In this document: positions 1 to 61,296 of the stretch, piece by piece
Numbering within the stretch: position 1 is the first letter of the stretch
How the letters are laid out: every line of letters starts with the position of its first letter
Virus record (IMG/VR): IMGVR_UViG_3300046836_000468
Span: 1-61,296 of that record
DNA length: 61,296 nucleotides
Strand: one strand, 5' to 3'
Origin: a virus
Made by a program: the position numbers and the translations under genes
The notes under the pieces: model-generated
Told to the model about the DNA's origin: nothing
The model's input: only the letters and a program-made list of their open reading frames with translations
The model's database searches: none

Positions 1-127
1 GGCGTACGACCACGAGATTGACGGCGTCGTGAAGCTGGCGATGAGCGAGGCGCCCGTCGACGTGCCCAACACGATCTACTACCGCAAGGCGCTGTCGTGC
101 GGCGACCTCGACGACGCGACGGGCGAG
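1..127. repeat. terminal direct repeat, left copy (circular contig overlap)
   Basis: The first 127 bases are identical to bases 61170 to 61296, and the reading frame of the virion gene running off the right end continues correctly into the left end. A perfect repeat of exactly 127 bases is the size of a common assembler k-mer, so this is most simply an assembly overlap of a circular molecule rather than a biological terminal repeat. The real genome length would then be about 61,169 bp. A circularly permuted, headful-packaged genome would assemble this way. Confidence 0.93.
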
Positions 128-784
128 GTCATCCCGCCGCCGCCTGGCGAGACTGGCGGCGAGGGCGAAGGCGAAGACGAAGGTCCCATCGGCGGCACGC
201 TGCCCACGCTCCCTGGCGTCGACAACGCGCTACCTGGCCCGCAGCCCGGCATCGACAACGAGCTGCCGCCTGAGCGTCCGCCGCTCGGCAGCACGCTGCC
301 CGAGGGACCGGCCATCGACAACGAGCTGCCGCGTCCGAACTTGCCGCCTATCGGCTCGACGCTGCCCGAGGGGCCGCGCCCCGACAACGAGCTGCCTCTC
401 CCCGAGGAGCTGCCGCCGTTTGGCACGACGCTGCCGACGCGCCCCGGCGTCGACAACGAGCTGCCCCCCGAGCGTCCGCCCATCGGCTCGACGCTTCCCG
501 AGGGACCTGCGCCCGACAACGAGCTGCCGCGCCCTGGCCTGCCGCCTATCGGCTCGACGCTTCCCGAGGGGCCGCGCCCCGGCAACGAGCTGCCGCGCCC
601 TGAGCTGCCGCCAGGGAACACCACGCTGCCCGAGAGTCCTGGCCCCGACAACGAGCTGCCTTACCCCGAGCTGCCCGAGGAGCTGCCGCCCATCGGCGTC
701 AACCTGCCGACGCGCCCCGGCATCGACAACGAGCTGCCCCCCGAGCCGCCGCCCGCGTCTGACGACGCAGAACAGGAGCGCTGA
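1..784 (+). CDS. neck/tail-completion protein, DUF2635-like, with proline-rich repeat tail (3' part)
   Basis: This is the C-terminal part of a protein whose start lies at the right end (61066); joined across the junction it is 295 aa. The N-terminal ~75 residues, with VPNTIYYRKALSCGDL, resemble the short DUF2635 protein (Mu gp38 position) that precedes the sheath gene. After an acidic EGEGEDEG stretch come about eight degenerate repeats of 21-26 residues with the core IGSTLPEGP..DNELP.P.LPP, predicted to be an extended polyproline chain. It stops 3 bases before the sheath start. A second virion gene at 58677 carries the same kind of tail. The repeat's role is unknown; a flexible surface brush is a guess. 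Confidence 0.75.
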   Translation, partial: AYDHEIDGVVKLAMSEAPVDVPNTIYYRKALSCGDLDDATGEVIPPPPGETGGEGEGEDEGPIGGTLPTLPGVDNALPGPQPGIDNELPPERPPLGSTLPEGPAIDNELPRPNLPPIGSTLPEGPRPDNELPLPEELPPFGTTLPTRPGVDNELPPERPPIGSTLPEGPAPDNELPRPGLPPIGSTLPEGPRPGNELPRPELPPGNTTLPESPGPDNELPYPELPEELPPIGVNLPTRPGIDNELPPEPPPASDDAEQER

Positions 785-787
785 CCC

Positions 788-2266
788 ATGGCCCTGCAGA
801 GCATCATCAGCGACTCCAACCGCGTGCCTGGCACGTACACGCTCGTCTCGCTCGGCGTCGGCGTGCGCTCGGCAGGCGGCGTCACGCGCCACGTCGTGCT
901 GTTCGGGAACATGACCGCAGGCGGCTCGGCGCTGCCGCTGACCGAGTACGACATCTTTTCCGAGGACGACGCGCGCACGTACTTCGGCCCGGGCTCGGAG
1001 CTCTTCCTGATGGCCAAGGCGGCGCTCGACGGCTGGGCGGGCATCTCGCTCAAGGCCATCGCCATCGCCGAGTCCGCAGGCACTGCAGCGACCGGAACCA
1101 TCGTCTACGCAGGCACGGCGACCAGCGCAGGCACGCGCGGCGTGAGCGTGCTGGGCGAGGAGATTCAGGTCGGCGTCAACAGCGGCGACGCTGCAGCGGC
1201 AGTCGGCATCGCCGTCGCTGCCGCCATCAACGCGAAAGGCGACTGGCCCGTCACGGCCGCCGCGAACACCGGCACCGTCACGCTCACGGCCAAGCACAAG
1301 GGCCCGCGCGGCAACTTCATCGCCGTGCGCGAGCGCGCCATCGCCGGGGCGGGCATCACGGCAGTCGCGCCCGTGGGCGGCTACCTGACGACGGGCGCGA
1401 CGAGCGACACGCCGCAGGCTGCGCTCGATGCCATCGCGGCGGTGCGTCGGCGCTACCTGGTCGCGCCCTACTCCGACGCCACCAACCTCGCGCTGTTCCG
1501 CGCGCACATCGATGCCGAGCAGCAGCCCGAGGTCGGCCATCGCAAGCGCTGCATCTTCGGCTCGCTCGACACGCTCGCCCTGACCACCACGCTCGTCACC
1601 GGGCTGAACAAGGCGCGCATGCAGGCCGCCTGGCAGTACCTCGCCGACCAGCCTCCGGGCGTCATCGCAGCGGGCCTGGCGGCGCGCATCGCCGCGCGCG
1701 AGAGCGCGGGCGCGAGCGGCACCGCCTACAACTTCGATGGCGAGATCCTGCCGAGCGTCAAGCCGCACTACCTCGTCACCAGCCGCCCCATCAACGCGCA
1801 GCTACAGAGCGCGCTCAACAACGGCATCACGCCGCTGGCGACCGCAGGCGACGGCACGGTGTACGTCGTCCGCAGCATCACGACGCGCAGCCGCGACACG
1901 CTGAGCAACGCGGACTACCGCGTGCTCGACACGACCAAGGTCGCCGTACCGGACGAGGTCGCAGACCGCACCGAGCTGCTCTGCCTCGACCGCTTCGTCG
2001 GCTTCAACGCGTCGCAGGACCCACCCGATGGCCAGGTCGCGCCGAGCGGCGTGCTGACGCCCTCGCTCTACCGCGACGCGCTCTACGAGGTCGCCATCGG
2101 CGCCGAGGAGGACGGCCTGCTCGAGGTCGGCAGCGTCGAGAAGAACAAGGGTCAGATCCTGACCGAGCTGTCCGAGACAGCGCCGGGCAGGTTCAACGGG
2201 GTGCTGCCGCTCGACGTCATCGAGGGCGCGCACCAGTTCGCAAACGACGTTCGGCAGATCGGCTGA
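788..2266 (+). CDS. tail sheath protein (Mu gpL-like)
   Basis: This 492-aa protein forms the contractile outer tube of the tail. The N-terminus PGTYTLVSLGVGVRSAGGV, the central Ala/Thr/Gly-rich domain and the long subtilisin-like sheath core ending in an EGAHQFANDVRQIG tail match the Mu gpL type, whose usual length is about 495 aa. It sits directly before the tube gene, as in Mu. The start is the ATG 3 bases after the previous stop. The sheath assignment is secure from length, order and sequence style. Confidence 0.88.
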   Translation: MALQSIISDSNRVPGTYTLVSLGVGVRSAGGVTRHVVLFGNMTAGGSALPLTEYDIFSEDDARTYFGPGSELFLMAKAALDGWAGISLKAIAIAESAGTAATGTIVYAGTATSAGTRGVSVLGEEIQVGVNSGDAAAAVGIAVAAAINAKGDWPVTAAANTGTVTLTAKHKGPRGNFIAVRERAIAGAGITAVAPVGGYLTTGATSDTPQAALDAIAAVRRRYLVAPYSDATNLALFRAHIDAEQQPEVGHRKRCIFGSLDTLALTTTLVTGLNKARMQAAWQYLADQPPGVIAAGLAARIAARESAGASGTAYNFDGEILPSVKPHYLVTSRPINAQLQSALNNGITPLATAGDGTVYVVRSITTRSRDTLSNADYRVLDTTKVAVPDEVADRTELLCLDRFVGFNASQDPPDGQVAPSGVLTPSLYRDALYEVAIGAEEDGLLEVGSVEKNKGQILTELSETAPGRFNGVLPLDVIEGAHQFANDVRQIG

Positions 2267-2294
2267 GCCTCTCAGCGCCAACAGGAGGTGACAC

Positions 2295-2669
2295 GTGGAC
2301 GCGTACGAGGGCCCAGCTGAAATCTACATCGAGGCGCGCCTATTGGCCGAGGCCAACAAGGCGAGCTTCTCGATCAAGGGCAACAACAACCAGGTCTTCA
2401 CCATGCGCAAGGGCCTCGCCGGCAAGTCTGACGGCGCGACCACGAGCGAGGCCACCATCGAGAGCGCCATCCCGCGCAAGGGCATGGAGTTCGACTTCAG
2501 GACGGCGGTGCTGCAAAAGCGCATCTTCACGATCGTCGTCAAGAGCGGCAACCAGCGCGTGCAGTTTCAGGGCTGGTTCGAGAGTGCAGACTGGGCCAAC
2601 GCGGTCGACGCCGCGACGATGCAGAGCGCGCAGTTCATCGCGGGCGCGCCCAAGATCCTGGGCGCCTGA
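2295..2669 (+). CDS. tail tube protein (Mu gpM-like)
   Basis: This 124-aa protein would form the inner tail tube. It begins at GTG behind a strong AGGAGGTGA ribosome site. The sequence is a compact beta-rich fold (IYIEARLLAEANKASFSIKGNNN, later VVKSGNQRVQFQGWF), the right size for Mu-type tube subunits of about 118 aa. It lies between the sheath and chaperone genes and its stop overlaps the next start by one base (TGATG). Confidence 0.82.
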   Translation: MDAYEGPAEIYIEARLLAEANKASFSIKGNNNQVFTMRKGLAGKSDGATTSEATIESAIPRKGMEFDFRTAVLQKRIFTIVVKSGNQRVQFQGWFESADWANAVDAATMQSAQFIAGAPKILGA

Positions 2670-3193
2670 TGCCCAAGTTCTCGGACGAGTCGGTGCGTGC
2701 GGCGCTGCGTGGCAGACAAGCCATGCAGCGCTACCCGTTTCCGGGGCAGCCCGGCATCGAGGTCGGGGTCAAGCTGCTCACGGACGCGGAGCTTGACAGC
2801 GTGCGCCTCGAGGCGGTCGAGCTGTGCAAGCGCGCCAAGGCCGAGCTCGTCGCGGACCCCGAGTTCCTCGACCGCATGATTCACCGCGAGACCATCTCGC
2901 GTGCGTTCGTCGACGTCGATGCGCCGACGCAGCCTTTCTTCAGCTCGCAGAAGGAGGTCGCCGAGCTCGACAGCCTGACGGTGCGCACGCTGTTCGAGCT
3001 GTACAAAGCGCATCACGAGGCGATGGACCCGTACACGCATTGCCCGCCCGAGGAGGTCGGAGCGCTCGTCGAGTCGCTAAAAAAATCAGCGCAGCCACTG
3101 GCGGTCTTGAGCCTCTACGACTCGTCCACGCTGAGGCACTGCGTCACTTCTATGGCGTCGATGCTGCGCGGGACGTCACCGCCACCCAGTTGA
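2669..3193 (+). CDS. tail assembly chaperone, short form
   Basis: This 174-aa protein lies between tube and tape-measure genes, the position of the lambda gpG / Mu gp41-type chaperone. It is helical and acidic with no transmembrane segment. Codons 137-139 contain a run of seven A (3079-3085) in the frame X XXY YYZ, where a -1 shift would give a longer product. The zero-frame tail after that point is short and weakly protein-like (RGTSPPPS), as expected of the unshifted product. Confidence 0.82.
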   Translation: MPKFSDESVRAALRGRQAMQRYPFPGQPGIEVGVKLLTDAELDSVRLEAVELCKRAKAELVADPEFLDRMIHRETISRAFVDVDAPTQPFFSSQKEVAELDSLTVRTLFELYKAHHEAMDPYTHCPPEEVGALVESLKKSAQPLAVLSLYDSSTLRHCVTSMASMLRGTSPPPS

Positions 3194-3246
3194 TCTACTT
3201 CCTGCAAGTGCTGGCCGAAGTGCGCGAGCGAAGGAGTGGACAGTGA
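2669..3246 (+). CDS. tail assembly chaperone, -1 frameshift product (G-GT type)
   Basis: Slippage at the A AAA AAA heptamer would join the first 139 residues to 53 residues of the -1 frame (ISAATGGLEPLRLVH ... YFLQVLAEVRERRSGQ), giving 192 aa. The -1 frame is helical and protein-like. Its stop overlaps the tape-measure GTG start (GTGA), the same coupling used all along this operon, whereas the zero-frame stop leaves a 49-base gap. Long-tailed phages commonly make both forms in a fixed ratio to load the tape measure. Frameshifting itself is inferred. Confidence 0.78.
3079..3085 (+). promoter_or_regulatory. -1 ribosomal frameshift slippery site
   Basis: Seven consecutive A residues are read as CTA AAA AAA in the chaperone frame, the canonical A AAA AAA heptamer. 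It is the longest A-run noticed in this GC-rich genome and lies exactly where the zero frame and the -1 frame overlap. No downstream pseudoknot was modelled. Confidence 0.8.
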
Positions 3247-5264
3247 GCATCGAGGCGACCGCAAAAATCACACTAATCGGCGCGAGCGAAGCTCTTAAAT
3301 CGCTGCAGGGTGTGACGCGCGAGACGGGCGCCGCGGGCAAGGCCGCCAAGAGCGCAGCGGACACGCAGGCCGCAGCGGCCAAGAAAGCCGCCGCTGCGCA
3401 GGAGGCTGCAGCCAAGAAGGCTGCGCAGGCGCAAGAGGCCGCTGCCAAGAAGGCTGCAGACGCGTCTATCAAAGAGGGTGAGCGCTGGGCCAAGGCTGCG
3501 CAGCAGAGCGCGATGGTGCGCATGCGCGCGCAGGAAAAAGAAGCCCAGGCCGCCAAGCGGATACAGGAAGAGGCCGCACGCGTTGCAGCGCGCGAGCTCG
3601 CCAAGGTTACGGAGGCAGCTGCGCGCGAGGCAGCTAAGCAGAAGCGCCTCGCCGAGAAGACTGCGGCAGCCGAGGCCAAGGCCAGGCGCGAGACGCTACG
3701 CCAGGTCGGCGGGCTGATGGTCACGGCAGGGTCGGGCCTCGCGGCCGGCATCGGCGTTGCGGTCTCGACGGCGCGCGGCGGGAGCAAGTCGGTGCAGGAG
3801 CGCATCGCGGCCGGCAATGAGTTTCGCGAGCGGCTGTTCAGCGTCACGGGCGCAGCGGGCCAGACCGCCGAGCAGCGCGAAGCCACGCAGGGCAAGATCA
3901 TCGAGGCGAGCAAGGCAACGGGCAAAGACCAGAGCGAGCTGCTCGGCGTCGTCGAGACGGGGCACGCGCAGTTTGGCGACCTGCAGTTCTTCGCGGACAA
4001 CATCAAGGAGATTGCGACCATCGCGAAGGTCGCCAACGCGGACACGGGCGAGTTCGCCAAGGCGATCGGCTCGGTCAAGCAAGCGTTCAACCTGACAGGC
4101 GAGGAGGCCATCCAGGCCGGCTACCTCATGAGCGCGTCTGCAGACAAGGGCTCGGTCGAGCTCAAGGACTTCGCGCGCGACTTCGCGGCGAGCGCGGGCA
4201 TCTTCTCGATGAACACCGGGCAAAAGGGCATCGGGGGCGTGCGCCAGTTCTTGGGCGCCTCGCAGGGCATCGCGACCGGACAGTTCGGTTCGGCCGAGAG
4301 CGCCACGCGGCTCGAGCGCTTCATCACGGACGTCAACGACGTCAAGGTGCGCAAGGAGCTCAAGGGCATCGGCATCAGCAACGTCGCCGACGCGAGCGGC
4401 AAGGTCGACGTCGGCAGGCTGCTCGACCAGCTCGGCAACAACAGCAAGTTCAAGAGCGCCGCGACGCGGCAAAAGGTCTTCACCGAGACGCGGTCGCTGC
4501 AGGCGGTCGAGTCGCTGCTCGCTGCGCGCGAGCGCGAGAAGACGGGCGGCGTCGGCTTCAAGACCATCGCGGGCGTGAGCGAGGAGGCGGGGCGCGCAGC
4601 GATCAGCGGGGGCTTCGCGTCGCTCTCCCAGGAGGGTTTCTTCAAGAACCAGGTCGCGGCCGCCGAGATGCAGGCCGACACGATGAGCCACCTGGACGAG
4701 ATGAACACGCAGCTCGGCGCCGTCAGTGGCGCAGCGGACACGCTCGAGAAGAGCTTCGGCGCGCTGTCCATCTGGGCGAGCAGCATCGCCGCGATGGGCG
4801 TGACGTCGGTCTTGTCCGCTGCCATCCAGGGCAAGCTGTTCGGCGGCGCAGCGGCAGAGTCGGGCGGGCTGCTGGGCAAGGCGGCCGGCGCAGTCGGCGG
4901 CGCGGCAGGCGCGTCGGCGAGCGCGCTCAGCGCGACCGCAGCGGCGGGCGGGCTCGCAGGCGGCGCCGTGATGGCAGGCGGGGCGCTCGTCGCAGGCGCG
5001 GCCGGCTACGCGCTCGGCGAGGGCATCAACGCGGGGACAAGCGCCCTGCGCGACGACAAGCAGAGCCTGAGCGACCTGCTCGCGGGCGTGCTCGAGCAGC
5101 TCGCGAGCGGCGGCCTGGGCGACGCCAAGAGCCGCATCGGCGCGACCATCGTCAACTCGGACGGCGGCTCGCGCACGATCGTGGCCGAGCTCAAGGAGAT
5201 CAACGCAGGGCTGAAAGCAGCAGCAGCCAAGCCAACGGCCGGCGCGCCGAGGGAGCCGCGCTGA
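3243..5264 (+). CDS. tail tape measure protein
   Basis: This 673-aa protein sets tail length and plugs the tube. Residues ~30-150 are an Ala/Lys/Glu coiled coil (repeats of AAKKAAAAQE). The middle has a phage tape-measure core (ASKATGKDQSELLGVVETG ... AGYLMSASADKGSVELKDF). Residues ~515-600 are a Gly/Ala-rich hydrophobic stretch likely to insert in membrane. By the usual ~1.5 angstrom per residue, a tail near 100 nm is expected. The GTG start overlaps the frameshifted chaperone stop and the end overlaps the next ATG. Confidence 0.88.
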   Translation: MSIEATAKITLIGASEALKSLQGVTRETGAAGKAAKSAADTQAAAAKKAAAAQEAAAKKAAQAQEAAAKKAADASIKEGERWAKAAQQSAMVRMRAQEKEAQAAKRIQEEAARVAARELAKVTEAAAREAAKQKRLAEKTAAAEAKARRETLRQVGGLMVTAGSGLAAGIGVAVSTARGGSKSVQERIAAGNEFRERLFSVTGAAGQTAEQREATQGKIIEASKATGKDQSELLGVVETGHAQFGDLQFFADNIKEIATIAKVANADTGEFAKAIGSVKQAFNLTGEEAIQAGYLMSASADKGSVELKDFARDFAASAGIFSMNTGQKGIGGVRQFLGASQGIATGQFGSAESATRLERFITDVNDVKVRKELKGIGISNVADASGKVDVGRLLDQLGNNSKFKSAATRQKVFTETRSLQAVESLLAAREREKTGGVGFKTIAGVSEEAGRAAISGGFASLSQEGFFKNQVAAAEMQADTMSHLDEMNTQLGAVSGAADTLEKSFGALSIWASSIAAMGVTSVLSAAIQGKLFGGAAAESGGLLGKAAGAVGGAAGASASALSATAAAGGLAGGAVMAGGALVAGAAGYALGEGINAGTSALRDDKQSLSDLLAGVLEQLASGGLGDAKSRIGATIVNSDGGSRTIVAELKEINAGLKAAAAKPTAGAPREPR

Positions 5265-6202
5265 TGGCTGACTACTTCGAGCAGACGATTCTCGAGGCGA
5301 GCCTCGCGTACGTCGAGTTTCCGGTCAGCGATCGCAAGGTCGCCACCGGCCGACGCGTCAGCCGCACCGAGTACCCGTATCGCGACGGCCAGGGCGTCGA
5401 GGAGCTCGGGCGCAAGCCCTACGTCTTCAACCTGACTGTGCCGCTCTTTCGTGGGCTCGACGTCTCGTACTACCCCGACACGTACCAGCTCTTGCTCGCG
5501 GTCATCGAGGACCCGGAGCAGCGCGGCTCGGTCGAGTACGTCGACCCGGAGTTCGGCCCGGTGCAGGTGCAGATTCTCGACTACGACGTGATGACGTCGG
5601 GCGAGCGCCGCGACGGCGTCATGCTCTCGCTGGTGCTCGAGGAGCGGGGGCTTGACCAGTCGCTGCTCAGTAACCTCACCAAGCCCGAGCTCGCAGGCGC
5701 AGCGCGCGCGAGTCTGTTCGCCACGCAGGTCGATCAGGAGGTCGCGTTCATCGACCTGCCGGACGAGGACAAGCCGCCCTTCCGGCTGTCGGACACCTGG
5801 GGCAAGTTCCAGGACGCGCTCAACACGGCGGCGATGACGGCCGACGAGGTCGCGGCGCTGCTCGACGAGGTGTACTTCGTGGTCTCGCGCTTCCTCAACT
5901 TCAGCGCCAAGGACGAGCTCGAGCGCTGGAGCCTGTTCAACACGCTGATCGACTTCGCAGGCGCAGCCGAGGACGCTGCCAACCAGAACGACCTGGTGCA
6001 GACCATCGAGGTCGTGCTGCAGGCAGACATGAGCGCCTACGACATCGCGACGCACTACCACAACGACGCCGACCGCGCCGACGAGGTCATCCACAACAAC
6101 CCGACCGCCAACCCCATGCGCTACCCACGCGGCACGACCGTCCGCATCGTCACGGACGCGCAGACGCCGGCCGAGCGGCCCGGCTACGGAGCCCAACGAT
6201 GA
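5264..6202 (+). CDS. Mu gpN-like tail/DNA circulation protein
   Basis: This 312-aa protein has the N-terminal layout of the DNA_circ_N family (Mu gpN): a short lead, then a domain with SRTEYPYRDGQGVEELGRKP, FNLTVPLFRG and YPDTYQLLLAVIEDPEQRGSVEYVDPEFGPV. Mu gpN is a baseplate-hub component below the tape measure; the DNA-circulation name of the family is historical. Order after the tape measure and before the gpP-like gene agrees. It overlaps both neighbours by one or a few bases. Confidence 0.8.
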   Translation: MADYFEQTILEASLAYVEFPVSDRKVATGRRVSRTEYPYRDGQGVEELGRKPYVFNLTVPLFRGLDVSYYPDTYQLLLAVIEDPEQRGSVEYVDPEFGPVQVQILDYDVMTSGERRDGVMLSLVLEERGLDQSLLSNLTKPELAGAARASLFATQVDQEVAFIDLPDEDKPPFRLSDTWGKFQDALNTAAMTADEVAALLDEVYFVVSRFLNFSAKDELERWSLFNTLIDFAGAAEDAANQNDLVQTIEVVLQADMSAYDIATHYHNDADRADEVIHNNPTANPMRYPRGTTVRIVTDAQTPAERPGYGAQR

Positions 6203-7692
6203 CCCGCGCAAGCGCGAGCGAGGACCACGCGGAGCTCGAGTGCGAGTCGAGCCTGCTGACCAGCTGGACGAGCTACTCGTTTCAGAGCGACCTGTTCACG
6301 CCGGCCGACGCGTGCCGGCTGAGCATCGGCCTCGGCAGCTCGAGCGCGCGCGACATCCGGCGCACCATCACGCAAGCGCAGGCGCTGCTCGCCCCCGGCA
6401 AGCTCGTCAAGGTGTACGTGACGGCGGGCGGCAGGCGCGCGCTACAGGGCGCGTTCCTCATCGACAGCTGCGAGATTGCCAACGACGCGGACGGCGGCAC
6501 GCAGATGACGCTGTCGCTGCGTGACCGGGCGCTACAGCTCATCGGCTCGGCAGCGGACCCGAAGCTGTACGCGGCGCACGACACGCTCGTGTCGGTCGCG
6601 CGCCGCGCCGTCAAGCCATGGGGCATCGAGGTGACGGCCGACCACGTCGCGGCGCGTGACCTGCGCCAGGCGCGCGTCAGCAAGGACAAGCTCAAGCGCC
6701 TGCAGCAAAAGGCGCGCAGCTGGGGCATTCAGCCGAGCCTGATGAGCGAGAAGATCGCCGCGTCCATCGACCACGGCACCATCACGTTCGACGACTTCGC
6801 AGGCGCGCAGGCCGGGCGCATCGACGACGCGTCCATCACGCAGACGGCCGGCACGTTTCCGTACGCGGGCCCGTACGCGCGGCCCAAAGTCGAGCGCTCG
6901 GTCGTGCCGCTCGACCGGCCGCTCACCTTCCCGTTCCGCAACGGCATCACGCGCGACGGCAACCTCATGGTGGTGCATCAGGGCATTCCGTGGTCGGGCG
7001 CGACCGGGCTCAGCTCGCTGCAGATCTACCAGCTCAAGGTCAAGGACATCCGCCCGCAGTCGGGCGAGACGGTCTGGGAGTTTCTCGACCGCTCGGCCAA
7101 GCGCAACGGCCTCTTGATGAGCATGACCCCGGACGGCAAGCTGCTCTTCTGCGGGCTGCTCTACGACCAGCACCCGAGCTACCACCTGACGCGCCGTGTC
7201 GAGGGCGACCGCACGCAGAACAACATCGTCAGCGGCGGCTCGCGCCTCGACATCTCGGACGTGTGCGGAGACGTCATCGTGTACGGGCGCGTCAAGGGCA
7301 AGGACGTGTCGCGCTCTGCGTTCAAGGGCCATGCGGTCTCGACGGCGACCGACCTCGTGCGCGTGCCGTACGTCAAGACGCTGGTCGTGCACGATAATGC
7401 GATAAAAACCGGGGCCGACGCGCAGCACCGCGCCGCGTACGAGCTCGGCAAGAGCAAGCAAGGCGCGTTCGCAATTTCGTACACGATGCGCGGACACTCC
7501 GACAGCGGGCTGTTCTACGCGCCCGACACCATCGCTCAGATTGACGACGAGGTCTGCGGCATCCACGGCGCGTACTACGTGACGGCGCGGACGTTCGCAC
7601 GCTCGGCGCGGCAGGGCCCGACGACCGAGCTCAAGCTCGTGCCCAAGGGCGCCATCGTGCTCAGCGCGAACGCGTCAGGAGACCTCGCATGA
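6199..7692 (+). CDS. baseplate hub protein (Mu gpP / gpD, gp27-like)
   Basis: This 497-aa protein is the likely central hub ring between tube and spike. It has the late-control gpD/Mu gpP pattern: an N-terminal beta domain ending FLIDSCEIANDADGGTQMTLS, a helical insertion, then VWEFLDRSAKRNGLLMSMTPDGKLLF and YGRVKGKD. A late-control (transcription) role known for P2 gpD is not implied; the structural role follows from position. ATGA overlap with the gene before and with the spike after. Confidence 0.83.
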   Translation: MTRASASEDHAELECESSLLTSWTSYSFQSDLFTPADACRLSIGLGSSSARDIRRTITQAQALLAPGKLVKVYVTAGGRRALQGAFLIDSCEIANDADGGTQMTLSLRDRALQLIGSAADPKLYAAHDTLVSVARRAVKPWGIEVTADHVAARDLRQARVSKDKLKRLQQKARSWGIQPSLMSEKIAASIDHGTITFDDFAGAQAGRIDDASITQTAGTFPYAGPYARPKVERSVVPLDRPLTFPFRNGITRDGNLMVVHQGIPWSGATGLSSLQIYQLKVKDIRPQSGETVWEFLDRSAKRNGLLMSMTPDGKLLFCGLLYDQHPSYHLTRRVEGDRTQNNIVSGGSRLDISDVCGDVIVYGRVKGKDVSRSAFKGHAVSTATDLVRVPYVKTLVVHDNAIKTGADAQHRAAYELGKSKQGAFAISYTMRGHSDSGLFYAPDTIAQIDDEVCGIHGAYYVTARTFARSARQGPTTELKLVPKGAIVLSANASGDLA

Positions 7693-8240
7693 GACGCATG
7701 GACGTCGGCCAGTTCCTGCAGGACGTAATCGGCTTTGCCAAGGTCGTGCGCGCGAGCGTGGGCAAGAGCGGCTCGGTCGAGCTCGGCATCGAGGCGCACG
7801 CCGACGACGCAAGCAAGGACAGCTGCGAGTGGTGGGGCCACCCGGCCATCAGCTGCCAGCCTGCAGCGGGCTCGGAGTCGCTGTTCGTCGACCTGGGCTC
7901 GGAGCGCATTGTGCTCGGCGTCAAAGAGCGGCGCTGGCAGGTGTCGGTCGAGGCAGGCGAGTGCGTCGTGCGCGCGCTCGGGCCGAGCCCGGCAGCCTAC
8001 CTCAAGCTCAAACCGGACGGCACGGTGGAGCTACACGCGACGCGCATCGACCTTGGCGGCGAGGCGCTCACGACGTTCATGGCGCGCGCCGACCGCGTCG
8101 ACGTGGCGCTGACCAAGCTGCAGTCGACGTTCGACGTGCACACGCATCTGTCGGCCGCGCCGAGCTCGCCCACGTCGCCGCCTGCCGTGCCGATCGGGGC
8201 GCTCGGCAGCTCGGCAGCAGACAAGGTTTACGGCTCGTAA
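7689..8240 (+). CDS. baseplate spike protein (Mu gp45 / P2 gpV-like)
   Basis: This 183-aa protein should form the trimeric membrane-piercing spike: an OB-fold first half (residues ~25-100), then a beta-helix (KLKPDGTVELHATRIDL). HTH at 151-153 in FDVHTHLSAAPSSP is the HxH motif that holds an iron ion at the spike tip in P2 gpV and Mu gp45, followed by the usual Pro-rich loop. Size matches the family (~190-210 aa). Confidence 0.85.
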   Translation: MRRMDVGQFLQDVIGFAKVVRASVGKSGSVELGIEAHADDASKDSCEWWGHPAISCQPAAGSESLFVDLGSERIVLGVKERRWQVSVEAGECVVRALGPSPAAYLKLKPDGTVELHATRIDLGGEALTTFMARADRVDVALTKLQSTFDVHTHLSAAPSSPTSPPAVPIGALGSSAADKVYGS

Positions 8241-8254
8241 AGGAGCAGACTCCC

Positions 8255-9289
8255 ATGGCGTATACCGTTCCCAACCCCAACGTCTTGCTCGTCAAGGTAG
8301 AAGACAAGCTCGGCCACCAGCTGGTCGAGCTCAAGACGCGGCTAGTTGCGACTGGATTGTGGCGCGTGACTGGCAGTGGCGACGGCTTCACGGTTCAGCT
8401 GCGAGGGCAGACAGCAGGCGTTGGCGGCAGCTACGATGTGTTCACCAACGCGGTGCAGTGGGCTCCGTACATAACCTATACGTCCTCGCCGGGTTGGAAT
8501 AATGGACCGGCAGGCTCTATGAGTCGGCTCGCTGCGTGGTTCATTCTCGAAGAGGTCGGCACCGGTCGCTGCTTTTTGTTCCAGCGGCATACTGGCGGCG
8601 GCGCGAACGATTCGCCGGGCAATTACACAGTCAAGCTGGCCCCGGGAGGCTTTGCCACGACAGGGGCGACGAGCACTGTGCCGCCAGCTGCCGTGGGCGC
8701 AGTCGGCACGTGGGCGGTCAACCCAGGCATCGCGTACTCCACCTTCCAGCCCCCCGAGAATGGGTACGACTTGTGGATGCAGTTCGGCGTTGCCGCTGCT
8801 CCCGATGTTGGCGGCGTGTGCCCGTTCTGGATGGCGATTTATAACCGCACAACCGCCGTGCCCGTGTGGGGGATGCTCTATGAGAGCCTCGATCTAACTG
8901 TCTCGGGTGACGTGCACCCGTTTGTCTTTGGGACGGGCGCCTGGAACGCCTCTAGCGGTTTTTTCAATCTCTTTGACAGCGCCGTGCTCTACGGCGGGCC
9001 TACTGTCGTCACGACGCGCCGGCTTTCGGCACTGTCTATCAACGGAAGCGCGCAGCCCTACCCTGGCGCCGCGCAGCCGCTAGGGCCTGACGGCAAGTGG
9101 CGCGCGATCCGACCGCCCGTCAACGACTCTTCCGGCGTCTGGGTAGGCCGCTGCAAGAACATTCTCGCGCACCCCATCAACCGGCAGTACCCGACCACGT
9201 ACAACGTTTCGACAGCCACGCCGTACGTGGTGCTGGGGCAAGTGCTGCTTCCGTGGGCGACAGGCGTTGCCCCGCAGTCGAGTCCATGA
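8255..9289 (+). CDS. predicted virion protein between spike and gp46-like gene
   Basis: The ATG has a good AAAGGAG site 7 bases upstream; an upstream extension of the open frame is rejected because it runs over the spike gene. The 344-aa product is Gly/Thr/Trp-rich and beta-like (GFTVQLRGQTAGVGGSYDVFTNAVQWAPYIT) with no signal peptide. No family was recognised. Its GC content is visibly lower than the flanking baseplate genes, which suggests exchange with other phages. A tail-tip adhesin or fibre-related protein fits the position but is not shown. Confidence 0.7.
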   Translation: MAYTVPNPNVLLVKVEDKLGHQLVELKTRLVATGLWRVTGSGDGFTVQLRGQTAGVGGSYDVFTNAVQWAPYITYTSSPGWNNGPAGSMSRLAAWFILEEVGTGRCFLFQRHTGGGANDSPGNYTVKLAPGGFATTGATSTVPPAAVGAVGTWAVNPGIAYSTFQPPENGYDLWMQFGVAAAPDVGGVCPFWMAIYNRTTAVPVWGMLYESLDLTVSGDVHPFVFGTGAWNASSGFFNLFDSAVLYGGPTVVTTRRLSALSINGSAQPYPGAAQPLGPDGKWRAIRPPVNDSSGVWVGRCKNILAHPINRQYPTTYNVSTATPYVVLGQVLLPWATGVAPQSSP

Positions 9290-9292
9290 ACC

Positions 9293-10084
9293 ATGGCTGA
9301 CTTTGCAGACTTCGTGATTGTGGACGTCGAGGCGGTGGCGATGCCACCGCCCGATCAGGCGTTGGGCGCGACCGACGGCGTCCCGCCGCTGCTCACGCTC
9401 ACGCCTGCAGGCGGCGCCATCCAGCCGCACGACGCCATCACGGTAGAGGCGACAGACAACCTGGCGCTCGCCCTCGTGACGGTCTACGCGGGCGACCGCG
9501 TCGTCTACGACGGCACGAGCTTCACGGCGGACTACCGGACGAGCACCAAGACGCTCACCGCCAGCGGCGTCAAGCTGGACGTGCGGCGCTCGCCGAGCTG
9601 GCCGGTCGGCGCGTCGTTCGTCCTCGACGCGGCGGCGCTCGACGAGGGCGGCAACCTTGCGCGCGTCACGAGCATGTTCGTGGCGCTCGACGCCTCGGCG
9701 CCCATGCTGCCTGCAGGCGGCCTGCAACAGCGCCGCCCGCGTCGCTGGATTGACGCGCAGACGCTCGACTACGTCGTCGAAGCGGGCGGGCTCAAGCAGG
9801 ACGACGGCTTCACGAGCCAGGTCGTGCTCGCGCTCGCGACGCGCCTCGGCAGCTGCCAGGTCTACCCGGCGTTCGGCTCGAGGCTGCACCAGGTCAAGCG
9901 CGCCGACGAGACCGGACGCCGTCTGTCCGAGGCGTATGCGAAGCTTGCGATCGCGCACCTGAGCATCAAGGACCTGCGCGTAGTCGCGACGCTGAGCAAG
10001 AGCGCGCCCGGCCGCATCAGCCTCTTGGTCGCCGGCAAGAAGTCCGGCCTCCCCGTCAACGTCCCCTACAACGTGGAGCTCTGA
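9293..10084 (+). CDS. gp46/gp25-like baseplate wedge protein with N-terminal Ig-like extension
   Basis: In this 263-aa protein residues ~30-140 look like an Ig/cadherin-type beta sandwich (ITVEATDNLALALVTVYAGDRVVYDG). Residues ~155-263 carry the Mu gp46 / GPW-gp25 pattern (GGLKQDDGFTSQVVLALATRLGSCQVYPAFGSRLHQV). gp25-like wedges link sheath to baseplate. Family members are normally 110-150 aa, so this is a fusion. It precedes two baseplate J-like genes, as expected. Confidence 0.75.
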   Translation: MADFADFVIVDVEAVAMPPPDQALGATDGVPPLLTLTPAGGAIQPHDAITVEATDNLALALVTVYAGDRVVYDGTSFTADYRTSTKTLTASGVKLDVRRSPSWPVGASFVLDAAALDEGGNLARVTSMFVALDASAPMLPAGGLQQRRPRRWIDAQTLDYVVEAGGLKQDDGFTSQVVLALATRLGSCQVYPAFGSRLHQVKRADETGRRLSEAYAKLAIAHLSIKDLRVVATLSKSAPGRISLLVAGKKSGLPVNVPYNVEL

Positions 10085-10088
10085 CCCG

Positions 10089-11984
10089 ATGCCGCCCTAC
10101 TCGATCGACGAGCTGCTCGATGCTGCCAAGGCGGTGCTGCGCGGCAGCGTGGCGGGCGTCGGCACCGAGGAGGGCACCGACTTCGACCTGACCGTCAACG
10201 CGGCCGCGCGCCTCTTTCACGGCACGCAGGTCGCGGGCGCGCACGTGCTGGCGCAGCTCGACCCGGAGCGCGCGGACGCCGACAGGAGAGACCAGCTCGT
10301 CGGCATGCTGGGGCTGAACTTCACGCGCGCTGCGACGCCTGCGCGCGGGCTCATTGCGGTCGCGCCAGGCGGCATCCTCAACGACATCTTCACGCTCAAG
10401 GCGGGCACGGAGATCGTGTTTCCGGGCGCGCTGTTTGCGGACGGCGCCGAGCGCACCTACCGGATACTGTCGGACATCGGGCATAGCTTGCGGATCAACA
10501 GCGTGTACTTCGCGCTCGGCACGGGCATCTGGAAGCTCGTGCCGAAGGTAGGCCCGACGTCGGGCACCGGCCGGGGCTGGCTCGGCGCGCGCATGGCGCT
10601 GATTCTCACGACAGGCGACCCGGCAGCCCTCGAGAGTCAGTACGTCTTTGTTCGCTCGGTCAGCAAGGACGACCAGTCGGTCGACCTGCTCGTCGCCGTG
10701 CGCGCCGCCATCAACCTGGACACCAGCAACCGGATGATCGGCTACGTGCCCGACCTTGTGGTCGAGGCCGAGTGCACGACGCCGGGCGCGGCCGGCAATG
10801 CGCCCTACGCGGTCCATGCGTACGTCGACGAGACCGTCGGCGTTCAGGAGGGCAAGCTCGTCGCGACGCTGATCGAGATGAGCGGCGGCGGCGATGCCGT
10901 AGGCGACATCGACGTGGACAGCGCGCGCGTCTCGGCGCGCATCGAGGACACGCTCGCGATGCCGCCCGGCTACGGCAACGCGCAGCACTGGCGCGAGCTC
11001 GCGCTGTCGTGCCCCGACGTCGACCTCGACGACGTGCTGGTCTATCAGCACGTGCGGGGGCCCGGCACGATCGACCTGGTCTGCATCGGTCGCCGGGGCA
11101 GCCTGCGCGCGGATGCGTACCCGGCTGTCAACTCAAGCTTCTGCGGCTGGGGCAACAACAGCCGGCGCATCGGCGAGGCGCAGGCCGCGCGCGTCACCAA
11201 CTGGTGCAGGTCGCAGGCGAGCTACTTCGACGACATCCTGGCGCGCTCGGTCGAGTGGGACTGGCGCGGCAACAGCTACCCGTTCGAGAGCTACGCGCGC
11301 GGCTTTCGCGAGGCGACCAGCGCGCTCGAGCTGTCCATCGAGGCGCAGCCGGGCTTCGGCCCAGACTGCGGCAAGGCGCTCGACGTGACGCCCCACGCGC
11401 GCCACCAGACGCGCCTCTACGCCGCCGTGCTCGACACGCAGGTCGACCCGAGCCTGCGCGTCGGGCAGCGCGTCTGGGCGACCGTGGGGCACCTCGGCGC
11501 GGACGGGCGGCACGCGTTCGCGACCGTCGTCACGCCCATCGTGAACATCGCGGGCGACCGGACCTACGTCGAGATCGCGGACGTGACGGTGCTCGGACCG
11601 GGCGGCGAGTTTGTGCTGCACGTGCTGCGCTGGGGGTCGGCCGGTCCGCTGACGCAGGCGTGCGTCGATGCGGTGTTTGCGTACTACGACGCGCTCGGGC
11701 CGGGCAGCTACCTCGAGCCGCCGCACAGCGCCAACTACGTCGCGCACTACTCGAGCGACATCGCCCCGATCGAGACCGGGCAGGCGGTCACGCGCTGGCC
11801 GCCCGAGGGCAGGCGCTGGGCGTCGAGCCTGCGCGCGAGCGAGCTGCGCGCCGAGCTGCTGCGCATCGAGGGCGTGAGCGACGTGCAGCTCTACCCGGTC
11901 GGCGACCCGGGCGGGCTCGTCGACTTCGACCCGGTCGTGTTTTGCACGCTGGCCCTAACCGGCGTCGTGCCGAGGAGCGCTTAG
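10089..11984 (+). CDS. baseplate J-like protein 1 (Mu gp47-like)
   Basis: This 631-aa protein begins SIDELLDAAKAVLRGSVAGVGTEEGTDFDLTVNAAA, the usual N-terminus of baseplate J/gp47 wedge proteins, followed by VAPGGILNDIFTLKAGTEIVF. Family members are typically 300-400 aa. An inserted middle region (~300-450, with CGWGNNSRRIGEAQAARVTNWCR) makes it larger and is unassigned. The wedge sits at the baseplate periphery and controls sheath contraction. A second J-like gene follows at once. Confidence 0.72.
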   Translation: MPPYSIDELLDAAKAVLRGSVAGVGTEEGTDFDLTVNAAARLFHGTQVAGAHVLAQLDPERADADRRDQLVGMLGLNFTRAATPARGLIAVAPGGILNDIFTLKAGTEIVFPGALFADGAERTYRILSDIGHSLRINSVYFALGTGIWKLVPKVGPTSGTGRGWLGARMALILTTGDPAALESQYVFVRSVSKDDQSVDLLVAVRAAINLDTSNRMIGYVPDLVVEAECTTPGAAGNAPYAVHAYVDETVGVQEGKLVATLIEMSGGGDAVGDIDVDSARVSARIEDTLAMPPGYGNAQHWRELALSCPDVDLDDVLVYQHVRGPGTIDLVCIGRRGSLRADAYPAVNSSFCGWGNNSRRIGEAQAARVTNWCRSQASYFDDILARSVEWDWRGNSYPFESYARGFREATSALELSIEAQPGFGPDCGKALDVTPHARHQTRLYAAVLDTQVDPSLRVGQRVWATVGHLGADGRHAFATVVTPIVNIAGDRTYVEIADVTVLGPGGEFVLHVLRWGSAGPLTQACVDAVFAYYDALGPGSYLEPPHSANYVAHYSSDIAPIETGQAVTRWPPEGRRWASSLRASELRAELLRIEGVSDVQLYPVGDPGGLVDFDPVVFCTLALTGVVPRSA

Positions 11985-11987
11985 CCC

Positions 11988-13601
11988 ATGGCAATCGAGT
12001 TTCCAGCGTACGACCGCGGCGAGCTCGAGCAGCGCGGGCGCGACCTCATCAGGACGCGCCGGCGCGGCGCCGACGTCTCGGACAAGAGCGATTTTGACAT
12101 TACTGCGCGCCTGCTCGCGGCGCTTGCCTGGGGCATGCAGGAGCAGGGGCGCGTCGCGCGTAACCTGCTTGACCCGCGCCGCGCGTTCGGCCCCTACCTG
12201 GCCGAGTTCATGGCCGAGCGCGGGCTCGGGCGTGACCTCACCGAGACGACGACGACCGCCGTCAAGAGCACGGGCCGCGTCATCCTGCGCTCGACGACGG
12301 CAAGCCAGACGCAGCCGGCCGGCTCGGTGCTCAGGCACGCGGACGGCACGACGTACACGCTCGACGCGGCCGTCACGACGCCCGCAGCGGCTACGAAAGT
12401 GCTGCGCTCGGGGCAGCGCAGCGGGCGACGCAGGCTCTACCAGGGGCACCTCGGCGCGGGCTTTGTCGCAGCGGCGGTCGGCGAGGTGTACCTGAGCGCA
12501 GGCGGCGAGCTGTGCGCGCTGCTCGACGTCGAGAACGGCGTCGCGCTCAAGCGCTGGCTGTTTGACCTCTACAACGAGCTCGACGCGCTGCCGGCGATGC
12601 ACACGACGTTCACGCAGCAGCTCGGCGCGGTCGGCTCCATCACGGCGCAGGTTGCCGGCCAGCGCGGCAACAAGGACCCGAAGGACGTGCTGACGCTCGT
12701 GTCGCCCGCAGGCACGATGCTCGCCGAGGCCAGCATCCTGCGCCTGTCGGGGGGCCTTGACGCGATGGACTCAGCGTCGCAGCAGGGCGCGCTGACGGCG
12801 CTCTACGGCGCGCGCACGGGGGTCGGCACGCTCGAGGACATCCGGCGCATCGCGCTGAGCTACCCGCGCCTATCGCTGCGCGAGTGCTACGTCGTGCCCG
12901 CGACGAGCGGCCTTGGCACGTACACGATCCTTCCGGTGCTGGTCGAGGGGCAGTACGTCGGCGCGGCGCAGCTCGGCGACCTGCTCTCGTACGTCTCGGC
13001 GCGGCTGTCGCCGGTCGACAAGGTCTCGGGCGCGCTCGTGTACGAGGTGCTCGACACGTCCATCGACTACCTGAACATCGCGTGCGCGGAGATCTACGCG
13101 CCCGACTGGAGGCTGCCCGACCAGGGCGCGCGCGGCGTGACGGTGACGACGACTGGCTCGAGCTCGCTCGCGCTCAGCGCCGTGTCGGACCTCGCGGTCG
13201 GCGACCGCATCATCGTGCACGCCGCGACCTCGGCCGGCGCGTACATCTGCCAGCGGCGCGTGAGCTCGCTCGTGGGGCTGAGCGTGGGGCTCGAGACGCC
13301 CCTGCCCTTTCCGCCTGCGCTCGGCGCGTACGTGACGCCGGGCGGGCCGCTCGCCGATGCCATCATCGAGGCCGCGTCGAGCGCGTACGAGCTGCGCGCG
13401 CCGAGCGTGAGCGACACGGGGCCGCAGGTGCGGCTGCCCGCGAGCATCGTCTCGAGCGACCCGGACGCCATCGCGGCAGCCGTCTCGCGCGTGCCGGGCG
13501 TCGTCGACGTCGCGCGCATGCCAGGCCCCGTGCCGGCGCTCGTGCAGGCAGGCGGCGTGCTCGTGCCCAGCTTCATCATCCGCATGTACACGGAGGTCTG
13601 A
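11988..13601 (+). CDS. baseplate J-like protein 2
   Basis: This 537-aa protein shares the J-like plan: N-terminal YDRGELEQRGRDLIRTRRRGADVSDKSDFD, a beta domain, then LSGGLDAMDSASQQGALTALYGARTGVGTLEDIRRIALSYP, the conserved J core. An Ig-like insertion may lie near residues 380-440. With the previous gene it makes a tandem pair, possibly a heteromeric wedge. It starts 3 bases after the previous stop, and the next gene starts 2 bases after its TGA. Confidence 0.72.
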   Translation: MAIEFPAYDRGELEQRGRDLIRTRRRGADVSDKSDFDITARLLAALAWGMQEQGRVARNLLDPRRAFGPYLAEFMAERGLGRDLTETTTTAVKSTGRVILRSTTASQTQPAGSVLRHADGTTYTLDAAVTTPAAATKVLRSGQRSGRRRLYQGHLGAGFVAAAVGEVYLSAGGELCALLDVENGVALKRWLFDLYNELDALPAMHTTFTQQLGAVGSITAQVAGQRGNKDPKDVLTLVSPAGTMLAEASILRLSGGLDAMDSASQQGALTALYGARTGVGTLEDIRRIALSYPRLSLRECYVVPATSGLGTYTILPVLVEGQYVGAAQLGDLLSYVSARLSPVDKVSGALVYEVLDTSIDYLNIACAEIYAPDWRLPDQGARGVTVTTTGSSSLALSAVSDLAVGDRIIVHAATSAGAYICQRRVSSLVGLSVGLETPLPFPPALGAYVTPGGPLADAIIEAASSAYELRAPSVSDTGPQVRLPASIVSSDPDAIAAAVSRVPGVVDVARMPGPVPALVQAGGVLVPSFIIRMYTEV

Positions 13602-13603
13602 GC

Positions 13604-16000
13604 ATGGACCTGGGAACACTCGACGCGCAGGGGTACTTCGAGCTGCTGCAGCGGCTCGAGGGCAGCGGGTATGCGAAGGACGAAGACGGCGTGCGCGCGA
13701 GCGAGCTGCGTGCGTGGGCCGAGATTGCGGCGCGCGCGACCGAGGCGCTCAACGACGCCACCAACAACCTGTTCTTGCAGTCGGCGACCACGACGCTCGA
13801 CCTGATGGAGCGGACCTTGTTCTTGCTGCAGGGCTCGAGCCTGCCGGTGGCGCAGCGGCGGGCGCGCCTCCTCGCGTACAAGCGCGCCTCGCCGCTCAAC
13901 GAGGTGCGCATGCGCGCGTCGTTCGGCACGCACCTGGCGTCGTTCACGGGCGTGACACAGCGCCCGAGCAATCCGCAGGCGGTGCCGCACGGCGCAGCGC
14001 CTGCGACGGGGCTGCTCGTCGGCTCGCTCGAGCCGCTGGCGATGCAGCCCCAGCAGCAGCAGGACCTGTCGCTCGTGCTCGGGCGGGGGCTGCCTGCGCG
14101 CGCCATCTCGGGTGGCGTGGCGCAGCGCGACGCGGTCTGGGGCGACGCGCTCTTGCCCGCTGCCATCAAGCTCGTGCCGGCCGTGACGGTGCCGACGCAG
14201 ACCAAGCATCGCAGCGCGCCGCTCGAGTTTCTGCCCGGGCAGCGGGTCACGCGCGAGGACTGGCTCGAGCTGCAGAGCATGCTCTGCCACAAGAGCTACG
14301 GCTTCACGCTCGACCAGCACAAGCAGGGCCGCACGTTCATGTGCTTCATCCCGGCGCTCGGAGCCGGCGCGGCGTACGAGTTTCCCGAGCGGGCGATCGG
14401 AATGCAGAACCGCTTTGTGCAGGCGTGCGGGCTGGTCAGCAACGCCATGCTGAGCGACCCGACGCTGGCTGCTGACGCAGAGCGCGTCTGGCTGCCGACG
14501 AGCAAGCTCGGGCCGGCAGGCGGCGGCTACAGTCCTGCGCTGCTGACCGTCGAGCAGCCGCCCGTGGTGACGGGCATCGTGCTGCGTGTGAACGCGAGCG
14601 GCGGGCTCGAGGTCGCCAACACGGGCGGCGCTGCCAAGGCCGTCGTGCTGATGGTGCGCGTCACGGCGGCCTACGTGCCCGGCTCGGGGATAAGCACGCA
14701 GCCGTGGATCGACGCAGTGCAGCCGAGAAGCGCGGACGTGAGCGAGCTGTACCTCGCGCAGGTCATCGCGGACCTCGACCCGGGCGAGTTCGACGACGCG
14801 CCTGCAGGCGCGCTGCGCCGCGTCGTGTCGAGCGGGCCGCTCTTTCACGCAGCCGGCTACGTCGTGCCGCAGTGCGTCGTGCTCGACACGTCCGAGGACT
14901 GGCGCAACCGCTATGTGCAAGTGGCGTCGACCGGGCACTACGACGCGCTTGCTGCCGACTTTCCGGCGCCGAGCATCTGGGGGCAGATTGCCGGCGAGTC
15001 GCAGGCTGCGTTCGCGCCGCGTCTGTTTTACACCGGGCCGGGCAGCGCCTCGGGGTCGGGCGTGCAGGAGCCCTTTCAGCAGCCGCTGACGCACGCGCTG
15101 AAGAACACGGGCAGCGGCAACGGCAAGGCCCCGTCTGACATCTGGCTATTTGCGCGCGACACGGACGGCGCGCTGATGTGCGAGATGAAGCAAGGGGTCA
15201 GCGCCAACCAGGCCGCGTCGATGCTTGCGCTCGTGACCGCGACCGAGCGCAAGGAGACCGGCATCAGCGTGGTCACGCGCGTGCCGGTGCACGCGACGCA
15301 GGTGCAGACCATCGACCTCGAGCAGCCCCAGAACTGCGGCGTGTACGCGCAAGGCCAGCAGGGCAACGTGCCGCGCTACCGACTGGCAGACCCAGCGCCG
15401 CGCGCGCTGCCGACGTGCCCGCCGCTCGGCGTCATCGCGGACGGGGCCTCGCCCGTGCGCCCGGTGCGCTGGCTGGTGCGCGAGCGCCTGGGCGCGGCAG
15501 ACGACGGCCTCTACGAGGTGCGGCAGAAGCTGCTCGGGCAGCGGCGGCGGCTCACGTCGCTCTGGTGCCTGGCGGGCACGACGACGCCGCTTGACGACTT
15601 CAACATGCCGGCGCAGCTCGCGGCGGGCGCCATCGACCAGGCGGACTATCGCGACCGCTTCGTGTGGGTCGAGGGCCGGCTCAGCGCGAGCAACATCACC
15701 GTCGCGGCGACGACGCAGATCAGCGACGCGGCGGCGACGCCGTTTCTGGCGCTGCTCTACACGGGGCCGAGCACCATCGAGAGCGAGCTCGCGCTGACCT
15801 CGCAGGGGACCTACAGCGTGCTCATCGCGCCGCAGGTCTGGCTGCAGTTCGAGTTCACGCGCGGCAAGCCTGGCCAGGGCTTCCACTCGCGGCTCGTCGT
15901 GCAGAACAAGTCCGCCGCCGACGTCTATGTCAACTGCAGCATCGAGGCGTCCGGGTTCTTGGGCCTGACCGATCGGCGCGCCGCGGGGCAGCCCGTCTAA
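13604..16000 (+). CDS. gp48/tail protein I-like baseplate protein, large
   Basis: The ATG lies just after the J2 stop. A much longer open frame upstream is only a shadow of J2. The 798-aa product starts with helices NDATNNLFLQSATTTLDLMERTLFLL and VAQRRARLLAYKRASPLNEVRMRASFG, which resemble the Mu gp48 (DUF2313) / gpI type that joins baseplate to fibres. The remaining ~650 residues are beta-rich and unassigned, probably a peripheral or fibre-bearing domain. Assignment rests on order and the N-terminal pattern. Confidence 0.62.
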   Translation: MDLGTLDAQGYFELLQRLEGSGYAKDEDGVRASELRAWAEIAARATEALNDATNNLFLQSATTTLDLMERTLFLLQGSSLPVAQRRARLLAYKRASPLNEVRMRASFGTHLASFTGVTQRPSNPQAVPHGAAPATGLLVGSLEPLAMQPQQQQDLSLVLGRGLPARAISGGVAQRDAVWGDALLPAAIKLVPAVTVPTQTKHRSAPLEFLPGQRVTREDWLELQSMLCHKSYGFTLDQHKQGRTFMCFIPALGAGAAYEFPERAIGMQNRFVQACGLVSNAMLSDPTLAADAERVWLPTSKLGPAGGGYSPALLTVEQPPVVTGIVLRVNASGGLEVANTGGAAKAVVLMVRVTAAYVPGSGISTQPWIDAVQPRSADVSELYLAQVIADLDPGEFDDAPAGALRRVVSSGPLFHAAGYVVPQCVVLDTSEDWRNRYVQVASTGHYDALAADFPAPSIWGQIAGESQAAFAPRLFYTGPGSASGSGVQEPFQQPLTHALKNTGSGNGKAPSDIWLFARDTDGALMCEMKQGVSANQAASMLALVTATERKETGISVVTRVPVHATQVQTIDLEQPQNCGVYAQGQQGNVPRYRLADPAPRALPTCPPLGVIADGASPVRPVRWLVRERLGAADDGLYEVRQKLLGQRRRLTSLWCLAGTTTPLDDFNMPAQLAAGAIDQADYRDRFVWVEGRLSASNITVAATTQISDAAATPFLALLYTGPSTIESELALTSQGTYSVLIAPQVWLQFEFTRGKPGQGFHSRLVVQNKSAADVYVNCSIEASGFLGLTDRRAAGQPV

Positions 16001-16080
16001 GCCGCGAGGTCGCACGCCCGGCGCCCTTGTTATAGGCGCGCTGCGTCTTGTGGGCATGCTGCTCGGCGAAGGAGCGGCCC
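16001..16080 (+). promoter_or_regulatory. short gap with late-promoter-like motif
   Basis: This 80-base gap holds AGGTCGCACGC (16007-16017) and CTTGTTAT (16026-16033). The same two words occur, with a different spacing, in the gap before the scaffold gene near 56297-56332. Both gaps precede virion genes. A phage late promoter is possible but no -35/-10 pair is convincing. Confidence 0.3.
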
Positions 16081-16491
16081 ATGACCACGACTGCGCAGCG
16101 GCGCCAGGACTCGTACGGCCCGGACCAAGCGCCCTACGCTGCAGCGTGCATGCGCGGCGCCGTGCGCGGCGAGCTGTATCCCATCACCGTCGCGACAGGC
16201 AGCAAGACCTTCGTCGTGCCCGCCGAGTGGAAGGGCGCGTTCGTGCGCATCCAGGCCGAGGGCGGCGACGTGTTCTACGCCATCAGCTTCGACGCGACGC
16301 TGGCCGTCGTCGACAAGGCCGCGCTCGCGACCGTGGCGGGCGACCCGGCCGTGCTCACGCCTGCTGTCAACGGTGCTGGCCGCATCGCCAAGGACCAGTG
16401 GCAGGACATTCCGTTCCCGCCGAACGCGACGACGTTTGCGCTCGCGGGCAGCGTGGCCGGCGTCGCGCGCTGTCACCTCGCGGAGAGCTGA
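16081..16491 (+). CDS. small predicted virion protein, unknown
   Basis: The chosen ATG has a GGAG site 9 bases upstream; a TTG 33 bases earlier is less likely. The 136-aa product is beta-rich (GELYPITVATGSKTFVVPAEWKGAFVRIQAEGGDVFYAI) and resembles small head/tail decoration or fibre-attachment proteins only in style. No family recognised. It lies between the gp48-like gene and the LamG fibre and ends 3 bases before the next start. Confidence 0.65.
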   Translation: MTTTAQRRQDSYGPDQAPYAAACMRGAVRGELYPITVATGSKTFVVPAEWKGAFVRIQAEGGDVFYAISFDATLAVVDKAALATVAGDPAVLTPAVNGAGRIAKDQWQDIPFPPNATTFALAGSVAGVARCHLAES

Positions 16492-16494
16492 CCC

Positions 16495-18774
16495 GTGAGC
16501 ATGCAGCGCACTCGCACGCGCGCGCGCTTCCGGCGCATCCCGGAGCTCGCGCGGCGCACGCCTGGTGGACGCAGCGGCGGCACGGGCGGCGGCGGCGGGT
16601 CGAGCGGCAGCAGCGGCGACGTGGGGATGGTCGGTCTGAGCAACTTCTCGGCGGCCAACTTCATGATGACTGCGGCGGGGGGTGGCGAGGCGGGGGTGGC
16701 GAGTGGGTTTCTTGTGGCTGCGCTGGTTCGTCTGCTAGCGATTCCGGGCTCGCTTCCCCATGTCATTACTGCGCGAACGGGGCCAGGAATCGCTTCTGGC
16801 AACTACCTGCGGTTTGACGGCAACGGGAAGTTTACCTCTCTGTTTGCGATCGATGGCGTCACCAAAGGGCCGTCCGGCCCGCAACTCCTCACGAGCGACA
16901 TTGGCCGCATTCATTTGGTTCTGGCGTACCTCGACGCCGCGAGCGCTGGTCTGTGGGTTGATCGCGTAAAAGCCACGCCTATCCCCGTCAATCCGGCAAC
17001 GTATTTGCCCGCGTCTGCTGGAAGCAAACAGACTGTTGGAACGTGGGAGCATGACCTGTCCCAATGCGCTACGGCAGTCTCGATCCTCGACGTCGCGGCC
17101 TATCGTGGCTTGCCGAGCGATGCGCAGGTGCTGGCGTTCTTCGATGCTGCGCGCTCGCTAGGCGGCCTGCCCGACTCGCTAGGCAGCGCAGGGGCGCACC
17201 GCTGGTCTGCACGCGACGAGCTACGCGGCACCGTCGTCGTCGACGGGCAGACTGCACCGGCGCAGCTGACCGACACGGTCACGCGCGCGCCTGTCGATGC
17301 GCTTGTGCGGCAGGGGTCACCTGTGGTGCGGGTGATTGACCAGTCTGCAGACGGGCGGCGGTTGTTGGGGGCGATGGGGTTTAGCGCCAGCAACTATCTG
17401 CAAGCGCCACCAGGCAAGGGCATCATCGGTGCGCCCAACGCGCTGACAGTGCAGGCGCTTGTCATTCCGCCAGCGACGGGCGGCAGTGGCTACGCCGTCG
17501 CCACGCTGACGACGGGCCTTACTGGTTACCAGCTACAGGTCACGCCTACGTCCATCACGTTCTCGATTGCCGATGCCGCAGGCGCTGCAAGTACGATTGT
17601 CTACACGGTCGACAACCAGCGGTCATTCTTGGCAACGGGGACGTGGGACGGCACGAACATCCGGATCTACAAGGACGACGTGTTGGGCGGTACGCAAGCG
17701 GTTGCCGGGTTTACGCCCGGCACCACAGCAATGCGTATCGGAGACAGGCCGCACCCTACGGGTTCGCCGTTTGCTGGCGGCGTGTGTGGCGCGCAGGGCG
17801 GCGACTTCGTCGCCTCACTCGCGGACATTCAAGCGAGCTATTCAGCGTGGGTCAAGACGGGCAAGCCCGGTGCACTACCGGGGGCACAGCACTACTACGA
17901 CTTGACCACCGACATCCTCGCCAGCGGCGTCGACGCAGTGCCGGCTGTCGTGCAGGACCGCGTGGGCACGGACCACCTGACGCGCGTCGGCGGCGTGTCG
18001 TGGGCAGGCGGCCTCACCCTCGCCCAGCGCACCGAGCGGCTGTGGAGCTACGAGACGAGTCCGATCTGGTACGCCGTCAACGCGTTCACCGACGCGGACA
18101 GCTACACCTCCACGGACGGCGTCACAGGCAACGCGGCGGGCTGCTGGTTTGGCGTGCCGTTCGTGGTCGAGTCGCAGGTTGTCGCCTCGCAGACGCGCAC
18201 GCTCATCGGCAAGGGCGCTGCCGGCCGGGGCTGGTCGCTGAGCTCGGCCGGCACCAACAGCTCCCTCGGCAGCGTGCTCTTCAGTGGCGTCGGCGCGCCC
18301 ACTAACGGACCCGTCATCGTCGTGGCTGCAGCAGACGTCGGCAAGCTGATGCTGCTCATCGTGAGCTGGGACGGCGCCGGCAAGATTCACGCGTACGTCA
18401 AGCGCACGGAGTCGGGCACCGGCGCCACGATGACAGGCTTCACGCCGGCCGCTCCGGGCGACCCGTTCACGCTGGGGCGCCATCCGTTCAACGCTGCGCA
18501 GAACGCGTCCGGCATTCGCATTCTCGGATGCATGGGCGGCACGGGCGTGCCGAGCCTTGCTGAGGTGCAAGCCGCGCACGATGCGTTTTTGGCGATCGAG
18601 GACCTGGTCGAGATACCCGGCAAGACCGACTACCTCATCTCGATCAAGCAAGACGCCATCGCTGCAGGCGGCGCGCTGCCGACCACGCTCGTCAATCGCA
18701 AGGGAGCAGGCGGCCTGAGTAAGGTCGGCGCCCCGCAGCTCGCACCCATCTACGCACGCGCCGCCGCGTGGTGA
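16495..18774 (+). CDS. LamG-like repeat tail fibre / receptor-binding candidate
   Basis: The 759-aa protein has a basic N-terminus, a Gly/Ser linker at ~25-42, then about three laminin G/concanavalin-like units (near 45-225, 245-450 and 490-690), each with an LTVQALV- or LVLAYLDAAS-type strand and a closing helix such as SLADIQASYSAWV or SLAEVQAAHDAFL. Such folds bind sugars or proteins. GC drops clearly in 16.7-17.1 kb, as is common in receptor-binding genes. Start is GTG; an ATG two codons later would also serve. Confidence 0.68.
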   Translation: MSMQRTRTRARFRRIPELARRTPGGRSGGTGGGGGSSGSSGDVGMVGLSNFSAANFMMTAAGGGEAGVASGFLVAALVRLLAIPGSLPHVITARTGPGIASGNYLRFDGNGKFTSLFAIDGVTKGPSGPQLLTSDIGRIHLVLAYLDAASAGLWVDRVKATPIPVNPATYLPASAGSKQTVGTWEHDLSQCATAVSILDVAAYRGLPSDAQVLAFFDAARSLGGLPDSLGSAGAHRWSARDELRGTVVVDGQTAPAQLTDTVTRAPVDALVRQGSPVVRVIDQSADGRRLLGAMGFSASNYLQAPPGKGIIGAPNALTVQALVIPPATGGSGYAVATLTTGLTGYQLQVTPTSITFSIADAAGAASTIVYTVDNQRSFLATGTWDGTNIRIYKDDVLGGTQAVAGFTPGTTAMRIGDRPHPTGSPFAGGVCGAQGGDFVASLADIQASYSAWVKTGKPGALPGAQHYYDLTTDILASGVDAVPAVVQDRVGTDHLTRVGGVSWAGGLTLAQRTERLWSYETSPIWYAVNAFTDADSYTSTDGVTGNAAGCWFGVPFVVESQVVASQTRTLIGKGAAGRGWSLSSAGTNSSLGSVLFSGVGAPTNGPVIVVAAADVGKLMLLIVSWDGAGKIHAYVKRTESGTGATMTGFTPAAPGDPFTLGRHPFNAAQNASGIRILGCMGGTGVPSLAEVQAAHDAFLAIEDLVEIPGKTDYLISIKQDAIAAGGALPTTLVNRKGAGGLSKVGAPQLAPIYARAAAW

Positions 18775-18787
18775 CCGGAGGCTCGCG

Positions 18788-19285
18788 ATGGAACGGATTG
18801 TCCTGACGCCCGAAGAGCAGACCACCGTCGACGCGTTCAAGGAGCGCTACCCGTACCTCGATCCTGACGGACTCATCTACGAGGGCAGCAACCTGGTCGT
18901 CGACGACAACCTGCGCGTCGACGACCAGTGGGACTGCTGGGTGCTCGGCGGCGAGGGCGGCCTCGTCTGGAGCTACGTGCCGGCCTGGGCGCTGACCCTG
19001 CCCATCGACCTCGTGCCGTACGTGACCGACCGCATCGGGCCTGCCGGCGAGACGATGCCTATCTTCGACCCGCTCGAGGCCACGCCGCACGACAGCGAGT
19101 GCGAGCCGCTCATCACTGCGCTGCTCGCCCAGCGCGCGCCGCGCCGTCCGTTCGCCGAGGCGCTGCGCGACGCTGTGCGGCGCCTGCCCGAGCACGAGCA
19201 AAGGCACTGCCTCAAGGTCCTCGCCAAGCTGCTCGAGCGGCCCAGGCCCCATCGCTACCCACACCCACGAGGCCCGTGCGAATGA
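18788..19285 (+). CDS. hypothetical protein downstream of fibre
   Basis: The 165-aa product starts behind GGAG. It is acidic in the first half (DPDGLIYEGSNLVVDDNLRVDDQWDCWVLGG) and basic at the end (LLERPRPHRYPHPRGPCE). No signal peptide, no membrane segment, no family recognised. It overlaps the GH5 start (ATGA), so the two are probably translated together. A fibre chaperone is possible by position only. Confidence 0.6.
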   Translation: MERIVLTPEEQTTVDAFKERYPYLDPDGLIYEGSNLVVDDNLRVDDQWDCWVLGGEGGLVWSYVPAWALTLPIDLVPYVTDRIGPAGETMPIFDPLEATPHDSECEPLITALLAQRAPRRPFAEALRDAVRRLPEHEQRHCLKVLAKLLERPRPHRYPHPRGPCE

Positions 19286-20595
19286 AACAGCTCCTCACAA
19301 CCTTGCTGGTGCTGCTCGCTGCCACGGTCGCGCGCGCAGAGGCGCAGGAGACCGTGACCCTTACCTGCGTCGTCACGGACGGCAGCGTGCCTGCTGCGCC
19401 GGACGCAGGCGTGCCGCCCGTGGTCGACAGCGGCGTGCCGCCCATCGTCGACGCAGGCCCGCCGCCCATCGGAGGCGCGCGCCCGCCGACCTCTCGCGGC
19501 GAGGGCTTTTACGTGGTCGGCTCGCATCTGTTCGACGCCAACGGGCACGAGCACAGAATGCGCGGAACCAACAAGACCCATCAGGACAACTGGGGGCCGG
19601 GCCTCGGGCACACCGCGAGCAACACGACGCGCTGGCTCGTCTACTTTGCAGACGACCCCGAGCGCACCATCGCGGACATGCAGAGTCCGAACATCGGCGG
19701 CACGACCGAGTTCGGCCGCGCAGTGCAGGTACCGGGCTTCTGGGATGGGACCTGCAAGTCGGACCCCGGCACGTTCGAGACGATGGTCTCGCGCTGGGTG
19801 CGCGACGCGCGCAAGTACCAGGGCTTCGAGCGCTACATGATTCTGAACATCGCCAACGAATGGGGCGACGAGCCTGGCAAGTGGCGCGATGCGTACGTGT
19901 CCGCCATTCCGCGCATCCGCAACGCAGGCTGGCACGGCGCCATCATGGTGGACGCGCCGGGCTGCGGCCAAAACGCGCAGGCCATCGTCGACCATGGGCG
20001 CGCTGTGTTCAACGCGGACCCCGAGCGCAACGTGCTCTTTGACTGGCACATCTACGGCATGGTCTGCGACTCGCAGGGAGGCGTCCCGCCGCAGTGGAAC
20101 GGGCAGCTTGACCTCGTGCCCACGATGGACCGCCTACGCGACACGGGCCTGACGGTCGTCGTCGGGGAGTTCGGACCAGGCCGCGGCATCGGGCCGTCGC
20201 CGACGAACGTCACGCCCGAGCGCATCATTGACGTGAGCGAGAAGCACGGCATCGGCTGGCTCAGCTGGTCGTGGGAGGACAACGACCAGGCCAACGCCAA
20301 GTGCAGCAACACCAGCTTCTGCCACGTGTTCGACACGAGCTCCGCGTCGATCGCGCCGGACAACCTCACCGACTTCGGCAAGGTGATGGTCGCCGAGTGG
20401 ACCGCCTACGCGCAGCCGGCGAGCATCTTTGGGCCGACGCAGCAGGCGTTCAACACGACCCACTACCTGCTCTTGCTGGTCGCGGTGCTGCTCTTTGTCC
20501 TGCTTGTCTGGCAGGTCGTGCAGGCCGTGCAGCGCTATCGCGCGCGACGCAGGCAGCGCGCTGCGACCGACCGCGTCATCGACAGCGACGAGTAG
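19282..20595 (+). CDS. secreted, membrane-anchored GH5 (GH5_8-like) glycoside hydrolase, probable beta-mannanase
   Basis: This 437-aa protein has a signal peptide (residues 1-22, MKQLLTTLLVLLAATVARA), a Pro/Asp-Ala-Gly linker (~37-70), a GH5 barrel (~72-380) and one C-terminal membrane helix (395-413) followed by an Arg-rich tail. Active-site motifs are intact: MRGTN...NW near 93-104, NEW with acid/base Glu193, DWHIYG with His256 and Tyr258, GEFG with nucleophile Glu296, and WLSWSWEDND at 326-335. These fit subfamily 8, mostly endo-1,4-beta-mannanases. A signal plus anchor suggests action at the envelope of the infected cell rather than in the virion. Substrate is inferred. Confidence 0.82.
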   Translation: MKQLLTTLLVLLAATVARAEAQETVTLTCVVTDGSVPAAPDAGVPPVVDSGVPPIVDAGPPPIGGARPPTSRGEGFYVVGSHLFDANGHEHRMRGTNKTHQDNWGPGLGHTASNTTRWLVYFADDPERTIADMQSPNIGGTTEFGRAVQVPGFWDGTCKSDPGTFETMVSRWVRDARKYQGFERYMILNIANEWGDEPGKWRDAYVSAIPRIRNAGWHGAIMVDAPGCGQNAQAIVDHGRAVFNADPERNVLFDWHIYGMVCDSQGGVPPQWNGQLDLVPTMDRLRDTGLTVVVGEFGPGRGIGPSPTNVTPERIIDVSEKHGIGWLSWSWEDNDQANAKCSNTSFCHVFDTSSASIAPDNLTDFGKVMVAEWTAYAQPASIFGPTQQAFNTTHYLLLLVAVLLFVLLVWQVVQAVQRYRARRRQRAATDRVIDSDE

Positions 20596-20597
20596 CA

Positions 20598-20858
20598 GTG
20601 CGCAAGAACCTGCGCGTCTTGTACAGCGACGGCGAGCCGCTTCCTGCGTGGGGCGAAAGCGAGCGCGCTGAGCTGCACGCGTTCGTCGACAATGCCCTGT
20701 GCGCGAGCGACAGCATCGCGGTCGTGGCGCTCGAGCGCGACAAGCGGGGCGTGCGCTTTGCCAAGAGCTACCGGATGCAGCGTGGCGTGCGCACGTCGCT
20801 CTACGAGCTGGTGGGCGCGCTGCAGGGGGCGATTGCAGACTGGTTCGAGGGCGGGTAG
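20598..20858 (+). CDS. small hypothetical protein
   Basis: GTG start 2 bases after the GH5 stop; 86 aa. It is a compact alpha/beta sequence (KNLRVLYSDGEPLPAWGESERAELHAFVDN ... ALQGAIADWFEGG in separate blocks) without membrane segments. Not recognised. Its place in a run of closely spaced genes supports it being real. Confidence 0.5.
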   Translation: MRKNLRVLYSDGEPLPAWGESERAELHAFVDNALCASDSIAVVALERDKRGVRFAKSYRMQRGVRTSLYELVGALQGAIADWFEGG

Positions 20859-20860
20859 CC

Positions 20861-21311
20861 GTGCTGGCCGAGGACTTCGAGACGCGTCGCGCCCTGTACG
20901 CCTCGAGCGGTGTGCTGCTCGACTCCGAGCACGGGCGCGTTCGGGTGGTCGAGCCGCTCGACCGACCTGTCGTCGCGCTCGGCGCCGTGAGCGCGTGCGC
21001 CGTCCGCATCGACCTGCTGCTGTGCCTGCGCGCCGTGCGGGGACGAGCTCGGACCTGCGCCGTGCGCCTGGTGCGTGAAGTCGCGCGGGTGGCGCTACTG
21101 CCGCGAGCACGAGTTCGTCGAGGCGCTCGAGCGTGCTGCGCGCTGTGTGACCGACCAGGGCCGCGCGTGGGACTGGGCGTATGCACTCGGGTACCTCCAC
21201 TCCGATGCGCGCTACGCGTCAGGTCACTGGGCAGGCGAGCCGGCAGCCTACGTGCGGGGCTGCAGCGACGACGCAGGCGACTACGCGCGCGCTGTCTGGG
21301 AGGCGCTCTGA
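20861..21311 (+). pseudogene. hypothetical Cys-rich protein, reading frame apparently shifted
   Basis: From the GTG at 20861 one frame is protein-like up to about 21015 (LAEDFETRRALYASSGVLLDSEHG), then turns into Arg-rich shadow. The +1 frame becomes protein-like at the same place: CCCACAPCGDELGPAPCAWC and RGWRYCREHEFVEALERAA, ending at 21311. That second part has no ATG and only an internal GTG at 21075. A single indel in the sequence or in the phage would join them into a ~150-aa protein with a CxxC zinc-ribbon-like core. Alternatively only the 78-aa C-terminal piece is made. Confidence 0.45.
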
Positions 21312-21313
21312 GC

Positions 21314-21631
21314 ATGGGCTTCCGCGACCTCAAAGCCATCGGCGAGATGTTTCGCGAGCTCAGCCAGGGCGCGCTCGAGCAGGCGCACTACGACGCGTAC
21401 CAGCGCAAGCTCGCTTATAAGCGCGAGTGGTATCGCTTCAATCGACAGCGCGTCTGCGCTCACCAGCACGCGTACTACCGCGCCAACAAGCCGCGCATCA
21501 ACGCCTACGACCAGGCGCGCAAGAACACCGACGCTGCGCGCGCGCGACGTCGGCAGCGCTACCGCGCCGACCGCGAGCGCATCCTCGCGAGCCAGCGTGC
21601 GCGCTACCAGAAACAAAGGACCCGACCATGA
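21314..21631 (+). CDS. small basic protein with Tyr/Arg repeats
   Basis: This 105-aa product has three imperfect copies of a Y..N+..I.A....+K/R-rich helix (YYRANKPRINAYDQARKN, RYRADRERILASQRARYQ), a pattern seen beside HNH/NUMOD nucleases and in basic nucleic-acid-binding tails. No nuclease residues follow. It directly precedes and overlaps the ParB-like gene, so it may bind DNA for that cassette. Function unproven. Confidence 0.55.
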   Translation: MGFRDLKAIGEMFRELSQGALEQAHYDAYQRKLAYKREWYRFNRQRVCAHQHAYYRANKPRINAYDQARKNTDAARARRRQRYRADRERILASQRARYQKQRTRP

Positions 21632-22230
21632 GCAAGACGACCGCAGCACGCAAGCAAGAGGCAGAGCCCGCAGGCCCGCTCCAGGTGACGTACAGACCGC
21701 TCGCTGAGCTGATACCATTCGCGAGAAATTCGCGGACCCATAGCGACGCGCAAATCGCCCAAATCGCGGCGTCGATCAGGGAGTTCTCGTTCACCAACCC
21801 AGTGCTGACCGACGAGCTTGGCGGCATCATCGCAGGGCACGGGCGCGTGCTGGCGGCGCGGCAGCTCGGGCTCGCCGAGGTGCCGTGCATCGAGCTGCGC
21901 GGACTGAGCGAGGTGCAGAAGCGCGCCTACGTCATCGCGGACAACAAGCTCGCGCTCAACGCGGGCTGGGACACGGAGCTGCTCGCGGTCGAGCTGCAAG
22001 GGCTGGCGGACGAGGGGTACGACGCGCTGCTGACGGGCTTTGACCAGGGCGAGCTCGACGAGCTGCTCAAGGGCAGCGAGGGCGCCGACAAGGACATGCT
22101 CGGCGACAACGGCTTCGAGCACGAGTCGCAGTACGCCGTCATCGTCACGGCGGCCGACGAGCAGGAGCAGCAGCAGATCTACGAGCGGCTGGTCGAGCTC
22201 GGGTACACCTGCAAGGTGGTGAACGTGTGA
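21628..22230 (+). CDS. ParB/sulfiredoxin-fold domain protein
   Basis: The 200-aa protein has the ParB/Srx N-terminal domain at ~18-110: YRPLAELIPFARNSRTHSD, NPVLTDELGGIIAGHGRVLAARQLG, VPCIELRGLSEVQKRAYVIADNKLALNAGW. In phages this version is usually fused to a DNA methyltransferase. Here the C-terminus is a short acidic region with no methylase motif, and the next gene encodes an ABC-GNAT protein instead. It is a CTPase-fold or DNA-modifying accessory rather than a partition protein, which is a separate module at 29.9 kb. Overlaps both neighbours. Confidence 0.8.
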   Translation: MSKTTAARKQEAEPAGPLQVTYRPLAELIPFARNSRTHSDAQIAQIAASIREFSFTNPVLTDELGGIIAGHGRVLAARQLGLAEVPCIELRGLSEVQKRAYVIADNKLALNAGWDTELLAVELQGLADEGYDALLTGFDQGELDELLKGSEGADKDMLGDNGFEHESQYAVIVTAADEQEQQQIYERLVELGYTCKVVNV

Positions 22231-23333
22231 GGGTCGTCGTCGAGAATCGCTGCAGCGACTATGCGAGCTACCGCGCGGCGCGCGTGAAGTCGCTCTTCAA
22301 CGCAGAGTCCGGCTGCAACTTCGACCTCACCGCCGAGCTGCCCATCGAGGCGCTCGACTGGAAGCTCGGGCTGGTGGTCGGCCCAAGCGGCAGCGGCAAG
22401 ACCTCGCTCGGCCGGCGCATCTTCGGCGAGGGCGCGCTCTACGAGGCCAAGGGCTGGCCGAGCGACAGGCCCATCGTCGACGCGATTGCGCCGAGCGCCG
22501 CGTTCGACGACGTCACCAACGCGCTCGCCGCCGTGGGCCTTGGCTCGGTGCCGACGTGGCTCAGGCCCTACCCGGTGCTGAGCAACGGCGAGAAGTTTCG
22601 CGCCGACCTCGCGCGCATCGTCTGCGAGCAGCCCGCGCAGGTGGTGGTCGACGAGTTCACGAGCGTGGTCGATCGGCAGATTGCGAAGTTCGGCGCGCTC
22701 GCGTTCGCCAAGTCTTGGCGACGTACGCCGGGGCAGTGCGTGCTGCTGTCCTGTCACTACGACATCGTCGACTGGGTCGAGCCGGATTGGATCTTCGATA
22801 CCGCGACGGGACAGTTCGCAGGGAGGTCGGTTCGGCGACGCCCCACGTTCGAGCTCGTTATCCGGCAGACGGACCGCAGTTACTGGAAGCACTTTGAGCC
22901 GCATTACTATCTGAAGCTGCCCTCGATGATCGCAGGCACCTACTACGTCGGCACGGTGGACGACGAGCTCGTGGCGCACGTCTGCTTCGACACGTGCGCC
23001 GGAATGAGGGAGGCGCGCGCGTCGCGCCTGGTGGTGATGCCCGAGTGGCAGGGCGTCGGCATCGGCACGCGCTTCCTCAACGCGGTCTGCCGGATGTGGC
23101 GGGAGGGGCGGAACCGATACCACAGGCCGATGACCACGCGCTTTCACACGACCCATCCCGGCCTCTGCGCCGGGCTGCGCCGTGACAGAAACTGGACGCA
23201 GATCTCGGCCGCGCTGACGGGCTGCAACAAGGCGCGCTCCGCGAGCACGATGAAGCGAGGAGCCGTTCCCGTCGGCTACGGCGGGCACTATCGCGCCATC
23301 CAAGGCTTTCGCTACGTCGGAGAGGGCGCGTGA
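22227..23333 (+). CDS. ABC-type ATPase fused to GNAT acyltransferase
   Basis: The 368-aa protein combines an ABC ATPase (~1-205: Walker A GPSGSGKTS at 52-60, signature LSNGEK at 118-123, Walker B VVVDEFTS ending 146, H-loop His177) with a GNAT domain (~208-340: acyl-CoA loop VVMPEWQGVGIGTRF at 269-283). There are no membrane helices, so it is not a transporter; the ATPase half would act like an SMC/MutS-type switch. Mu Mom, which hypermodifies adenine, also has a GNAT-like fold. Joined with ParB-like and formyltransferase-like genes, a nucleic-acid modification role is the leading hypothesis. Confidence 0.78.
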   Translation: MRVVVENRCSDYASYRAARVKSLFNAESGCNFDLTAELPIEALDWKLGLVVGPSGSGKTSLGRRIFGEGALYEAKGWPSDRPIVDAIAPSAAFDDVTNALAAVGLGSVPTWLRPYPVLSNGEKFRADLARIVCEQPAQVVVDEFTSVVDRQIAKFGALAFAKSWRRTPGQCVLLSCHYDIVDWVEPDWIFDTATGQFAGRSVRRRPTFELVIRQTDRSYWKHFEPHYYLKLPSMIAGTYYVGTVDDELVAHVCFDTCAGMREARASRLVVMPEWQGVGIGTRFLNAVCRMWREGRNRYHRPMTTRFHTTHPGLCAGLRRDRNWTQISAALTGCNKARSASTMKRGAVPVGYGGHYRAIQGFRYVGEGA

Positions 23334-24136
23334 GAATCTACCTGTGCGGACAGCGCTCGTTCGGCCGCGCCGTGCTCGCGATACTGCTCGAGCGCGGCCA
23401 CCAGCTCGCGGGCGTGTCGGCGCCGCCCGCGCACGGCGACAGAGAGGACGCGCTCTGGGGGCTTGCCACGGACGAGCGCCTGCCGCGCCTGCCTGCCGGC
23501 GCGCTCAACGCCTCGACGATGCCGCCCGACGTCGACCTGATCGTCTGCGCGCACAGCCACGACTTCGTCGGTCGCGGGACGCGGCTGCGCGCGCGGCACG
23601 GCGCGCTCGGGTACCACCCTTCCCTGCTGCCGCTGCATCGCGGGCGCGACGCGGTGCGCTGGGCAGTCAAGATGGGAGACCGCGTCACGGGCGGCAGCGT
23701 GTACTGGCTGAGCGACACGGTCGACGGCGGGCCCATCGCGGCCCAGGAGTTCGTGTTCGTGCGGCCGGGCGAGACCGCCCCCGAGCTCTGGCGCCGGGCG
23801 CTTCACCCGCTCGGCGTCGCGCTGCTCGCCCGCGTGGTCGACGACGTCAGCGCCGGGCGCGCGGCGCGCGTGCCGCAGGACGAGGCGCTGGCCACCTGGG
23901 AGCCGTCGATGGGCCGGCCGCCGCTGCGCCGGCCGGACCTGACCCTGCTCCGCGCCGACAACCAGGCGCCCGATGAAGGCCCCGCGCTCGCGCCAGGAGC
24001 CGCCGCGCCGGCCGTGCGGTACGGGGAGCTGCCCCTCGTCGGATCGCCCGAGTGGGTCGCTGCTAGCGCCCGACGCGCCGGAAGCTCACGACCCACACCA
24101 GGGGATTGCTCGACCACGGCGCACGGGCCGCGTTGA
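23330..24136 (+). CDS. formyltransferase-fold protein
   Basis: Residues ~1-205 of 268 match the formyl-THF transferase N-domain (PurN/Fmt): MRIYLCGQRSFGRAVLAILL, VDLIVCAHSHDFV, HPSLLPLHRGRDAVRWA, GGSVYWLSDTVDGGPIAAQEF. Catalytic His96 and the Asp of VDGGPI (132) are present, but the usual Asn two residues before the His is Gly94. The ~60-residue C-terminus is low-complexity and overlaps the convergent ASCH-like gene by 74 bases. It probably transfers a one-carbon or related group in the same pathway as the ABC-GNAT protein; substrate unknown. Confidence 0.75.
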   Translation: MRIYLCGQRSFGRAVLAILLERGHQLAGVSAPPAHGDREDALWGLATDERLPRLPAGALNASTMPPDVDLIVCAHSHDFVGRGTRLRARHGALGYHPSLLPLHRGRDAVRWAVKMGDRVTGGSVYWLSDTVDGGPIAAQEFVFVRPGETAPELWRRALHPLGVALLARVVDDVSAGRAARVPQDEALATWEPSMGRPPLRRPDLTLLRADNQAPDEGPALAPGAAAPAVRYGELPLVGSPEWVAASARRAGSSRPTPGDCSTTAHGPR

Positions 24137-24557
24137 GCGTGTCCCAGAGCGTCGCGTACGCCTCGGCGCGCGCCCCCCACGGCGGCTCGCCGATGCCCTC
24201 CGCAGTCGCGTCCGGCTCGGTCAGTGCCTGCAGGGGCTCGACGCGCACCGCCGTCACCTCGAGCGACAGGCGCGACGCCCAGCGCGGCATGTGGATCGAC
24301 GGGCGCCAAGGCGAGTCGGGCTGCTCGCCGTCGCCCCGGAAGCTCGGCCACGCGGGATGGTCCGCGCGGAACGCGACGCCCGAGAGGTCGTCGCCGGCCC
24401 ACGACTCGCGGACCCACAGTCCGTCGCCCGGCTCGCCGAAGGGGCACGGGCGGCGGTCGTAGCCGGCGCGCACCGGCCGGCGCGTCTGCGTCTTGTCGCC
24501 GTCGAGCAGAGCGCGGATCAACGCCGGGCCGGCGAACAGGATGGGGCGCTCTTTCAC
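24063..24557 (-). CDS. ASCH-like phage protein (KTQTRR family)
   Basis: Starting at GTG, the 164-aa product opens KERPILFAGPALIRALLDGDKTQTRRPV, a signature of a widespread phage family related to ASCH/PUA-like beta barrels, and contains LWVRESW and PSIHMPRWASRLSLEVT. ASCH and related folds bind RNA or modified bases. The longer upstream open frame is rejected because it runs through the next gene. Its convergent overlap with the formyltransferase gene puts it next to the modification cassette. Confidence 0.7.
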   Translation of the reverse strand: MKERPILFAGPALIRALLDGDKTQTRRPVRAGYDRRPCPFGEPGDGLWVRESWAGDDLSGVAFRADHPAWPSFRGDGEQPDSPWRPSIHMPRWASRLSLEVTAVRVEPLQALTEPDATAEGIGEPPWGARAEAYATLWDTLNAARAPWSSNPLVWVVSFRRVGR

Positions 24558-24610
24558 GCGCGGACGAGTAGCCGCCTGCGCGTTGAAAAGCCAGGCGCGG
24601 GCGGGGCCCG

Positions 24611-25000
24611 TCAGTCGACGATGTCGTCGGGGCCGAGGCGCTTGTCGCGTATCTCGGTGCGCGTGAGCGTGTCGAAGTCCAGCTCGATGATGGCGGGCGG
24701 ATGCGCCGGGTGCGCGTCGAGCAGCGCCTGCAGGTGCGCGCGGAACGTCGCCGCGTCCGCGCAGAGCACGTGCACGCAGTCGCCCTCGGCGTACGTGAAG
24801 ACCTCGCGCAGCTCCTTGTGCACCCATATCCCGAAGTACCAGGCATCTTGATCCGTGTCCCACTGGCGCCAGCCGAGCGGCAGCAAGGCGTGGTCCCAGG
24901 GGTAGCGCCCGTCGTCCGAGTGCGCGCTCCATTCGACGATGCGCGCGCCGCTCAGGCCCGTGCGCTCGCGCGCGTCGGCCGGGTGTTTGATCGCGCTCAC
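24611..25000 (-). CDS. hypothetical protein
   Basis: The GTG start overlaps the stop of the upstream RHH gene (GTGA). The 129-aa product has tryptophan-rich GRYPWDHALLPLGWRQWDTDQDAWYFGIWVHK in two short blocks and an acidic C-terminus LDFDTLTRTEIRDKRLGPDDIVD. No family recognised and no membrane segment. It is the last gene of a three-gene coupled operon headed by a 29-codon ORF. Confidence 0.58.
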   Translation of the reverse strand: MSAIKHPADARERTGLSGARIVEWSAHSDDGRYPWDHALLPLGWRQWDTDQDAWYFGIWVHKELREVFTYAEGDCVHVLCADAATFRAHLQALLDAHPAHPPAIIELDFDTLTRTEIRDKRLGPDDIVD

Positions 25001-25188
25001 GCGGCCTCCAGGCTGCCCGCAAGCTGCGCAAGCGCGAGGCGCACGACGGTGGCGGTAGTCGCGCGCAAGGCGATCGCGAGCATCTCGAGGCGCTGCGCGT
25101 CCGCGTGGCTGAGGCGCACCACCACGCGCTCGCCGAGGCGCTCGTTGGCGGGCAGCGGGGGCCGCCCTCTGCGGGTGCCGGCGCTCAC
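24997..25188 (-). CDS. ribbon-helix-helix protein 1
   Basis: The 63-aa product has GRPPLPANERLGERVVVRL then two helices (SHADAQRLEMLAIALRA and TTATVVRLALAQLAG), the RHH fold of small DNA-binding repressors. The Arg/Pro-rich lead GRPPLP recurs in other RHH proteins of this region. Start GTG overlaps the stop of the 29-codon ORF upstream, so translation is coupled. Confidence 0.7.
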   Translation of the reverse strand: MSAGTRRGRPPLPANERLGERVVVRLSHADAQRLEMLAIALRATTATVVRLALAQLAGSLEAA

Positions 25189-25274
25189 GGGCGCCCCAGC
25201 AGGACGCGCACAAGCGCGGAGCAGCTGCGCACGTACGGCAGCGCAGACATGACGTGGTCGATGTAGCGTTTCAC
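25185..25274 (-). CDS. 29-codon ORF heading the RHH operon
   Basis: GTG start with a strong AGGAGA site 8 bases upstream and a GTGA overlap with the RHH gene. The peptide (VKRYIDHVMSALPYVRSC...) is amphipathic. It may be a leader that couples translation into the RHH gene, or a small functional peptide. The ribosome site is the best in the local minus-strand operon, which supports expression. Confidence 0.5.
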   Translation of the reverse strand: MKRYIDHVMSALPYVRSCSALVRVLLGRP

Positions 25275-25387
25275 GGGTTGGTCTCCTATCGGCTCGGGGC
25301 AACTTACCCCGCGACTGGGCTCGAGCTCCTGCCGGCTAGAGCACAGTCGCGGCGCAGACGCGCTAGGGTGCGCGTGCGTCGCGACGG

Positions 25388-25816
25388 TCAGCCGTGCAGC
25401 AGCTTCGCGAGGCGGATGCTCGTCTCGAGCATGTCGATGCGCGACTGGTTGCGCGTCGCCCGGTTCATCTCGGTGGCGAGCAAGACCTCGAGACTCGCGA
25501 CGAGCTGCGCCTTGCTGATGCTCATGACCGGCGCGGGCGCGGCGGCGGGCGCGGCGACAGCCGGCGCGGCGCGCACCGTGGCGACCGGCGCGACGCGGGT
25601 CGTAGCGACCGGCGCGACGGGCTTCTGGGCGGCCTCGCGCGCCGCCTTCTTGCGGGCGTAGAAGCGAGCGGCGGCCTGGCGACGCGCCTCCTTGCGGGCC
25701 TCCTCCTTGGCGGCCTCGGCAGCGCGCTTGCTGGCGGCGAGGTCGGCGCGCGAGAGGGTCTTGGCGCGGCTGGAGACGACGACGGGGGCGGACTTCTTGG
25801 TGGTGAGCTTGGTCAT
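25388..25816 (-). CDS. histone H1-like basic Ala/Lys/Pro-rich protein
   Basis: The likely ATG gives 142 aa. Residues 1-65 are Lys/Arg/Ala-rich and helical (KRAAEAAKEEARKEARRQAA). Residues ~66-97 are a Pro-Val-Ala linker made of near-repeats VAPVATTR/VAPVATVR. Residues 98-142 form a predicted helical domain (SKAQLVASLEVLLATEMNRATRNQSR). The arrangement resembles H1-like bacterial proteins, but the family is uncertain because low complexity can mislead. A longer start 63 bases upstream is possible. Confidence 0.5.
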   Translation of the reverse strand: MTKLTTKKSAPVVVSSRAKTLSRADLAASKRAAEAAKEEARKEARRQAAARFYARKKAAREAAQKPVAPVATTRVAPVATVRAAPAVAAPAAAPAPVMSISKAQLVASLEVLLATEMNRATRNQSRIDMLETSIRLAKLLHG

Positions 25817-25978
25817 GGGGGTACTTCTTCTGCGGGCGGGAGAGGGGCGCGGCACCCTGCCGCCCTGCTCAACCACCACGCAAGACCATCATGCGCTTTC
25901 TTGGCAGCCAAGTAAACGGACAATAGTTGGCTGCCCGATAATCGCGCGTGGTTACGCGCCCTTGGCGATGCGCTTTTT
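25817..25978. other. 162-base intergenic region
   Basis: No coding signal. It is less GC-rich than its surroundings. It contains the small inverted repeat TTGGCAGCCAA near 25900, and a 21-base element (25922-25942) that recurs upstream of the GIY-YIG gene. It probably holds the promoter and operator for the H1-like gene on the minus strand. Confidence 0.5.
25922..25942 (-). promoter_or_regulatory. 21-base element, copy 1 (candidate RHH operator)
   Basis: On the minus strand this reads with blocks ATTAT, GGC, GCCA and CTATT at the same spacing as the copy at 26689-26709; 17 of 21 bases agree. Both copies are in gaps beside RHH genes. Operator function is inferred from position and conservation. 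Confidence 0.4.
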
Positions 25979-26170
25979 TCAGAGCTTGCGGGCGGCCAGC
26001 TCGGCGACCGCTAGGCGCACGACCTCTACATCGCTGAGCCCGAGCTGCCTGCTCAGCGCGTGAAGCTGCGCGAGCGCGCTCGGCACGAAGCGCACGGTGA
26101 CGCGGTCGGCGCTGCGCTTCGCTGCAGGTAGCGGCGGGCGACCACGGCCCCGCTTTTTCTTGGCGGCCAT
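25979..26170 (-). CDS. ribbon-helix-helix protein 2
   Basis: The 63-aa product begins AAKKKRGRGRPPLPAAKRSADRVTVRF, an Arg/Lys arm plus RHH ribbon, followed by helices PSALAQLHALSRQLG and SDVEVVRLAVAELAA. Its start lies 4 bases after the stop of the GIY-YIG-RHH gene, so they share an mRNA. No clear ribosome site. Close in style to RHH proteins 1, 4 and 5. Confidence 0.65.
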   Translation of the reverse strand: MAAKKKRGRGRPPLPAAKRSADRVTVRFVPSALAQLHALSRQLGLSDVEVVRLAVAELAARKL

Positions 26171-26174
26171 CTGT

Positions 26175-26672
26175 TTACGGAGCCCGTCGTTCGCGCAGCC
26201 TCGCACGCGCTTGGGGGTCGTCTCTGAGGTGCCTCAGTGCCGCGCGCATGATCGCGGCCTTGCTGAGGCCGCTCTCCTTTGCGATCGCGTCCATCTTGTC
26301 GATGTCGGTCTGCCACAGTCGGAGAGGGAAAATGCGCCCGCTCCGCTCTTCAGCAGGCAATGGCGTGCGTCCGCCATTGCCTCCCGCTGTGTGATTGAGC
26401 AGCGGTTCTCCGCGAGCAGAGACTGTTGCTATCCAACGCATCTCGGACGCGTCACTGTCTGCCTGGTGAACGCGCTCGAGGACTTCAAGCGTAGGCTTGA
26501 GACCTTGCGAGTGAAGCTCCGCAACCCATGCACGGACGTTGGGAAGTTTGGCGCTAGGCCTGCAATGCGATGTGAAACGATCGCGCGGGTTGACCGTCTT
26601 GCCCACGTAGCGGACTGCGCCGCTGCGAGGATCAACCAGTCCATAAATCGTCGTCATTCGGTCGTCAGGCAT
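26175..26672 (-). CDS. GIY-YIG nuclease-RHH fusion
   Basis: The 165-aa protein has a GIY-YIG domain at ~7-90 (TIYGLVDPRSG, RYVGKTVNPRDRFTSH with Arg32, and acidic residues further on) followed by an RHH domain at ~100-155 (GGRTPLPAEERSGRIFPLRL, helix DIDKMDAIAKESG, helix SKAAIMRAALRHL). Small GIY-YIG enzymes are often homing nucleases; here the RHH would supply DNA specificity. ATG at 26657 is an alternative start. GC is lower than nearby genes, consistent with a mobile origin. Confidence 0.75.
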   Translation of the reverse strand: MPDDRMTTIYGLVDPRSGAVRYVGKTVNPRDRFTSHCRPSAKLPNVRAWVAELHSQGLKPTLEVLERVHQADSDASEMRWIATVSARGEPLLNHTAGGNGGRTPLPAEERSGRIFPLRLWQTDIDKMDAIAKESGLSKAAIMRAALRHLRDDPQARARLRERRAP

Positions 26673-26688
26673 GCGCCGAGCCTAGCCC

Positions 26689-26709
26689 ATTATTCGGCGG
26701 CCAGCTATT
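26689..26709 (+). promoter_or_regulatory. 21-base element, copy 2 (candidate RHH operator)
   Basis: It lies 17 bases upstream of the GIY-YIG-RHH start, in opposite orientation to copy 1, with 17 of 21 bases shared. A partial match (ACTATTCGGC) is found at the end of the RHH 5 gene near 27030. The position suits autoregulation by one of the RHH proteins. Confidence 0.4.
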
Positions 26710-26757
26710 CGCACGCGCCCGCGCTTCGCTAGTTCGCGCACGCGCACGTCGAGCGCC

Positions 26758-26955
26758 TCAACGCACGCCCTCGCGCTTGGCCAGCTCACGCAGCGCGCGC
26801 CGTATCACGTCGCCCTCGCCCAGCTCGAGCTGCTCGCACAAGTCCGCGAGCGCGCGCTCGTCCTCAGCGTAGAGGCGCGCCGTGGCGCGTCGCGTCGTGC
26901 GCGCTGCGCTCGCGAGGCTCGGTCGCTCGGCTCTCTTCTTGGGTCCTGCAGGCAA
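26758..26955 (-). CDS. ribbon-helix-helix protein 4
   Basis: A TTG start with AAGGA 6-7 bases upstream gives 65 aa: a basic arm (AGPKKRAERPSLASAARTTRR), ribbon ATARLY, helices AEDERALADLCEQLE and GEGDVIRRALRELAKRE. Closest relative in the window is RHH 5 (same LY.EDE.AL..LC pattern), so the two arose by duplication. Confidence 0.62.
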   Translation of the reverse strand: MPAGPKKRAERPSLASAARTTRRATARLYAEDERALADLCEQLELGEGDVIRRALRELAKREGVR

Positions 26956-27030
26956 CGCACATCCTTTAGGTCAGACGCGAACTGGTCGCAGGCTGCAGCC
27001 GCCTCGACAGGCTGTCAACAGCTGCGCCTA

Positions 27031-27255
27031 CTATTCGGCAGGCTGGCGTTGCGCGATGGTCTGCAGGCGCGCGAGCAGCCGTAGCGCCGTGCGGATGATC
27101 TCGCCCTCGTTCGTCTCGAACTTTGCGCAGAGCAGCTCGAGCGCCTGCTCGTCGTCCCGGTAGAGGCGCACGGTCACGCGTCGCGAGGTGCGCAGCTCAG
27201 GCGGCATCGGAGGCCGGCCGATCGCGCCGCGCTTGTGTTGGCTCTTTTTGGGCAA
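27031..27255 (-). CDS. ribbon-helix-helix protein 5
   Basis: The 74-aa product (TTG start, no clear ribosome site) carries GRPPMPPELRTSRRVTVRLY, helices RDDEQALELLCAKFE and NEGEIIRTALRLLARLQ. It shares GRPP.P with RHH 1 and 2 and the LY..DE.AL..LC motif with RHH 4. The upstream gap contains an inverted repeat with paired CGTGAAATC words that could be its operator. Confidence 0.62.
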   Translation of the reverse strand: MPKKSQHKRGAIGRPPMPPELRTSRRVTVRLYRDDEQALELLCAKFETNEGEIIRTALRLLARLQTIAQRQPAE

Positions 27256-27417
27256 CGGAGTTTGACCTTAGTCAGGCCAGCGTGAAATCGCGTGAAATCC
27301 GCGCCTGACCATCGGTGGGCACGTCTATACACCGAATTGGCCAGCTGGGAAAAATCCTGGCCGCTGCAGGCAGGCGCCGCAAGTGCGCGCGCATCGAGCC
27401 GCCGCAAGCGCCAAGCG
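27256..27417. promoter_or_regulatory. intergenic region with inverted repeat and direct repeats
   Basis: GTCAGGC (27271) and GCCTGAC (27303) form an inverted repeat enclosing two CGTGAAATC direct repeats (27281, 27291), close upstream of RHH 5. A second stem, GGCCAG/CTGGCC (27339/27357), lies just downstream of the 27418 gene on the minus strand, with a T-rich loop, and may act as a terminator. CTATACACC near 27325 is a weak half-match to the switch operators. Confidence 0.42.
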
Positions 27418-27672
27418 TTATCGTTCGCGCTCGAGGCGACCCTCCCCAGCGTTGCGTCGATATGCGTACGGCTCGCCGTCGTTGTCGATCGCCCAACCTG
27501 TCGGCCCTGGCCATGCGTCGGCAAGGTCGACGAGCGAGCGCACGACAACGACGTGCGGGTCTCGTACGCCGAGCTCGCGCAGCGTCTCCGCAAGCCCATC
27601 GACCAGGCCCGGTGTTGACAGCACCAGACCGGCGATCTCGCGCGGGTCGGACATGCGCTTGCGGCGCGTCAC
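27418..27672 (-). CDS. hypothetical protein, last gene of Rep-like operon
   Basis: The 84-aa product (GTG start overlapping the upstream TGA) has ASP-rich alpha/beta character: MSDPREIAGLVLSTPGLVDG, VRDPHVVVVRSLVDLADAWPG, WAIDNDGEPYAYRR. Shares the D.HVVVV..L.DL feature with the preceding gene product (DPQAVVVVQLICRL), so the two may be distant relatives or interact. No family recognised. Confidence 0.55.
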   Translation of the reverse strand: MTRRKRMSDPREIAGLVLSTPGLVDGLAETLRELGVRDPHVVVVRSLVDLADAWPGPTGWAIDNDGEPYAYRRNAGEGRLERER

Positions 27673-27992
27673 TGCTCAGGCTCGGCAGCGCGTCTGCCCT
27701 CCCCCGCGTCGACCATCCGCTCGTGCAAGAGGCGCATGCGCTTGCCGAAGTCGCCCGGCAGGTCGTGCGCGTAGAAGCCTGCGGGCAAGCGGCAGATGAG
27801 CTGGACGACGACGACGGCCTGCGGGTCGAGGCTCCACAGGTCGGCGAAGTCAAAGCCGCCCAGCTCGCCCCCGTTCCACCACGCGCCGAGCAGACTGCGC
27901 GCGCGACGCGAGCCGCCGCTGTGCCCTTCGGCGAGGTCGAAGATGTGCTCGAGCGCGGCGAGCTCGGCATCGGTGGGCGTGAACTTGCTCAT
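27669..27992 (-). CDS. hypothetical protein in Rep-like operon
   Basis: ATG with GGAG 9 bases upstream; 107 aa. It begins SKFTPTDAELAALEHIFDLAEG and contains LLGAWWNGGELGGFDFADLWSLD. Soluble and acidic. It overlaps the zinc-ribbon gene before it and the 84-aa gene after it. Not recognised. Confidence 0.58.
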   Translation of the reverse strand: MSKFTPTDAELAALEHIFDLAEGHSGGSRRARSLLGAWWNGGELGGFDFADLWSLDPQAVVVVQLICRLPAGFYAHDLPGDFGKRMRLLHERMVDAGEGRRAAEPEQ

Positions 27993-28234
27993 CGTGGGGT
28001 CTCCTCGGGTTGGTGGATGCGTGCACGCAAGCGCGCAGCGACGCGCGCGAGCTCTCGTCTGCGTAGCCTGAACTGCGCGCCCCAGCAGCGCGCGCAGCTC
28101 GCAGGCGACGCGTCTGCGCCGCCGACGTCCCAGGGCACCCAGCGCCGGCACGACGCGCAGCAGAACAGCTGGCAGCGCTCGCAGCTCGAGGCGCCGCGCG
28201 TGACGAACCGGGCGCAGCGCGGGCAGCGCATCAC
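27989..28234 (-). CDS. zinc-ribbon protein
   Basis: The 81-aa product holds CPRCARFV, CERCQLFCCASC and CARC, enough paired cysteines for two small zinc knuckles, then a basic helix RLRRRELARVAARLRARIHQ. It starts GTGATG overlapping the Rep-like stop. Small zinc-ribbon proteins of this kind recur at 33269 and 41312 and may be nucleic-acid or protein adaptors. Confidence 0.6.
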   Translation of the reverse strand: MMRCPRCARFVTRGASSCERCQLFCCASCRRWVPWDVGGADASPASCARCWGAQFRLRRRELARVAARLRARIHQPEETPR

Positions 28235-29514
28235 GACGCCTCCTCGGCGCGCTGCGCGCGCAGCACCTGCGCCTCGTACTCGAGCCGCAAGCGCTTGGTG
28301 GGCTCGAGGTCGCGCTCGAGGTCGCGCTCGACCTTGCGCAGCTGCTCAGCGAGCGTCGGTGGCGTCGACGGGAGCGCCATCGACCGAGGTCGGTAGACGG
28401 CCAGCAGCTCGCGCGCGGACAGCGGCGGCGGCGCCGGGGCAGGCTCGCCACGCGCTAGCTCGCAGACGTGCTCGACCGCCTGGTGCTCCGGGTCCTGTCG
28501 CTCGAGCTGGTCGATGTCTGCCCGCCGCTTGCGGCCGGCGCGGTGGGCGAGCTCGCGCAGCTTGGCAGCCTCGGCAAGCGCCCCGCGCTGCTCGGCCTCC
28601 TCGCGCAAGTCCTGCAGTCGGCGCATCGCCCCCCAGCCCGAGCCGTCGCTGCGCAGCGGCACGATGCGCCCCGCGGCGACCTCGCGCGTCGCCCAGCGGT
28701 GAAAGCCCCCGGGGTTTTGGACCTGCCCGCGCGGCTTGTTCACGAGCAGCACGACAGCCTCGAGCGCGGCGCGCGGGGCAGCTCGCGCCTCGTGCTCACG
28801 CAGGTTCGCGACGACGTCGCGCAGCCCATCGGGGCCGTGCTCGCGCGCCACGGCAGCCAGCAGCGCCGGGGGCGCCTCGACCGGGGGCAGCACCGGGCCG
28901 AGCTCGCCCGCGCCGCCAGCGGGTCGCAGGGCCAGCGCGGTTCCCGCTGCCGCAACCGGTTCCCGGAACCGCTTGGGAGGCCGAGAGGGCAAAGCAGGGG
29001 CAGCAGCAGCTGGCGCGTCCTCGCGCGCGCTCTGCTGCTCTCTCTCTTTCTTCTCTCTCTCACGTGAGTCTTCTCTAAGAGGGCGGACGCCCACGTCCAG
29101 GCGGACATCTGTGTGCGGATGTCCTACATCGCTCGTCGGCAGGCAGCAGACGTAGTCGTTCGAGCGCTGCAGCCCTGTGCTCTCGAACCACGAGCCCCAG
29201 CGTTCGAGCAGCCCGGCGTCGGAGAGCTCGGCGAGCACGCGACGCGCGTGGCGCTGGCCGACGCCCAGCTCCTCGCCGAGGGCCGCGACGGTGAAGAATG
29301 CGTGCGGGAAGCTCGGCAGCGAGGCGATGTAGCGCGCTGCGTGCCGCGCGTTGCGCGTCAGCCCAGCAGCCACAACTGCCAGCACCCAGGCGCGGCGGGC
29401 CGGGGGCAGCTTGCGCTCTGCGTCGCCTGCTCGAGCACCGCTCCCAACATGGGACGCGCTACTTCCTTGCGCGCGGCGGTCGTGGCTGATAGCTTCTGCG
29501 TGTCGTGACGGCAT
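28231..29514 (-). CDS. winged-helix replication initiator-like protein
   Basis: From the ATG preceded by GAGG the product is 427 aa. Residues ~40-130 contain helices and a winged helix (FFTVAALGEELGVGQRHARRVLAELSDAGLLERWG) typical of phage/plasmid replication proteins. Residues ~150-220 are a charged linker, and the rest is Ala/Arg/Glu-rich and helical. It reads away from the origin-like gap and the parA module, which fits a Rep protein. No catalytic rolling-circle motif is seen, so a helix-destabilising or helicase-loading initiator is more likely. A longer start (to 29643) is open. Confidence 0.5.
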   Translation of the reverse strand: MPSRHAEAISHDRRAQGSSASHVGSGARAGDAERKLPPARRAWVLAVVAAGLTRNARHAARYIASLPSFPHAFFTVAALGEELGVGQRHARRVLAELSDAGLLERWGSWFESTGLQRSNDYVCCLPTSDVGHPHTDVRLDVGVRPLREDSREREKKEREQQSAREDAPAAAAPALPSRPPKRFREPVAAAGTALALRPAGGAGELGPVLPPVEAPPALLAAVAREHGPDGLRDVVANLREHEARAAPRAALEAVVLLVNKPRGQVQNPGGFHRWATREVAAGRIVPLRSDGSGWGAMRRLQDLREEAEQRGALAEAAKLRELAHRAGRKRRADIDQLERQDPEHQAVEHVCELARGEPAPAPPPLSARELLAVYRPRSMALPSTPPTLAEQLRKVERDLERDLEPTKRLRLEYEAQVLRAQRAEEAS

Positions 29515-29840
29515 TCGGGTGCCTCGCGAACGCGCCTCGTTTCCTTCCTGCCGCCAAGCAAAGGGGAAACGGGGCGTTCGGCTTTGTGGTGATGAGGTTG
29601 CGCGCCCCGGTTCGGGCGCCACTCGATCGCACATACACTGCATCGCGGCAGTCGGCGCAAGTTTCTGTCCGACGAGAAGCCGAAACGCCCGTCTGCGCGC
29701 AGCGACGCTGCAATCGCGCAGCCGCGCTGCACAGAATCGACCTGCGGTGGCGATCGCGTGGGCGTGATGGGCGATCGCGAGCGCTCTCGAATGCTCGGCG
29801 ATTGCGGTGAGTTGCGGCGACGACGCGCCGAGAACTTGCG
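29515..29840. promoter_or_regulatory. origin-like intergenic region
   Basis: 326 bases between divergent Rep-like and parA genes without a convincing gene. It holds an interrupted inverted repeat (GGGCGTTCGGCTT at 29572 and AAGCCGAAACGCCC at 29677), two GCGATCGC palindromes (29750, 29771) within GGGCGATCGCGAG-type context, and GCGATTGCGG further on. Divergent promoters must lie here. A replication origin is an inference from the Rep-like and partition neighbours; no DnaA-box cluster was seen. Confidence 0.42.
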
Positions 29841-29898
29841 GTACATTCTGTACGCGATGTACACGGCGTACTGTCTGTACACGACGTACAGCTTGTAC
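29841..29898 (+). repeat. 9-bp-phased GTAC array, copy 1 (candidate centromere/operator)
   Basis: GTAC occurs at 29841, 29850, 29859, 29868, 29877, 29886 and 29895, seven times at an exact 9-base step, with five variable bases between (ACGAC and ACGAG recur). The array ends at the ribosome site of parA. Short tandem sites upstream of a parA operon are typical of parS/parC centromeres that double as operators for the RHH partner. Confidence 0.82.
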
Positions 29899-29912
29899 AC
29901 GAGGGGCAGACG

Positions 29913-30695
29913 ATGATCATCGTGAGCGGCGGACAGAAGGGCGGCACGGGCAAGACGATGCTCGCGACCATGCTCGCGGTCCTGTTCAAATGGATGGGGC
30001 TCGACGTCCTGCTCGTCGACGCCGACCCGTCGCAGGGCTCGAGCAGCGAGTGGGCCAACGAGCGACGCGCAGCGCGCGAGGCCGCGCGCAAGATGGGGGT
30101 CGAGACGCCTATCCCGCACGTCCCGTGCGTGACGCTCGCCGGCATCGTCTACGACGAGCTGCGCGACCTCGAGCGACGCTACGACGTCATCGTCGTCGAC
30201 TGCGGCGGCGCCGAGAGCGAGGAGTTCACCTCGGCCTGCCTCGCAGCAGTCGCTGTTTACACGACCATCCTGCCGAGCGCGTGCGACCTCAAGACCATTC
30301 CCAAGGTCGAGAAGGCCATCAAGCTCTCGCGCGCGGGCGGCAATCGCGAGCTCGTTGCCAAGGTCATCCTCAACCAGTGCTCGAACAACCGGCATGCGAC
30401 CGACAAGCAACGCGCTCGCGAGAAGCTCGCGCAGTACCCGGCGCTCGTCGTCTCTGATCGCTCGATCAACTTCCGCGAGAGCTTCATGGACGCCTACGGA
30501 GAGTGGCTGTCCGTCAACGAGCTCGCCGTCCACGGCTCTAAAGAAGCGCGCAACAAAGCGCGCAAGGCAGCAGCCGAAGCCTGGGCAGTATTCGAGGAAG
30601 TCTGCGCCGACGTGGAGATCCCAGTACACGAGGTACTTGCTGTACCCGGTGTACACGCGGTACACGACGTACACGATGTACAGGAGGTACAGTGA
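29913..30695 (+). CDS. parA: ParA-type partition ATPase
   Basis: The 260-aa protein has the deviant Walker A QKGGTGKT with the signature lysine (residues 8-15), switch motif VLLVDADPSQGSSSEW (33-48) and Walker B YDVIVVDCGG (~90-99). No N-terminal HTH, so it is the small plasmid type, usually paired with an RHH centromere-binding protein. The last ~24 residues are an odd V-H-D-V-H repeat, encoded by the second GTAC array and probably dispensable for catalysis. Ribosome site GAGGGG overlaps the end of array 1. Confidence 0.88.
   Translation: MIIVSGGQKGGTGKTMLATMLAVLFKWMGLDVLLVDADPSQGSSSEWANERRAAREAARKMGVETPIPHVPCVTLAGIVYDELRDLERRYDVIVVDCGGAESEEFTSACLAAVAVYTTILPSACDLKTIPKVEKAIKLSRAGGNRELVAKVILNQCSNNRHATDKQRAREKLAQYPALVVSDRSINFRESFMDAYGEWLSVNELAVHGSKEARNKARKAAAEAWAVFEEVCADVEIPVHEVLAVPGVHAVHDVHDVQEVQ
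30624..30690 (+). repeat. 9-bp-phased GTAC array, copy 2, inside parA
   Basis: GTAC recurs at 30624, 30633, 30642, 30651, 30660, 30669, 30678 and 30687, eight copies at an exact 9-base step. The step equals three codons, so every GTA is read as Val and the parA C-terminus becomes a V..V..V.. tail. The final unit contains the AGGAGG ribosome site of the RHH gene. This looks like a DNA site that has been accommodated in a coding frame. Confidence 0.85.
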
Positions 30696-30997
30696 AGCAG
30701 TCACCACCCGAGATACCGCGCGCCACCGTGCACGGCCTATCCAGCAAGGCCCCGATCAAGTCGCGGCGAGAGCTGCCGTTCGAGAAGCACGACCCGGACG
30801 CCAAGCCGGACAAGGCGTTCCGCTTCGAGACCAATGCCTACGACCGCGCGCTGTTCAAATACGTGGCTGTGCTGCGCGGGGAGGGCGAGAGCGTGACGGA
30901 TGTGATCCGCAAGTTCGCGCGCGACCGCGCGCAGCGCGAGCTTGGCAAGGCCGCCAAGCCGGGTGCCGCTGCAGAGCAGGTGTCCGATGACCCGTAA
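30692..30997 (+). CDS. RHH centromere-binding protein (ParG/ParR-like)
   Basis: The 101-aa product has a flexible N-terminus (~1-40) and a C-terminal RHH-like domain at ~42-85 (KAFRFETNAYDRALFKYVAVLRGEGES / VTDVIRKFARDRAQREL). It starts GTG overlapping the parA stop with a perfect AGGAGG. Gene order parA-RHH and the flanking arrays make it the likely adaptor that binds GTAC arrays and ParA. Confidence 0.72.
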   Translation: MKQSPPEIPRATVHGLSSKAPIKSRRELPFEKHDPDAKPDKAFRFETNAYDRALFKYVAVLRGEGESVTDVIRKFARDRAQRELGKAAKPGAAAEQVSDDP

Positions 30998-31712
30998 TAG
31001 CCAAGCGACGGCGCTGTCAGCTGCCAACGTGAAGATGCGGCGCATGACGCGCCTGGCGAACCAGGAGTTCGACGCGGCGTTTGCGCAGCGCATCGAGACC
31101 GAGGGGTTCGCCGTGACGTGCAAGGCGGGGTGCTCCGCGTGCTGTGACCAGGCGGTGCTGATCACGGCAGCCGAGGCGGACCTCATCATCTCGCGGCACA
31201 GGGACCTGGTGAGAGCTGCGCTGCCAGAGTTCGCGCGGCAGAAGCGGGTCTTGGTCGAGGCCGGCGCGCACGACGGGCCGCGGGACCTTGCCGCCTTGAT
31301 GAGCGACGATGTCGAGGAGGAGCGCGCGAAGATGCTCGCCAACTGGTACAGGCAGCGCATCGCCTGCGCGTTCTTGGACCCGGAGACGAAGCTCTGCAGG
31401 ATCTACGACGTGCGCCCGCTGGCGTGCCGGTCACACGTCGTCTGGACGCCCGCAGAACTGTGCGACCGTCGCCCAGGCGCTGGCCAGTGGCAGCGCGATT
31501 CCGACGAGGACGGGTACGAGTGCCTTGGGGATGGCCCTGAGTTCGACGCTGCTCGCGCGCAGCACATGCTCGCGACAGCGACTGGCTTTGACGTGGTTGC
31601 CATGGGCCTCATGCCGACCATTCTCAGCGCCTTGTATCGGGCGGACGCGAGCGCAGGGGCGCAGGCCAGCGGCGCTGCAGACCCGCAGACCTGCGGGGCG
31701 CCCCATGCCTAA
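30987..31712 (+). CDS. YkgJ-family cysteine-cluster protein 1
   Basis: The 241-aa protein has the CxxxCxxCC motif (CKAGCSACCDQAVLIT) and the second signature CAFLDPETKLCRIYDVRPLACRSH, which together define the YkgJ/UPF0153 family of proteins thought to bind zinc or an iron-sulphur cluster. The biochemical role of the family is not established. ATG overlaps the RHH stop. It is the first of three such proteins within 5 kb. Confidence 0.82.
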   Translation: MTRNSQATALSAANVKMRRMTRLANQEFDAAFAQRIETEGFAVTCKAGCSACCDQAVLITAAEADLIISRHRDLVRAALPEFARQKRVLVEAGAHDGPRDLAALMSDDVEEERAKMLANWYRQRIACAFLDPETKLCRIYDVRPLACRSHVVWTPAELCDRRPGAGQWQRDSDEDGYECLGDGPEFDAARAQHMLATATGFDVVAMGLMPTILSALYRADASAGAQASGAADPQTCGAPHA

Positions 31713-32067
31713 CCGCGACCCGCGCCGCGCCCTCGCCACGCTCGAGACGTGCGACACGTACATCGAGCACGGCGTCTGCACCTGCTGGCCGAAGTGCGAG
31801 CCCAGTGCGCGCTCTGCGCCGGACATCGACTACTGGGGGCTGACCGACGCCCCGGACCCGGACGACGACGACGACGACGACGTCGCGGTCCTCGACCAGC
31901 TCGCCACGTTCGAGCTGCGCGTCCACGAGCTGCGCTGCCTGGTCGCGGGCTACGACGACGAGCGCCTCGCCAAGCTACCAGCGGCCGAGCGCCGGCTCAT
32001 CGAGGAGACAGCGCTGCACCTCGTCGAGTACGACCGCGCCAAGCGAGGGGAGGGCGGCCATGGCTGA
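31705..32067 (+). CDS. hypothetical acidic protein
   Basis: ATG overlaps the YkgJ stop; 120 aa. It has a Cys-containing start (CDTYIEHGVCTCWPKCEPS), an uninterrupted seven-Asp run (DPDDDDDDDV) and a helical C-terminus. Four cysteines in 15 residues may bind metal, which is notable beside a YkgJ protein. Family unknown. Confidence 0.58.
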   Translation: MPNRDPRRALATLETCDTYIEHGVCTCWPKCEPSARSAPDIDYWGLTDAPDPDDDDDDDVAVLDQLATFELRVHELRCLVAGYDDERLAKLPAAERRLIEETALHLVEYDRAKRGEGGHG

Positions 32068-32431
32068 GCCCGCTGTGCCCAAGACGCCCATCAGCGTTCC
32101 CGAGCTCGCCACGCGTGCCGCCACCTACGGGGCGCTCGCCCTCGTGGGGAGCAGCCTTCTCGTCACTCTGCTGTGGTTCAACGACGCGCAGACCAAGCGC
32201 GTCGAGCACATCAGCGCGGAGCTGGTGGACATTCGTCGCGAGCTTGGCGGGCTGCGGATTGATGGGCAGCGCGACACGCAGGCCCTGCGCGGGGAGCTCA
32301 ATGTCCTGCGCGTGGAGTTTGTCGAGTTCCGGGCAGAGACGCGCGCCGAGTTCAAGGCACTGCGCGTGGAGCTCGACAGCATCCACACGGACCTTGCCGA
32401 GATCAAGGCCCTGCTCAAGGCTCGGCGATGA
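32060..32431 (+). CDS. membrane-anchored coiled-coil protein A
   Basis: The 123-aa product has one membrane helix at ~22-42 (AATYGALALVGSSLLVTLLWF) and then a long coiled coil (ELVDIRRELGGLRIDGQRD ... LDSIHTDLAEIKALLKARR). Overlaps both neighbours. With the next gene it forms a pair of N-terminally anchored coiled coils. A spanin-, Rz- or membrane-adaptor-like role cannot be assigned. Confidence 0.65.
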   Translation: MAEPAVPKTPISVPELATRAATYGALALVGSSLLVTLLWFNDAQTKRVEHISAELVDIRRELGGLRIDGQRDTQALRGELNVLRVEFVEFRAETRAEFKALRVELDSIHTDLAEIKALLKARR

Positions 32432-32730
32432 CCGACCCCGCTGACCGCACGCCGTCGAACCTGCGCAGCATCCTGACGCTGGTCGCGCAGGTCACCGCGT
32501 ACGCGGTGCTGTGGTGGCAGCTGGCCAGCCACGGCGTGCAGCTCGCGGTGCAGGGCGAGCAGCTCAACAACCTGCAGCGCAACGTCGAGCGCCTCGAAGC
32601 GCGCGATGAGCTGCGCGCAATTCGAGACGAGCTCCGCGCCATTCACGACGAGCTAGCCGGCATGCGCGCCGAGCAACGCATCAACCACGACGAGCTCAAG
32701 AAGCTGCTCGCAGAGACGAGGCCACGATGA
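32428..32730 (+). CDS. membrane-anchored coiled-coil protein B
   Basis: The 100-aa product repeats the plan of protein A: a hydrophobic helix at ~13-31 (RSILTLVAQVTAYAVLWWQ) and a coiled coil with direct repeats of ELRAIRDELRAIHDEL. Probably a diverged duplicate of its neighbour or a partner in a hetero-coiled coil. ATGA overlaps on both sides. Confidence 0.63.
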   Translation: MTDPADRTPSNLRSILTLVAQVTAYAVLWWQLASHGVQLAVQGEQLNNLQRNVERLEARDELRAIRDELRAIHDELAGMRAEQRINHDELKKLLAETRPR

Positions 32731-33215
32731 CCACCACCGACCGCGAGCACGTCGTCGAGACCACGCTGCTCGACAAGTCCGAGTGGCGCGCAGGCCAGCA
32801 CGAGCCGGACCGCGTCGAGTGGCGCTACCGGGGCGTGCCGTGCCTCTTGCGCAGGTCGCCGATGAGCGGCGCCTGGTGCGGCTACGCGGCGACCTCCGAG
32901 GGCCACCCGTGGTTTGGCAACGTCGACTTGGTCGAGTGCAGCGTCGACGTGCACGGCGGCGTCACGTTCGCGCGGATGTGCGAGGGCGACATCTGCCACG
33001 TGCCGAGGCCGGGCGAGCCGGACCACGTCTTCTGGATAGGCTGGGACGCTGGGCATGCGTTCGACTTCTCGCCCAAGATGGAGTTCGAGCTGCGCAGCGT
33101 GCGGTCACCGTACGCCGACGCGAGCGCGCTGTTTCACGGCACGATCTACTGCGACAAGGCGCGCGCAATGATCGAGACCGAGGAGCTCGCCGAGCAGATT
33201 CTCGCAGCGGCGTGA
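32727..33215 (+). CDS. conserved phage protein of unknown function
   Basis: The 162-aa product contains SGAWCGYAATSEGHPWFGN, VDVHGGVTFARMC and VFWIGWDAGHAFDFSP, the conserved blocks of a common small phage protein family with His/Asp residues that could bind metal. No function is known to me for the family. Its start overlaps the previous stop. Confidence 0.68.
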   Translation: MTTTDREHVVETTLLDKSEWRAGQHEPDRVEWRYRGVPCLLRRSPMSGAWCGYAATSEGHPWFGNVDLVECSVDVHGGVTFARMCEGDICHVPRPGEPDHVFWIGWDAGHAFDFSPKMEFELRSVRSPYADASALFHGTIYCDKARAMIETEELAEQILAAA

Positions 33216-33268
33216 CCGCAGATCTCGCGTCTGTTATCACCCGAGCATCCCACTGCGAGGTCAACACG
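33216..33268 (+). promoter_or_regulatory. short gap with TGTTATCACCCGAG motif
   Basis: The gap holds TGTTATCACCCGAG (33232). A near-identical word, TGTTATCAACCGAG, occurs at 33801 in the next non-coding gap. Each lies upstream of a gene that starts a new run. A -10-like element is possible. Evidence is only the repeat. Confidence 0.3.
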
Positions 33269-33535
33269 ATGCGCTCCAGCACGCTCAGCAAGCGACAGCT
33301 CACGTCCGCTGCCCTGTTCCCCCAGCGCGGCAAGTTGCTGCGCGCACGCGCCCACCAGCTCGGTCTGGGCGAGGGGTTTACGCGCCGCCTGTCGCGCTGC
33401 GTAGCGTGCGCTGCTGAGCTCGCGGGTCGCTCGAGCTGCGTCGAGTGCGGCGCGTTCACGTGCGTGCGCTGCGACGTCATGACGAGCGCGAACGGCGGCG
33501 ACGGGATGGCGTGTTACCGCTGCCAGGTGCGGTGA
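33269..33535 (+). CDS. small zinc-ribbon protein
   Basis: ATG with GAGG 9 bases upstream; 88 aa. A basic N-terminus (KRQLTSAALFPQRGKLLRAR) is followed by CVACAAELAGRSSCVECGAF, CVRCDV and CYRC, likely a double zinc ribbon. Same style as the 81-aa protein at 27989. Stop overlaps the next small ORF. Confidence 0.58.
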   Translation: MRSSTLSKRQLTSAALFPQRGKLLRARAHQLGLGEGFTRRLSRCVACAAELAGRSSCVECGAFTCVRCDVMTSANGGDGMACYRCQVR

Positions 33536-33606
33536 ACTGGGCCGAGGCGTTCATGGCGGTCGCGTGCATCGCCTGCGTGGCTTGGATGCTGCGCTCGGCG
33601 CGCTGA
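33532..33606 (+). CDS. 24-aa single-helix membrane peptide
   Basis: GTG overlaps the zinc-ribbon stop. The peptide is a short polar start, a hydrophobic helix FMAVACIACVAWMLR and a basic end. Such micro-proteins are common in phages; the overlap argues it is translated. No family. Confidence 0.42.
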   Translation: MNWAEAFMAVACIACVAWMLRSAR

Positions 33607-33909
33607 CAACGCGCTGGCAGCAGCTGTTTTGCGGCGACCGCGCATCGCGTGATGTGACACGCTCGCGCGCGGGGCGAGCTCGGCAAAGCGCGCAGGCGTA
33701 GCGCGCCAATCCCCCGGCGTGCGCGTCTTCCCCCAGACCCTGCGCCTGCACCGCGCTGCCGAGCTCGCCCGCTTTTTCGTCGGACATTTAGCCGCGCCGG
33801 TGTTATCAACCGAGAGTGCGCGACCCCCCGCGCACGCTTTCGGGGAAGGGGTTTCCGTCATGTCGCTCCTAAGTGGTAGCGCTGCAACGCGCTGCAATCG
33901 TCGCGCACC
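33607..33909. other. non-coding gap of about 300 bases
   Basis: Open frames on both strands here are Arg/Pro-rich and look like shadows. The gap contains a GC hairpin (33816-33835), the TGTTATCAACCGAG word at 33801, and near its end repeated GCTGCAA words (GCTGCAACGCGCTGCAATCG). It probably ends one transcript and starts the YkgJ 2 operon. Confidence 0.5.
33816..33835 (+). terminator. possible hairpin terminator
   Basis: GTGCGCG and CGCGCAC form a perfect 7-bp stem around ACCCCC, followed a few bases on by TTT. The U-tract is short, so it is a weak intrinsic terminator at best. It may instead be part of an operator. Confidence 0.35.
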
Positions 33910-34539
33910 ATGAAGCCCGCCCAGGAGCGCCGCCGCCAGCGCGTCCACCTGCAGCAGTACCTCGGCGATCTCATCGCCCAGGTCGACGCCGCGCACGTCA
34001 GGGCCGACGCGCTGCCCGAGGCGACGCAGTACCACGTGCAGTGCACCGAGGGCTGCGCGCACGCGGCCGGCTGCTGCAGTCTCATCGTGCTCACCGAGGT
34101 CACCGAGGCCGAGTACATCGTCGCGCGCAATCGCGCAGCGGTCGTGCGCGCCTATCCGAAGCTGGTTGAGCAGGCCCGCCGCATCGACAGCGAGCTCGGC
34201 TTCGAGGTGCTCGAGATGTTCGGCGACCGCGAGGTCGAGCGCCGCGCAGCTCACGCCTACCACGCGATGCGCATGCCGTGCGCGTTCCTCGACGAGCAGC
34301 GGCGCTGCACCATCTACCGCGACCGGCCGCTCGCGTGTCGCACGCACTTCGTGCTGAGCGACCCGGCGCTCTGCGCAAGCGACGTCGAGGAGACTCACCA
34401 CACCATCCTCGATAAGGGCACGCGCACGTCCGCGCCCGCGTACCTTTGCCGCGAGGTCGCGCGCACGCGCGGCGCGCTATCCATGGGCACGCTGCCGCAG
34501 AACGTGCTCGCGGTGCTGAGGCGGGAGCAGTGGCCGTGA
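33910..34539 (+). CDS. YkgJ-family cysteine-cluster protein 2
   Basis: The 209-aa protein shows the variant cluster CTEGCAHAAGCC and the second motif MPCAFLDEQRRCTIYRDRPLACRTHFV. The spacing before CC is longer than in copy 1. No ribosome site is visible before the ATG, so its mRNA may be leaderless. It shares the second motif closely with copy 1 (CAFLD....C.IY..RPLACR.H), so the two are paralogues or were acquired separately from the same family. Confidence 0.8.
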   Translation: MKPAQERRRQRVHLQQYLGDLIAQVDAAHVRADALPEATQYHVQCTEGCAHAAGCCSLIVLTEVTEAEYIVARNRAAVVRAYPKLVEQARRIDSELGFEVLEMFGDREVERRAAHAYHAMRMPCAFLDEQRRCTIYRDRPLACRTHFVLSDPALCASDVEETHHTILDKGTRTSAPAYLCREVARTRGALSMGTLPQNVLAVLRREQWP

Positions 34540-34919
34540 CCCTCACCGACGTCATCGCGCTGCAGTCCGAGGCGGACCCGTATCAGCTGCTCGTGCCGCT
34601 GGCGCGCGCGCACCGGCGCTGGTGCGTCATCGACTACAGCTTGATGGGCGTGCTGGCCGTGCTGGGCCTCGCGCAGATTGTCGCGCTCGCGCTGCGCAGC
34701 ACCTGGGCCACCCGGCCTGGCCAGCTGCACGTGACAAGCGTCTGCCTGCTCGCGCTGTTCGGCGTGTCGACCTGGACGGCGAGCATGCGGCGGCGCGCAT
34801 TCAACGCGCTCTGCGAGACGCACGACGCGATTCTGAGCGCGGAGTTTCTGCGCGCAACGGGCGCGAACTGCGCGCTGCGTGGCGTGCTGCGCGTGCTGCG
34901 CGACAAGGGGGACGGATGA
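34536..34919 (+). CDS. two-helix membrane protein
   Basis: GTG with GGGAG upstream; 127 aa. Two membrane helices are clear: YSLMGVLAVLGLAQIVALAL (~31-50) and SVCLLALFGVSTWTAS (~67-82). The rest is cytoplasmic and helical. It overlaps YkgJ 2 before and the next gene after, so it may be a membrane partner of the YkgJ protein. A holin is possible but nothing specific supports it. Confidence 0.6.
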   Translation: MTLTDVIALQSEADPYQLLVPLARAHRRWCVIDYSLMGVLAVLGLAQIVALALRSTWATRPGQLHVTSVCLLALFGVSTWTASMRRRAFNALCETHDAILSAEFLRATGANCALRGVLRVLRDKGDG

Positions 34920-35500
34920 CAGACAAGACGACACCGCACGAGCCGACGATACGCGCCACGCCTGGCGGCAAGGGCGTGCTCATCGACGACCTGGACGCGT
35001 ACGCGACCGCGATCATCGGGCTGCCGCCCGACCACTTCAACGAGACGCTGCGCGGCGCGCACAAGCTGCTGCAGGCCGCAGGCGCGCTGGTCTACGACGC
35101 GCCCGAGCTCGAGCAGATGACCGACGAGAAGAACGAGCAGCTGCGCGACACGCTGCTCGTTGCTGCGCTCGCCGCCAGTTACGACCTGCTCGGCAAGCGC
35201 GGCGAAAACCCGCTCGCGTTCGTGCAGCGCGCCAAGCAGGTCGTCGCCTGGTGCAAGCGCCCGCTCGCCGCTGCGACGCCGCTGGAAGAGCTGAAAAACA
35301 AGGCCCAGGAGATCGCGCGCCAGGTCGCCAAGCGGCTGTTCCCGAACGAGGGGTTTGTGCTCTTGGTGTTCAACACCGAGGCGCCTGGGCACGTCACCTG
35401 GACGACGAGCGCGACGCGGGCCGAGGCGATCGAGGAGCTCGAGAAGTCGCTCGCCGACATCAAGAGCGACCTGCGTGCGCGCAGGGCGACGTCGTCGTGA
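34916..35500 (+). CDS. hypothetical helical protein
   Basis: The 194-aa product is mainly helical (YATAIIGLPPDHFNETLRGAH, LEELKNKAQEIARQVAKRL) with one beta-like block FVLLVFNTEAPGHVTWTTSATRAEAIEELEKSLADI in separate strands. No family recognised. It is sandwiched by overlaps between a membrane protein and YkgJ 3. Confidence 0.6.
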   Translation: MTDKTTPHEPTIRATPGGKGVLIDDLDAYATAIIGLPPDHFNETLRGAHKLLQAAGALVYDAPELEQMTDEKNEQLRDTLLVAALAASYDLLGKRGENPLAFVQRAKQVVAWCKRPLAAATPLEELKNKAQEIARQVAKRLFPNEGFVLLVFNTEAPGHVTWTTSATRAEAIEELEKSLADIKSDLRARRATSS

Positions 35501-35904
35501 AGCGCAAGCGCCAGCTGCGCGTGCTCGCGCTGCCCGCGATGGCGTGCGAGCGTGGCTGCGGCGAGTGCTGCGGCGTCGTGCCGGTGACGCGCAGCAAGCT
35601 CGCGGAGGTGCGCGCGTACTGCGACGAGCACGGCATCGCGCCCATGCCGCAGGGCGCGCGCTGCCCGCTCTACCTGCGCAATCAGTGCGCCATCTACGCG
35701 GTACGCCCGCGCGTCTGTCAGGCGTACGGGCATAGCCCCAGGCTCAGCTGCTCGCGCGGGCACGACGTGCTGGTCGACGACCAGGTCGCGCTCATGCGCT
35801 GGGTGCTCAGCGAGGGCGTGCCGGAGACGACGCTGCACGAGCTTGTCGGGCTTGAGGTCGCGATCGCAGACAGCGCAGCGCGCAGAGCAGCGGGCCTGCG
35901 ATGA
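35497..35904 (+). CDS. YkgJ-family cysteine-cluster protein 3
   Basis: The 135-aa protein is a short YkgJ member: CERGCGECCGVVPVT and RCPLYLRNQCAIYAVRPRVCQAYGHS, with an additional Cys in LSCSRGHD. It keeps all eight family cysteines. GTG start overlaps the upstream stop. It is the most compact of the three copies and lacks the C-terminal extension. Confidence 0.8.
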   Translation: MKRKRQLRVLALPAMACERGCGECCGVVPVTRSKLAEVRAYCDEHGIAPMPQGARCPLYLRNQCAIYAVRPRVCQAYGHSPRLSCSRGHDVLVDDQVALMRWVLSEGVPETTLHELVGLEVAIADSAARRAAGLR

Positions 35905-36086
35905 GCCGCGCACGCAGCCAGCGCGTTGCGCTGAAGACAGGAGACCGCGTGCGGCTGCCGGATGGACGCGAGGGGAAGTTGTGCTGGGTCATTGCGTCTG
36001 GCGAAGAGGCGGCAGTCGCGCTCGATGGGGTCGACGGGACATTCCACATCCACCCGAGCCGGCTGGCTCTGTGCTGCACGCAATGA
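35901..36086 (+). CDS. small SH3-like barrel protein
   Basis: The 61-aa product reads like a tiny beta barrel: LKTGDRVRLPDGREGKLCWV, EEAAVALDG, FHIHPSRLALC, similar to KOW/SH3-type segments in transcription or ribosome factors. Overlaps on both sides (ATGA). Assignment is structural guesswork. Confidence 0.5.
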   Translation: MSRARSQRVALKTGDRVRLPDGREGKLCWVIASGEEAAVALDGVDGTFHIHPSRLALCCTQ

Positions 36087-36376
36087 GCCGCGCGCGACGC
36101 AGACGACGCTACCGGCAGCGACGACGCGCGCGCATGGGGCCGCGTGCACGTGCCGAGCGCGTGCTGCGCGAAGTGCTCGCGTGGCGCCTGCGGCTCGCAG
36201 AGTTCCCGCAGCTGGTCAACGAGTCGCCCAGCCTGCGCGCGCTGTCCGAGACGATGCAGCGCGCGGAGCGAGGCGCCGTCGACGAACTGCGCGAGCTCGG
36301 CGTGCGCGTGACGCTCGAGCTGCCCGCCTGGCCGCACACGATGCGCGCCGCCCCGAAATGCGGGGTCGAGGGCTGA
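36083..36376 (+). CDS. small Arg-rich helical protein
   Basis: The 97-aa product starts with about 17 residues dominated by Arg (SRARRRRRYRQRRRARMG) and continues as a helical domain (RVLREVLAWRLRLAEFPQLV). The basic arm suggests nucleic-acid binding. The overlap with the previous stop supports translation. No family recognised. Confidence 0.5.
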   Translation: MSRARRRRRYRQRRRARMGPRARAERVLREVLAWRLRLAEFPQLVNESPSLRALSETMQRAERGAVDELRELGVRVTLELPAWPHTMRAAPKCGVEG

Positions 36377-36418
36377 AGTCCGCTAAGGATCATTAGCGCT
36401 CACGAACCGGAGACGACG

Positions 36419-36721
36419 ATGAACGACGACCAGCCCAGGACCGCGCGCGGCTTTCGCATCTTTCTCGCGGACGAGGATCAACTCTACGGCGACGTGAGCG
36501 TCAACGAGAGCAGCATCGCGTTCAGAGGCGCGCACTGCTGGGTCAGGCAGAAGCTGCCGCACGTCACTGACCCTGAGCGTCAGTACCAGTCTGTGCACCT
36601 GAACGTTGCAGGCGCGATCGCCGTGCGCGACGCTCCGGACGCGTTCATTGCGGCAGCGCGCGCGGGCGAGCTCGTGGAGCCTGTCGAGTCTGCAGAAGAC
36701 GAGGAGCAAGACGATGAGTAG
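36419..36721 (+). CDS. hypothetical protein upstream of recombinase
   Basis: ATG with GGAG 7 bases upstream; 100 aa, beta-rich first half (RGFRIFLADEDQLYGDVSVNESSIAFRGAH) and an acidic tail. A 42-base gap before it carries AAGGATCATTAGCGCTCACG and may hold a promoter. It overlaps the recombinase start, so it may be a small control or directionality protein, which is not shown. Confidence 0.55.
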   Translation: MNDDQPRTARGFRIFLADEDQLYGDVSVNESSIAFRGAHCWVRQKLPHVTDPERQYQSVHLNVAGAIAVRDAPDAFIAAARAGELVEPVESAEDEEQDDE

Positions 36722-37679
36722 TAAGCTGGTCAAAGCACAGGTCGACGCGCAGCTCTCGGTGCTGGTGCCCGCAGCGGAGCTCGCTGTCGGCTACGCACGC
36801 GCCGCCAAGGCCGACCGCACGCGCGAGGAGTACGCCAAGCAGTGGAAAAAGTTTCAGCACTTTTGCGACGCGCAGGAGCTGCCCGCGCTGCCGGCGACGC
36901 CGCAGGCAGTCGCGATGTACCTGAGTGTCCGCGCGGACGCAGGCAAGAAAGTCTCGACGCTCGCCCAGGCGCTCGCCGCGATTCGCCACAAGCACGACGA
37001 GCTCGGCCTCGACGCGCCCAACGATCACCGCATCGTCAAGCTCACGATGGCCGGCATCCGAAAGACACACGGCGTGCGCCCGGACAGAAAGGCGCCCGTG
37101 CTCGCCGAGATGCTCGCGCGCATGAGCGAGGTGCTACCGGACACGCTCATGGGCGCACGCGACCGGGCGCTCTTGCTGGTCTGCTTTTGCGGCGCGTTCC
37201 GGCGCGCCGAGGTCGTCTCGCTCGAGGTGTCAGACCTCGCGTTCGGGAGCGAGGGCATCACCGTCACGCTGCGCAAGAGTAAGACCGACCAGGAGCAGCT
37301 CGGGCGCGACATCGGCCTGCCCTACGAGAGCACCTCGCGCACGTGCCCCGTCCGCTCGATGCGCACCTGGCTCGACCAGGCAGGCGTCACCGAAGGCCCC
37401 GCGTTTCGCAGTGTCGACAGACACGGCAACCTCGGAGAGTCGCTCGGCGCGCAGGAGGTCGCGCGCATCGTCAAGCGCACTGCGGTCGCAGCAGGGCTCG
37501 ACCCGAAGCACCTGTCGGGGCACTCGCTGCGCGCGGGGCTCACGACGTCTGCGGCCAAGGCGGGCAAGAGCATGGCTACGATCATGAAGCAGACCGGGCA
37601 CGGCTCGATCGCGATGGTCATGCGCTACGTGCGCGCCGCCGACCTGTTCACGGACAACGCTGCAGCGGGGCTGCTGTGA
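36714..37679 (+). CDS. int: tyrosine recombinase (integrase or multimer resolvase)
   Basis: The 321-aa enzyme has a core-binding domain (~20-115) and a catalytic domain with Arg163 (GAFRRAE), Lys190 (RKSKTD), HSLR (His270, Arg273), TGH (His296) and Tyr305 (MRYVR). All six catalytic positions are present. No arm-binding N-terminal domain is evident; it is short, XerC/Cre-like. With a plasmid-type partition module in the same genome it could integrate the phage or, as Cre does in P1, resolve multimers. No attachment site was recognised nearby. Confidence 0.87.
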   Translation: MSSKLVKAQVDAQLSVLVPAAELAVGYARAAKADRTREEYAKQWKKFQHFCDAQELPALPATPQAVAMYLSVRADAGKKVSTLAQALAAIRHKHDELGLDAPNDHRIVKLTMAGIRKTHGVRPDRKAPVLAEMLARMSEVLPDTLMGARDRALLLVCFCGAFRRAEVVSLEVSDLAFGSEGITVTLRKSKTDQEQLGRDIGLPYESTSRTCPVRSMRTWLDQAGVTEGPAFRSVDRHGNLGESLGAQEVARIVKRTAVAAGLDPKHLSGHSLRAGLTTSAAKAGKSMATIMKQTGHGSIAMVMRYVRAADLFTDNAAAGLL

Positions 37680-37864
37680 CCGACATCGAAAAGTTGATCT
37701 GGTCCGCCGCGTTCGCTGCAGTCGTCACGAACGAGGAGGAGCAGCGCGCAGCTCGGCGCCCGCATCCGGGCGACCCTGTCGGTGCGCAGCGCGAGCTTGC
37801 GAGGTTCGCGAACGAGTCTGCAGACGCCGCTGTCAGCGCCTACCGCGTCAGGCCGGGGCACTAG
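37676..37864 (+). CDS. small hypothetical protein
   Basis: GTG start overlaps the recombinase stop; 62 aa (TDIEKLIWSAAFAAVVTNEE, later LARFANESADAAVSAYRV), helical. It ends in a 4-base convergent overlap with the minus-strand gene. This marks the end of the rightward operon. Resembles small phage proteins of similar composition, function unknown. Confidence 0.52.
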   Translation: MTDIEKLIWSAAFAAVVTNEEEQRAARRPHPGDPVGAQRELARFANESADAAVSAYRVRPGH

Positions 37865-38124
37865 TTCAGCACCTGCACATCGAGGCTCAGGTCGAGGCTC
37901 CGCACGACCTCGCCCGCGTCCGCGCCCAGCGCTTGCACGCGCAGCCCCGACGCGAGGCGCACCTCCGCGCGCCAGTAGAGCACGCTGTCCTGGTTCTCGA
38001 GCCCGAGCCCGAGCAGCACGGCGCCGTGCGCGCAGCACCAGCTATGCACGACGCGCAGCAGCTGGCCGTGCGTCGGACGCTCGCTGGTCGTGGGGGGCTC
38101 GCTGTCGCGCTCGTCGTCGGGCAT
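37861..38124 (-). CDS. hypothetical protein
   Basis: ATG with GAGAGG 8 bases upstream; 87 aa. It contains LLRVVHSWCCAHGAVLLGLGL and YWRAEVRLASGLRVQALG. Short alpha/beta protein, not recognised. It stands apart from the SSB operon by a 129-base gap. Confidence 0.52.
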   Translation of the reverse strand: MPDDERDSEPPTTSERPTHGQLLRVVHSWCCAHGAVLLGLGLENQDSVLYWRAEVRLASGLRVQALGADAGEVVRSLDLSLDVQVLN

Positions 38125-38253
38125 GGCGGGCCTCTCGCCTGTCAGGTAGCCAAAATGCGGTGATCGGCAAGAGCCCTGCAGAGCGCGCTCGCACGCTACA
38201 AAACAGGGCTATTCTGGCGATCGCGAGGGCCGCTGCGCAGCAGCCCAGCTGGG
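38125..38253. terminator. gap with inverted repeat at the end of the SSB operon
   Basis: AGCCCTG (38172) and CAGGGCT (38204) form a 7-bp inverted repeat with a 25-base loop, and a GCGATCGC palindrome lies at 38217. On the minus strand this follows the ssb stop and precedes the next start, so it may end one transcript and begin another. The long loop makes a strong intrinsic terminator unlikely. Confidence 0.3.
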
Positions 38254-38787
38254 TCAGAATGGTATGTCATCGATCGCATCAGGCGGCGCCGCGTAGTCGT
38301 ACGCGCCGTCTGCTGCGCGCGCGCGCGCGCGCGCGCCGAGGTCCTGCTGCCCGCGTGCAGCGGCGCCGCCGCGCGTCTGCTGGCCGGCCAGCTCGTCGCG
38401 GTGCGCGCGCGTCGCTGCGCCCTGCCCGGCCGGCGCGGCCGGTGCGCGCTCGTAGCGCTCTTGTCCGGGCGCGTCGCCGAGTGGCTCGATGTCTTCTGCG
38501 ATGAGCTCGAGCGCGGTCTTCTGGCTGCCGTCGCGCGCCTCGTACGTGCGCAGGCCCAGTCGCCCGTGCGCGCCCACCAAACCGCCCTTGCGCAGCATGC
38601 GCGAGAGCGGCTCGGCGCGTACGCCGAACATCGTCACGTCCACCCACATGGTTTCTTTGGTCCACGCGCCATCGCGCTTGACCCTCTGGTCGACCGCGAC
38701 ACTCAGGTTGAGGACGGCCGTGCCGTCACGCGTCGCGTTCAGGCGCGCGTCGTGGCCGAGGCGCCCGCTGATGCTCCATACATTCAC
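38254..38787 (-). CDS. ssb: single-stranded DNA-binding protein
   Basis: The 177-aa protein has an OB-fold at ~1-105 (NVWSISGRLGHDARLNAT, VLNLSVAVDQRV, WVDVTMFGVRAEPLSRMLRKG), a Gln/Ala/Arg-rich linker and the acidic tip AIDDIPF, which in bacterial SSBs recruits partner proteins. Length is usual for SSB. It follows the Sak4-like ATPase with a 4-base overlap; Sak4 recombinases need SSB. Confidence 0.9.
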   Translation of the reverse strand: MNVWSISGRLGHDARLNATRDGTAVLNLSVAVDQRVKRDGAWTKETMWVDVTMFGVRAEPLSRMLRKGGLVGAHGRLGLRTYEARDGSQKTALELIAEDIEPLGDAPGQERYERAPAAPAGQGAATRAHRDELAGQQTRGGAAARGQQDLGARARARAADGAYDYAAPPDAIDDIPF

Positions 38788-39812
38788 TGGACACCTCCTG
38801 CAGCAAGGGTTTCACCGCGCGAGCTGGGCGCGGAACCAGGCTCGGTAGTAGCGCTCGAGGTCGATGCCAAAGGGCTGTCACCCTGCTCGGCCGCCTCCTG
38901 CAGAGCGAGCGCGCGCTCGGCGGCCTCGGCCTCGGCGGCTTCCTCGGCGAACTGCACGACGCGCCTGCGGGCGATGTTGATCTCCTCAGCCACGATGGGC
39001 CGCTGCGCCTGGGCGAGCTTCGGCCATAGGGCGCGCGCGTCGACCGCGAGCGCTTCGACGACGCTGCTCTCGCGTGCGGCGAGCAGCTTCTCGAGCAGCG
39101 TGTCGAGCGGGTCGACGACCTTGGCGCCGTCCGAGAGCCACATCAGCAGCTCTTGTCCGATCTCCTCGCCGGGGTTGCGAAACACCTTCTTGTCCAGCGC
39201 AGCGCAGCGGCTCTTGCTGATGAGCATCTTGTGCTCGGCATCGATGTCGCCGACCACGTCAAACTCGTATTCAATTTGATCCCGCTGGACGGGGGCCATT
39301 CCGATCTTAGTCGGCGTCTTGGTGCCGTTGGGGCCGGCCTCGAGGATGTACTCGGTCTTCGCGCGCATCGTGCAGATGACGTGCAGGCGAGCAGTCAGGA
39401 TGGCCTCGACCATGGCGTTCTGCTCGGGCGTCACGTCGCGCCACGCCGTAAACGAGTTCTTGCTCTTGCTGCGCGCCGCAGCGTCGTCGACCATCTCCAG
39501 CGCGCCGCCCTTACCGCTCCACGCATGCGAGAGCGAGTCGACGATCAGCACGTCGTACCCCTCCTTTTCAGCAGCGCGGATGGCCTTGACGTACTCGGCC
39601 GGCGCGAAGTGCTCGAGCTCGAGCACGTCGAAGTCCGTCACGTCGCCCGCGTACTTCGAGGCGCTGCCGCGCTCCGTGTCAATGAGCGCGATCTTCTTGC
39701 CGAGGCTCTTGCCGATGCGCAGCGCGGTGTACGTCTTGCCCGCGCCGGACACGCCGACGATAGCGAGGCGCAGCTTGCTCTGACTCTTGGTGGCTTTCTT
39801 GAACATACCCAT
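38784..39812 (-). CDS. Sak4-like RecA-fold ATPase (phage recombinase candidate)
   Basis: The chosen ATG has AAGGAG 9 bases upstream, giving 342 aa. Walker A is VGVSGAGKTYTALRIG near residue 25 and Walker B YDVLIVDSLSHAW near 90; the AAA_24-type core ends around 225, followed by an acidic coiled-coil and Ser/Thr-rich tail. Neighbours (SSB, Gp157-like) match phage single-strand annealing or recombination modules with Sak4. Confidence 0.75.
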   Translation of the reverse strand: MGMFKKATKSQSKLRLAIVGVSGAGKTYTALRIGKSLGKKIALIDTERGSASKYAGDVTDFDVLELEHFAPAEYVKAIRAAEKEGYDVLIVDSLSHAWSGKGGALEMVDDAAARSKSKNSFTAWRDVTPEQNAMVEAILTARLHVICTMRAKTEYILEAGPNGTKTPTKIGMAPVQRDQIEYEFDVVGDIDAEHKMLISKSRCAALDKKVFRNPGEEIGQELLMWLSDGAKVVDPLDTLLEKLLAARESSVVEALAVDARALWPKLAQAQRPIVAEEINIARRRVVQFAEEAAEAEAAERALALQEAAEQGDSPLASTSSATTEPGSAPSSRGETLAAGGVQ

Positions 39813-39833
39813 GGACTCACTCCTTTGATGCAC

Positions 39834-40523
39834 TCACTCACGCCACTGCCGACCGGACAGGATGTATCCGATCTGGTTGTCACTCACTCCGTATTCACGG
39901 CTCAAACTTCGCTTCGTGTGCACGGGCTTCCGCCCCGGCACGTTGAGCGTCCACTTCGCGCGTATCTCTCGAACGAGTTCCCACGTCAGAACCGCGCGCC
40001 CGTTGCCCTCGCCTCGACGCAGCGGCCCGCCGTCGCGCTCGCGCACGGTGCGGTCGCGCGCGTTGTCGCGCTGCGTGCCGACGTAGAGGTGCTCGGGATT
40101 GACACACGGCGGGTTGTCGCAGCGATGGCAGACGACATTGCCGCGAGGCCGGTCAATGCCTGAAAGATGGAGCGCGACGTGCGTTGCCTTGTGAGCCCTG
40201 CCCTCGTGGCGGAACATGCCGTAGCCGAACACGTCCACGCGAGCCGTCCACAACCAGCAGCCGCTGTTCGGCTCTGGGAACGCGCACGCCCAGAAGCGCT
40301 CCTCGAGCGTCTGGTACCCACGGTTTGCGCATCCCAGGCACGCGCCTGCACCAGACCGGAGCACTTCAAAGCGCGTGTCCTGCTCGCCGCCGCAGAGCTC
40401 ACAGCGCACGAGCACGCGCCGCTGACCCAGCTTGCCGCGCTCGAGCTCGCGCACGATGACGCGATGCCCGTAGCGGTCGCCAGGGTTCGCCTCGAACTGC
40501 TTCTGGAAGCGCCCGTCGTTCAC
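39834..40523 (-). CDS. HNH endonuclease
   Basis: The 229-aa protein has an N-terminal zinc ribbon (CELCGG ... CLGCANRG), an HNH core (GCWLWTARVDVFGYGMF, HKATHVALHLSG, VVCHRCDNPPCVNPEHLYVGT) and a C-terminal HTH (SLSREYGVSDNQIGYILSG), typical of free-standing phage homing nucleases. It sits between the Gp157-like and Sak4-like genes, probably an insertion, although its GTG overlaps the upstream stop. A longer upstream frame is a shadow. Confidence 0.82.
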   Translation of the reverse strand: MNDGRFQKQFEANPGDRYGHRVIVRELERGKLGQRRVLVRCELCGGEQDTRFEVLRSGAGACLGCANRGYQTLEERFWACAFPEPNSGCWLWTARVDVFGYGMFRHEGRAHKATHVALHLSGIDRPRGNVVCHRCDNPPCVNPEHLYVGTQRDNARDRTVRERDGGPLRRGEGNGRAVLTWELVREIRAKWTLNVPGRKPVHTKRSLSREYGVSDNQIGYILSGRQWRE

Positions 40524-41017
40524 TTGATGACCAGCCGCTGGCCGCGCTCGATGCGCGTCCCGACGATGCACTCGCCGTTGCGCTTGTACGCGTCGAGCAC
40601 GGCGCGCTTGTCGACGCTGGTCGTCTCGACGACCTTGGTGCGCTTGTACTCGGCAGGCACGATCGCGAGGTTGTCGACCTCGACGCGCTCGGGGTTCTGC
40701 ACGAGCTTGAACGTGAACGTTTCGCCCTCGATCTTGTCGATGCCGCGCACGAGCATGTTGTGCTGCACGTACGCGCGCAGGTTCTCGGCGTTGCCGACAA
40801 AGCGCCTGGCCTTGGTCTGCAGACGCTCGGCCTCGGACGCGCACGCCGCAGCGTCCGCGTCGAGCTGCGCCAAGACCTTGCCGATGCCGGCGCATTTCTG
40901 CTCGATGGCCTGGGCAGCGTCCTCGAGCGCTGCAGCGAGCAGCGCGTCGCCCGGCTCGTGCTCCTCGGCGAGCTGCAGCAGCTGCTCGAATTGCGCGGTC
41001 AGCTCGTAAAGGCGCAT
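40520..41017 (-). CDS. Gp157-like protein
   Basis: The 165-aa product begins MRLYELTAQFEQLLQLAEE, with a long coiled coil and C-terminal EGETFTFKLVQNPERVEVDN..AIVPAEY, the signature of the siphovirus Gp157 family found beside phage recombination genes (resistance or host-nuclease-inhibitor role suggested). A GTG three bases upstream is an equal start candidate. Confidence 0.78.
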   Translation of the reverse strand: MRLYELTAQFEQLLQLAEEHEPGDALLAAALEDAAQAIEQKCAGIGKVLAQLDADAAACASEAERLQTKARRFVGNAENLRAYVQHNMLVRGIDKIEGETFTFKLVQNPERVEVDNLAIVPAEYKRTKVVETTSVDKRAVLDAYKRNGECIVGTRIERGQRLVIK

Positions 41018-41298
41018 CACGCCACCTGCGTTGCGTAGGCGCGCAGGTCCGCGCAGGTGTCGTCGACGATGGCGCGGTCGAGCTCGGCGATGCGCTGCTC
41101 GCACGCGATCATGGCGAGCGCCACGTTGTCGTAGCGCCCGGTGGGCAGCAGGTCCTCGACCTGGTAGCGCGGCTCAGGCCCGCCGTGCACGCGCTGCGCG
41201 TACGCCGTGCCGTCGTCGTCGACGCCCACGAAGAAGGTCCCGTGCGTCGCGTGCGCGCGCGTCCAGGTGCGAATCTGCCAGCTGTTGTTCGTTGCCAT
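41017..41298 (-). CDS. hypothetical protein of early operon
   Basis: The preferred ATG gives 93 aa (ATNNSWQIRTWTRAHATHG, QVEDLLPTGRYDNVALAMIACEQRIAELDRAIVDD in parts). A longer start is possible but that extension looks like shadow. Small mixed alpha/beta fold, unassigned. Its stop overlaps the Gp157-like start. Confidence 0.55.
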   Translation of the reverse strand: MATNNSWQIRTWTRAHATHGTFFVGVDDDGTAYAQRVHGGPEPRYQVEDLLPTGRYDNVALAMIACEQRIAELDRAIVDDTCADLRAYATQVA

Positions 41299-41311
41299 CG
41301 CTCCACGCTCC

Positions 41312-41548
41312 TCACTCACCGAGCCAGCCGAGGACATCCCGGCCGAAGTCACTGATGCCGCCCGCGTGCAGCGCCTCGCGCTCACGGCGCAGGCGTGCGT
41401 AGCGGCTGTTCTCACGCGCGCAGCGCTCGCAGTCGCAGCTCTCGTCGTGCTCGTCGGCGGCGCGCTCGTCGGCGCAGCGCTCGCACAGCTCGCCCTCGTC
41501 GAGCGGTATCGCCTGGCCGCACGGGCAGTGGCGCAGCACGGGCGTCAT
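41312..41548 (-). CDS. small zinc-finger protein of early operon
   Basis: ATG gives 78 aa: CPCGQAIPLDEGELCERCADE, then CDCERCAREN and a basic helix. Six cysteines in CxC/CxxC pairs suggest zinc binding. ATGA overlap with the first gene of the operon. Third small zinc protein in the window. Confidence 0.58.
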   Translation of the reverse strand: MTPVLRHCPCGQAIPLDEGELCERCADERAADEHDESCDCERCARENSRYARLRREREALHAGGISDFGRDVLGWLGE

Positions 41549-41844
41549 AGCTGCGCCTCGACGTCCGCCCACGACAGCCCGCGTCGATCGAGCGCGCGCA
41601 GGAGCAGCCCGCTCGGCTGCCAGCGCTGGCCCCAGCGTGCGCGCCCGTCGCGTGCGAGCTCGGCGAAGTGCGCCAGCATCGAGGCGCGTGCGCGTGCGTC
41701 CTCCTCAGCAGCGAGCGCGGGCTCGTCGTAGCAGCCAAGCGCGCGCACCAGGAGCGCGCAGAGGGCGCGCCCGTAGCTCGCGCGCAGCTGGTCCTGGCGG
41801 TAGGCGCGGGGGTCGTCAGCGGTCTCGTGCAGCGGCGTTTCCAT
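41545..41844 (-). CDS. first gene of leftward early operon, hypothetical
   Basis: The 99-aa product (helical; RQDQLRASYGRALCALLVRAL, LLLRALDRRGLSWADVEAQL) starts at an ATG whose first base abuts the perfect operator palindrome. There is no room for a ribosome site, so the mRNA is leaderless or has a very short leader. A repressor bound there would block the whole recombination operon. Family unknown. Confidence 0.58.
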   Translation of the reverse strand: METPLHETADDPRAYRQDQLRASYGRALCALLVRALGCYDEPALAAEEDARARASMLAHFAELARDGRARWGQRWQPSGLLLRALDRRGLSWADVEAQL

Positions 41845-41864
41845 GTATACACGACGTGTATACA
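41844..41864. promoter_or_regulatory. perfect palindromic operator O1
   Basis: Half-sites TGTATACACG and CGTGTATACA flank a central A. The palindrome abuts the start of the leftward early operon. The same 11-base core ACACGACGTGT recurs at 42990 before the Cro-like gene. This is the expected arrangement for binding by an XRE-type dimer. It would overlap a -10 element TGTATA on the minus strand. Confidence 0.72.
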
Positions 41865-42051
41865 GAGAACGCGCAACGCGCTAGCTGAAATGTCGACGGG
41901 GCGTCATTTCGTGGAGGCCGGGCTGCTCGAACACGCGCGAAACGGGGCGATCGCCGGGGGCGCGCTGCATCGCGACGCGTGGCGGGGGCGATCGCCCTAC
42001 CCGCCAGAACGGCGCGCCTGGCCGTTGCAGCGAGGGCGGCCGGTTACAGCG
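41865..42051. other. intergenic region with two GCGATCGC palindromes
   Basis: No coding signal between the early operon and the repressor-region gene. GCGATCGC occurs at 41947 and 41988, 41 bases apart, in GGGGCGATCGCC context. The same word is paired in the parA/Rep gap. It may be a regulatory site, but the word is short and the genome GC-rich. Confidence 0.35.
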
Positions 42052-42498
42052 TCAGCGCAGCGTGACGACGACGAGGTCGTGGCGCGTGTAGTGCCCGCAG
42101 AGCCAGACGGTCGCGCTCCGGCTCGGCCGGTGCTGGCACTTGCGCAGCTGCGCCGCAGGCGTGCGCGTCCAGCCGTGCGCGCGCGCTGCGTCGTCGAGGA
42201 CGCGCGCGAGCTGCGCGCCGAGGTGTGGGGCTGCGAAGCTCGTGCCGGCGTCGTGCGCAGGCGCTGGGGCGGCGCGCGCGGGCAGCGCCGTGTCGTTGGC
42301 GGGCTTGGCGCGCATGCGCTCGCAGTACGCCGTCAGGTGCGCGAGCTGCGCCTCGTCGGCGGGCGCGTCCGCCGATAGCCCGTAGTCGTCAGGAGGAATC
42401 GCGAGCAGCGTCCGCGCGACGTCGTCGCTTGTTCGATGTCCCCGTTTGGCGAGATATGTCGCCACTGACCGCCTGTATCCGTCCCCCATCTGAGCCAT
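42052..42498 (-). CDS. hypothetical protein overlapping the repressor gene (possible C-terminal part)
   Basis: About 148 aa starting MAQMGDGYRRSVATYLAKRGHRTSDDVARTLLA in two blocks, then a Pro/Ala-rich linker and a Cys/His-containing end. It overlaps the end of the repressor frame by 110 bases; the repressor's own tail there (GRIQAVSGDISRQTG) looks non-biological. A single -1/+2 shift near 42500 would join LIDANLTRRA to this frame and give one ~280-aa repressor. Either an indel or two overlapping genes. Confidence 0.48.
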   Translation of the reverse strand: MAQMGDGYRRSVATYLAKRGHRTSDDVARTLLAIPPDDYGLSADAPADEAQLAHLTAYCERMRAKPANDTALPARAAPAPAHDAGTSFAAPHLGAQLARVLDDAARAHGWTRTPAAQLRKCQHRPSRSATVWLCGHYTRHDLVVVTLR

Positions 42499-42919
42499 CA
42501 AGCGAGCTTGCTCGTCGTGTCAGGTTCGCGTCAATCAGCAGTCGGAGCTGGTGCACATCATTTCTGTCAACCGTGCCTGCAGTCAGCAGACTCCACTGGA
42601 TGCGCCGCAGCCGTAGCGCGACAGCGGGTGGACAGTTCGGCCCTTGCTCGGCCAGGTATTGCTCTACAGCGGCCGGCGTGCGCTCCTCCTCGCGCCCGTG
42701 CCACAGGTAGTGCGTCGAGCAGCCGAGCGCCTTGGCGTACGCCTCGAGCATGTCGGGGCGCGGCTCCATGCCGAGCGTGATGTTGCGGTACACGGCCATC
42801 ATGCTCACGCCCATGGCCCGCGCCAGCGCGCGCTGCGACGGGTAGTCTGCCTCAATGCGGAGGCGCTCGAGCCGCTCGGGCAGGCTCTCGGACTCAGGGG
42901 CGGCGGGTCGGTTATACAT
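42389..42919 (-). CDS. XRE-family repressor (CI-like)
   Basis: The 176-aa frame has an N-terminal helix-turn-helix at ~15-70 (PSQRALARAMGVSMMAVYRNITLG, DMLEAYAKALGCSTHYLWHG). The middle is helical (LAEQGPNCPPAVALRLRRIQWSLL). It diverges from a Cro-like gene with an operator between, the classic lysogeny switch. No LexA/S24 autocleavage motif is visible. The C-terminus may be misread because of a possible frameshift. Confidence 0.7.
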   Translation of the reverse strand: MYNRPAAPESESLPERLERLRIEADYPSQRALARAMGVSMMAVYRNITLGMEPRPDMLEAYAKALGCSTHYLWHGREEERTPAAVEQYLAEQGPNCPPAVALRLRRIQWSLLTAGTVDRNDVHQLRLLIDANLTRRASSLDGSDGGRIQAVSGDISRQTGTSNKRRRRADAARDSS

Positions 42920-43015
42920 GGCGTGTCGAATAGTACGCGCGGTGACCCGTAAAGCGCACGTCCCGAGTTGCAGGGACTAGATCGCGTCTACACGACGTGT
43001 ATATGCTGGCTGGCC
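42920..43015. promoter_or_regulatory. repressor/Cro intergenic control region with operator O2
   Basis: Contains O2 at 42985-43005, matching O1 at 17 of 21 positions with an identical 11-base core. O2 ends 10 bases before the Cro-like start, so a bound protein would cover that promoter or start. On the repressor side, GAATAGTACGCG near 42928 could be part of the leftward promoter. Divergent transcription is expected. Confidence 0.65.
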
Positions 43016-43291
43016 ATGCGAGGGGACATCGACAAGCGCGTCCGCGCCGCGCGCAAGCTTGAGCGCGCGCGCCTGGTGGAGCTGGGCAAGCGCATCCGCG
43101 AGGCGCGACAGCTTGCCGGCGTGCGCGTCGTCGAGCTCGCCGCGTTCCTCGGCGTCGCCGAGGACACGGTCTACCGCTGGGAGATTGGAAAGCACCGCGC
43201 GCCGGCCGAGCTGCTCGAGGCGCTCGCGGACTTTTTGCGCGTGTCGCGGACCTGGCTGCTCACCGGCCAGGGCGAGGCGCGCGCCGCATGA
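43016..43291 (+). CDS. XRE-family Cro-like regulator
   Basis: The 91-aa product has an HTH at ~25-75 (LGKRIREARQLAGVRVVELAAFLGVAEDTVYRWEIGKHRAP, given as one domain) preceded by a basic coiled start. No ribosome site is visible between O2 and the ATG, suggesting a leaderless mRNA as at O1. It probably represses the CI-like gene and starts the rightward operon. An earlier in-frame start would run through the operator and is rejected. Confidence 0.75.
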   Translation: MRGDIDKRVRAARKLERARLVELGKRIREARQLAGVRVVELAAFLGVAEDTVYRWEIGKHRAPAELLEALADFLRVSRTWLLTGQGEARAA

Positions 43292-43749
43292 ACCACAGGA
43301 GCTCGAGCATGCCGGTCGCGGTCTACGTCGCAGGCGCCAGCGCGGAGCGCGAGCGTGTCAGGAAGTGGGCCGCGGCCGTGTCGCGCTCGCGCTCGCTCGA
43401 GCTCGCCGACCGCTGGTTTGACAGCGACGCGCCAGGCCCGAGCAACATGACGCTCACGCACCCGCAGGCGCTCTACCTGCTGCACCAGTATCGCTCGCTG
43501 CGCTGCGCCGCGATCTTCTGGTTGCTCTGGCCGGAGCAACCAGACCACGGCTCGGCGCTGCTCGAGTACGGCTACGCGCTTGCCCATCGCTTCCACGCCA
43601 CGGGCGGCTTTGCCATCCTGGTGAGCGGCCTGACTGCCTCCGCCAGCGCGCTCTCGCTCCAAGCGGACTTCCGCAGCGACAGCGACGCGCTCGGCTTTGA
43701 CGCCGTGCTGGCGCTCGCCGCCACGCGCGCCAGGGAGTCGACGCGGTGA
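43288..43749 (+). CDS. nucleoside 2-deoxyribosyltransferase-like protein
   Basis: The 153-aa protein has a Rossmann-type start (PVAVYVAGASAERERVRKWAAAV), a middle IFWLLWPEQPDHGSALLEYGYALAH, resembling the GALLEYGYA catalytic-Glu region of deoxyribosyltransferase/DUF4406 proteins. Phages use such enzymes in nucleotide metabolism, but the match is by pattern only. Overlaps both neighbours. Confidence 0.5.
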   Translation: MNHRSSSMPVAVYVAGASAERERVRKWAAAVSRSRSLELADRWFDSDAPGPSNMTLTHPQALYLLHQYRSLRCAAIFWLLWPEQPDHGSALLEYGYALAHRFHATGGFAILVSGLTASASALSLQADFRSDSDALGFDAVLALAATRARESTR

Positions 43750-44780
43750 GGGACTATGCGCAGGTCAGGCCGACGCTGTGGACCGGCGAGACCGGGCGCC
43801 TACTGCGCGGCAACGCCAACGCGCAGCGCGTGCAGTTCTATCTGCTCACGTGCTCGAGCAGCAACATGGCGGGGCTGTTCTACCTGCCCCTTCCCCTGCT
43901 CTGCCACGACCTCGGGATGCCCTTGGAAGGGGCTCTCGAGGGGCTTCGGAGCCTTTCCGAGGTCGACTTCGCGGTCTACGACGAGCCGACTTCGTACGTC
44001 TGGGTGCTCAACGCAGCGCGCGAGAGCGTCGGGAGCAATCCGAGCCACGCCGACAACCGCGTGCTCGGCATCAGGCGGGAGCTCGAGCGCCACGCCAAGT
44101 GCCCGTTCTACGACGCGTTCGTCGAACGCTACGCAGCCCTGTTTGAGGACAGGCCCGCCCCGGTCGTGCAGGCCAAAACAAGAGCCCGTCCCAAGCCCCT
44201 TCAAAGGGGGTCACAAGGGAGTGCCAATTCAGGATCAGGATCAGGATCAGGATCAGGATCAGGATCAGGAGCAGAATTAAGAGAGAGCGCGGGCGCGCTC
44301 TCCCCGCATGCGCGCGCGCGCTTGACGGCTTCGCCTCCCGAGGAGAGCGAGACCCGGAGCCCAGACGAGACCGAGACCCTGACCGCGACGCAGCTGCGCG
44401 GGCTGTTCCGCTCGACCTGGATGCGCGCCGACCGCGCCGACCCGCCCATGCCTGCCGAGGACAAGCTCGCCGAGCTCGCCGAGCGCGTGACCGACACGGC
44501 GGCGCAGCGGCGCGTCGCGCCGGCCGAGCTGCTCACCACCACGCTCGAGCGCTGGGCGAAGGGCGAGCGCAATGCGCGCGAGCTGCGCGCCCCGGTGCAG
44601 TGCTTTGCGCAGGCGTTCGGCGAGGTGCTCGACCAGACCGAGGGCGGCGTGCCGCGCTTGTCGCCGACCGACGCGCTCTCACGCAAGGGCATGGAGGCGA
44701 TGCGTGCGGGCGACTTCGACCGCTACGACGCCATCCAGGCGGAGCTGCGCGCGCTCAACGGCGGAGGCTCGCATGCGTGA
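43746..44780 (+). CDS. phage replication protein (initiator/helicase-loader type)
   Basis: The 344-aa protein opens RDYAQVRPTLWTGETGRLLRG, with VQFYLLTCSSSNMAGLFYLPLPLLCHDLG and SEVDFAVYDEPTSYVWVLNAARE, the usual N-terminal domain of phage replisome-organiser proteins. A Gly-Ser hinge encoded by a GGATCA microsatellite (residues ~163-175) separates it from a C-terminal helical domain (TQLRGLFRSTWMRADRAD). It would bind the phage origin and load host helicase. Confidence 0.7.
   Translation: MRDYAQVRPTLWTGETGRLLRGNANAQRVQFYLLTCSSSNMAGLFYLPLPLLCHDLGMPLEGALEGLRSLSEVDFAVYDEPTSYVWVLNAARESVGSNPSHADNRVLGIRRELERHAKCPFYDAFVERYAALFEDRPAPVVQAKTRARPKPLQRGSQGSANSGSGSGSGSGSGSGAELRESAGALSPHARARLTASPPEESETRSPDETETLTATQLRGLFRSTWMRADRADPPMPAEDKLAELAERVTDTAAQRRVAPAELLTTTLERWAKGERNARELRAPVQCFAQAFGEVLDQTEGGVPRLSPTDALSRKGMEAMRAGDFDRYDAIQAELRALNGGGSHA
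44232..44267 (+). repeat. GGATCA hexanucleotide microsatellite, six copies
   Basis: Six perfect copies of GGATCA in the reading frame encode a Gly-Ser linker. The hexamer can change copy number by slippage without altering the frame, so linker length may vary among phage isolates. Each unit also contains GATC. Confidence 0.9.
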
Positions 44781-45276
44781 GGACCGCTCCGACCCGATGG
44801 GCCTCGCGTGCGAGCTGGTCAAGAGCACGCACGCCGAGCGCGACCTCGTGCTGTTCAAGCTCGCGCTCGAGCTGTGCGACGTGCTCAGCACCGGCGCGTA
44901 TCACCCGGCCCGCTTCCCAGCGCAGCCGTACGTGCTCGCAGACAAGACGTTCGCGCAGGTCGAGGCGAGTCTGCCCAACGTCGAGTTCGCGAACGTGCTC
45001 GGCGGCTGGCGCGCGCAGGTGACCGAGCTCGAGGCGCTCAGCGCGCAGCGGCTCATCGTGCTCTGCTCGACGGTGCGCACGCTGCTCAAGCTCGGCGACC
45101 GCACGAGCGACCCGTCCACGCTCGAGCGCATCGAGGGCATGCTCGCGCGCCTCGCCTCGCACCTCGCCCTCGCCTGGCGCATCGAGCCGCCTGCGCTCGC
45201 GATCGACCTGCGCACGTGGACTGTGCAGGTCACGCGCCGCTTCGATCTGCTGCCCCGTGCATGGCGGTACGTATGA
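44773..45276 (+). CDS. hypothetical protein beside replication gene
   Basis: ATG overlaps the replication gene's stop; 167 aa, helical, with LACELVKSTHAERDLVLFKLALELCDVL and LRTLLK-like repeats. It could be a helicase-loader partner by position. No P-loop or metal motif is seen. Confidence 0.58.
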   Translation: MREDRSDPMGLACELVKSTHAERDLVLFKLALELCDVLSTGAYHPARFPAQPYVLADKTFAQVEASLPNVEFANVLGGWRAQVTELEALSAQRLIVLCSTVRTLLKLGDRTSDPSTLERIEGMLARLASHLALAWRIEPPALAIDLRTWTVQVTRRFDLLPRAWRYV

Positions 45277-45409
45277 AACTTGCCCCGCGCTCGCACGACG
45301 TTGGCGTATACGGCTGCCGGACGGCTCGCCCGTGGTTGGGGAAGGGTCAAGATTTGCGGTCCGCCACGAGGCGCACAGGTGCCTTAGCGGGCACGTTTTG
45401 GGGGGTGCC
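45277..45409. other. 133-base gap
   Basis: Slightly AT-richer than surroundings (GTCAAGATTTGCGG). It contains GTGCC/GGCAC (near 45379 and 45390) with a TTAGCG loop and a following GTTTTG, a weak hairpin. A promoter or attenuator for the RuvC-like gene is possible; nothing definite. Confidence 0.35.
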
Positions 45410-46030
45410 ATGAGCGAGCAGCGCCCCGTCCCGCAGCCCTGGCCGCACGAGCACGGCCCGTCGCGCGAGCGTGCGCGGCACCTGCTCTCGCACGGCACGG
45501 ACGAGCCTTGCTACGTGCTCGGCATCGACCAGGCGCAGCGCAGCGGCTGGGCCGTGCACGACCTGCGGCGCTTCGTGCTGCACGGCTACACGACGACGGC
45601 AGAGCAGCAGCAGGACGCGCTACGCGCCGTGCGCAAGCTGCCCGGCTTCGACGTCAGCCGCCTGCTCGTGCTGTTCGAGGACCACCGCCACATCCCCGCG
45701 CGCCAGGGCGTGAACGTCGAGACCATCCTCGGCATGGGCGACGCGCGCGGCGGCTGGCGCATGCTGCTCGAGATACTCCAGCATCCCAAGTCGCAGCGCA
45801 TGCTGGTCGAGCCCAAGGAATGGCGCCGCGTGATGGGGCTGCGCATCAACCTGCCGACCGCGGCGTGCAAGCAGTCCGCGATGTTCTGGGCGACCGTCGT
45901 CGCAGGCGCGCCCGTCACCGACGACAACGAAGCCGAAGCGATGGCGATTGCGCAGTGGGGCGCCGTCGACGGGCTGTTCCGATGGGCCAAGAAACGCGAG
46001 CTCGAGCTCGGCAAGCGGAGGTCTGCGTGA
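45410..46030 (+). CDS. RuvC-like Holliday-junction resolvase-type nuclease
   Basis: The 206-aa protein follows the RNase H fold: CYVLGIDQAQRSGWAVHD (Asp40), LLVLFEDHRHIP (Glu90), and VTDDNEAEAMAIAQWGA (Asp172, Glu174). All catalytic acids of the RuvC type are present. Late phages use such enzymes to debranch DNA for packaging. The chosen ATG follows a GGGGGG tract; the upstream extension is a shadow. Confidence 0.72.
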   Translation: MSEQRPVPQPWPHEHGPSRERARHLLSHGTDEPCYVLGIDQAQRSGWAVHDLRRFVLHGYTTTAEQQQDALRAVRKLPGFDVSRLLVLFEDHRHIPARQGVNVETILGMGDARGGWRMLLEILQHPKSQRMLVEPKEWRRVMGLRINLPTAACKQSAMFWATVVAGAPVTDDNEAEAMAIAQWGAVDGLFRWAKKRELELGKRRSA

Positions 46031-46296
46031 GCGCCGTCAAAGAAGTCTGCACGCAGCTCGGTCTGGTGATTCGCCAGCGACGCGAAGCGCTGGGGCTGTC
46101 GCAGGGCGAGCTAGCGGCGCTCGTGCAGACGCAGCGCCCGCTCGTGTCGCGCGTCGAGAGTCAGCGGCACGTGCTCTCGCTCGAGACACTCGAGCGCTAC
46201 GCACGCGCGCTCGAGTGCAAGCCCTCCGAGCTGCTCGCCGCTGCCGAGCTGCTCGCCCTTGCAGACTCCGCGTCGCCCTGTCTGGAGGTGGTCTGA
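46027..46296 (+). CDS. XRE-family regulator 3
   Basis: The 89-aa product is a clear HTH: LGLVIRQRREALGLSQGELAALVQTQRPLVSRVESQ, then SLETLERYARALECKPSELL. GTG overlaps the RuvC-like stop. Unlike the switch regulators, it is in the middle of the rightward operon and may control late expression. Confidence 0.75.
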   Translation: MSAVKEVCTQLGLVIRQRREALGLSQGELAALVQTQRPLVSRVESQRHVLSLETLERYARALECKPSELLAAAELLALADSASPCLEVV

Positions 46297-46496
46297 TGCC
46301 ACTGCCACGCGTACCGCTCAGCCAGGCAGACCGGCACGCCGTCGACGTGCTCGCACGCGCAACGAGCAGCGAGCTCGACCTCGCGATGTTCCGCGCGCCG
46401 ACCTACCAGCGCACCGCCGTGCGCGAGCTCGCCCGCATCCTCGAGAGCATCCCGCGCGCCGTACCCAGCGCGGCCGAAACCAAGGGAGACGACTGA
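46296..46496 (+). CDS. small hypothetical protein
   Basis: The 66-aa product (LSQADRHAVDVLARATSSELDLAMFR, TAVRELARILESI) is helical. TGATG overlaps on both sides show it is translated with its neighbours. Family unknown. Confidence 0.55.
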   Translation: MPLPRVPLSQADRHAVDVLARATSSELDLAMFRAPTYQRTAVRELARILESIPRAVPSAAETKGDD

Positions 46497-46957
46497 TGCA
46501 AGCCACCGTGTTCACCGAGTCGCTGCAGTGCCTGCTCACGCAAGACGAAAAGCTCATCCGTGGCGAGGAGCTCGCGCAGCTTCTGCTCACCACGCACAAG
46601 CTCGAGCTCGAGAAAAAGACGTTCTGCGACGACATCAAGCAGAAGCTCGCCGAGGCCGAGGAGCGCGCGCAAGACGTCGGCCGGCAGCTGCGCGAGGGCA
46701 AGGAGTGGCGCGAGATCGAGTGCAAGGAGGTGCCCGACTACGAGCACGGCCAGGTCGACACCGTGCGCACCGACATCAACGAGGTCATCCGCTCGCGCCG
46801 CATGCGCCCCGAGGAGCGCCAGGAGACCATCGTCTACCCGGACGGCACCAGCTGCTCGCCTCCCAAGACGCCGCGCTCGAGGCGCCTCGAGCAGACGAAC
46901 AAGGACGACGACGAGGACGAGGCAGACGACGACCTGTTCAAGTCGGGTCTGCAGTAA
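46496..46957 (+). CDS. coiled-coil protein with acidic tail
   Basis: The 153-aa protein has a long helix (KLELEKKTFCDDIKQKLAEAEERAQDVGRQL), a beta pair (WREIECKEVPDYEHGQVDTVRTDI) and an acidic end (NKDDDEDEADDDLFKSG). The layout resembles small phage proteins with unknown roles, some listed as conserved. Not further assignable. Confidence 0.57.
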   Translation: MQATVFTESLQCLLTQDEKLIRGEELAQLLLTTHKLELEKKTFCDDIKQKLAEAEERAQDVGRQLREGKEWREIECKEVPDYEHGQVDTVRTDINEVIRSRRMRPEERQETIVYPDGTSCSPPKTPRSRRLEQTNKDDDEDEADDDLFKSGLQ

Positions 46958-47008
46958 GCCGCGCACGACGACGCACCGCCCACGAGCAGACGAAAGGAAC
47001 CTGAGCCC

Positions 47009-47308
47009 ATGACCATGACTGACACGCAGCCCATGACACCGCTGGCTGACACGCTCGAGCCCGACCCGCCGCCCGTGACGCTCGCGTCAGCGCCTCCCAA
47101 GCGCGTCCACCGGCGCACGCAGGCCGAGCGCCTCGAGCAGCAGCACCAGAGCAAGCAGAACGTCGTCGACACGTGCAAGGCGCGCGTGCAGACGCGCGAG
47201 GCCGAGCTCGCGGCGGCCCAGCGCGAGCTGCGCGTGACCGAGCAGGAACTCGACCTCATCGGCCGCATGCTCGAGCTCGCCCGCGCCCAGCAGGAGCTTT
47301 CGCAATGA
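47009..47308 (+). CDS. coiled-coil protein
   Basis: The 99-aa product has a Pro-rich acidic start and a coiled coil (RTQAERLEQQHQSKQNVVDTCKARV ... ELDLIGRMLELARAQQELS). ATG preceded by AAGGAACCTG. A 51-base gap separates it from the gene before. Function unknown. Confidence 0.57.
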   Translation: MTMTDTQPMTPLADTLEPDPPPVTLASAPPKRVHRRTQAERLEQQHQSKQNVVDTCKARVQTREAELAAAQRELRVTEQELDLIGRMLELARAQQELSQ

Positions 47309-47481
47309 GCGGCGCGCAGCACTCACACTCTCCCGAAGAGCGCGAGCAGCTGCGCGCCGAGGCGCTTGCGCAGCGTGAGTACGACGCCAAGCAGCGGCGC
47401 CTGGCCGACCAAGCTCGCAAGAGCACCAAGCGCAAAGCACGAAAGCGCGCACGCGACTACCGCAAGCGAGTCTCGCCATGA
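47305..47481 (+). CDS. small basic protein
   Basis: The 58-aa product is helical and Lys/Arg-rich at its end (KSTKRKARKRARDYRKRV), similar in style to nucleic-acid-binding tails. ATGA overlap with the previous stop and with the next start. Unassigned. Confidence 0.5.
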   Translation: MSGAQHSHSPEEREQLRAEALAQREYDAKQRRLADQARKSTKRKARKRARDYRKRVSP

Positions 47482-47999
47482 TGGCAGCCTGCCCAGCGCC
47501 GCGACGGCGACCGCCCTCGCGCAAGCTCCGCGCCCTGCGCGAGCATCTGACGGTCGTGCGCGTGCGCGCATCGTACGGCCTGGCGCGGCGCGTGAGCATC
47601 CCGGACGGGCACCCCGGCGCGCTCAGCTGGGAGCGCACGTCGTGGACCGACGACGACGCGGCGTGGTTCGTGACGGCGGCGCATCCGGGCGGGCTGACGC
47701 AGGAGCAGGTCGCGGTCGTCATGGGCCTCACGGCCGGGCGCGTGAGCCAGCTCGAGCAGGCCGCGCTCGAGAAGCTGCGCGTCGGCCTCGAGGCCATCCT
47801 CGCAGCGTTCGCGCCGAGCCAGCTCGAGCAAGAGCTTGGCGAGGCGCTCGAGCCCGAGGACCTCTTGCTCGGCATGTTCGCGCTGTACGACCGGCATCGT
47901 CGCGCTGAGGCGCGTGCTGCTGCGGGACTGATTCACGCAGCCGCGGTGCCTTATGACCCTGCATCACGCACGCAGTCCCACTGCGCACACGAGCCATGA
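47478..47999 (+). CDS. sigma-70 region 4-like HTH protein
   Basis: The 173-aa product has a sigma region-4-type HTH in the middle: GGLTQEQVAVVMGLTAGRVSQLEQAALEKLRVGL. N-terminus is basic; C-terminus helical with AHEP end. No region 2 is present, so it is not a full sigma factor. It could be a transcription activator for the late genes that begin right after it, or a terminase accessory. Confidence 0.6.
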   Translation: MMAACPAPRRRPPSRKLRALREHLTVVRVRASYGLARRVSIPDGHPGALSWERTSWTDDDAAWFVTAAHPGGLTQEQVAVVMGLTAGRVSQLEQAALEKLRVGLEAILAAFAPSQLEQELGEALEPEDLLLGMFALYDRHRRAEARAAAGLIHAAAVPYDPASRTQSHCAHEP

Positions 48000-48400
48000 G
48001 CAAGAACCTCTACAACGAAGACCTGCGCGCGCGCGTCTGCCAGCTCATCCAGGCAGGCATCGACGAGCTCGATGCCTTCGGCGTCGAAGGCATCTCGCGC
48101 ACGACGTACTTTCGGTGGAAGGCCGAGGGCAAGGAAGGCGTCGAGCCGTACGCGTCGCTCTGGGTCGACGTCGAGCAGGCGGCGTCCAAGCGCAACACGA
48201 CGCTCACGTTCTGGGCGATGCGCGCCGCGAAGGCCGGCAACATCGAGGCGATCTTCAAGCAGCTGCGCGCGCACCGACCTGACCTGTACAACGACAAGCA
48301 GCGCCTCGAGCTGAGCGGCCCCAATGGCGGCCCCATCACGGCGGGCATTCGCTACGTCGTGCACGTACCCGAGGACGAACCCGAGGAGCAGGACCCATGA
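47996..48400 (+). CDS. terminase small subunit-like protein
   Basis: The 134-aa protein has an N-terminal HTH (VCQLIQAGIDELDAFGVEGISRTTYFRWK) and the common terminase-small pattern TLTFWAMRAAKAGNIEAIFKQLRAHRPDLYNDKQRLE, and lies upstream of the large subunit with one small gene between. It should recognise the packaging site. Confidence 0.72.
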   Translation: MSKNLYNEDLRARVCQLIQAGIDELDAFGVEGISRTTYFRWKAEGKEGVEPYASLWVDVEQAASKRNTTLTFWAMRAAKAGNIEAIFKQLRAHRPDLYNDKQRLELSGPNGGPITAGIRYVVHVPEDEPEEQDP

Positions 48401-48546
48401 TCAATCTACGCAACGTGCTGGTCGTCCTGCTGCTGCTCGTGCTGCTCGCGCACTTCTGGCACGGCGGCATCCCGCTTGCGTTCAGCGGCTCGCTCGGGTT
48501 TCTGCTCTTGCTGCTGCTCATCCTGGTGCTGGTCGGCGCGCTGTGA
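48397..48546 (+). CDS. 49-aa two-helix membrane protein between terminase genes
   Basis: The product has two long Leu/Val helices around HFWHGGIPLAFSGS (residues ~6-18 and 34-49). It resembles DUF3309-type small membrane proteins. Overlaps TerS (ATGA) and TerL (GTGA). Location between terminase subunits is unusual; a holin is a possibility, unsupported by charge pattern. Confidence 0.55.
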   Translation: MINLRNVLVVLLLLVLLAHFWHGGIPLAFSGSLGFLLLLLLILVLVGAL

Positions 48547-49937
48547 CCAGCGAGGCCACCGTCGAGGAGGTGCACGTTCGACCCAACGCGGGGCCGCAGA
48601 GCGCGGCTATTGCGTCGTCGGCGGACATCACTTTGACGGGTGGGGCAGCCGGGGGAGGCAAGACCTGGTCAACGCTGTTTCGCTTCGGTCTGCACGCTGC
48701 GCGCTATCCGAAATACTACGGCGCGATCTTCCGGCGCGAGATGCCGCAGGTCACGATGGGCGGCGGCATCTGGGAAGAGTCGATGAGCCTCTACCCGATG
48801 TGGTCTGCTCGTCCGAACTTCTCGACGCACGAGTGGCGCTTCCCCGAGACGCGCTCGCTCATCCAGCTGCGCGGTCTGCAGCACGCCAAGGACGTCATCG
48901 ACTACGCAGGCGCGCAGTTCGCGGAGTTCGCGTTCGAGGAGGCGACTCTCTTTGAAGAGCGCCAGTTCTGGTTTCTCTACTCGCGCCTGCGCTCGCAGTG
49001 CGGCATGAGGCCGCGCGCCTTCCTGACGTGCAACCCCGACCCCGACAGCTGGGTCGCCAGGATGGTCGCGTGGTGGATCGGCGAGGACGGCTACGCCATC
49101 GCGGCGCGCGCAGGCGTCAAGAGGTACTTCGTGCGCGACGGCGATGACCTCGTCTGGGGCGACACGGCAGACGAGGTGCGTGACCGCGCCGCGCACGTGC
49201 TGCGCCGACCGCGCGCGACCCGTCCGCAGAGCTTCCGCTTCATCCCTGCGATGCTGGCCGATAACCCCAAGGGCGACCCCGACTACGAGACCAAGCTCAT
49301 GGCGCTGTCGCTCGTCGAGCGCATGCGTCTGCTCGGCGGCAACTGGAAGATACGCGCAGCCGCAGGCACCGTGTTCAAGCGCGTGTGGTTCGAGATCATC
49401 GACCGGCTGCCGAGCGACGTCATCGCGACGAGCCGCGGCTGGGACCTTGCGGCGACGCAGCCAAGCACCGACAACAAAGAGCCGGACTGGACGCGCGGCG
49501 TCAAGATGTCGCGGCACGCGTCGGGGCTGTTCGTCGTGCAGGACGTCAAGAGCCTGCGCGACCGCCCCTACGCCGTCGAGCAGCTGGTGCACAGGACGAC
49601 CCGCGAGGACGGCAGGCACTGTCGCCAAGCGCTGTGGCAGGACCCTGGCGGCGCCGGCAAGAGCGAGGCGCAGCGCTTCCTGCGCGAGCTCGCCGGCTGG
49701 GACGTGCGCATCGTCGCTGCAGCCGAGGATAAGCTCACGTACGCCAAGCCCGTCAGCGCGCAGGCCGAGGGCGGCAACATGAAGCTTCTGCGCGGCGACT
49801 GGAACGAGAGCTACCTCAACGAGCTCGAGGCGTTCCCTGACGGCGCCAAGAAAGACCAGGTCGACGCGACGAGCCGCGCGTTCATCGACCTGACCACGAG
49901 CGTCACGCCGACGCCCTTCTACGTGCCCGGACTCTAG
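48543..49937 (+). CDS. terL: terminase large subunit
   Basis: The 464-aa motor-nuclease has Walker A TGGAAGGGKTWS (32-43), Walker B FAEFAFEEAT, coupling motif FLTCNPDP, and a RNase H-like nuclease with GWDLAAT and a distal DQVDATS. This is the terminase_6-type organisation used in headful or cos packaging. The GTG start overlaps the 49-aa gene; the longer open frame upstream is not used. Confidence 0.9.
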   Translation: MTSEATVEEVHVRPNAGPQSAAIASSADITLTGGAAGGGKTWSTLFRFGLHAARYPKYYGAIFRREMPQVTMGGGIWEESMSLYPMWSARPNFSTHEWRFPETRSLIQLRGLQHAKDVIDYAGAQFAEFAFEEATLFEERQFWFLYSRLRSQCGMRPRAFLTCNPDPDSWVARMVAWWIGEDGYAIAARAGVKRYFVRDGDDLVWGDTADEVRDRAAHVLRRPRATRPQSFRFIPAMLADNPKGDPDYETKLMALSLVERMRLLGGNWKIRAAAGTVFKRVWFEIIDRLPSDVIATSRGWDLAATQPSTDNKEPDWTRGVKMSRHASGLFVVQDVKSLRDRPYAVEQLVHRTTREDGRHCRQALWQDPGGAGKSEAQRFLRELAGWDVRIVAAAEDKLTYAKPVSAQAEGGNMKLLRGDWNESYLNELEAFPDGAKKDQVDATSRAFIDLTTSVTPTPFYVPGL

Positions 49938-49948
49938 GAGACACCGCC

Positions 49949-51529
49949 ATGCCATTCGCATCTACGAAAGACGCCCTCGAAGCCAAACGCGACGGCTACC
50001 TGCTCGAGCTCGAGTGGCATCAGTTCCTGCTCGACAGCTACACCGGCGCAGGCGGCTACCTCGGCCGCATCAAGCAAGACGCCGCGGGCTTCTGGGGCAT
50101 CGTCACGCAGACGTACAGCAAGTTCGCGACGCTCAGCAAGAGCGTGGTCGAGTCGTCGCACAGCTACCTCGACCGCTTCAATGCCGAGGACGCCATCAAG
50201 TACCAGCGCCGCGTCGACGTCGCGCACTACCTGAACTACGTCGAGCCGACCACGGCGATCAAGGTCGGGTACATCGCCCGCAAGCCCCACAAGCGCAACA
50301 ACGTGCCGCCCGAGCTGCTCGAGTGGATCGACCGCACCGGCTACGACAAGGACTTCAGGCGCCGCGTGCTCGTCACGGCAGTGCTCGGGTGGTTCCCGCT
50401 GCAGGTCGACATGCCGAGCGCGCCGCGCGAGGCGCTCACGGCCGAGCAGGCGGGCAAGCTCGACCCGTACGTCGTGCTCAACCTGCCCTGCCACCTGTTC
50501 GACTACGAGCTCGACGACGACGGCAGCTTCATCTGGGCGAAGCTCGGCGTGACGTTCACGCGCAAGCCCTCGTGGGACCAGGAGGCCGAGCGGGTCACGC
50601 GCTACACGATCTGGACGCGCACCGACTGGACGGTCTACGAGGTCTCGGGCGACGTGACGGGCGCGCCGACGAGCGGCACGCACGCGTTCGGCGCGGTGCC
50701 CATCGTATCGTGGCGTGCGGACACGAGCGTCGAGGACAGCGTCAAGGCCAAGAGCGTCAACGCGAACATCGCGCTCGAGTGCCGCAGGCTGTTCAACCTC
50801 ATCAGCGAGATGGACGAGCACATCCGCTGTCAGGTGTTCGCGCAGCTCGTCTGGCCGGGCGCTGCACCGGCTGCGAACAACACGGGCACGGGCGGCGTCT
50901 CGACGGGGCTCGTCATCAGCGACCAGGCCAAGGTGGTGCCGTTCTACCTCGCGCCGCCTGCGAGCATCGCCGCGACGCTCGAGGCGCGCATCGTCGCCAC
51001 CATCATCGAGATTTATCGCATCAGCGGCGTCGAGTACGCCAAGGCCAGCGGCGTCAACACGAGCGCGCAGAGCAAGGAGGTCGAGTTCGAAAAGACCAAC
51101 GTCCAGATCGTGTCGCTCGCGCAGGCGGTGGCGCGCGCCGACCGCGACACGCTCATCATCACGGGGCGCGGGCTCAAGATTGCCGAGGACAAGCTGCAGG
51201 CCATCGAGTGCACCGCGCACGAGAGCTACGCGGACGCCGCGCTCGGCGACGAGCTCGAGCAGGTGACGCAGGCGCTCTCGCTCGGCATCGGTCGGCAGGC
51301 CAAGGTCGAGATGCTGCAGCGGCTCGTCCAGAAGCTGCTGCCCGGCCTTGCGAGCGACACCAAGCAGACCATCGACAGCGAGATCGAGGACGAGGTCGAC
51401 CAGGCGCAGAAGGACAAGGAGGCGCTGACGGCGCAGCTCACCGAGGGCGGCGCGCCCGACGACGAGCCGCCGCCTGACGAGGAGGACGACGACGAGGAGA
51501 CGCCGCCCGAGGACAAGGAGGCTGCCTGA
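49949..51529 (+). CDS. portal protein
   Basis: The 526-aa protein lies directly after TerL. It contains NAEDAIKYQRRVDVAHYLNYVEP, a portal-clip-like TIWTRTDWTVYEV and a long helical stem region (ARIVATIIEIYRISGVEYAKASG ... SAQSKEVEFEKTN), ending in a very acidic tail (EEDDDEETPPEDKE). Position, length and helix pattern are those of a 12-mer portal. Confidence 0.82.
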   Translation: MPFASTKDALEAKRDGYLLELEWHQFLLDSYTGAGGYLGRIKQDAAGFWGIVTQTYSKFATLSKSVVESSHSYLDRFNAEDAIKYQRRVDVAHYLNYVEPTTAIKVGYIARKPHKRNNVPPELLEWIDRTGYDKDFRRRVLVTAVLGWFPLQVDMPSAPREALTAEQAGKLDPYVVLNLPCHLFDYELDDDGSFIWAKLGVTFTRKPSWDQEAERVTRYTIWTRTDWTVYEVSGDVTGAPTSGTHAFGAVPIVSWRADTSVEDSVKAKSVNANIALECRRLFNLISEMDEHIRCQVFAQLVWPGAAPAANNTGTGGVSTGLVISDQAKVVPFYLAPPASIAATLEARIVATIIEIYRISGVEYAKASGVNTSAQSKEVEFEKTNVQIVSLAQAVARADRDTLIITGRGLKIAEDKLQAIECTAHESYADAALGDELEQVTQALSLGIGRQAKVEMLQRLVQKLLPGLASDTKQTIDSEIEDEVDQAQKDKEALTAQLTEGGAPDDEPPPDEEDDDEETPPEDKEAA

Positions 51530-51849
51530 TGCTTACCGCGAACATACCCCTGGCTGACCTCGACCTGCTCGAGGTGCAGGCGCACGCGTCGCAGAGCGTG
51601 ACGCATCAGGGTGTGTACTTCTCGGTGCTGGTGCCGGGCGGGACGCTGCTCAAGCTCATCGCGACGCAGCGCGCGGTCGAGCTGTTGCGCGCGCACGCGG
51701 GCAGCGCGCACATCATTCGCACGCTGCGCACCGACCGCGACGACTGGGCGTACGACGAGCAGCACTACCTCGAGGAGTTCCCCGGCGAGGCTGCGGCGAA
51801 CCGCGCTGCGTACGACCTGCTCTTGCTGCTGCTCGAGGAGACGCCATGA
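51529..51849 (+). CDS. hypothetical protein
   Basis: The 106-aa product (DLDLLEVQAHASQSVTHQGVYFSVLVPGG, AANRAAYDLLLLLLEETP) is alpha/beta and overlaps the portal stop. It occupies a position where small head genes or moron genes sit. Not recognised. Confidence 0.58.
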   Translation: MLTANIPLADLDLLEVQAHASQSVTHQGVYFSVLVPGGTLLKLIATQRAVELLRAHAGSAHIIRTLRTDRDDWAYDEQHYLEEFPGEAAANRAAYDLLLLLLEETP

Positions 51850-52001
51850 GACAGCACAGTCGCGACGACGAGGTCCTGCGCATCGGCTGCGCGTTCGCGC
51901 TGGCGGTGTTCGTGCTGGTGTTCGTGGCGTGCCTGCCGTGGATCGACGACCTGGTCAACGAGGTCGAGCAGCTGCAGCGCGAGAGCGAGGAGTCGCGGTG
52001 A
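51846..52001 (+). CDS. 51-aa single-helix membrane protein
   Basis: Polar start, membrane helix IGCAFALAVFVLVFVACLPW (~13-32), then a charged helix (DDLVNEVEQLQRESEESR). ATGA and GTGA overlaps on both sides. N-in topology with a short acidic coiled tail; function unknown. A holin or spanin-like part is possible. Confidence 0.5.
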   Translation: MRQHSRDDEVLRIGCAFALAVFVLVFVACLPWIDDLVNEVEQLQRESEESR

Positions 52002-52243
52002 GACTCGCGCGCCTACGCGTCGAGGTGGTCTGGCACGCCGCGTGGGTCGGCGTGTTCTGGGACGTGGCGCCGGTCGCTGGCCAGCTCGTCATCGTCGAGA
52101 CGCGCAACGTGCACGGCGTGCTGGTCGAGCGGCTCGTGCACCCGTGGCACCTGCACATCTACCTGTGCCTGATTCCGTTCGTGGCGCTGCACGCCGAGTT
52201 CGCGCTCGGGCTGCGGCACGAGAAAGAGAGACCCGAGCCATGA
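51998..52243 (+). CDS. small hypothetical protein, His/Trp-rich
   Basis: The 81-aa product (VVWHAAWVGVFWDVAPVAGQLVIVETRN, HPWHLHIYLCLIPFVALHAEFALG) may include a hydrophobic helix near the C-terminus. Overlapped on both sides. Similar short proteins occur in phage cargo regions; no family named. Confidence 0.5.
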   Translation: MRLARLRVEVVWHAAWVGVFWDVAPVAGQLVIVETRNVHGVLVERLVHPWHLHIYLCLIPFVALHAEFALGLRHEKERPEP

Positions 52244-52479
52244 CAACCACGCATCTCATCTGGGCCCGCGAGCAGGCCGGCGTGTATCGCTCGCAGCGCC
52301 TCGACGGCGAGCGCGTGTCCTACCGCATCAGGCGCAACGGCCGGCGCTGGTGGGACGTGCAGCGCATGCGCCTGCGCAGCAAGGGGCGCGTGACGGTCGA
52401 GCACGTCGCCGAGGCGCCGTCGCTCGCGTATGCGCGCTTCATGGCTGGATGCGACCTCGTGAGCGGAGCTAGACCATGA
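52240..52479 (+). CDS. small basic hypothetical protein
   Basis: The 79-aa product is Arg-rich and beta-like (YRSQRLDGERVSYRIRRNGRRWWDVQRMRL). Probably nucleic-acid-binding. Overlaps both neighbours. Family unknown. Confidence 0.5.
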   Translation: MTTTHLIWAREQAGVYRSQRLDGERVSYRIRRNGRRWWDVQRMRLRSKGRVTVEHVAEAPSLAYARFMAGCDLVSGARP

Positions 52480-52982
52480 CGATGACCGACACCGTAGACG
52501 CAGACTTCGACCAGCTCGACCACGCGCTGCTCAGCGGGCAGCTCACCACCGACCGGCTCGCCGCGCTGCAGCCGCGCACGCAGTGGACGCGCATCGAGAC
52601 GCACCCCGAGATACTCGCGCAGCCGTACGTCGTCGCGCTCGGCACGTACCTCGAGCCGCGCAAGGACGGCCTACGCGTCATCGTCACGCTCGACCTGGCG
52701 TCCGACGTGGGCGCGGGCGACTGGCTGCACCTGAGCGTCTCGCGCGAGCGCAGGCTGCCGACCTGGGGCGACCTCGTCTCGACGCGCGACATGCTCGGCT
52801 ACGAGGAGCTGTACTTTCTGCAGCAGCTGCCGCCGCGCAGGTACTGGCTCAACGTGCACCCGTACTGCCTGCACCTCTTGCACAGGCTCGACCAGGACGC
52901 TGTGCCGCGTCTGCTCTGGGAGGGGCAGGAGGGCGGCGACGGATCGAACTACCAGCACAGCAAAACAAGGACAAGGCCATGA
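52476..52982 (+). CDS. DUF7694-like conserved phage protein
   Basis: The 168-aa product has GDWLHLSVSRERRLPTWGDLV, YEELYFLQQLPPRRYWLNVHPYCLHLLH, the conserved blocks of a common phage protein of unknown function with several His/Tyr residues. It overlaps the RAMP-like gene start, so it could belong to the same transcript. Two ATGs at the start are possible. Confidence 0.65.
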   Translation: MTMTDTVDADFDQLDHALLSGQLTTDRLAALQPRTQWTRIETHPEILAQPYVVALGTYLEPRKDGLRVIVTLDLASDVGAGDWLHLSVSRERRLPTWGDLVSTRDMLGYEELYFLQQLPPRRYWLNVHPYCLHLLHRLDQDAVPRLLWEGQEGGDGSNYQHSKTRTRP

Positions 52983-53542
52983 AGACATACCGAGCAAAGA
53001 TCAAGAGCAAGTCGCCCTACTCTCAGTCTCGTTATCACCAGACCGAGCACCTCGACAAAGAGGGCGACGACGCCTACGAGCGACGAACGTGGCGCGAGCG
53101 CATGCACTACGACGAGAACGGCGAGGTGTTCATCCCGCCGATGAGCCTGAAGAACTGCCTGGCTGAGGCCGCGAAGTTTCTGAGCGTGTCGATCAAGGGC
53201 AAGGGCAAGGCGACGTACACGAAGCACTTCGAGGCTGGCATCATGGTGACGACACCGATCAGCCTCGGCATCAAGGTGCAAGACGTGCCAGTCGAGGCGC
53301 TGTTTGTGCCGAGTAACGGCAGGCGCGGAGGAAGCACTCGCGTCACCCGGTACTTCGGACGCATCCCCAAGTGGTCGGGCGAGTTCGAAATCAACGTGCT
53401 CGACGAGACCATCACCAAGGACGTTCTCGAGCTGCACCTGTGCGAGGCCGGCAGCTTGATCGGCATCGGGCGCTTTCGCCCGCGCAACAACGGCTACTAC
53501 GGTCGCTTCGCTGTCGAGTCGCTAGAGGAGGTGGTGTCATGA
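52979..53542 (+). CDS. RAMP/Cas7-like protein
   Basis: The 187-aa protein begins with a beta strand and a long loop, then IPPMSLKNCLAEAAKFLS (52-69), resembling the IPGSSLKGALR helix of RAMP (Cas7/Csm3/Csf2) proteins. It also has the basic KGKGKATYTKH (73-83), a NGRRGG loop (113-118), and a beta-alpha-beta end closing in the Gly/Arg-rich IGIGRFRPRNNGYYGRF (161-177), like a RAMP G-loop. Reading is by motif style; I know the family as a widespread unnamed phage protein. GC is lower than flanking structural genes. It is followed by a small partner gene and pentamer arrays. Confidence 0.55.
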   Translation: MKTYRAKIKSKSPYSQSRYHQTEHLDKEGDDAYERRTWRERMHYDENGEVFIPPMSLKNCLAEAAKFLSVSIKGKGKATYTKHFEAGIMVTTPISLGIKVQDVPVEALFVPSNGRRGGSTRVTRYFGRIPKWSGEFEINVLDETITKDVLELHLCEAGSLIGIGRFRPRNNGYYGRFAVESLEEVVS

Positions 53543-54051
53543 GCGGGAGCTCTGCCGCACGACGCGTGGCGCTGCTGTCCGAGCCGACTCAGAAGGTGCT
53601 GGAGCGCATGCGGACAGCTGCGGTCGGAGACATGGTGCCATGGGAAGAACTCGAGGCGATCACCGGTCGACCACGTGACGCTGTGCGAGACATGGCGCGC
53701 ACAGCGTCGAAGCGGCTGCAGAACGACGAGAAGATGCACTTCCGCACCTGCATAGCGGTAGGCGTAGAGCGCATCCCATTCACGACTGTCGCGCGCGAGG
53801 AGCTGCCTACGCAGCGTAAGCGCATCGGCGCAGCAGCAGGCCGTATGTTGCGCACAACGGAGAACGTCATCCTCGATGGCATGAGTCGAGACGACTGCGA
53901 CCAGGTATTGCTCCACCAAGCGATTGCTGGTGTGACGCAGATAGCGTGCTCGAACGAGGGGCTCAGACGCCTACGCGCAAGCACTAGCGCTCTCGCGACA
54001 GTCCCACCGTTCTCTCCGAGAGAAGCCGCAGAGATGCTCTTCTCTGAGTGA
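53539..54051 (+). CDS. helical partner of the RAMP-like protein (HTH-like)
   Basis: The ATG overlaps the RAMP-like stop; 170 aa. Residues ~25-75 look like a winged or plain HTH (GDMVPWEELEAITGRPRDAVRDMARTASKRLQ) followed by beta residues and a helical C-terminus (FSPREAAEMLFSE). The coupling to the RAMP-like gene implies one function. It could bind RNA or DNA of the downstream arrays. Family not named; lower GC like its partner. Confidence 0.55.
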   Translation: MSGSSAARRVALLSEPTQKVLERMRTAAVGDMVPWEELEAITGRPRDAVRDMARTASKRLQNDEKMHFRTCIAVGVERIPFTTVAREELPTQRKRIGAAAGRMLRTTENVILDGMSRDDCDQVLLHQAIAGVTQIACSNEGLRRLRASTSALATVPPFSPREAAEMLFSE

Positions 54052-54060
54052 GCGCAGCAT

Positions 54061-54100
54061 GGATTGACTCGGTTTGGCTGGGCAGGGCAGGACGTGGACG
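54061..54100 (+). repeat. pentamer array 1, 8 units (GRNNN)
   Basis: Eight consecutive pentamers begin with G then a purine: GGATT, GACTC, GGTTT, GGCTG and so on. An 11-base interruption (CAGCATCGCTT) follows, after which the phase resumes shifted by one base in array 2. The last three positions of each unit vary. Confidence 0.68.
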
Positions 54101-54111
54101 CAGCATCGCTT

Positions 54112-54161
54112 GGCGTGGCTAGGCTCGACTCGGCAGGGCAAGACAAGACAAGGGCAGTACC
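54112..54161 (+). repeat. pentamer array 2, 8 units (GRCNN) plus 3' motif
   Basis: Eight exact GRCNN pentamers from 54112 (GGCGT, GGCTA, GGCTC, GACTC ...) end in GGGCAGTACC. Its 3' 24 bases (54138-54161) recur at 54268-54291 with one mismatch. Only the last two positions of each unit are free. Confidence 0.85.
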
Positions 54162-54173
54162 CAAAAGTTTTCG

Positions 54174-54187
54174 CGCTCGCGCGAGCG
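54174..54187 (+). repeat. perfect 14-bp palindrome between arrays
   Basis: CGCTCGC is followed directly by its complement GCGAGCG, preceded by AAAAGTTTTCG. As RNA it would fold to a GC hairpin between arrays 2 and 3. It could separate, process or terminate array transcripts. No experimental role is known. Confidence 0.6.
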
Positions 54188-54200
54188 GGTGTGTTTCGGT

Positions 54201-54291
54201 GACAGGGCAACTCAGGGGCATTGCAAGACGGGACGCGGCATGGCGGGACTCAGCAACGCCGGGCTCAGCAAGACAAGGCAAGGGCAGTACC
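54201..54291 (+). repeat. pentamer array 3, 13 phased units plus 3' motif
   Basis: After GACAG GGCAA and a one-base slip, 13 successive units from 54217 have a purine at position 2 and C at position 3 without exception (GGCAT, TGCAA, GACGG, GACGC ...). The array finishes in GGGCAGTACC, the same end as array 2. The strict phase over 65 bases cannot come from coding, because 5 is not a multiple of 3. Confidence 0.85.
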
Positions 54292-54322
54292 TAAGCAGCG
54301 AGCAGGCTCGGGAGGGCAGACC

Positions 54323-54577
54323 ATGACTGACGACACAGCAGACAACCTCGCGGCCGCGCACGCGCAAGGCGCCGACGTCATCCGCGCCGTCAACGGGTGG
54401 TGCTTCGAGCGCGGCATGTACGTCGTCGCGATCGGGCGCGTCGCCCACCACGACCGCTACCACTGCCGCGTGCAGCCCGCGTACGGCGCCGACGTGCTGT
54501 GCGTCGAGAGCGACACGCTGTCCGGTCTGCTCGAGCGGCTGAACAGGTGGCACACGACCGGCAAGCCCGATGGCTGA
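54323..54577 (+). CDS. small hypothetical protein
   Basis: ATG with GGAGGG upstream; 84 aa. It contains ADVIRAVNGWCFERGMYVVAIGRVAHHDRYHC in two blocks, alpha/beta, not recognised. It restarts the structural operon after the array gap. Overlaps the next start. Confidence 0.57.
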   Translation: MTDDTADNLAAAHAQGADVIRAVNGWCFERGMYVVAIGRVAHHDRYHCRVQPAYGADVLCVESDTLSGLLERLNRWHTTGKPDG

Positions 54578-54782
54578 CCGCGAGCACGATGGCCGCGTGA
54601 CCATCACGGCGAAGCACGAGGGTCCGGCCCAGGCAGACACGATGGTTTTCCTGGCTGGGCAAGAGCAGTCGTTTCACTGCTCTTGCGGCTGCAACGTGTT
54701 CAAGCGCGTGAAGCCGCACGAGCTCCGGTACCGCTGCAACTCATGCAGGGCTGTCTACGAGGGGACTGCACGCCATGGCTGA
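54570..54782 (+). CDS. small zinc-ribbon protein
   Basis: The 70-aa product has FHCSCGCNVFKRVKPHEL and YRCNSCRAVYEG, a classic four-cysteine zinc ribbon. It overlaps its neighbours. Position just before the head morphogenesis gene is shared by many phage genomes; role unknown. Confidence 0.6.
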   Translation: MADREHDGRVTITAKHEGPAQADTMVFLAGQEQSFHCSCGCNVFKRVKPHELRYRCNSCRAVYEGTARHG

Positions 54783-56124
54783 CAAGCCCAAGCTCAAGCC
54801 CAAGCGCCCTCGCCTGCGCGCGCCAGCCGCGCCGCGCGTCGGGCCGACGCCGCTCAGGGTCTACCGCGCCGAGCTCTCGAAGCTGCTCGGTGCTGTGCAG
54901 CGCGGCGAGCTCGAGCTCGAGGCGGCGCACGCGCAGCTCGCCAAGAACGTGCTCGCCCAGCTGCCCGAGGCCGTCAAGGGGCGCCGCTCGACCGCAGAGC
55001 TCGAGGCAATCTTCGACGCCGAGTTTGCGAAGACCTTCCCCGCGCGCGTGCGCATCGTGCGGCAGTCCATCCGCGCAGGCGCAGACGCCGGCCCCGCTGC
55101 CAGTCAGCAGACGTTCCGCGCCGTGATGGGCGACGAGGTGCTCGACGCGCAGGTCCGCGCGACGTCTGCAGCCATGTCCGAAGCTGCAGACCGCATCGCC
55201 GGGCGCATCACCGTCGACAAGGTCGGGCTGACCAAGCGCATGCGGCGCGTCGACCGCGAGGTCTCGCAGCAGATGGCAACCGAGGTGCAGCGCGGCATCA
55301 GGCAGAAGCGCGGCATCCTCGGCGCAGCGCGCAAGATCGAGCGCATCGACCCGCGCGCCGTCGAGCTCCCCCAGTACCTACAGGACCTCGAGGCCGCCGC
55401 ACGCGCAGGCGACAAGGGCGCGGTGCGCGACATTGCGCGCAGCTACGCGGGGCGCATCGCCAAGCTGGGCGAGGCGCAGACAGACGGCACGTTCATCGCG
55501 AGCAAGTACAGCCTCAAGAGCGCGACCAAGAAGTTCGTGCGCGAGGTGCAGACCGCCAGCGACAGCCAGCTCGACAGCGTCGTCAAGCGCTACGTCCAAG
55601 ACAAGCTCGCCTTCCAGGCCAACCGCATCGCACGCTCCGAGACGGTCGAGGCGATGCGCCAGAGCTACGTCAAGCAGACTGCAGACAAGCCCGGCGTGGT
55701 CTGCTTCGAGTGGCGGCTGAGCAACCGGCACGAGGCGGCGTTGCACGGCGGCTCGAAGATGGACGTCTGCGACATCCTCGCGAACCAGAACGCGTACGGC
55801 CTCGGGCCTGGGCGCTACCCGGCTGAGCACGTGCCCGCGATGCCGCACCCGAATTGCCTCTGCACGGTGCACGCCGTCATCGACCGCAAGTTCTTCGACC
55901 GCCCTGCAGACGAGGATGGCCAGGTGCCCGAGGACATGCAAGACCACGAGTCGCCCGACGCGGCCGGCTGGCTCGCTGCGAACCCGGACAAGGCGCGCGC
56001 CATCCTCGGTCCGACGCGGCATGCGCTGCTCGAGAAGGGCGTGCCGGTGCTCGAGCCGACCGGGCAACCCAAGCGCGTCGGCGACCTGCTCAAGCCCGGC
56101 GCCCGCAAGGCAGTCCCGCGGTGA
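54775..56124 (+). CDS. head morphogenesis / minor head protein (Mu gpF / SPP1 gp7-like)
   Basis: The 449-aa protein has a long helical N-terminus and the diagnostic C-terminal domain (~280-375): FQANRIARSETVEAMRQSY, VCFEWRLSNRHEA, HGGSKMDVCDIL, HVPAMPHPNCLCTVHAVI. Minor head proteins of this family enter with the portal and may be ejected with DNA. ATG overlaps the zinc-ribbon stop. Confidence 0.82.
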   Translation: MADKPKLKPKRPRLRAPAAPRVGPTPLRVYRAELSKLLGAVQRGELELEAAHAQLAKNVLAQLPEAVKGRRSTAELEAIFDAEFAKTFPARVRIVRQSIRAGADAGPAASQQTFRAVMGDEVLDAQVRATSAAMSEAADRIAGRITVDKVGLTKRMRRVDREVSQQMATEVQRGIRQKRGILGAARKIERIDPRAVELPQYLQDLEAAARAGDKGAVRDIARSYAGRIAKLGEAQTDGTFIASKYSLKSATKKFVREVQTASDSQLDSVVKRYVQDKLAFQANRIARSETVEAMRQSYVKQTADKPGVVCFEWRLSNRHEAALHGGSKMDVCDILANQNAYGLGPGRYPAEHVPAMPHPNCLCTVHAVIDRKFFDRPADEDGQVPEDMQDHESPDAAGWLAANPDKARAILGPTRHALLEKGVPVLEPTGQPKRVGDLLKPGARKAVPR

Positions 56125-56285
56125 CCCTGCTCGCGCTCGACCTGCTGGTCGGCGTGCTCATCGTCTGGGGCCACCTGCACGTCGAGTCGCGCTACTGGCC
56201 CGCCGTCGCGCTGTTCTGGGCGCTCGAGTGCGCCGTCGACGCCTGGGCGTACTGCGCGACCCGCGCCCGGCAGCGGCGCCGCTGA
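56121..56285 (+). CDS. 54-aa membrane protein
   Basis: GTG overlaps the gpF-like stop. Two hydrophobic helices (LLALDLLVGVLIVWGHL and YWPAVALFWALECAVDAW) with a basic end (RARQRRR). Fourth tiny membrane protein within the structural half. A holin-like role is possible by the positive C-terminus, not shown. Confidence 0.5.
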   Translation: MTLLALDLLVGVLIVWGHLHVESRYWPAVALFWALECAVDAWAYCATRARQRRR

Positions 56286-56451
56286 GCGTCTGCGCCAGGT
56301 CGCACGCGAGATACCTGTGCCGGGCTTGTTATTGCTCGCTCGGGGCGCTGTGAGAGCATCCGCGCCAGCGCTGGCAGCTCCCACCCGTGGGCTGCCGAGA
56401 GCGCGTGTTCGCACGGGGAACACCGGCTCTGCCGGGGAGACGAGACCACCC
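56286..56451 (+). promoter_or_regulatory. gap with late-promoter-like motif before scaffold
   Basis: It has AGGTCGCACGC (56297-56307) and CTTGTTAT (56325-56332), shared with the 16.0-kb gap, and GAGAGCATCC downstream. AT-richer than flanking DNA. It may hold a strong capsid promoter. Nothing coding is seen. Confidence 0.32.
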
Positions 56452-57300
56452 ATGACCACGCCCTTCAAGCACGCCCGCAGTCACGCGTACGCCGCCAGCG
56501 CCTTCGAGCGCGAGGCGTTCGACCCGCTGTGCATGCGCGAGCCCATCGTCCGCAGCGCGACTGTCTGCAACGCCTCGCCGCTGTTCGCACTGCGCGACGT
56601 GCTGCGCGCACCGGACGGCGACCCTGCCCCAGGCGGGCAGACGTTCTCGCAGGAGCAGGTCAACGCGATCGTGCAGGAGCGCGTGGGCAAGCTCAAGGTG
56701 CAGCTCGACGCGGCGACCGCTGCGCTGAGCGAGCTCGACAGCATCAAGACGCGCCTGGCCGAGGCGGACGCTGCACGCGAGGAGCAGCTCGAGCAGGAGA
56801 AGCTCAAGGGCAAGAGCGAGCTCGAGAAGCTGCAGCACAACCTGCAGAAGAGCACCGAGAAGCAAAAACAGCTCGAGGCGGACTGGCAGGCCAAGGTCCT
56901 CGCCGCCGAGCAGAACGCCGCCAAGGCAGCAGACGCGCACCGGGGCTACGTGCAGCGCCACCTGGTCTCGAGCGCGCTGGTCGACGCGGGCATCGCCAAG
57001 GGCGCGAGCAAGGCCGCAACGCTCACGTTCCTGTCCGAAGCGCAGATCGAGCTCGACGACAACCTCGAGCCGAAGTCCGTAGCCGTCGGCGGCAAGAGCT
57101 TCGCCAAGCTCGCCGAGGCGGCCAAGCAGTACCTCGCAGACAACCCGTTCTTCGCAGGCAAGAGCGACGGCGGCTCGGGCGCACCGCGCTCGCCGCTCCA
57201 CGGCAACGGCGCTCCGCAGAGCGTCGACCAGATCGCCAACCTCGACGGCCTGCTCTCGGCAGGTCTCAGCGCACAAGCAGCAGCAAGCAAGTCCTCGTAA
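56452..57300 (+). CDS. capsid scaffolding protein
   Basis: The 282-aa protein has a disordered N-terminus, a long coiled coil at ~70-170 (NAIVQERVGKLKVQLDAATAALSEL, EKLKGKSELEKLQHNLQK), then a helical C-terminus ending in a Ser/Gly-rich flank. This matches scaffold proteins directly upstream of the major capsid gene. No Ser protease motif (as in gp-P domains) is seen. Confidence 0.75.
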   Translation: MTTPFKHARSHAYAASAFEREAFDPLCMREPIVRSATVCNASPLFALRDVLRAPDGDPAPGGQTFSQEQVNAIVQERVGKLKVQLDAATAALSELDSIKTRLAEADAAREEQLEQEKLKGKSELEKLQHNLQKSTEKQKQLEADWQAKVLAAEQNAAKAADAHRGYVQRHLVSSALVDAGIAKGASKAATLTFLSEAQIELDDNLEPKSVAVGGKSFAKLAEAAKQYLADNPFFAGKSDGGSGAPRSPLHGNGAPQSVDQIANLDGLLSAGLSAQAAASKSS

Positions 57301-57356
57301 CCAGACCCGCGTGATTGCAGGCGGGCAGAAACACTCAGACAGGAGAGTCACCCGCC

Positions 57357-58628
57357 ATGGCATTTACCCTCTACGAGGCGGCGAAGATCGCCCGCAACCC
57401 GCTCACTCGCGGCGTCTTCTTGGGCATCGCGGTCACCAACGAGCTCTTCAGCCGAATGCAGTTCGTGCCGAAGTCGGGCTCCGCGTGGACCTACCCTCGC
57501 GAGAAGGCGCTGCCCACGATCGAGTTCGTCGACCCGGCCAACCCAGTCACCGTCGAGTCGTCCGCGACGTTCGACGACGTGACGGTGCCGCTGCGTCTCA
57601 TCGAGACCGACGTCGACGTGCTCAACACGGTGCTCAACCAGACCGACCCGAACGGCGACCCGCGCGCCATCCAGCTCAAGCAGAAGCTCAAGGCCCTCGG
57701 CATGAAGCTGCAGGACCGCATGCTCGGCGGCGGCTACGTGACGAGCGCAGTCTTCGACCGCCCTGCCGTCTCGCCCGCTCTCGCGCTCGTGTTCGTCAGC
57801 GCCAGCGCGCACACGGACTCGACGCGCTTTGGACCGGGCGACATCAAGTACACGCACGCCGGCACGCTCTGGAGCTACCGCGCGCCTGGCGATCGCACGT
57901 TCGGCACGCCCGTCGCAGTCGCTGCGAACAGCACCAACGTCGTGCTGAGCAGCGACAACCCGAACAAGAAGATCGTCCTCAACATCACGGTCGCCTCGGC
58001 GACTGCAGACGGCGTCGTGTCGGTCAGCTTCGCGACGACCACGCACGAGTTCGACGGCCTGCCCAAGCTCATCCCTGCGTCGCAGACCATCCCGTCGACG
58101 GGCACGGACGGCGACGCGCTGACCTTCGACGTGCTCGACCAGCTGCTGTTCGAGAAGCTCAAGGAGCGCGGCAATGCGGCGTTCTTCATGAACGCCAAGC
58201 TCAAGCGCAAGTTCATGGCGCTCGCACGTAGCGCTGCAGGCGGCATGACGCCCGAGCAGCTCTCCATCGGCGTGCTGGGCATGAACGGGCAGCCCGCGCA
58301 GATTCTGGTGCCGCAGTACAACGGCATCCCGATCTTTCAGGTCGACGACGTGCCGAGCAACGAGGCCAAGGGCGCAAGCACCAACCTCTCGTCGGTCTAC
58401 ATCGCGAGCCTCGAGGCCGAGGTCGGTCTGTACTTCGGCGTGCAGCAGCAGTCCGAGCAGGCGCTCGCGGCGCTCACGCCGTACGACGCGGTCATCGGCG
58501 GCGTCAAGATGTACGACATCGGCCAGCTCGAGGGCAAGGCCGCCTTCCGCACGCGCGTCGAGTGGTACGGGTCGCTTGCGCTCGGCAGCGAGTACGCAGC
58601 GGCGCGCGCCTCCGAAATCAAGACCTGA
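57357..58628 (+). CDS. major capsid protein (HK97 fold)
   Basis: The 423-aa protein starts at ATG with AGGAGA upstream (longer start rejected). It has an E-loop-like FVPKSGSAWTYPREKALPTIEF, P-domain helices (FDVLDQLLFEKLKERGN, NAAFFMNAKLKRKFMAL) and an end FRTRVEWYGSLALGSEYAAARASEIKT in separate parts, as in phage E-/HK97-type shells. Its place after scaffold supports it. Confidence 0.88.
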   Translation: MAFTLYEAAKIARNPLTRGVFLGIAVTNELFSRMQFVPKSGSAWTYPREKALPTIEFVDPANPVTVESSATFDDVTVPLRLIETDVDVLNTVLNQTDPNGDPRAIQLKQKLKALGMKLQDRMLGGGYVTSAVFDRPAVSPALALVFVSASAHTDSTRFGPGDIKYTHAGTLWSYRAPGDRTFGTPVAVAANSTNVVLSSDNPNKKIVLNITVASATADGVVSVSFATTTHEFDGLPKLIPASQTIPSTGTDGDALTFDVLDQLLFEKLKERGNAAFFMNAKLKRKFMALARSAAGGMTPEQLSIGVLGMNGQPAQILVPQYNGIPIFQVDDVPSNEAKGASTNLSSVYIASLEAEVGLYFGVQQQSEQALAALTPYDAVIGGVKMYDIGQLEGKAAFRTRVEWYGSLALGSEYAAARASEIKT

Positions 58629-58676
58629 CCAACCGCAAGCGCTGCGCGCGCTGGCTGCGCAGCTCGGAGCTCGACC

Positions 58677-59567
58677 ATGGGACTAGCGCTAGACGACGTG
58701 CCGTATGAGCCGGCGACCGAGTACACCGATCGCTGGGTGTTCGCGCTCAGCGACACGCTCGAGGGCGAGCACGGCGGCACGTTCTTCGAGGCAGGCGTAG
58801 CGACGCGCCCGGTCGACGTGCGCGGCCTGCGCAAGTTCATCTGCGCGCACATCGTGCTCGGCGCGCTGCGCGTCGAGGGCGCGCCGCTCGAGCTCGGCGA
58901 CACCAGCAAGCTCGTGGGCGATGGCGGCGAGGAGGGCGAGGGCGAGGGCGAGGGCGAGACCGACCCGAACGCGCCCACGGGCGGCACGCTGCCCGCCATC
59001 CCTGGCATCGACAACGCGCTGCCGGGGGAACAGCCCGGCATCGACAACACGCTGCCGCCCGAAGTGCCGCCCATCGGCACGACGCTGCCGACGCGCCCTG
59101 GCGTCGACAACGAGCTGCCAGGCGAGCAGCCCGGCATCGACAACGAGCTCCCGCCTGAGCGTCCGCCCATCGGCGCGACGCTGCCCGAGGGGCCCGGTCC
59201 TGACAACACGCTGCCCAGGCCAGAGCTGCCTGACGAGCTGCCGCCTGTCGGCGTGACGCTGCCTGAGCGCCCCGAGGGCGGCACGCTGCCGTCCATTCCC
59301 GAGGCTGGGCAGGAGCTGCCCGACCCCGAGCCCATCCCGGACAACGAGCTGCCAGGCGAGCGCCCGCCCGTAGGCGCGACGCTGCCGACGCGCCCCGGCA
59401 TCGACAACGAGCTGCCGCCCGAGCCCGATCCTGCGCCCGAGCTCGAGCGCCTGCGCGAGCAGGAGCGCGCCCGCGAGCGCGAGCGTCGGCGCGAGCACGA
59501 GAAGCCCGTCCCGCCGCCCCACACGCCCAGCTGGAGCGAGAAGCTCAAGGGCAAGAAGGGCAAGTGA
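58677..59567 (+). CDS. head/decoration protein with proline-rich repeat tail
   Basis: The 296-aa product has an ~85-residue N-terminal domain (VPYEPATEYTDRWVFALSDTLEGEHGGTFFE in parts), an EGEGEGEG acidic hinge, then 5-6 repeats like the gene at the junction: IGTTLPTRPGVDNELPGEQP and IGATLPEGPGPDNTLP. It ends Arg/Lys-rich (RERERRREHEKP). The repeats differ in number from the junction gene. A decoration protein is guessed from its position after the major capsid gene. Confidence 0.65.
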   Translation: MGLALDDVPYEPATEYTDRWVFALSDTLEGEHGGTFFEAGVATRPVDVRGLRKFICAHIVLGALRVEGAPLELGDTSKLVGDGGEEGEGEGEGETDPNAPTGGTLPAIPGIDNALPGEQPGIDNTLPPEVPPIGTTLPTRPGVDNELPGEQPGIDNELPPERPPIGATLPEGPGPDNTLPRPELPDELPPVGVTLPERPEGGTLPSIPEAGQELPDPEPIPDNELPGERPPVGATLPTRPGIDNELPPEPDPAPELERLREQERARERERRREHEKPVPPPHTPSWSEKLKGKKGK

Positions 59568-59568
59568 C

Positions 59569-59970
59569 GTGATCAGCATCGTCGCCGACTTCGACGCCTT
59601 CCATGCTGCGTTCGCGCAGCTCGAGGGCGCGATGCGCAAGCGCCTCGAGCAGGGTCTTGACCTGACGCTCGAGAGCATCGCCGCGCACGCGAAGCTGACG
59701 ACGACGTTCACCGACCGCACGGGCGCGCTGCGCAACTCCATCCAGTCAGACGGCGTGACGGTGACCGGCAACGGCGAGATGTTCGGCATCGTCAGCTTCG
59801 CCGCGACAAGCCAGGACGGCTACCTGTACGGGCTGGCGCAGGAGTTCGGCACGCGCACCGGCGTGACCGAGAAGCGCTTCATCCGCGACGCCATCGATGC
59901 CGAGGATGGCGACATCCTCGAGAGCGCCATGGGCCGCGCCTTCAAAGACTGCGGCTTCGAGGTGCGCTGA
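59569..59970 (+). CDS. head-tail connector (HK97 gp10-like)
   Basis: The 133-aa GTG-start protein has LEGAMRKRLEQGLDLTLESIAAHAKLTTT, FTDRTGALRNSI and YLYGLAQEFGTRTGVTEKRFIRDAI, the pattern of the gp10/neck family. It would fill the gap between portal and tail terminator. Sits in the proper order after capsid genes. Confidence 0.72.
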   Translation: MISIVADFDAFHAAFAQLEGAMRKRLEQGLDLTLESIAAHAKLTTTFTDRTGALRNSIQSDGVTVTGNGEMFGIVSFAATSQDGYLYGLAQEFGTRTGVTEKRFIRDAIDAEDGDILESAMGRAFKDCGFEVR

Positions 59971-60362
59971 TGGCACTCGCGGTCGACAGCATCTGCACCG
60001 ACACGGACCTGGCCAACCAGGTCGGCGGGCTGTCCGAGCTCAACCGCATCAACAAGGACCAGCCGACGCGCGACGTGTTCCGGCAGGCCGCGCTCGCAGA
60101 CGCCATCGCAGCGCTCGCCTCGCGCGCGCCGCCCTTGCACGAGACCGACCTCGCCAACCCGGTCGAGCTCAAGCTCGCCGTCTGCTACCGGGCACTGAGC
60201 AAGATCTACTTCGCGGCGATGGCCGCGCAGGACGACCGCAACCACACGCTCGCGCGCAACTACGAGCGCGAGTACCTCGGCGCGATTCACGGACGCTTCA
60301 CGCCCGCAAGCGGCGGCGGCGGCGCGGTCGGCGGCTCCACCTTCCCATTCGAGCGGAGGTGA
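59970..60362 (+). CDS. head-tail connector (DUF1320/gp6-like)
   Basis: The 130-aa product reads CTDTDLANQVGGLSELNRINKDQPT, FRQAALADAIAALASRAPPL and LKLAVCYRALSKIYFAA with a Gly-rich tail, like DUF1320 (Mu gp36-type) connector proteins. Overlaps the previous stop. Assigned by order and pattern. Confidence 0.65.
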   Translation: MALAVDSICTDTDLANQVGGLSELNRINKDQPTRDVFRQAALADAIAALASRAPPLHETDLANPVELKLAVCYRALSKIYFAAMAAQDDRNHTLARNYEREYLGAIHGRFTPASGGGGAVGGSTFPFERR

Positions 60363-60365
60363 CCC

Positions 60366-61073
60366 GTGGCCGATAACGCGCTCGACGTCATCCCCGACCC
60401 GCTCGTCACGCCCGTGCTGGCGCTGCTCTACGACGCCATCAACGCTGACCTCGCGATCGACATGGCCGCAGCCGGCGTGCCTGTCGAGAACGCCGTCAGC
60501 ACGACGTCGCACGTGCCGTTCACGCTGACCATGGTGGGCGCAGGCGCGCTGCCGGCGCTGCACTGCTATCGCGTCCGGTCGCGCTCGAGCCAGCAGACCG
60601 TGCAGTGGGTCAATCACACGAGCACGCTGCAGTTCGTGTACGCGACGCCGGCGGCGGGGCGCGAGCAGCTCGACGTGCGCTGGCCGCTGCTCGACCGCGT
60701 CTGGCACGCGATGCTGCGCGCGCTCAAGCGCGGCTACCACCCGGCGCACGCGGACGGCGGCGACGTGCTGCTCGAGGCGGGCGTCATCCGCATTGATCTC
60801 TCGACCGCCATCAAGCGCGAGGCGTTCATCGAGGCAGGTCAGCAGACCTTCCCCGGCTTCGTGGCGGAGATCGACGTGGTCTGGCGCGATGCGAACGACG
60901 TCGACCAGGGCCCGTTCTACCCGGCGCTGAGCTTCGACGCGCTGCTCTTCACCGACCGTCCGGTCGACACGGAGACCGAGGCCGACGTGCACGCGCGCGC
61001 CGTGCTGCCTGCGGGCGTACCGCCCGGAAAAGACTTTCCACCACCTGACGACTGGAGTCTCGACAATGGCTGA
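60366..61073 (+). CDS. tail terminator-like protein (Mu gp37-like)
   Basis: The 235-aa GTG-start protein lies between the DUF1320-like and DUF2635-like genes, matching Mu gp37. Pattern: PLVTPVLALLYDAINADLAIDMA, VPFTLTMVGAGALPALHCYRV, LDVRWPLLDRVWHAMLRALK. A ring capping the tail fits its place. Overlaps the next ATG (ATGGCTGA). Confidence 0.58.
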   Translation: MADNALDVIPDPLVTPVLALLYDAINADLAIDMAAAGVPVENAVSTTSHVPFTLTMVGAGALPALHCYRVRSRSSQQTVQWVNHTSTLQFVYATPAAGREQLDVRWPLLDRVWHAMLRALKRGYHPAHADGGDVLLEAGVIRIDLSTAIKREAFIEAGQQTFPGFVAEIDVVWRDANDVDQGPFYPALSFDALLFTDRPVDTETEADVHARAVLPAGVPPGKDFPPPDDWSLDNG

Positions 61074-61296
61074 TACGCTCAGAGTCCGCGCCGTCGAAGG
61101 GCGCTTGCTGCAGTGGGAGGGCGACGCGCATCGCGGCTACGTCGGCTGGTCGACTGCGCCTGCGGGCGCGGCGTACGACCACGAGATTGACGGCGTCGTG
61201 AAGCTGGCGATGAGCGAGGCGCCCGTCGACGTGCCCAACACGATCTACTACCGCAAGGCGCTGTCGTGCGGCGACCTCGACGACGCGACGGGCGAG
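61066..61296 (+). CDS. neck/tail-completion protein, DUF2635-like (5' part)
   Basis: First 77 residues of the 295-aa protein whose remainder is at 1-784. It begins MADTLRVRAVEGRLLQWEG and the DUF2635-like end VDVPNTIYYRKALSCGD falls in the duplicated terminal 127 bases. Sits immediately upstream of the sheath gene after circularisation. Confidence 0.75.
   Translation, partial: MADTLRVRAVEGRLLQWEGDAHRGYVGWSTAPAGAAYDHEIDGVVKLAMSEAPVDVPNTIYYRKALSCGDLDDATGE
61170..61296. repeat. terminal direct repeat, right copy
   Basis: Identical to bases 1-127 (see left copy). Annotated here so the overlap is removed before length or gene counts are taken. Confidence 0.93.

Follow-up and report, generated by a model that had tools for sequence, protein, structure and literature searches.

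A putative dual-array centromere in a phage partition cassette, with one array overprinted by the parA reading frame

A type Ib partition cassette and its two GTAC arrays

The window analysed here is the whole of the IMG/VR record IMGVR_UViG_3300046836_000468 (61,296 nt), and it contains a parA gene (29913–30695, + strand), an adjoining RHH gene (30692–30997, + strand), and two arrays of GTAC sites, one before parA and one at its 3′ end. The parA product is a type Ib/MipZ-like Walker ATPase of 260 amino acids with a core spanning residues 1–237. It matches the Pfam families CbiA (3e-14) and MipZ (2e-12) as well as PHROG 164, ParA-like (1.6e-32), in agreement with the identity assigned to it in an earlier, sequence-only reading of this DNA. 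In alignment, the protein is 35–40% identical to plasmid ParAs (Skermanella, Allochromatium, Burkholderia, Microbacterium, and others). The Walker A motif KGGTGKT is located at residues 9–15, and the absence of any N-terminal extension means that the type Ia HTH domain is missing.

The second gene has a GTG start that overlaps the parA stop codon as GTGA, and encodes a 101-amino-acid protein, which we propose to be the centromere-binding protein. This protein has no direct Pfam or PHROG match. It is recovered with 14–17 bits by a profile built from the RHH proteins that occupy the same position beside related parA genes, and a profile of the family to which it belongs matches ParG (PDB ID 1p94, 2.5e-5), CopG, Mnt, and Arc in the PDB. 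Single-sequence AF2 prediction was poor; an alignment-based AF2 model has a pLDDT of ∼90 over residues 41–80, and its best fold matches in Foldseek are the RHH proteins ParD, PrpA, NikR, and Arc, followed by omega (1irq), with E-values that are all >1. Given these weak E-values, the RHH assignment rests on profile and fold jointly; the scores are modest, and they support the RHH partner that had been proposed beside parA. The two genes form a type Ib partition cassette, with a small Walker ParA lacking an N-terminal HTH, an adjoining RHH gene, and short contiguous repeats upstream (seven GTAC).

The upstream array (29841–29898) consists of seven GTAC sites starting at 29841, 29850, 29859, 29868, 29877, 29886, and 29895, separated by variable 5-bp spacers, and is the proposed centromere/operator for parA. 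The downstream array (30624–30690) lies within the parA 3′ end and consists of eight sites starting at 30624, 30633, 30642, 30651, 30660, 30669, 30678, and 30687. Every step is exactly 9 bp, as had been noticed from the letters. The window holds 11 instances of three consecutive GTACs at a 9-bp step, 100 dinucleotide-preserving shuffles gave none, and the complete genome holds no GTAC-9 array of at least three copies besides these two. Mean pairwise spacer identity is 0.31 in the upstream and 0.51 in the downstream array, compared with a median of 0.84 for 231 other public perfect GTAC-9 arrays (at least six copies, among the matches listed). The upstream value is lower than that of every one of these 231 arrays, among the matches listed, and such unusually diverse spacers argue that the array is not a recent tandem duplication.

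Both arrays run into a ribosome site. The upstream array is non-coding and ends at the Shine-Dalgarno sequence of parA itself (GAGGGG, 29901–29906, + strand, directly 3′ of the array; ATG at 29913), a feature that the sequence-only reading left unremarked. The Shine-Dalgarno sequence of the RHH gene (AGGAGG, 30682–30687, + strand) was placed by that reading in the last array unit; it does overlap the array, but runs from the spacer of unit 7 into the first base of the eighth GTAC. We found no sigma-70-like promoter at the array, a consensus that may not suit the host.

The record has a perfect 127-bp terminal direct repeat (1–127 is identical to 61170–61296), and thus appears to hold an entire phage genome (61,169 bp) that either closes into a circle or is terminally redundant. 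Among its products are a tail sheath, baseplate hub, terminase, portal, major head protein, and connector, together with a single-strand binding protein, a DnaD-like helicase-loader match, a repressor-like HTH protein, and a tyrosine recombinase/integrase (36606–37679), which could serve either phage integration or dimer resolution. A divergent gene adjoining the partition cassette (28231–29643, − strand) has sub-threshold Pfam wHTH matches, including HTH_36, and is a candidate replication initiator. Directly after the cassette, the protein encoded at 30942–31712 contains a CxxCxxCC putative metal-chelating domain, which recurs in the protein at 33910–34539. Several small look-alike ORFs with RHH-like sequence lie on the minus strand at 25979–27255, and one protein from this region (26175–26672) shows weak GIY-YIG and RHH_1 matches. 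A further cassette at 21427–24136 (a ParB_N-like protein, an ABC-ATPase/GNAT protein, and a formyl transferase) is possibly a DNA-modification cassette; its last two genes share ∼55–66% identity with several other viral contigs (L429–L441). A single-protein scan with ParA returned no close relatives of the phage, and a scan with the 22227–23330 protein recovered relatives of the 21427–24136 cassette, none of which had a ParA or a GTAC array.

Codon usage in the ParA tail

The downstream array is read in the parA frame, as the sequence-only reading had stated, in the form GTA-CNN-NNN, and encodes VHEVLAVPGVHAVHDVHDVQEVQ, corresponding to ParA residues 238–260. All eight valine codons in this tail are GTA, compared with 36 of 1014 (3.6%) in the other longer genes (Fisher 6e-12) and with 1 of 23 in the rest of ParA. 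The residues that follow the eight valines are, in order, H, L, P, H, H, H, Q, and Q. The tail had been described as a V-H-D-V repeat dictated by the DNA site; our analysis supports the dictation by the site, whereas a uniform V-H-D repeat is not found, the constant feature being a valine followed by a residue with a C-initial codon (H, L, P, or Q). In alignment, the homology of relatives stops before the tail and related ParAs lack it; nearly all of those measured are ∼190–245 amino acids long, compared with 260 here.

The GTA codon bias, the presence of the same element in non-coding DNA, and the diverse spacers together define the target of selection as the GTAC word and its spacing, and neither a tandem-duplicated unit nor the peptide. 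We thus regard the 23-residue tail as a probable by-product of the DNA site, and any role of the tail in ParA itself as putative.

Site pairs at related ParA loci

We compared the locus with 80 viral contigs that encode a related ParA, as well as with 8 plasmids and a few genomes. The absence of the arrays from related parA loci had been named as the finding that would speak against the sequence-only reading, and the GTAC-9 array is indeed present at none of the 88 other ParA loci examined, the exception being the distant locus L039, which was itself found via its array. The reading nevertheless stands, since many relatives carry repeats of another motif at the corresponding position, which is what co-divergence of a site and its binding protein would produce: in about 36 of 90 loci a motif other than GTAC is strongly enriched 5′ of parA (uncorrected p < 1e-6). 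Likewise, four ParA relatives recovered in a search of 377 genomes from the phylum of a Deltaproteobacteria MAG all lack GTAC-9. We also considered GTAC-9 as a widespread partition signature and rejected it: scans of public DNA returned at least 397 array loci, and among the matches listed only L039 and the window have a ParA nearby. Most of the public loci that we looked at are repeats within genes, and their units are nearly identical.

Besides the window, three groups of loci show one motif in two places, 5′ of parA and at the parA/RHH junction, with sequences that are unrelated between groups. In a Caballeronia plasmid (L257), ACTCA sites are found upstream and in the last parA codons (ELSGSMELSE*). 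The identical loci L319 and L320 contain 16 GCTA/TAGC sites upstream of parA (5′ of position 2501 in L319), and five GCTA sites with an exact 9-bp step within the N-terminal region of the RHH gene (L319, 3273–3312; L320 is the same). In this in-gene array alanine is encoded by GCT in 5/5 cases, compared with 20% elsewhere (p = 3e-4), indicating codon bias towards the site. L319 also has an HTH_36 gene (8.8e-9) 3′ of its RHH gene. In L333, GATATC palindromes precede parA (2430–2477, 11-bp step) and the RHH gene (3154–3225, 70-bp gap), and each set ends at AGGGGT, a ribosome-site-like stretch; L333 represents an intergenic counterpart of the layout in the window. The dual-site layout is thus recurrent, with unrelated site sequences.

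L039 has six GTAC sites at a 9-bp step within the RHH gene 3′ of parA (7763–7811), encoding VQDVQKVHEVHEVHEVQ, and no upstream array. GTA is the usual valine codon of this locus (20/28), which makes L039 a weak case of DNA-level selection. In a separate observation, a genome from the phylum of a Deltaproteobacteria MAG shows an extreme upstream form, with at least 39 palindromic AGCT sites spaced by exactly 8 bp in front of a parA/RHH pair (L516, 901–1208).

A proposed dual-array centromere and operator

The explanation we favour, and consider probable for the locus as a whole, is a dual-array centromere/operator in which each array abuts the Shine-Dalgarno sequence of the next gene and the second array is overprinted by parA. 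The arrays would represent contiguous binding sites for RHH dimers, one array immediately 5′ of each ribosome site, with one dimer bound per palindromic GTAC. A 9-bp step corresponds to 309 degrees (9 × 34.3), so that successive dimers would be rotated by about −51 degrees and would coat the DNA as a left-handed protein matrix of roughly one turn per seven sites. This spiral is a plausible prediction and has precedent in the wrapping of short contiguous repeats by RHH proteins (omega of pSM19035, and the 9-bp repeats in pCXC100). Acting as a centromere, the matrix would offer the RHH N-terminal tails to ParA; acting as an operator, it would limit parA transcription at the first array and, at the second, either read-through transcription of the RHH gene or its coupled translation.

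The ingredients of such a system (type Ib genes, short-step arrays, a centromere that is also the operator, and a parS inside a partition gene) are already known, and it is their combination that appears to be new. In pCXC100 of Leifsonia, Huang et al. 2011 are said to have found an RHH ParB on uninterrupted 9-nt direct repeats, the array reportedly lying only upstream of parA. The likeness to the window lies in the 9-nt step, and the 9-bp step itself is thus not new. A published account also describes the pCXC100 repeats as direct (PMC5016525). The delta-omega system of pSM19035 has a small ParA, an RHH ParB, and several short-repeat arrays as centromeres, each with 7–10 heptads in a row that extend over the par promoters; full activation of ParA requires a minimum of four adjoining repeats (PMC9499535). 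The heptads are 7 bp long and non-palindromic (WATCACW), the par genes have separate promoters, unlike those of the window, and the arrays lie in promoters and are not described in parA (PMC9499535), where the second array of the window is found. Omega and SegB, both RHH proteins, form left-handed superhelical assemblies on DNA (PMC9178275). ParF-ParG-parH of TP228 shares with the window the parA-parG order, a small RHH protein with a flexible N-terminus, and upstream repeats (PMC5016525), and its ParG is among the PDB matches of the family profile that includes our RHH protein. Unlike the GTAC arrays, parH has direct and inverted repeats with AT-rich spacers located upstream of the genes, and no in-gene array is described (PMC5016525). 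A centromere site inside a partition-gene coding sequence is known from the parS within repB of the repABC plasmid pRleTA1b (PMC4492784); this system differs in being of type Ia, its RepB belongs to the ParB family, and its parS is a discrete site where the window has a multi-copy array dictating a protein tail. In the limited open literature covered, we found no account of a ParA whose C-terminus is dictated by the multi-copy centromere array of its own system, with the ribosome site of the partner gene inside that array.

In the course of evolution, parA would have been extended through the second array so that it now ends at the RHH start, a course open to it since GTAC sites spaced by 9 bp introduce no stop codon into the parA frame. 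The intergenic form seen in L333 suggests a route to the form in the window, in which the parA stop would have been lost and the junction array read through. The prophage of this phage is probably kept as a plasmid. The complete phage, with tail sheath, terminase, and portal, carries a ParA and a candidate replication initiator, but also an integrase, which is a point against our explanation, as the prophage may integrate. The missing sigma-70-like promoter at the array, and the finding of a single other GTAC-9 array near a ParA among the public loci listed, also speak against it.

The integrase, and the fact that each array abuts a ribosome site, would also fit arrays that are operators only, through which the RHH protein autoregulates the two genes, the true centromere being elsewhere or the phage having no plasmid-like partition. 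Repression usually needs fewer contiguous sites than the seven and eight present here, and the complete genome has no other 9-bp GTAC array. Known type Ib systems use one set of sites as both centromere and operator (PMC9499535), and we judge a pure operator unlikely. It is considerably less likely that another phage protein reads the arrays, either one of the small RHH-like proteins at 25979–27255 or the divergent winged-helix protein, for which the arrays would be iterons. Several small DNA-binding-like genes do lie nearby, but the arrays flank parA and touch the gene of the RHH partner, and parA-flanking motifs recur in relatives with an RHH gene at that position.

The tail could have been selected as protein, a V-x-x repeat binding a partner, with the DNA array as the consequence, and the RHH protein of L039 does contain a comparable stretch (VHEVHEVHEVQ). 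We consider this highly improbable: the same array is found in non-coding DNA 5′ of parA, all eight valines use a 3.6% codon, the peptide varies (HE, LA, PG, HA, HD, QE) around a constant DNA word, and relatives lack the tail. Equally improbable is an action of the arrays as RNA, with self-complementary GUAC hairpins controlling translation of the next gene, since the good folding of array 1 against dinucleotide shuffles (z = −3.9) is not shared by array 2 even against ordinary shuffles (z = −1.5), and neither array is special once the null keeps the GTACs (spacer-only shuffles fold as well in 13% and 74% of cases for arrays 1 and 2, respectively).

Within the dual-array centromere/operator, the overprinting itself may be regulatory, although we hold this to be unlikely. 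RHH protein bound to the second array would halt transcription or translation in the last 23 parA codons and mask the RHH ribosome site, and occupancy of the in-gene centromere would then set the form of ParA (tail complete or not) and the ParA:RHH ratio. If this were true, the in-gene arrays of the window, L257, L319/L320, and possibly L039 would represent a feedback device that recurs and has evolved separately, and not a means of compacting the genome.

The locus provides a natural case, with a codon-usage test, of a multi-copy centromere/operator overprinted on the reading frame of its own motor protein. As surveyed loci have the same layout with unrelated sites, the way in which site, tail, and ribosome site are coupled lends itself to comparative tests across loci. 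Pairs of upstream and junction sites beside parA are detectable by sequence alone, which aids the assignment of centromeres in uncharacterised phages and plasmids.

Follow-up and report, generated by a model that had tools for sequence, protein, structure and literature searches.

A Probable VIPR Locus of the vap1 Kind in an Environmental Phage Genome

The DNA analysed here (the window; 61,296 nucleotides, positions 1 to 61,296 of IMG/VR virus record IMGVR_UViG_3300046836_000468) very probably encodes a phage-borne VIPR system of the vap1 (type II-like) kind, most likely one that blocks the genes of competing phages. VIPR was described in a 2026 preprint (PMC13142463), according to which the system consists of Vipr, Vap, and vrRNAs in which GGY, or a related consensus, alternates with NN. 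The arrays comprise approximately 9–16 pentamers with hypervariable NN and have an invariable structured 3′ tail. When the ribonucleoprotein binds dsDNA it skips 1 nt between the paired dinucleotides, in most cases the wobble position, and it represses the transcription of competing phages and satellites (PMC13142463). In its sequence features the window matches this description, having a RAMP homologue, an adjoining vap gene, pentamer arrays, and a 3′ tail. The accessory gene that marks type II, vap1, is also present and points to VIPR type II. The locus is a divergent new member of VIPR, not a new kind of system. A sequence-only reading of the same DNA, which had guessed that a RAMP-like protein, its partner, and the arrays beside them could form one system, was essentially right.

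Genome and Setting of the Cassette

An identical 127-bp direct repeat occurs at both ends of the record (1–127 and 61170–61296), which makes it probable that the contig represents an entire phage genome, either circularly permuted or circularised. The cassette has a Terminase_6 gene (48324–49937) and a portal-like gene upstream and head genes on the other side. From the end of the partner gene to position 54322 the DNA is non-coding. The lower GC content that had been ascribed to the cassette is confirmed: vipr, the partner gene, and the arrays have 60.5, 62.6, and 63.6% GC, respectively, i.e., 60–64% vs. 68–70% in the flanks. A sigma-70-like promoter was looked for and none was seen, which counts against the VIPR reading. 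No nuclease-type partner was detected.

Several other repeats were observed in the window. At 158–755 and 58932–59220, near both record ends, two different genes contain related coding regions made up of proline-rich tandem repeats (PGIDNELPxExPPIGxTLP; repeat units of about 33/66/96 bases). A near-perfect TCAGGA hexamer repeat of 7.7 copies is found at 44229–44274, and a tandem repeat of the 9-base unit GTACACGAG in about 7.6 copies at 30624–30691.

Vipr and Its Partner Protein

The vipr gene (52979–53542, plus strand) codes for a predicted RAMP/Cas7-fold RNA-binding protein of 187 aa, as judged from an AlphaFold2 model, Foldseek, and a PDB sequence match. The model, built with 31 relatives as input, has a pLDDT of 90.9, and its best fold matches in the PDB were Cas7/Csm3 subunits, with an E-value of 6e-7 for a type VII Cas7 and TM values of up to 0.63 for Csm complexes. 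Searched by sequence, the protein and its family profile each match a single PDB entry, 36pp (‘SUSP1 Vipr protein’), with E-values of 2.5e-6 for the single sequence and 9.3e-10 for the profile. Similarly, the A1 profile finds SUSP1 Vipr with an E-value of 3e-13 and the LESphi2 homologue with an E-value of 6e-18. The assignment to RAMP/Cas7, originally made by reading motifs, is therefore borne out by the confidence of the model, the Cas7/Csm3 fold matches, and the sequence match to the solved SUSP1 Vipr; the structure prediction that had been proposed as a check returned a Cas7-like fold. Near the C-terminus the protein carries a conserved glycine-rich loop, GIGRFRPRNNGYYGRF. It falls in PHROG 4652, a family of unknown function, and searches of Pfam and PADLOC with this protein and its 170-aa partner gave zero matches.

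The partner gene (53539–54051, plus strand) adjoins vipr, the previously noticed overlap of the two genes amounting to 4 bases, and its 170-aa product is a homologue of the accessory protein Vap1. A profile of the partner family built without SUSP1 finds SUSP1 vap1 (ALH47068.1) with an E-value of 8e-9, and the LESphi2 gene too. The AlphaFold2 model of the partner has a pLDDT of 92.3. Its Foldseek matches are weak and fall on winged-helix (wHTH) regulators, and the N-terminus bears a weak sequence likeness to the DNA-binding part of alkylguanine transferases. A winged-helix-like N-terminus followed by helices is predicted, so that the earlier description as a helical partner holds for the helices and is now replaced by a named homology and a more specific fold for the N-terminus.

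The Arrays of the Window

The strongest 5-phased 60-base windows of the entire 61 kb are 54094–54153 (4.16 bits) and 54224–54283 (3.99 bits), while the 5-phase score across the genome has a median of 0.97 and a 99.9th percentile of 2.91 bits. For the region 54052–54320 period 5 gives a z of 6.1, periods 3, 4, 6, and 7 give values of about 0 or below, and none of 1000 dinucleotide-preserving shuffles reaches the period-5 score. The existence of 5-base-phased non-coding arrays after the gene pair is thereby upheld. Their number had been put at three; there are two, each capped by AAGGGCAGTACC, and a one-base slip splits array 1 in appearance.

Segmentation with the scaffold of the clade resolves both arrays, on the plus strand, into units in which two free bases come after a fixed G(G/A)C. 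The information content of the fixed positions is 0.86, 1.13, and 2.0 bits, and that of the NN positions 0.22 and 0.03 bits. Array 1 (54056–54151) consists of 9 units up to 54095, an inserted base at 54096 that shifts the phase, and 11 units at 54097–54151 (20 in total). Array 2 (54201–54281) has 3 units, a similar insertion at 54216, and 13 in-phase units at 54217–54281 (16 in total). The final three dinucleotides are AA, and AAGGGCAGTACC follows. In the 3′ tail of array 1 (54150–54200) this motif is succeeded by AAGTTTT, a hairpin (54172–54193), and a T-rich stretch, a terminator-like arrangement, whereas the tail motif of array 2 (54280–54293) has no strong hairpin after it. The AAGGGCAGTACC tail also follows the arrays of the relatives L002 and L040, and AAGTTTT with hairpin and T-rich stretch recurs after several of them, the stem sequence differing between copies; only the last array lacks such a hairpin. 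TRF misses the arrays, whose identity is reduced by the variable dinucleotides, and no Rfam family was matched.

Linkage of Genes and Arrays in Relatives

A single scan of viral contigs yielded 41 relatives with 49–81% identity. Of 40 usable loci, 39 have their strongest 5-phased window no more than 1.5 kb from vipr, the sole exception being L028, which is cut at the start of the gene. The search for 5-phased DNA also recovers the SUSP1 vrRNAs. Every locus with arrays shows a fixed triplet and a variable NN, and the partner family adjoins vipr in nearly all loci. Homologues regularly lacking arrays, or arrays without the genes, had been named as the finding that would speak against a single system; instead, the gene pair and the arrays occur together. 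Six further relatives were found in bacterial MAGs or genomes. Among these observations are vipr relatives in Methylococcaceae (L052), Geobacteraceae (L047), and the cyanobacterium Iningainema tapete (L051), with the scaffolds CAC, GAC, and CTC, respectively.

Reading of the Code

The variable dinucleotides in this clade resemble codon positions 1 and 2, this being the best frame in 36 of 64 arrays (z = 5.2 vs. pair permutation), and the signal is abolished if the two letters of NN are swapped. A constant frame along the array beats rotating frames, with 108 vs. 62 and 46 bits, although this may partly reflect composition. Redealing NN among the arrays of one locus leaves a weak frame signal with a z of 1.5, and the evidence from codon positions accordingly lends support without deciding the matter.

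The arrays were also read as degenerate peptides against an ORF set, and two of them, chosen as the top scorers among 130 arrays read in two orientations, each stand out beyond 2000 order shuffles; since they were so selected, the test at the DNA level matters. Array 1 of L029/L050 (CGC scaffold; L029 3589–3696, equal to L050 10589–10696) reads FRPRNNGYYGRFE, which is the glycine-rich loop of Vipr. Against vipr of L009 and L003 it matches 25 of 26 bases at skip 1, where shuffled arrays reach 18, and skips 0 and 2–5 give 15–18 bases, i.e., noise. In seven genomes and records it has matches with three or fewer mismatches only in four vipr genes; an exact vipr target is absent from 385 genomes of the same class. 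For L031, whose array has a GGT scaffold, the reading is EYRLYRRDE(K/N)G, a C-terminal motif of its adjoining terminase; the array matches the terminase of EBPR podovirus 1 at 26 of 32 bases at skip 1, with shuffles at 21 or below and other skips at noise. The coordinates in L031 are 2889–2966 and about 2672–2720 for this array that, read at skip 1, spells a motif found in its own adjoining terminase. Two arrays of relatives with different scaffolds thus decode only with a 1-nt skip.

Other target searches were negative. The exact 1-nt-skip patterns of array 2 of the window gave zero matches in viral and genome contigs, as did those of the L040 and L017 arrays. The matches found for array 1 of the window (16 fixed bases) were due to chance, the flanking dinucleotides being unmatched, and so were those of L012, which did not extend to flanking dinucleotides. 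A control scan with SUSP1 returned chance matches only and no true target in the same collection. As the scans demanded exact matches and the control failed too, the absence of targets says little. Comparison of the array-derived peptides with phages, Pfam, and PHROGs gave no match apart from a single weak one (E-value of 2). A search for self-targets by DNA match in the first loci fetched found none above shuffled controls, and the apparent matches of the L010 and L016 arrays to their own locus are too weak to claim.

Scaffold Drift and Possible Self-Sparing

The vipr of the L029 carrier itself matches at 9 of 13 dinucleotides, below the vipr of other phages, and the terL of L031 matches at 7 of 16 vs. 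11 of 16 in the copy of another phage. Most of the mismatches to the own gene within the motif are AGR vs. CGN arginine or TTR vs. CTN leucine codons. These two arrays suggest that carriers may spare their own gene via synonymous codons. As the reader skips the wobble, synonymous genes can be distinguished only at six-codon amino acids.

The scaffold triplets among the relatives are GGC, CGC, GTT, GTC, GAC, GGT, AGT, AAT, CTC, and CAC, the third base always being C or T. At least 15 scaffold changes are required on the Vipr tree, and sister pairs differ, e.g., L003 (GTC) and L016 (GTT). Such drift may be partly known already, in view of the ‘related consensus’ mentioned in the preprint text (PMC13142463). 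We tentatively propose, giving it somewhat less than an even chance, that the scaffold is a fast-changing lineage-specific code that could bar Vipr from loading the guides of a competitor, and that phages target conserved motifs which they carry themselves (the vipr G-loop, terminase), sparing their own copy via the other Arg/Leu/Ser codon family.

Proposed Mechanism and Alternative Explanations

Transcription, assembly of the ribonucleoprotein, dsDNA binding, and repression would be expected in the window by analogy with SUSP1 (PMC13142463). The arrays would be transcribed into vrRNAs roughly 100 nt long, along which the subunits of Vipr would oligomerise, gripping each GRC triplet and leaving the two variable bases accessible. 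These dinucleotides could pair with dsDNA with one target base skipped between them, in coding targets the wobble position, so most synonymous changes would give the target no escape. Lacking a nuclease, the complex would block transcription of the bound gene with the help of Vap1, and this gene would most likely belong to a competing phage, prophage, or satellite. The sequence-only reading had proposed the array transcript as the ligand of the RAMP-like protein and had left its function open. The transcript is probably the ligand of Vipr, as shown for the homologue of SUSP1, where vrRNA co-purifies with Vipr (PMC13142463), and the data favour RNA-guided DNA binding over a filament-forming or packaging-related function.

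It is conceivable, though unlikely, that the locus has lost its function, the genes being intact and the guides decaying and no longer targeting. The one-base slip in both arrays, the low information of scaffold position 1, and the failure to find a target for the window arrays would fit. The arrays of the window are also more degenerate (GRC) than most, and one or both could have undergone partial decay; this and the missing target weigh against the preferred reading. However, both ORFs are intact and conserved, and two members of the same clade, L002 and L040, have retained arrays in which the NN are new and the tails unchanged. A one-base slip like those of the window is present in an L002 array too (4191–4291), so such slips may be tolerated or may be a feature, marking overlapping guides instead of decay.

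The position of the cassette between terminase/portal and head genes could suggest a packaging or structural RNA, a phased transcript coated by the RAMP-like protein in head assembly or genome packaging. This is very improbable, since the LESphi2 homologue is near cI and sigma factor genes, the ODay homologue among tail genes, and the SUSP1 homologue away from head and tail genes; moreover, NN is hypervariable and two arrays decode to the genes of other phages. An equally slight chance is given to a CRISPR-derived class 1 effector pairing contiguously with an RNA target. The Cas7/Csm3-like fold would agree with it, but none of the repeats, spacers, or further cas genes of a CRISPR system were seen in the cassette, neither protein matched Pfam or PADLOC, and the 25 of 26 bases matched at skip 1 drop to noise at skip 0.

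With the preferred reading as a VIPR system, a large and divergent set of environmental phages joins a system whose first description dates from 2026, and the noncontiguous code has been tested on sequences whose scaffolds depart from GGY. Two rules are suggested, namely that scaffold triplets diverge between lineages and that six-codon amino acids allow self to be spared. Should this hold, phages would be attacking the terminase and guide systems of one another at hard-to-mutate motifs.

Comparison with Known Systems

TIGR-Tas systems are, as VIPR, phage-associated and RNA-guided with non-CRISPR arrays; unlike the window, they use Nop-domain proteins and contiguous short guides and are not known to have a RAMP protein. 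With Cas7 of class 1 CRISPR systems (Csm3, type VII Cas7) the window shares the RRM/RAMP fold, and its arrays have a short fixed period that resembles the regular short spacing with which Cas7 subunits grip RNA. Unlike class 1 CRISPR, it has no spacers, repeats, or other Cas proteins, and has a 5-base scaffold with putative gapped dinucleotide pairing to DNA.

The VIPR-like locus of LESphi2 (Pseudomonas aeruginosa) likewise has vipr (25% identity) followed by a gene of the vap1 family, with GGC/NN arrays. In contrast to the window, these arrays are upstream of vipr, in a temperate-phage regulatory context. SUSP1, an Escherichia phage with VIPR type II (vipr ALH47069.1, vap1 ALH47068.1, PDB 36pp), differs from the window in that the overall identity of Vipr is only about 26%, the scaffold is GGT vs. 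GRC, the tail is a pseudoknot vs. GGGCAGTACC plus hairpin, and its arrays are not confined to the downstream side as they are in the window. The two loci are alike in their homologous Vipr and Vap1, the same gene order, the phage-borne location without a detected nuclease-type partner, and phased fixed-triplet/NN arrays that adjoin the genes and end in a 3′ tail.

Follow-up and report, generated by a model that had tools for sequence, protein, structure and literature searches.

The closest described counterpart of the locus analysed here is VIPR (Viral Interference Programmable Repeat), presented in a preprint (PMC13142463; bioRxiv 2026.04.26.720920, version 2) that is the only paper on VIPR among those listed for the PMC literature. 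As outlined there, a VIPR system combines a phage-encoded RAMP with a vap gene and with vrRNAs; these consist of 9–16 YNNGG repeats, GGY and NN alternating, and end in a constant tail (PMC13142463). The NN letters are reported to read double-stranded DNA with one base skipped per unit, often at the codon wobble position, and binding represses transcription; competing phages as well as satellites are named as targets, and other VIPR systems are targeted by some guides (PMC13142463). The preprint distinguishes seven types, all with GGY/NN “or a related consensus,” gives the tail structure of the SUSP1 clade as a pseudoknot, and treats the G-loop as a defining RAMP feature (PMC13142463). Class 1 CRISPR has been proposed to descend from VIPR.

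We analysed a stretch of viral DNA of 61,296 nucleotides (IMG/VR record IMGVR_UViG_3300046836_000468), hereafter the window, and consider it very probable that it carries a VIPR system in the head operon of a tailed phage, with the 187-amino-acid product of the gene at 52979–53542 (+) as its effector, Vipr. Judged by its sequence, the locus is a member of the kind described in 2026, belonging to a divergent clade. Among the known systems, the type II VIPR of phage SUSP1 and the Pseudomonas fulva prophage (PMC13142463; PDB 36pp) comes closest and shares with the window a homologous Vipr, a homologous neighbour gene, encoding by a phage, 5-nt NN/triplet guides, a constant tail and guides flanking the gene. 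It differs in that the window triplet is GGC/GAC-like and not GGY, the tail sequence is another one, the window guides lie downstream only, and Vipr identity is low outside the C-terminal half. If the reported experiments (PMC13142463) carry over, Vipr subunits would assemble on each vrRNA, the protein would hold the triplet of each unit, and double-stranded DNA would be read by the NN pairs of all units, each unit passing over one target base; the gene on the bound DNA would then be repressed.

The vipr open reading frame runs from ATG to TGA, and its translation includes both IPPMSLKNCL and the C-terminal G-loop IGIGRFRPRNNGYYGRF. The relatives considered include 41 viral loci (L001–L041, several of them near-duplicates) and six loci in bacterial genome assemblies. 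We regard the frame as a real gene because relatives are encoded in all 41 viral loci and because 28 columns of the alignment are invariant, many of them within the C-terminal loop; the 29 aligned relatives are 48–80% identical to the window Vipr. Among PDB chains, phmmer matched 36pp_D alone, the “SUSP1 Vipr protein” (E = 2.5e-6), over residues 101–184, and this confinement of the identity to the C-terminal half counts against the VIPR reading. A profile of 30 sequences (the window and the 29 relatives) reached 36pp_D at 1e-9, with the runner-up at 0.36. A protein of phage LNA6 is nearly identical to 36pp_D (E = 2.2e-123), and hhalign of the window Vipr family against this LNA6 protein gave 97.6% (E = 2.8e-12). 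Furthermore, phrog_4652, a family of unknown function in PHROGs, takes the window Vipr (E = 8.4e-16) together with proteins of three phages, namely LNA6, Pseudomonas phage LESphi2 and Gordonia phage ODay. Pfam, NCBIfam and PADLOC gave no match to the window Vipr protein.

The AlphaFold2 model of Vipr, built from the window and locus sequences, has a pLDDT of 92.1 and a pTM of 0.84. Foldseek matched it to 107 PDB chains at E ≤ 0.001, of which the best 50 are all CRISPR RAMP subunits or effector complexes; the matches listed are headed by type VII and type III-A, and 36pp is not among them, the fold library running to April 2026. In BFVD, the second match (A0A8S5R426, E = 2.4e-8) is a phage protein of the same fold, from Siphoviridae sp. 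ctcMb1, labelled “Cas system-associated RAMP superfamily protein”; neither this label nor that of phrog_4652 refers to guides or VIPR. VIA-align superimposed the model on 6ifk_E of a Csm complex over 157 residues (Z = 11.4, rmsd 3.4 Å). RAMPs carry a G-loop between the last helix and the last strand. In the model, the last long helix (H147–161) is followed by the Gly/Arg loop and then by the last strand (E177–184), and the IPPMSLKNCL segment leads into helix H54–68. By fold search and sequence, Vipr is a RAMP with a single RRM core and a G-loop. The fold is RAMP/RRM and not one unrelated to ferredoxin/RRM, and the original prediction of a RAMP-like protein, with the IPPMSLKNCL helix and the closing loop laid out as RAMP motifs, was correct. 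The likeness to Csm3 and Cas7 (type III-A and type VII) covers the whole chain, with the RRM/RAMP fold at a Z of about 11 and the G-loop between last helix and last strand, whereas no sequence match to them is detectable, no cas gene or CRISPR array was seen near vipr, and the guides are gapped and are not spacers.

The genes around vipr form a phage head operon comprising the small and large terminase subunits, portal, head morphogenesis, scaffold and major head proteins. PADLOC assigned no family to the vipr product or to 10 neighbouring open reading frames, and neither of two repeat scans returned a CRISPR-like array. A location in a structural operon, with neither Cas gene nor CRISPR nearby, had also been predicted, and both points hold. 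No sigma-70-like promoter was found in 52400–54600, and a terminator-like site is located at the vrRNA1 tail. Rfam gave no match in the 50–57 kb region of the window and only a tRNA in 11 relatives; therefore, no hammerhead ribozyme was seen in that region or in those relatives.

Directly 3′ of vipr lies ORF2 (53539–54051, +), which encodes a 170-amino-acid vap1-like partner and whose start overlaps the vipr stop (ATGA). Members of its family occur next to vipr in 43 of the 51 sources; in LNA6, the partner gene follows vipr at a distance of 15 bp. Comparison of the ORF2 family with the LNA6/LESphi2 pair by hhalign gave 94.2% (E = 1.2e-7), which makes ORF2 homologous to the vap adjoining the SUSP1-like vipr. 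The ORF2 model (pLDDT 90.5) resembles winged-helix regulators among others, with no Foldseek match better than E = 0.03, and we infer from the model that ORF2 may bind DNA.

Two guide tracts follow ORF2 on the same strand. The vrRNA1 tract (54052–54153, +) contains about 16 variable 5-nt units, each an NN pair plus a GGC/GAC-like triplet, followed by AA units, and vrRNA2 (54217–54283, +) contains 10–11 variable units (AT AA GG GC AT GG TC AA CG TC), again followed by AA units. Their tract scores, 29.2 and 23.1, are the two best in the window on both strands and the only ones above 13.5, the third being 10.6; the top score in 100 dinucleotide shuffles of the window, both strands included, was 16.8. 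Across the window and its nearest relative, L039, the entropy of the NN positions is 1.74–1.97 bits and that of the triplet positions 0.5–1.27 bits. The window triplets are not strictly GGY, many units having GAC, AGC or CGC, and one unit of vrRNA1, at 54094–54099, has six nucleotides, which could break the code; both points count against the VIPR reading.

The vrRNA1 tail (54150–54193, +) begins with the 12 bases AAGGGCAGTACC and continues into a GC-rich hairpin (54172–54180 with 54185–54193), predicted by folding and common to the tails of L039 and L001. The vrRNA2 tail starts with an exact copy of the same 12 bases (54280–54291, +); these and 54150–54161 are their only exact occurrences in the window, and they are retained in L001 and L039. 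The hairpin is 90% paired over six tails, with a covariation that was equalled in 79 of 500 shuffles and so lies within the shuffled range. Tandem Repeats Finder at its default threshold reported neither window array; standard annotation may therefore miss other loci. Elsewhere in the window, a period-5 CGC site at 28600–28700 has a consensus-free score of 3.74, as high as those of the guide tracts; it was rejected as a guide tract by eye, and no tail was seen there.

Identity between the window and L039 is 95.3% over the 3′ end of vipr plus ORF2, and 83–91% over pieces beyond ORF2. The L039 array contains three guides, whose NN letters agree with those of the window at between 1 of 12 and 8 of 20 positions, while the tails are kept. 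Such a pattern is what guide turnover would be expected to leave. Just 5′ of the vipr start, at 52951–52977, the sequence reads ccAGC acAGC aaAAC aaGGAC aaGG. It resembles the end of an upstream guide tract such as those in L010 and L019, or may be merely a ribosome-binding stretch.

Among the relatives, a scanner for GGC-type tracts found them in 31 of the 41 viral loci, never more than 3 kb from vipr. When a consensus-free scanner was applied, requiring three conserved and two variable columns, the best period-5 site lay beside vipr in 40 of the 41 loci, the exception being L027, whose sequence begins at the gene start. The tracts have the same placement beside vipr in the six bacterial-assembly loci. 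The window locus and its relatives make up a large environmental clade with readable guides. Three phage records, OQ594955 (P21_9/P21_8), MW534375 (gene 19) and OM630585, contain vipr-family genes that are unannotated or given as “hypothetical protein,” with unannotated period-5 tracts nearby.

The guides of the window were searched against one collection of viral contigs (viral_contigs). Exact scans with 20 and 18 letters gave no match, and one with 16 letters gave three chance matches with no long in-register frame and no extension. With 14 letters there were at least 120 matches, the best of which extended by 14 of 24 further letters. An exact scan of the same collection with guide 1 of L039 (nine units) likewise returned no match. 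That no target was found for the window guides counts against the VIPR reading. A decaying locus, whose guides have lost their targets and whose Vipr is kept as a mere passenger or for some side function, would agree with the failure to find a target for either window guide, with the 6-nt unit in vrRNA1 and with the several off-consensus triplets. Nevertheless, we consider decay unlikely. Neither vipr nor ORF2 is disrupted and both are well conserved, the tails are exact, off-consensus triplets are frequent in the relatives as well, and the target scans covered exact matches in a single collection.

Apparent targets were found for two guides of the clade. A total of 169 guide strings, cut automatically and including some tail runs and guides of near-duplicate loci, were scored against both strands of all loci (1.16 Mb). 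The best score was 15 with no base skipped, 15 with two and 16.5 with four, whereas a skip of one gave 22, 21.5 and 21; a skip of three recovers the tracts themselves. The three outliers belong to one guide of L028 and fall on the codons for RPRNNGYYGRF in the vipr genes of L008 (11 of 11 units), L002 and L014, with the wobble position as the skipped base. Ten sets of unit-shuffled guides scored at most 17 against the vipr genes. In an exact scan of viral_contigs, the L028 guide matched L008 only. Against the vipr of its own locus it matches 19 of 22 letters, with mismatches at all three Arg codons, and against the window vipr 20 of 22. The differing Arg codons in the L028 vipr would possibly be self-avoidance by synonymous recoding. 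This observation concerns 8589–9096 of L028, and the same system occurs in a Rhodospirillales assembly (L052).

The second guide is number 4 of L001, the closest full-length relative (Vipr 80% identical). An 18-letter pattern of this guide matched three viral contigs in viral_contigs, and all three sites are antisense, in codon register, and located at VVLRGTGPMLNP of homologous proteins, where two more units are exact, bringing the match to 11 of 12 units. The three contigs, L175, L176 and L177, thus carry a terminase-like family with this motif as the apparent target. The label comes from a weak match to a protein annotated “similar to terminase” (24.7%, E = 6e-7) and from what we take to be ATPase-like motifs; PHROG and Pfam gave no match to the target protein. 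No vipr was found on L175–L177, all of which are fragments. Since the three matches are homologues, they count as one event, and the apparent targets of the clade amount to two events, each obtained after many comparisons, which limits their weight for the VIPR reading. Besides these two guides, the exact scans with at least 16 letters covered two 18-letter patterns and one 20-letter pattern, all without a match, and one 16-letter pattern with three chance matches. When 12 guide strings of the clade were compared with the window, L001, L039 and the three target contigs, guide 4 of L001 alone stood out. A match of an L010 guide antisense to vipr (score 14.5) was dropped as within the range of shuffled guides, and one of guide 1 of L001 (score 16) as within controls.

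The guides also resemble coding sequence in register. With a codon-dinucleotide model derived from the same loci, codon positions 1–2 fitted best in 115 of the 169 guides, 2–3 in 38 and 3–1 in 16, and when the second letters were shuffled within guides the 1–2 fit fell by 7.2 sd and the others by 3.75 and 2.7, all figures being inflated by the near-duplicate loci. The clade provides independent support for the one-base-skip, wobble-aligned code and two apparent natural targets on rival viruses. The VIPR system of the window would likely be used against competing phages, because an L001 guide matches a terminase-like gene on three contigs and the L028 guide matches the G-loop codons of rival vipr genes. 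That the guides act on the phage's own genes or on host genes, and not on those of rivals, is quite unlikely in our view. No rival target was found for the window guides and the locus sits inside a phage head operon, as such control would have it, but scanning the window with its own guides gave nothing above background, the clade targets lie on other viruses, and the terminase-like gene was not found in the window or on the L001 contig.

The RAMP fold, the lack of nearby cas genes and the position in a head operon would also suit a stand-alone RNA-binding protein serving head assembly or RNA regulation, with the period-5 tracts as unrelated low-complexity DNA. We consider this very improbable, as the tracts adjoin the gene in 40 of 41 loci with none elsewhere above threshold, their triplets are lineage-specific, targets follow the skip rule, and a Vipr relative has been solved. 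The original prediction went further and proposed, if confirmed, a solitary phage RAMP family. The protein is neither solitary nor the first of a new family: it has the partner gene ORF2, with a guide-RNA array directly 3′ of the gene pair, and is a member of the known Vipr family (PMC13142463). A solitary family was rejected on the ground that in nearly all relatives, too, vipr has guide tracts and a partner gene next to it. Hardly credible, finally, is a remnant of a class 1 CRISPR effector, a captured Cas7 or Csm3 working on host crRNAs, for which the closest PDB-library folds among the matches listed (Csm3 and type VII Cas7) would speak, and which was rejected given that the sequence groups with Vipr and not with Cas proteins, that there is no cas gene among the open reading frames tested near vipr and no CRISPR-like repeat, and that the locus has a guide array of its own.

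Under the VIPR reading, the triplet would be the constant part of each guide, and it varies between lineages. Among L001–L041 and L049–L054, the versions GGC, GGT, GAC, GTC, GTT, AGT, AAT, CGC, CTC and CAC occur. A quick tree of 39 Viprs, made without L039, L027 and identical proteins and with three outgroup rows on long branches, requires at least 17 triplet changes, outgroups included. Triplets contain more G or C where the locus has a higher GC content (Spearman 0.82, 38 loci, uncorrected for kinship), and their third base is never a purine, with C in 29 loci and T in the other 9. On this basis we tentatively propose, with slightly less than even chances of being right, a reading in several parts. 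The triplet would be unfixed within one Vipr clade, with at least 10 versions and at least 17 switches, following GC content while keeping a third-position pyrimidine; Vipr would hold the guide by spacing and the pyrimidine, not by GG; the triplet may be a lineage dialect that separates rival systems; and guides would aim at the most codon-conserved motifs of rivals (the terminase-like VVLRGTGPMLN and the Vipr G-loop), the attacker's own G-loop differing from its guide at all three Arg codons. The variation may be new, or perhaps partly known, fig. S17 of the preprint mentioning a related consensus (PMC13142463). With the triplet variants, it can be tested what the protein actually recognises in its guide.

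Other repeats were observed in the window. Near both of its ends, at 245–754 and 58921–59501, tandem repeats encode DNELP..PIG..LPEGP-like units. A TCAGGA hexamer is repeated 7.7 times at 44229–44274 with 97% matches, and a GTACACGAG-type repeat is located at 30624–30691.
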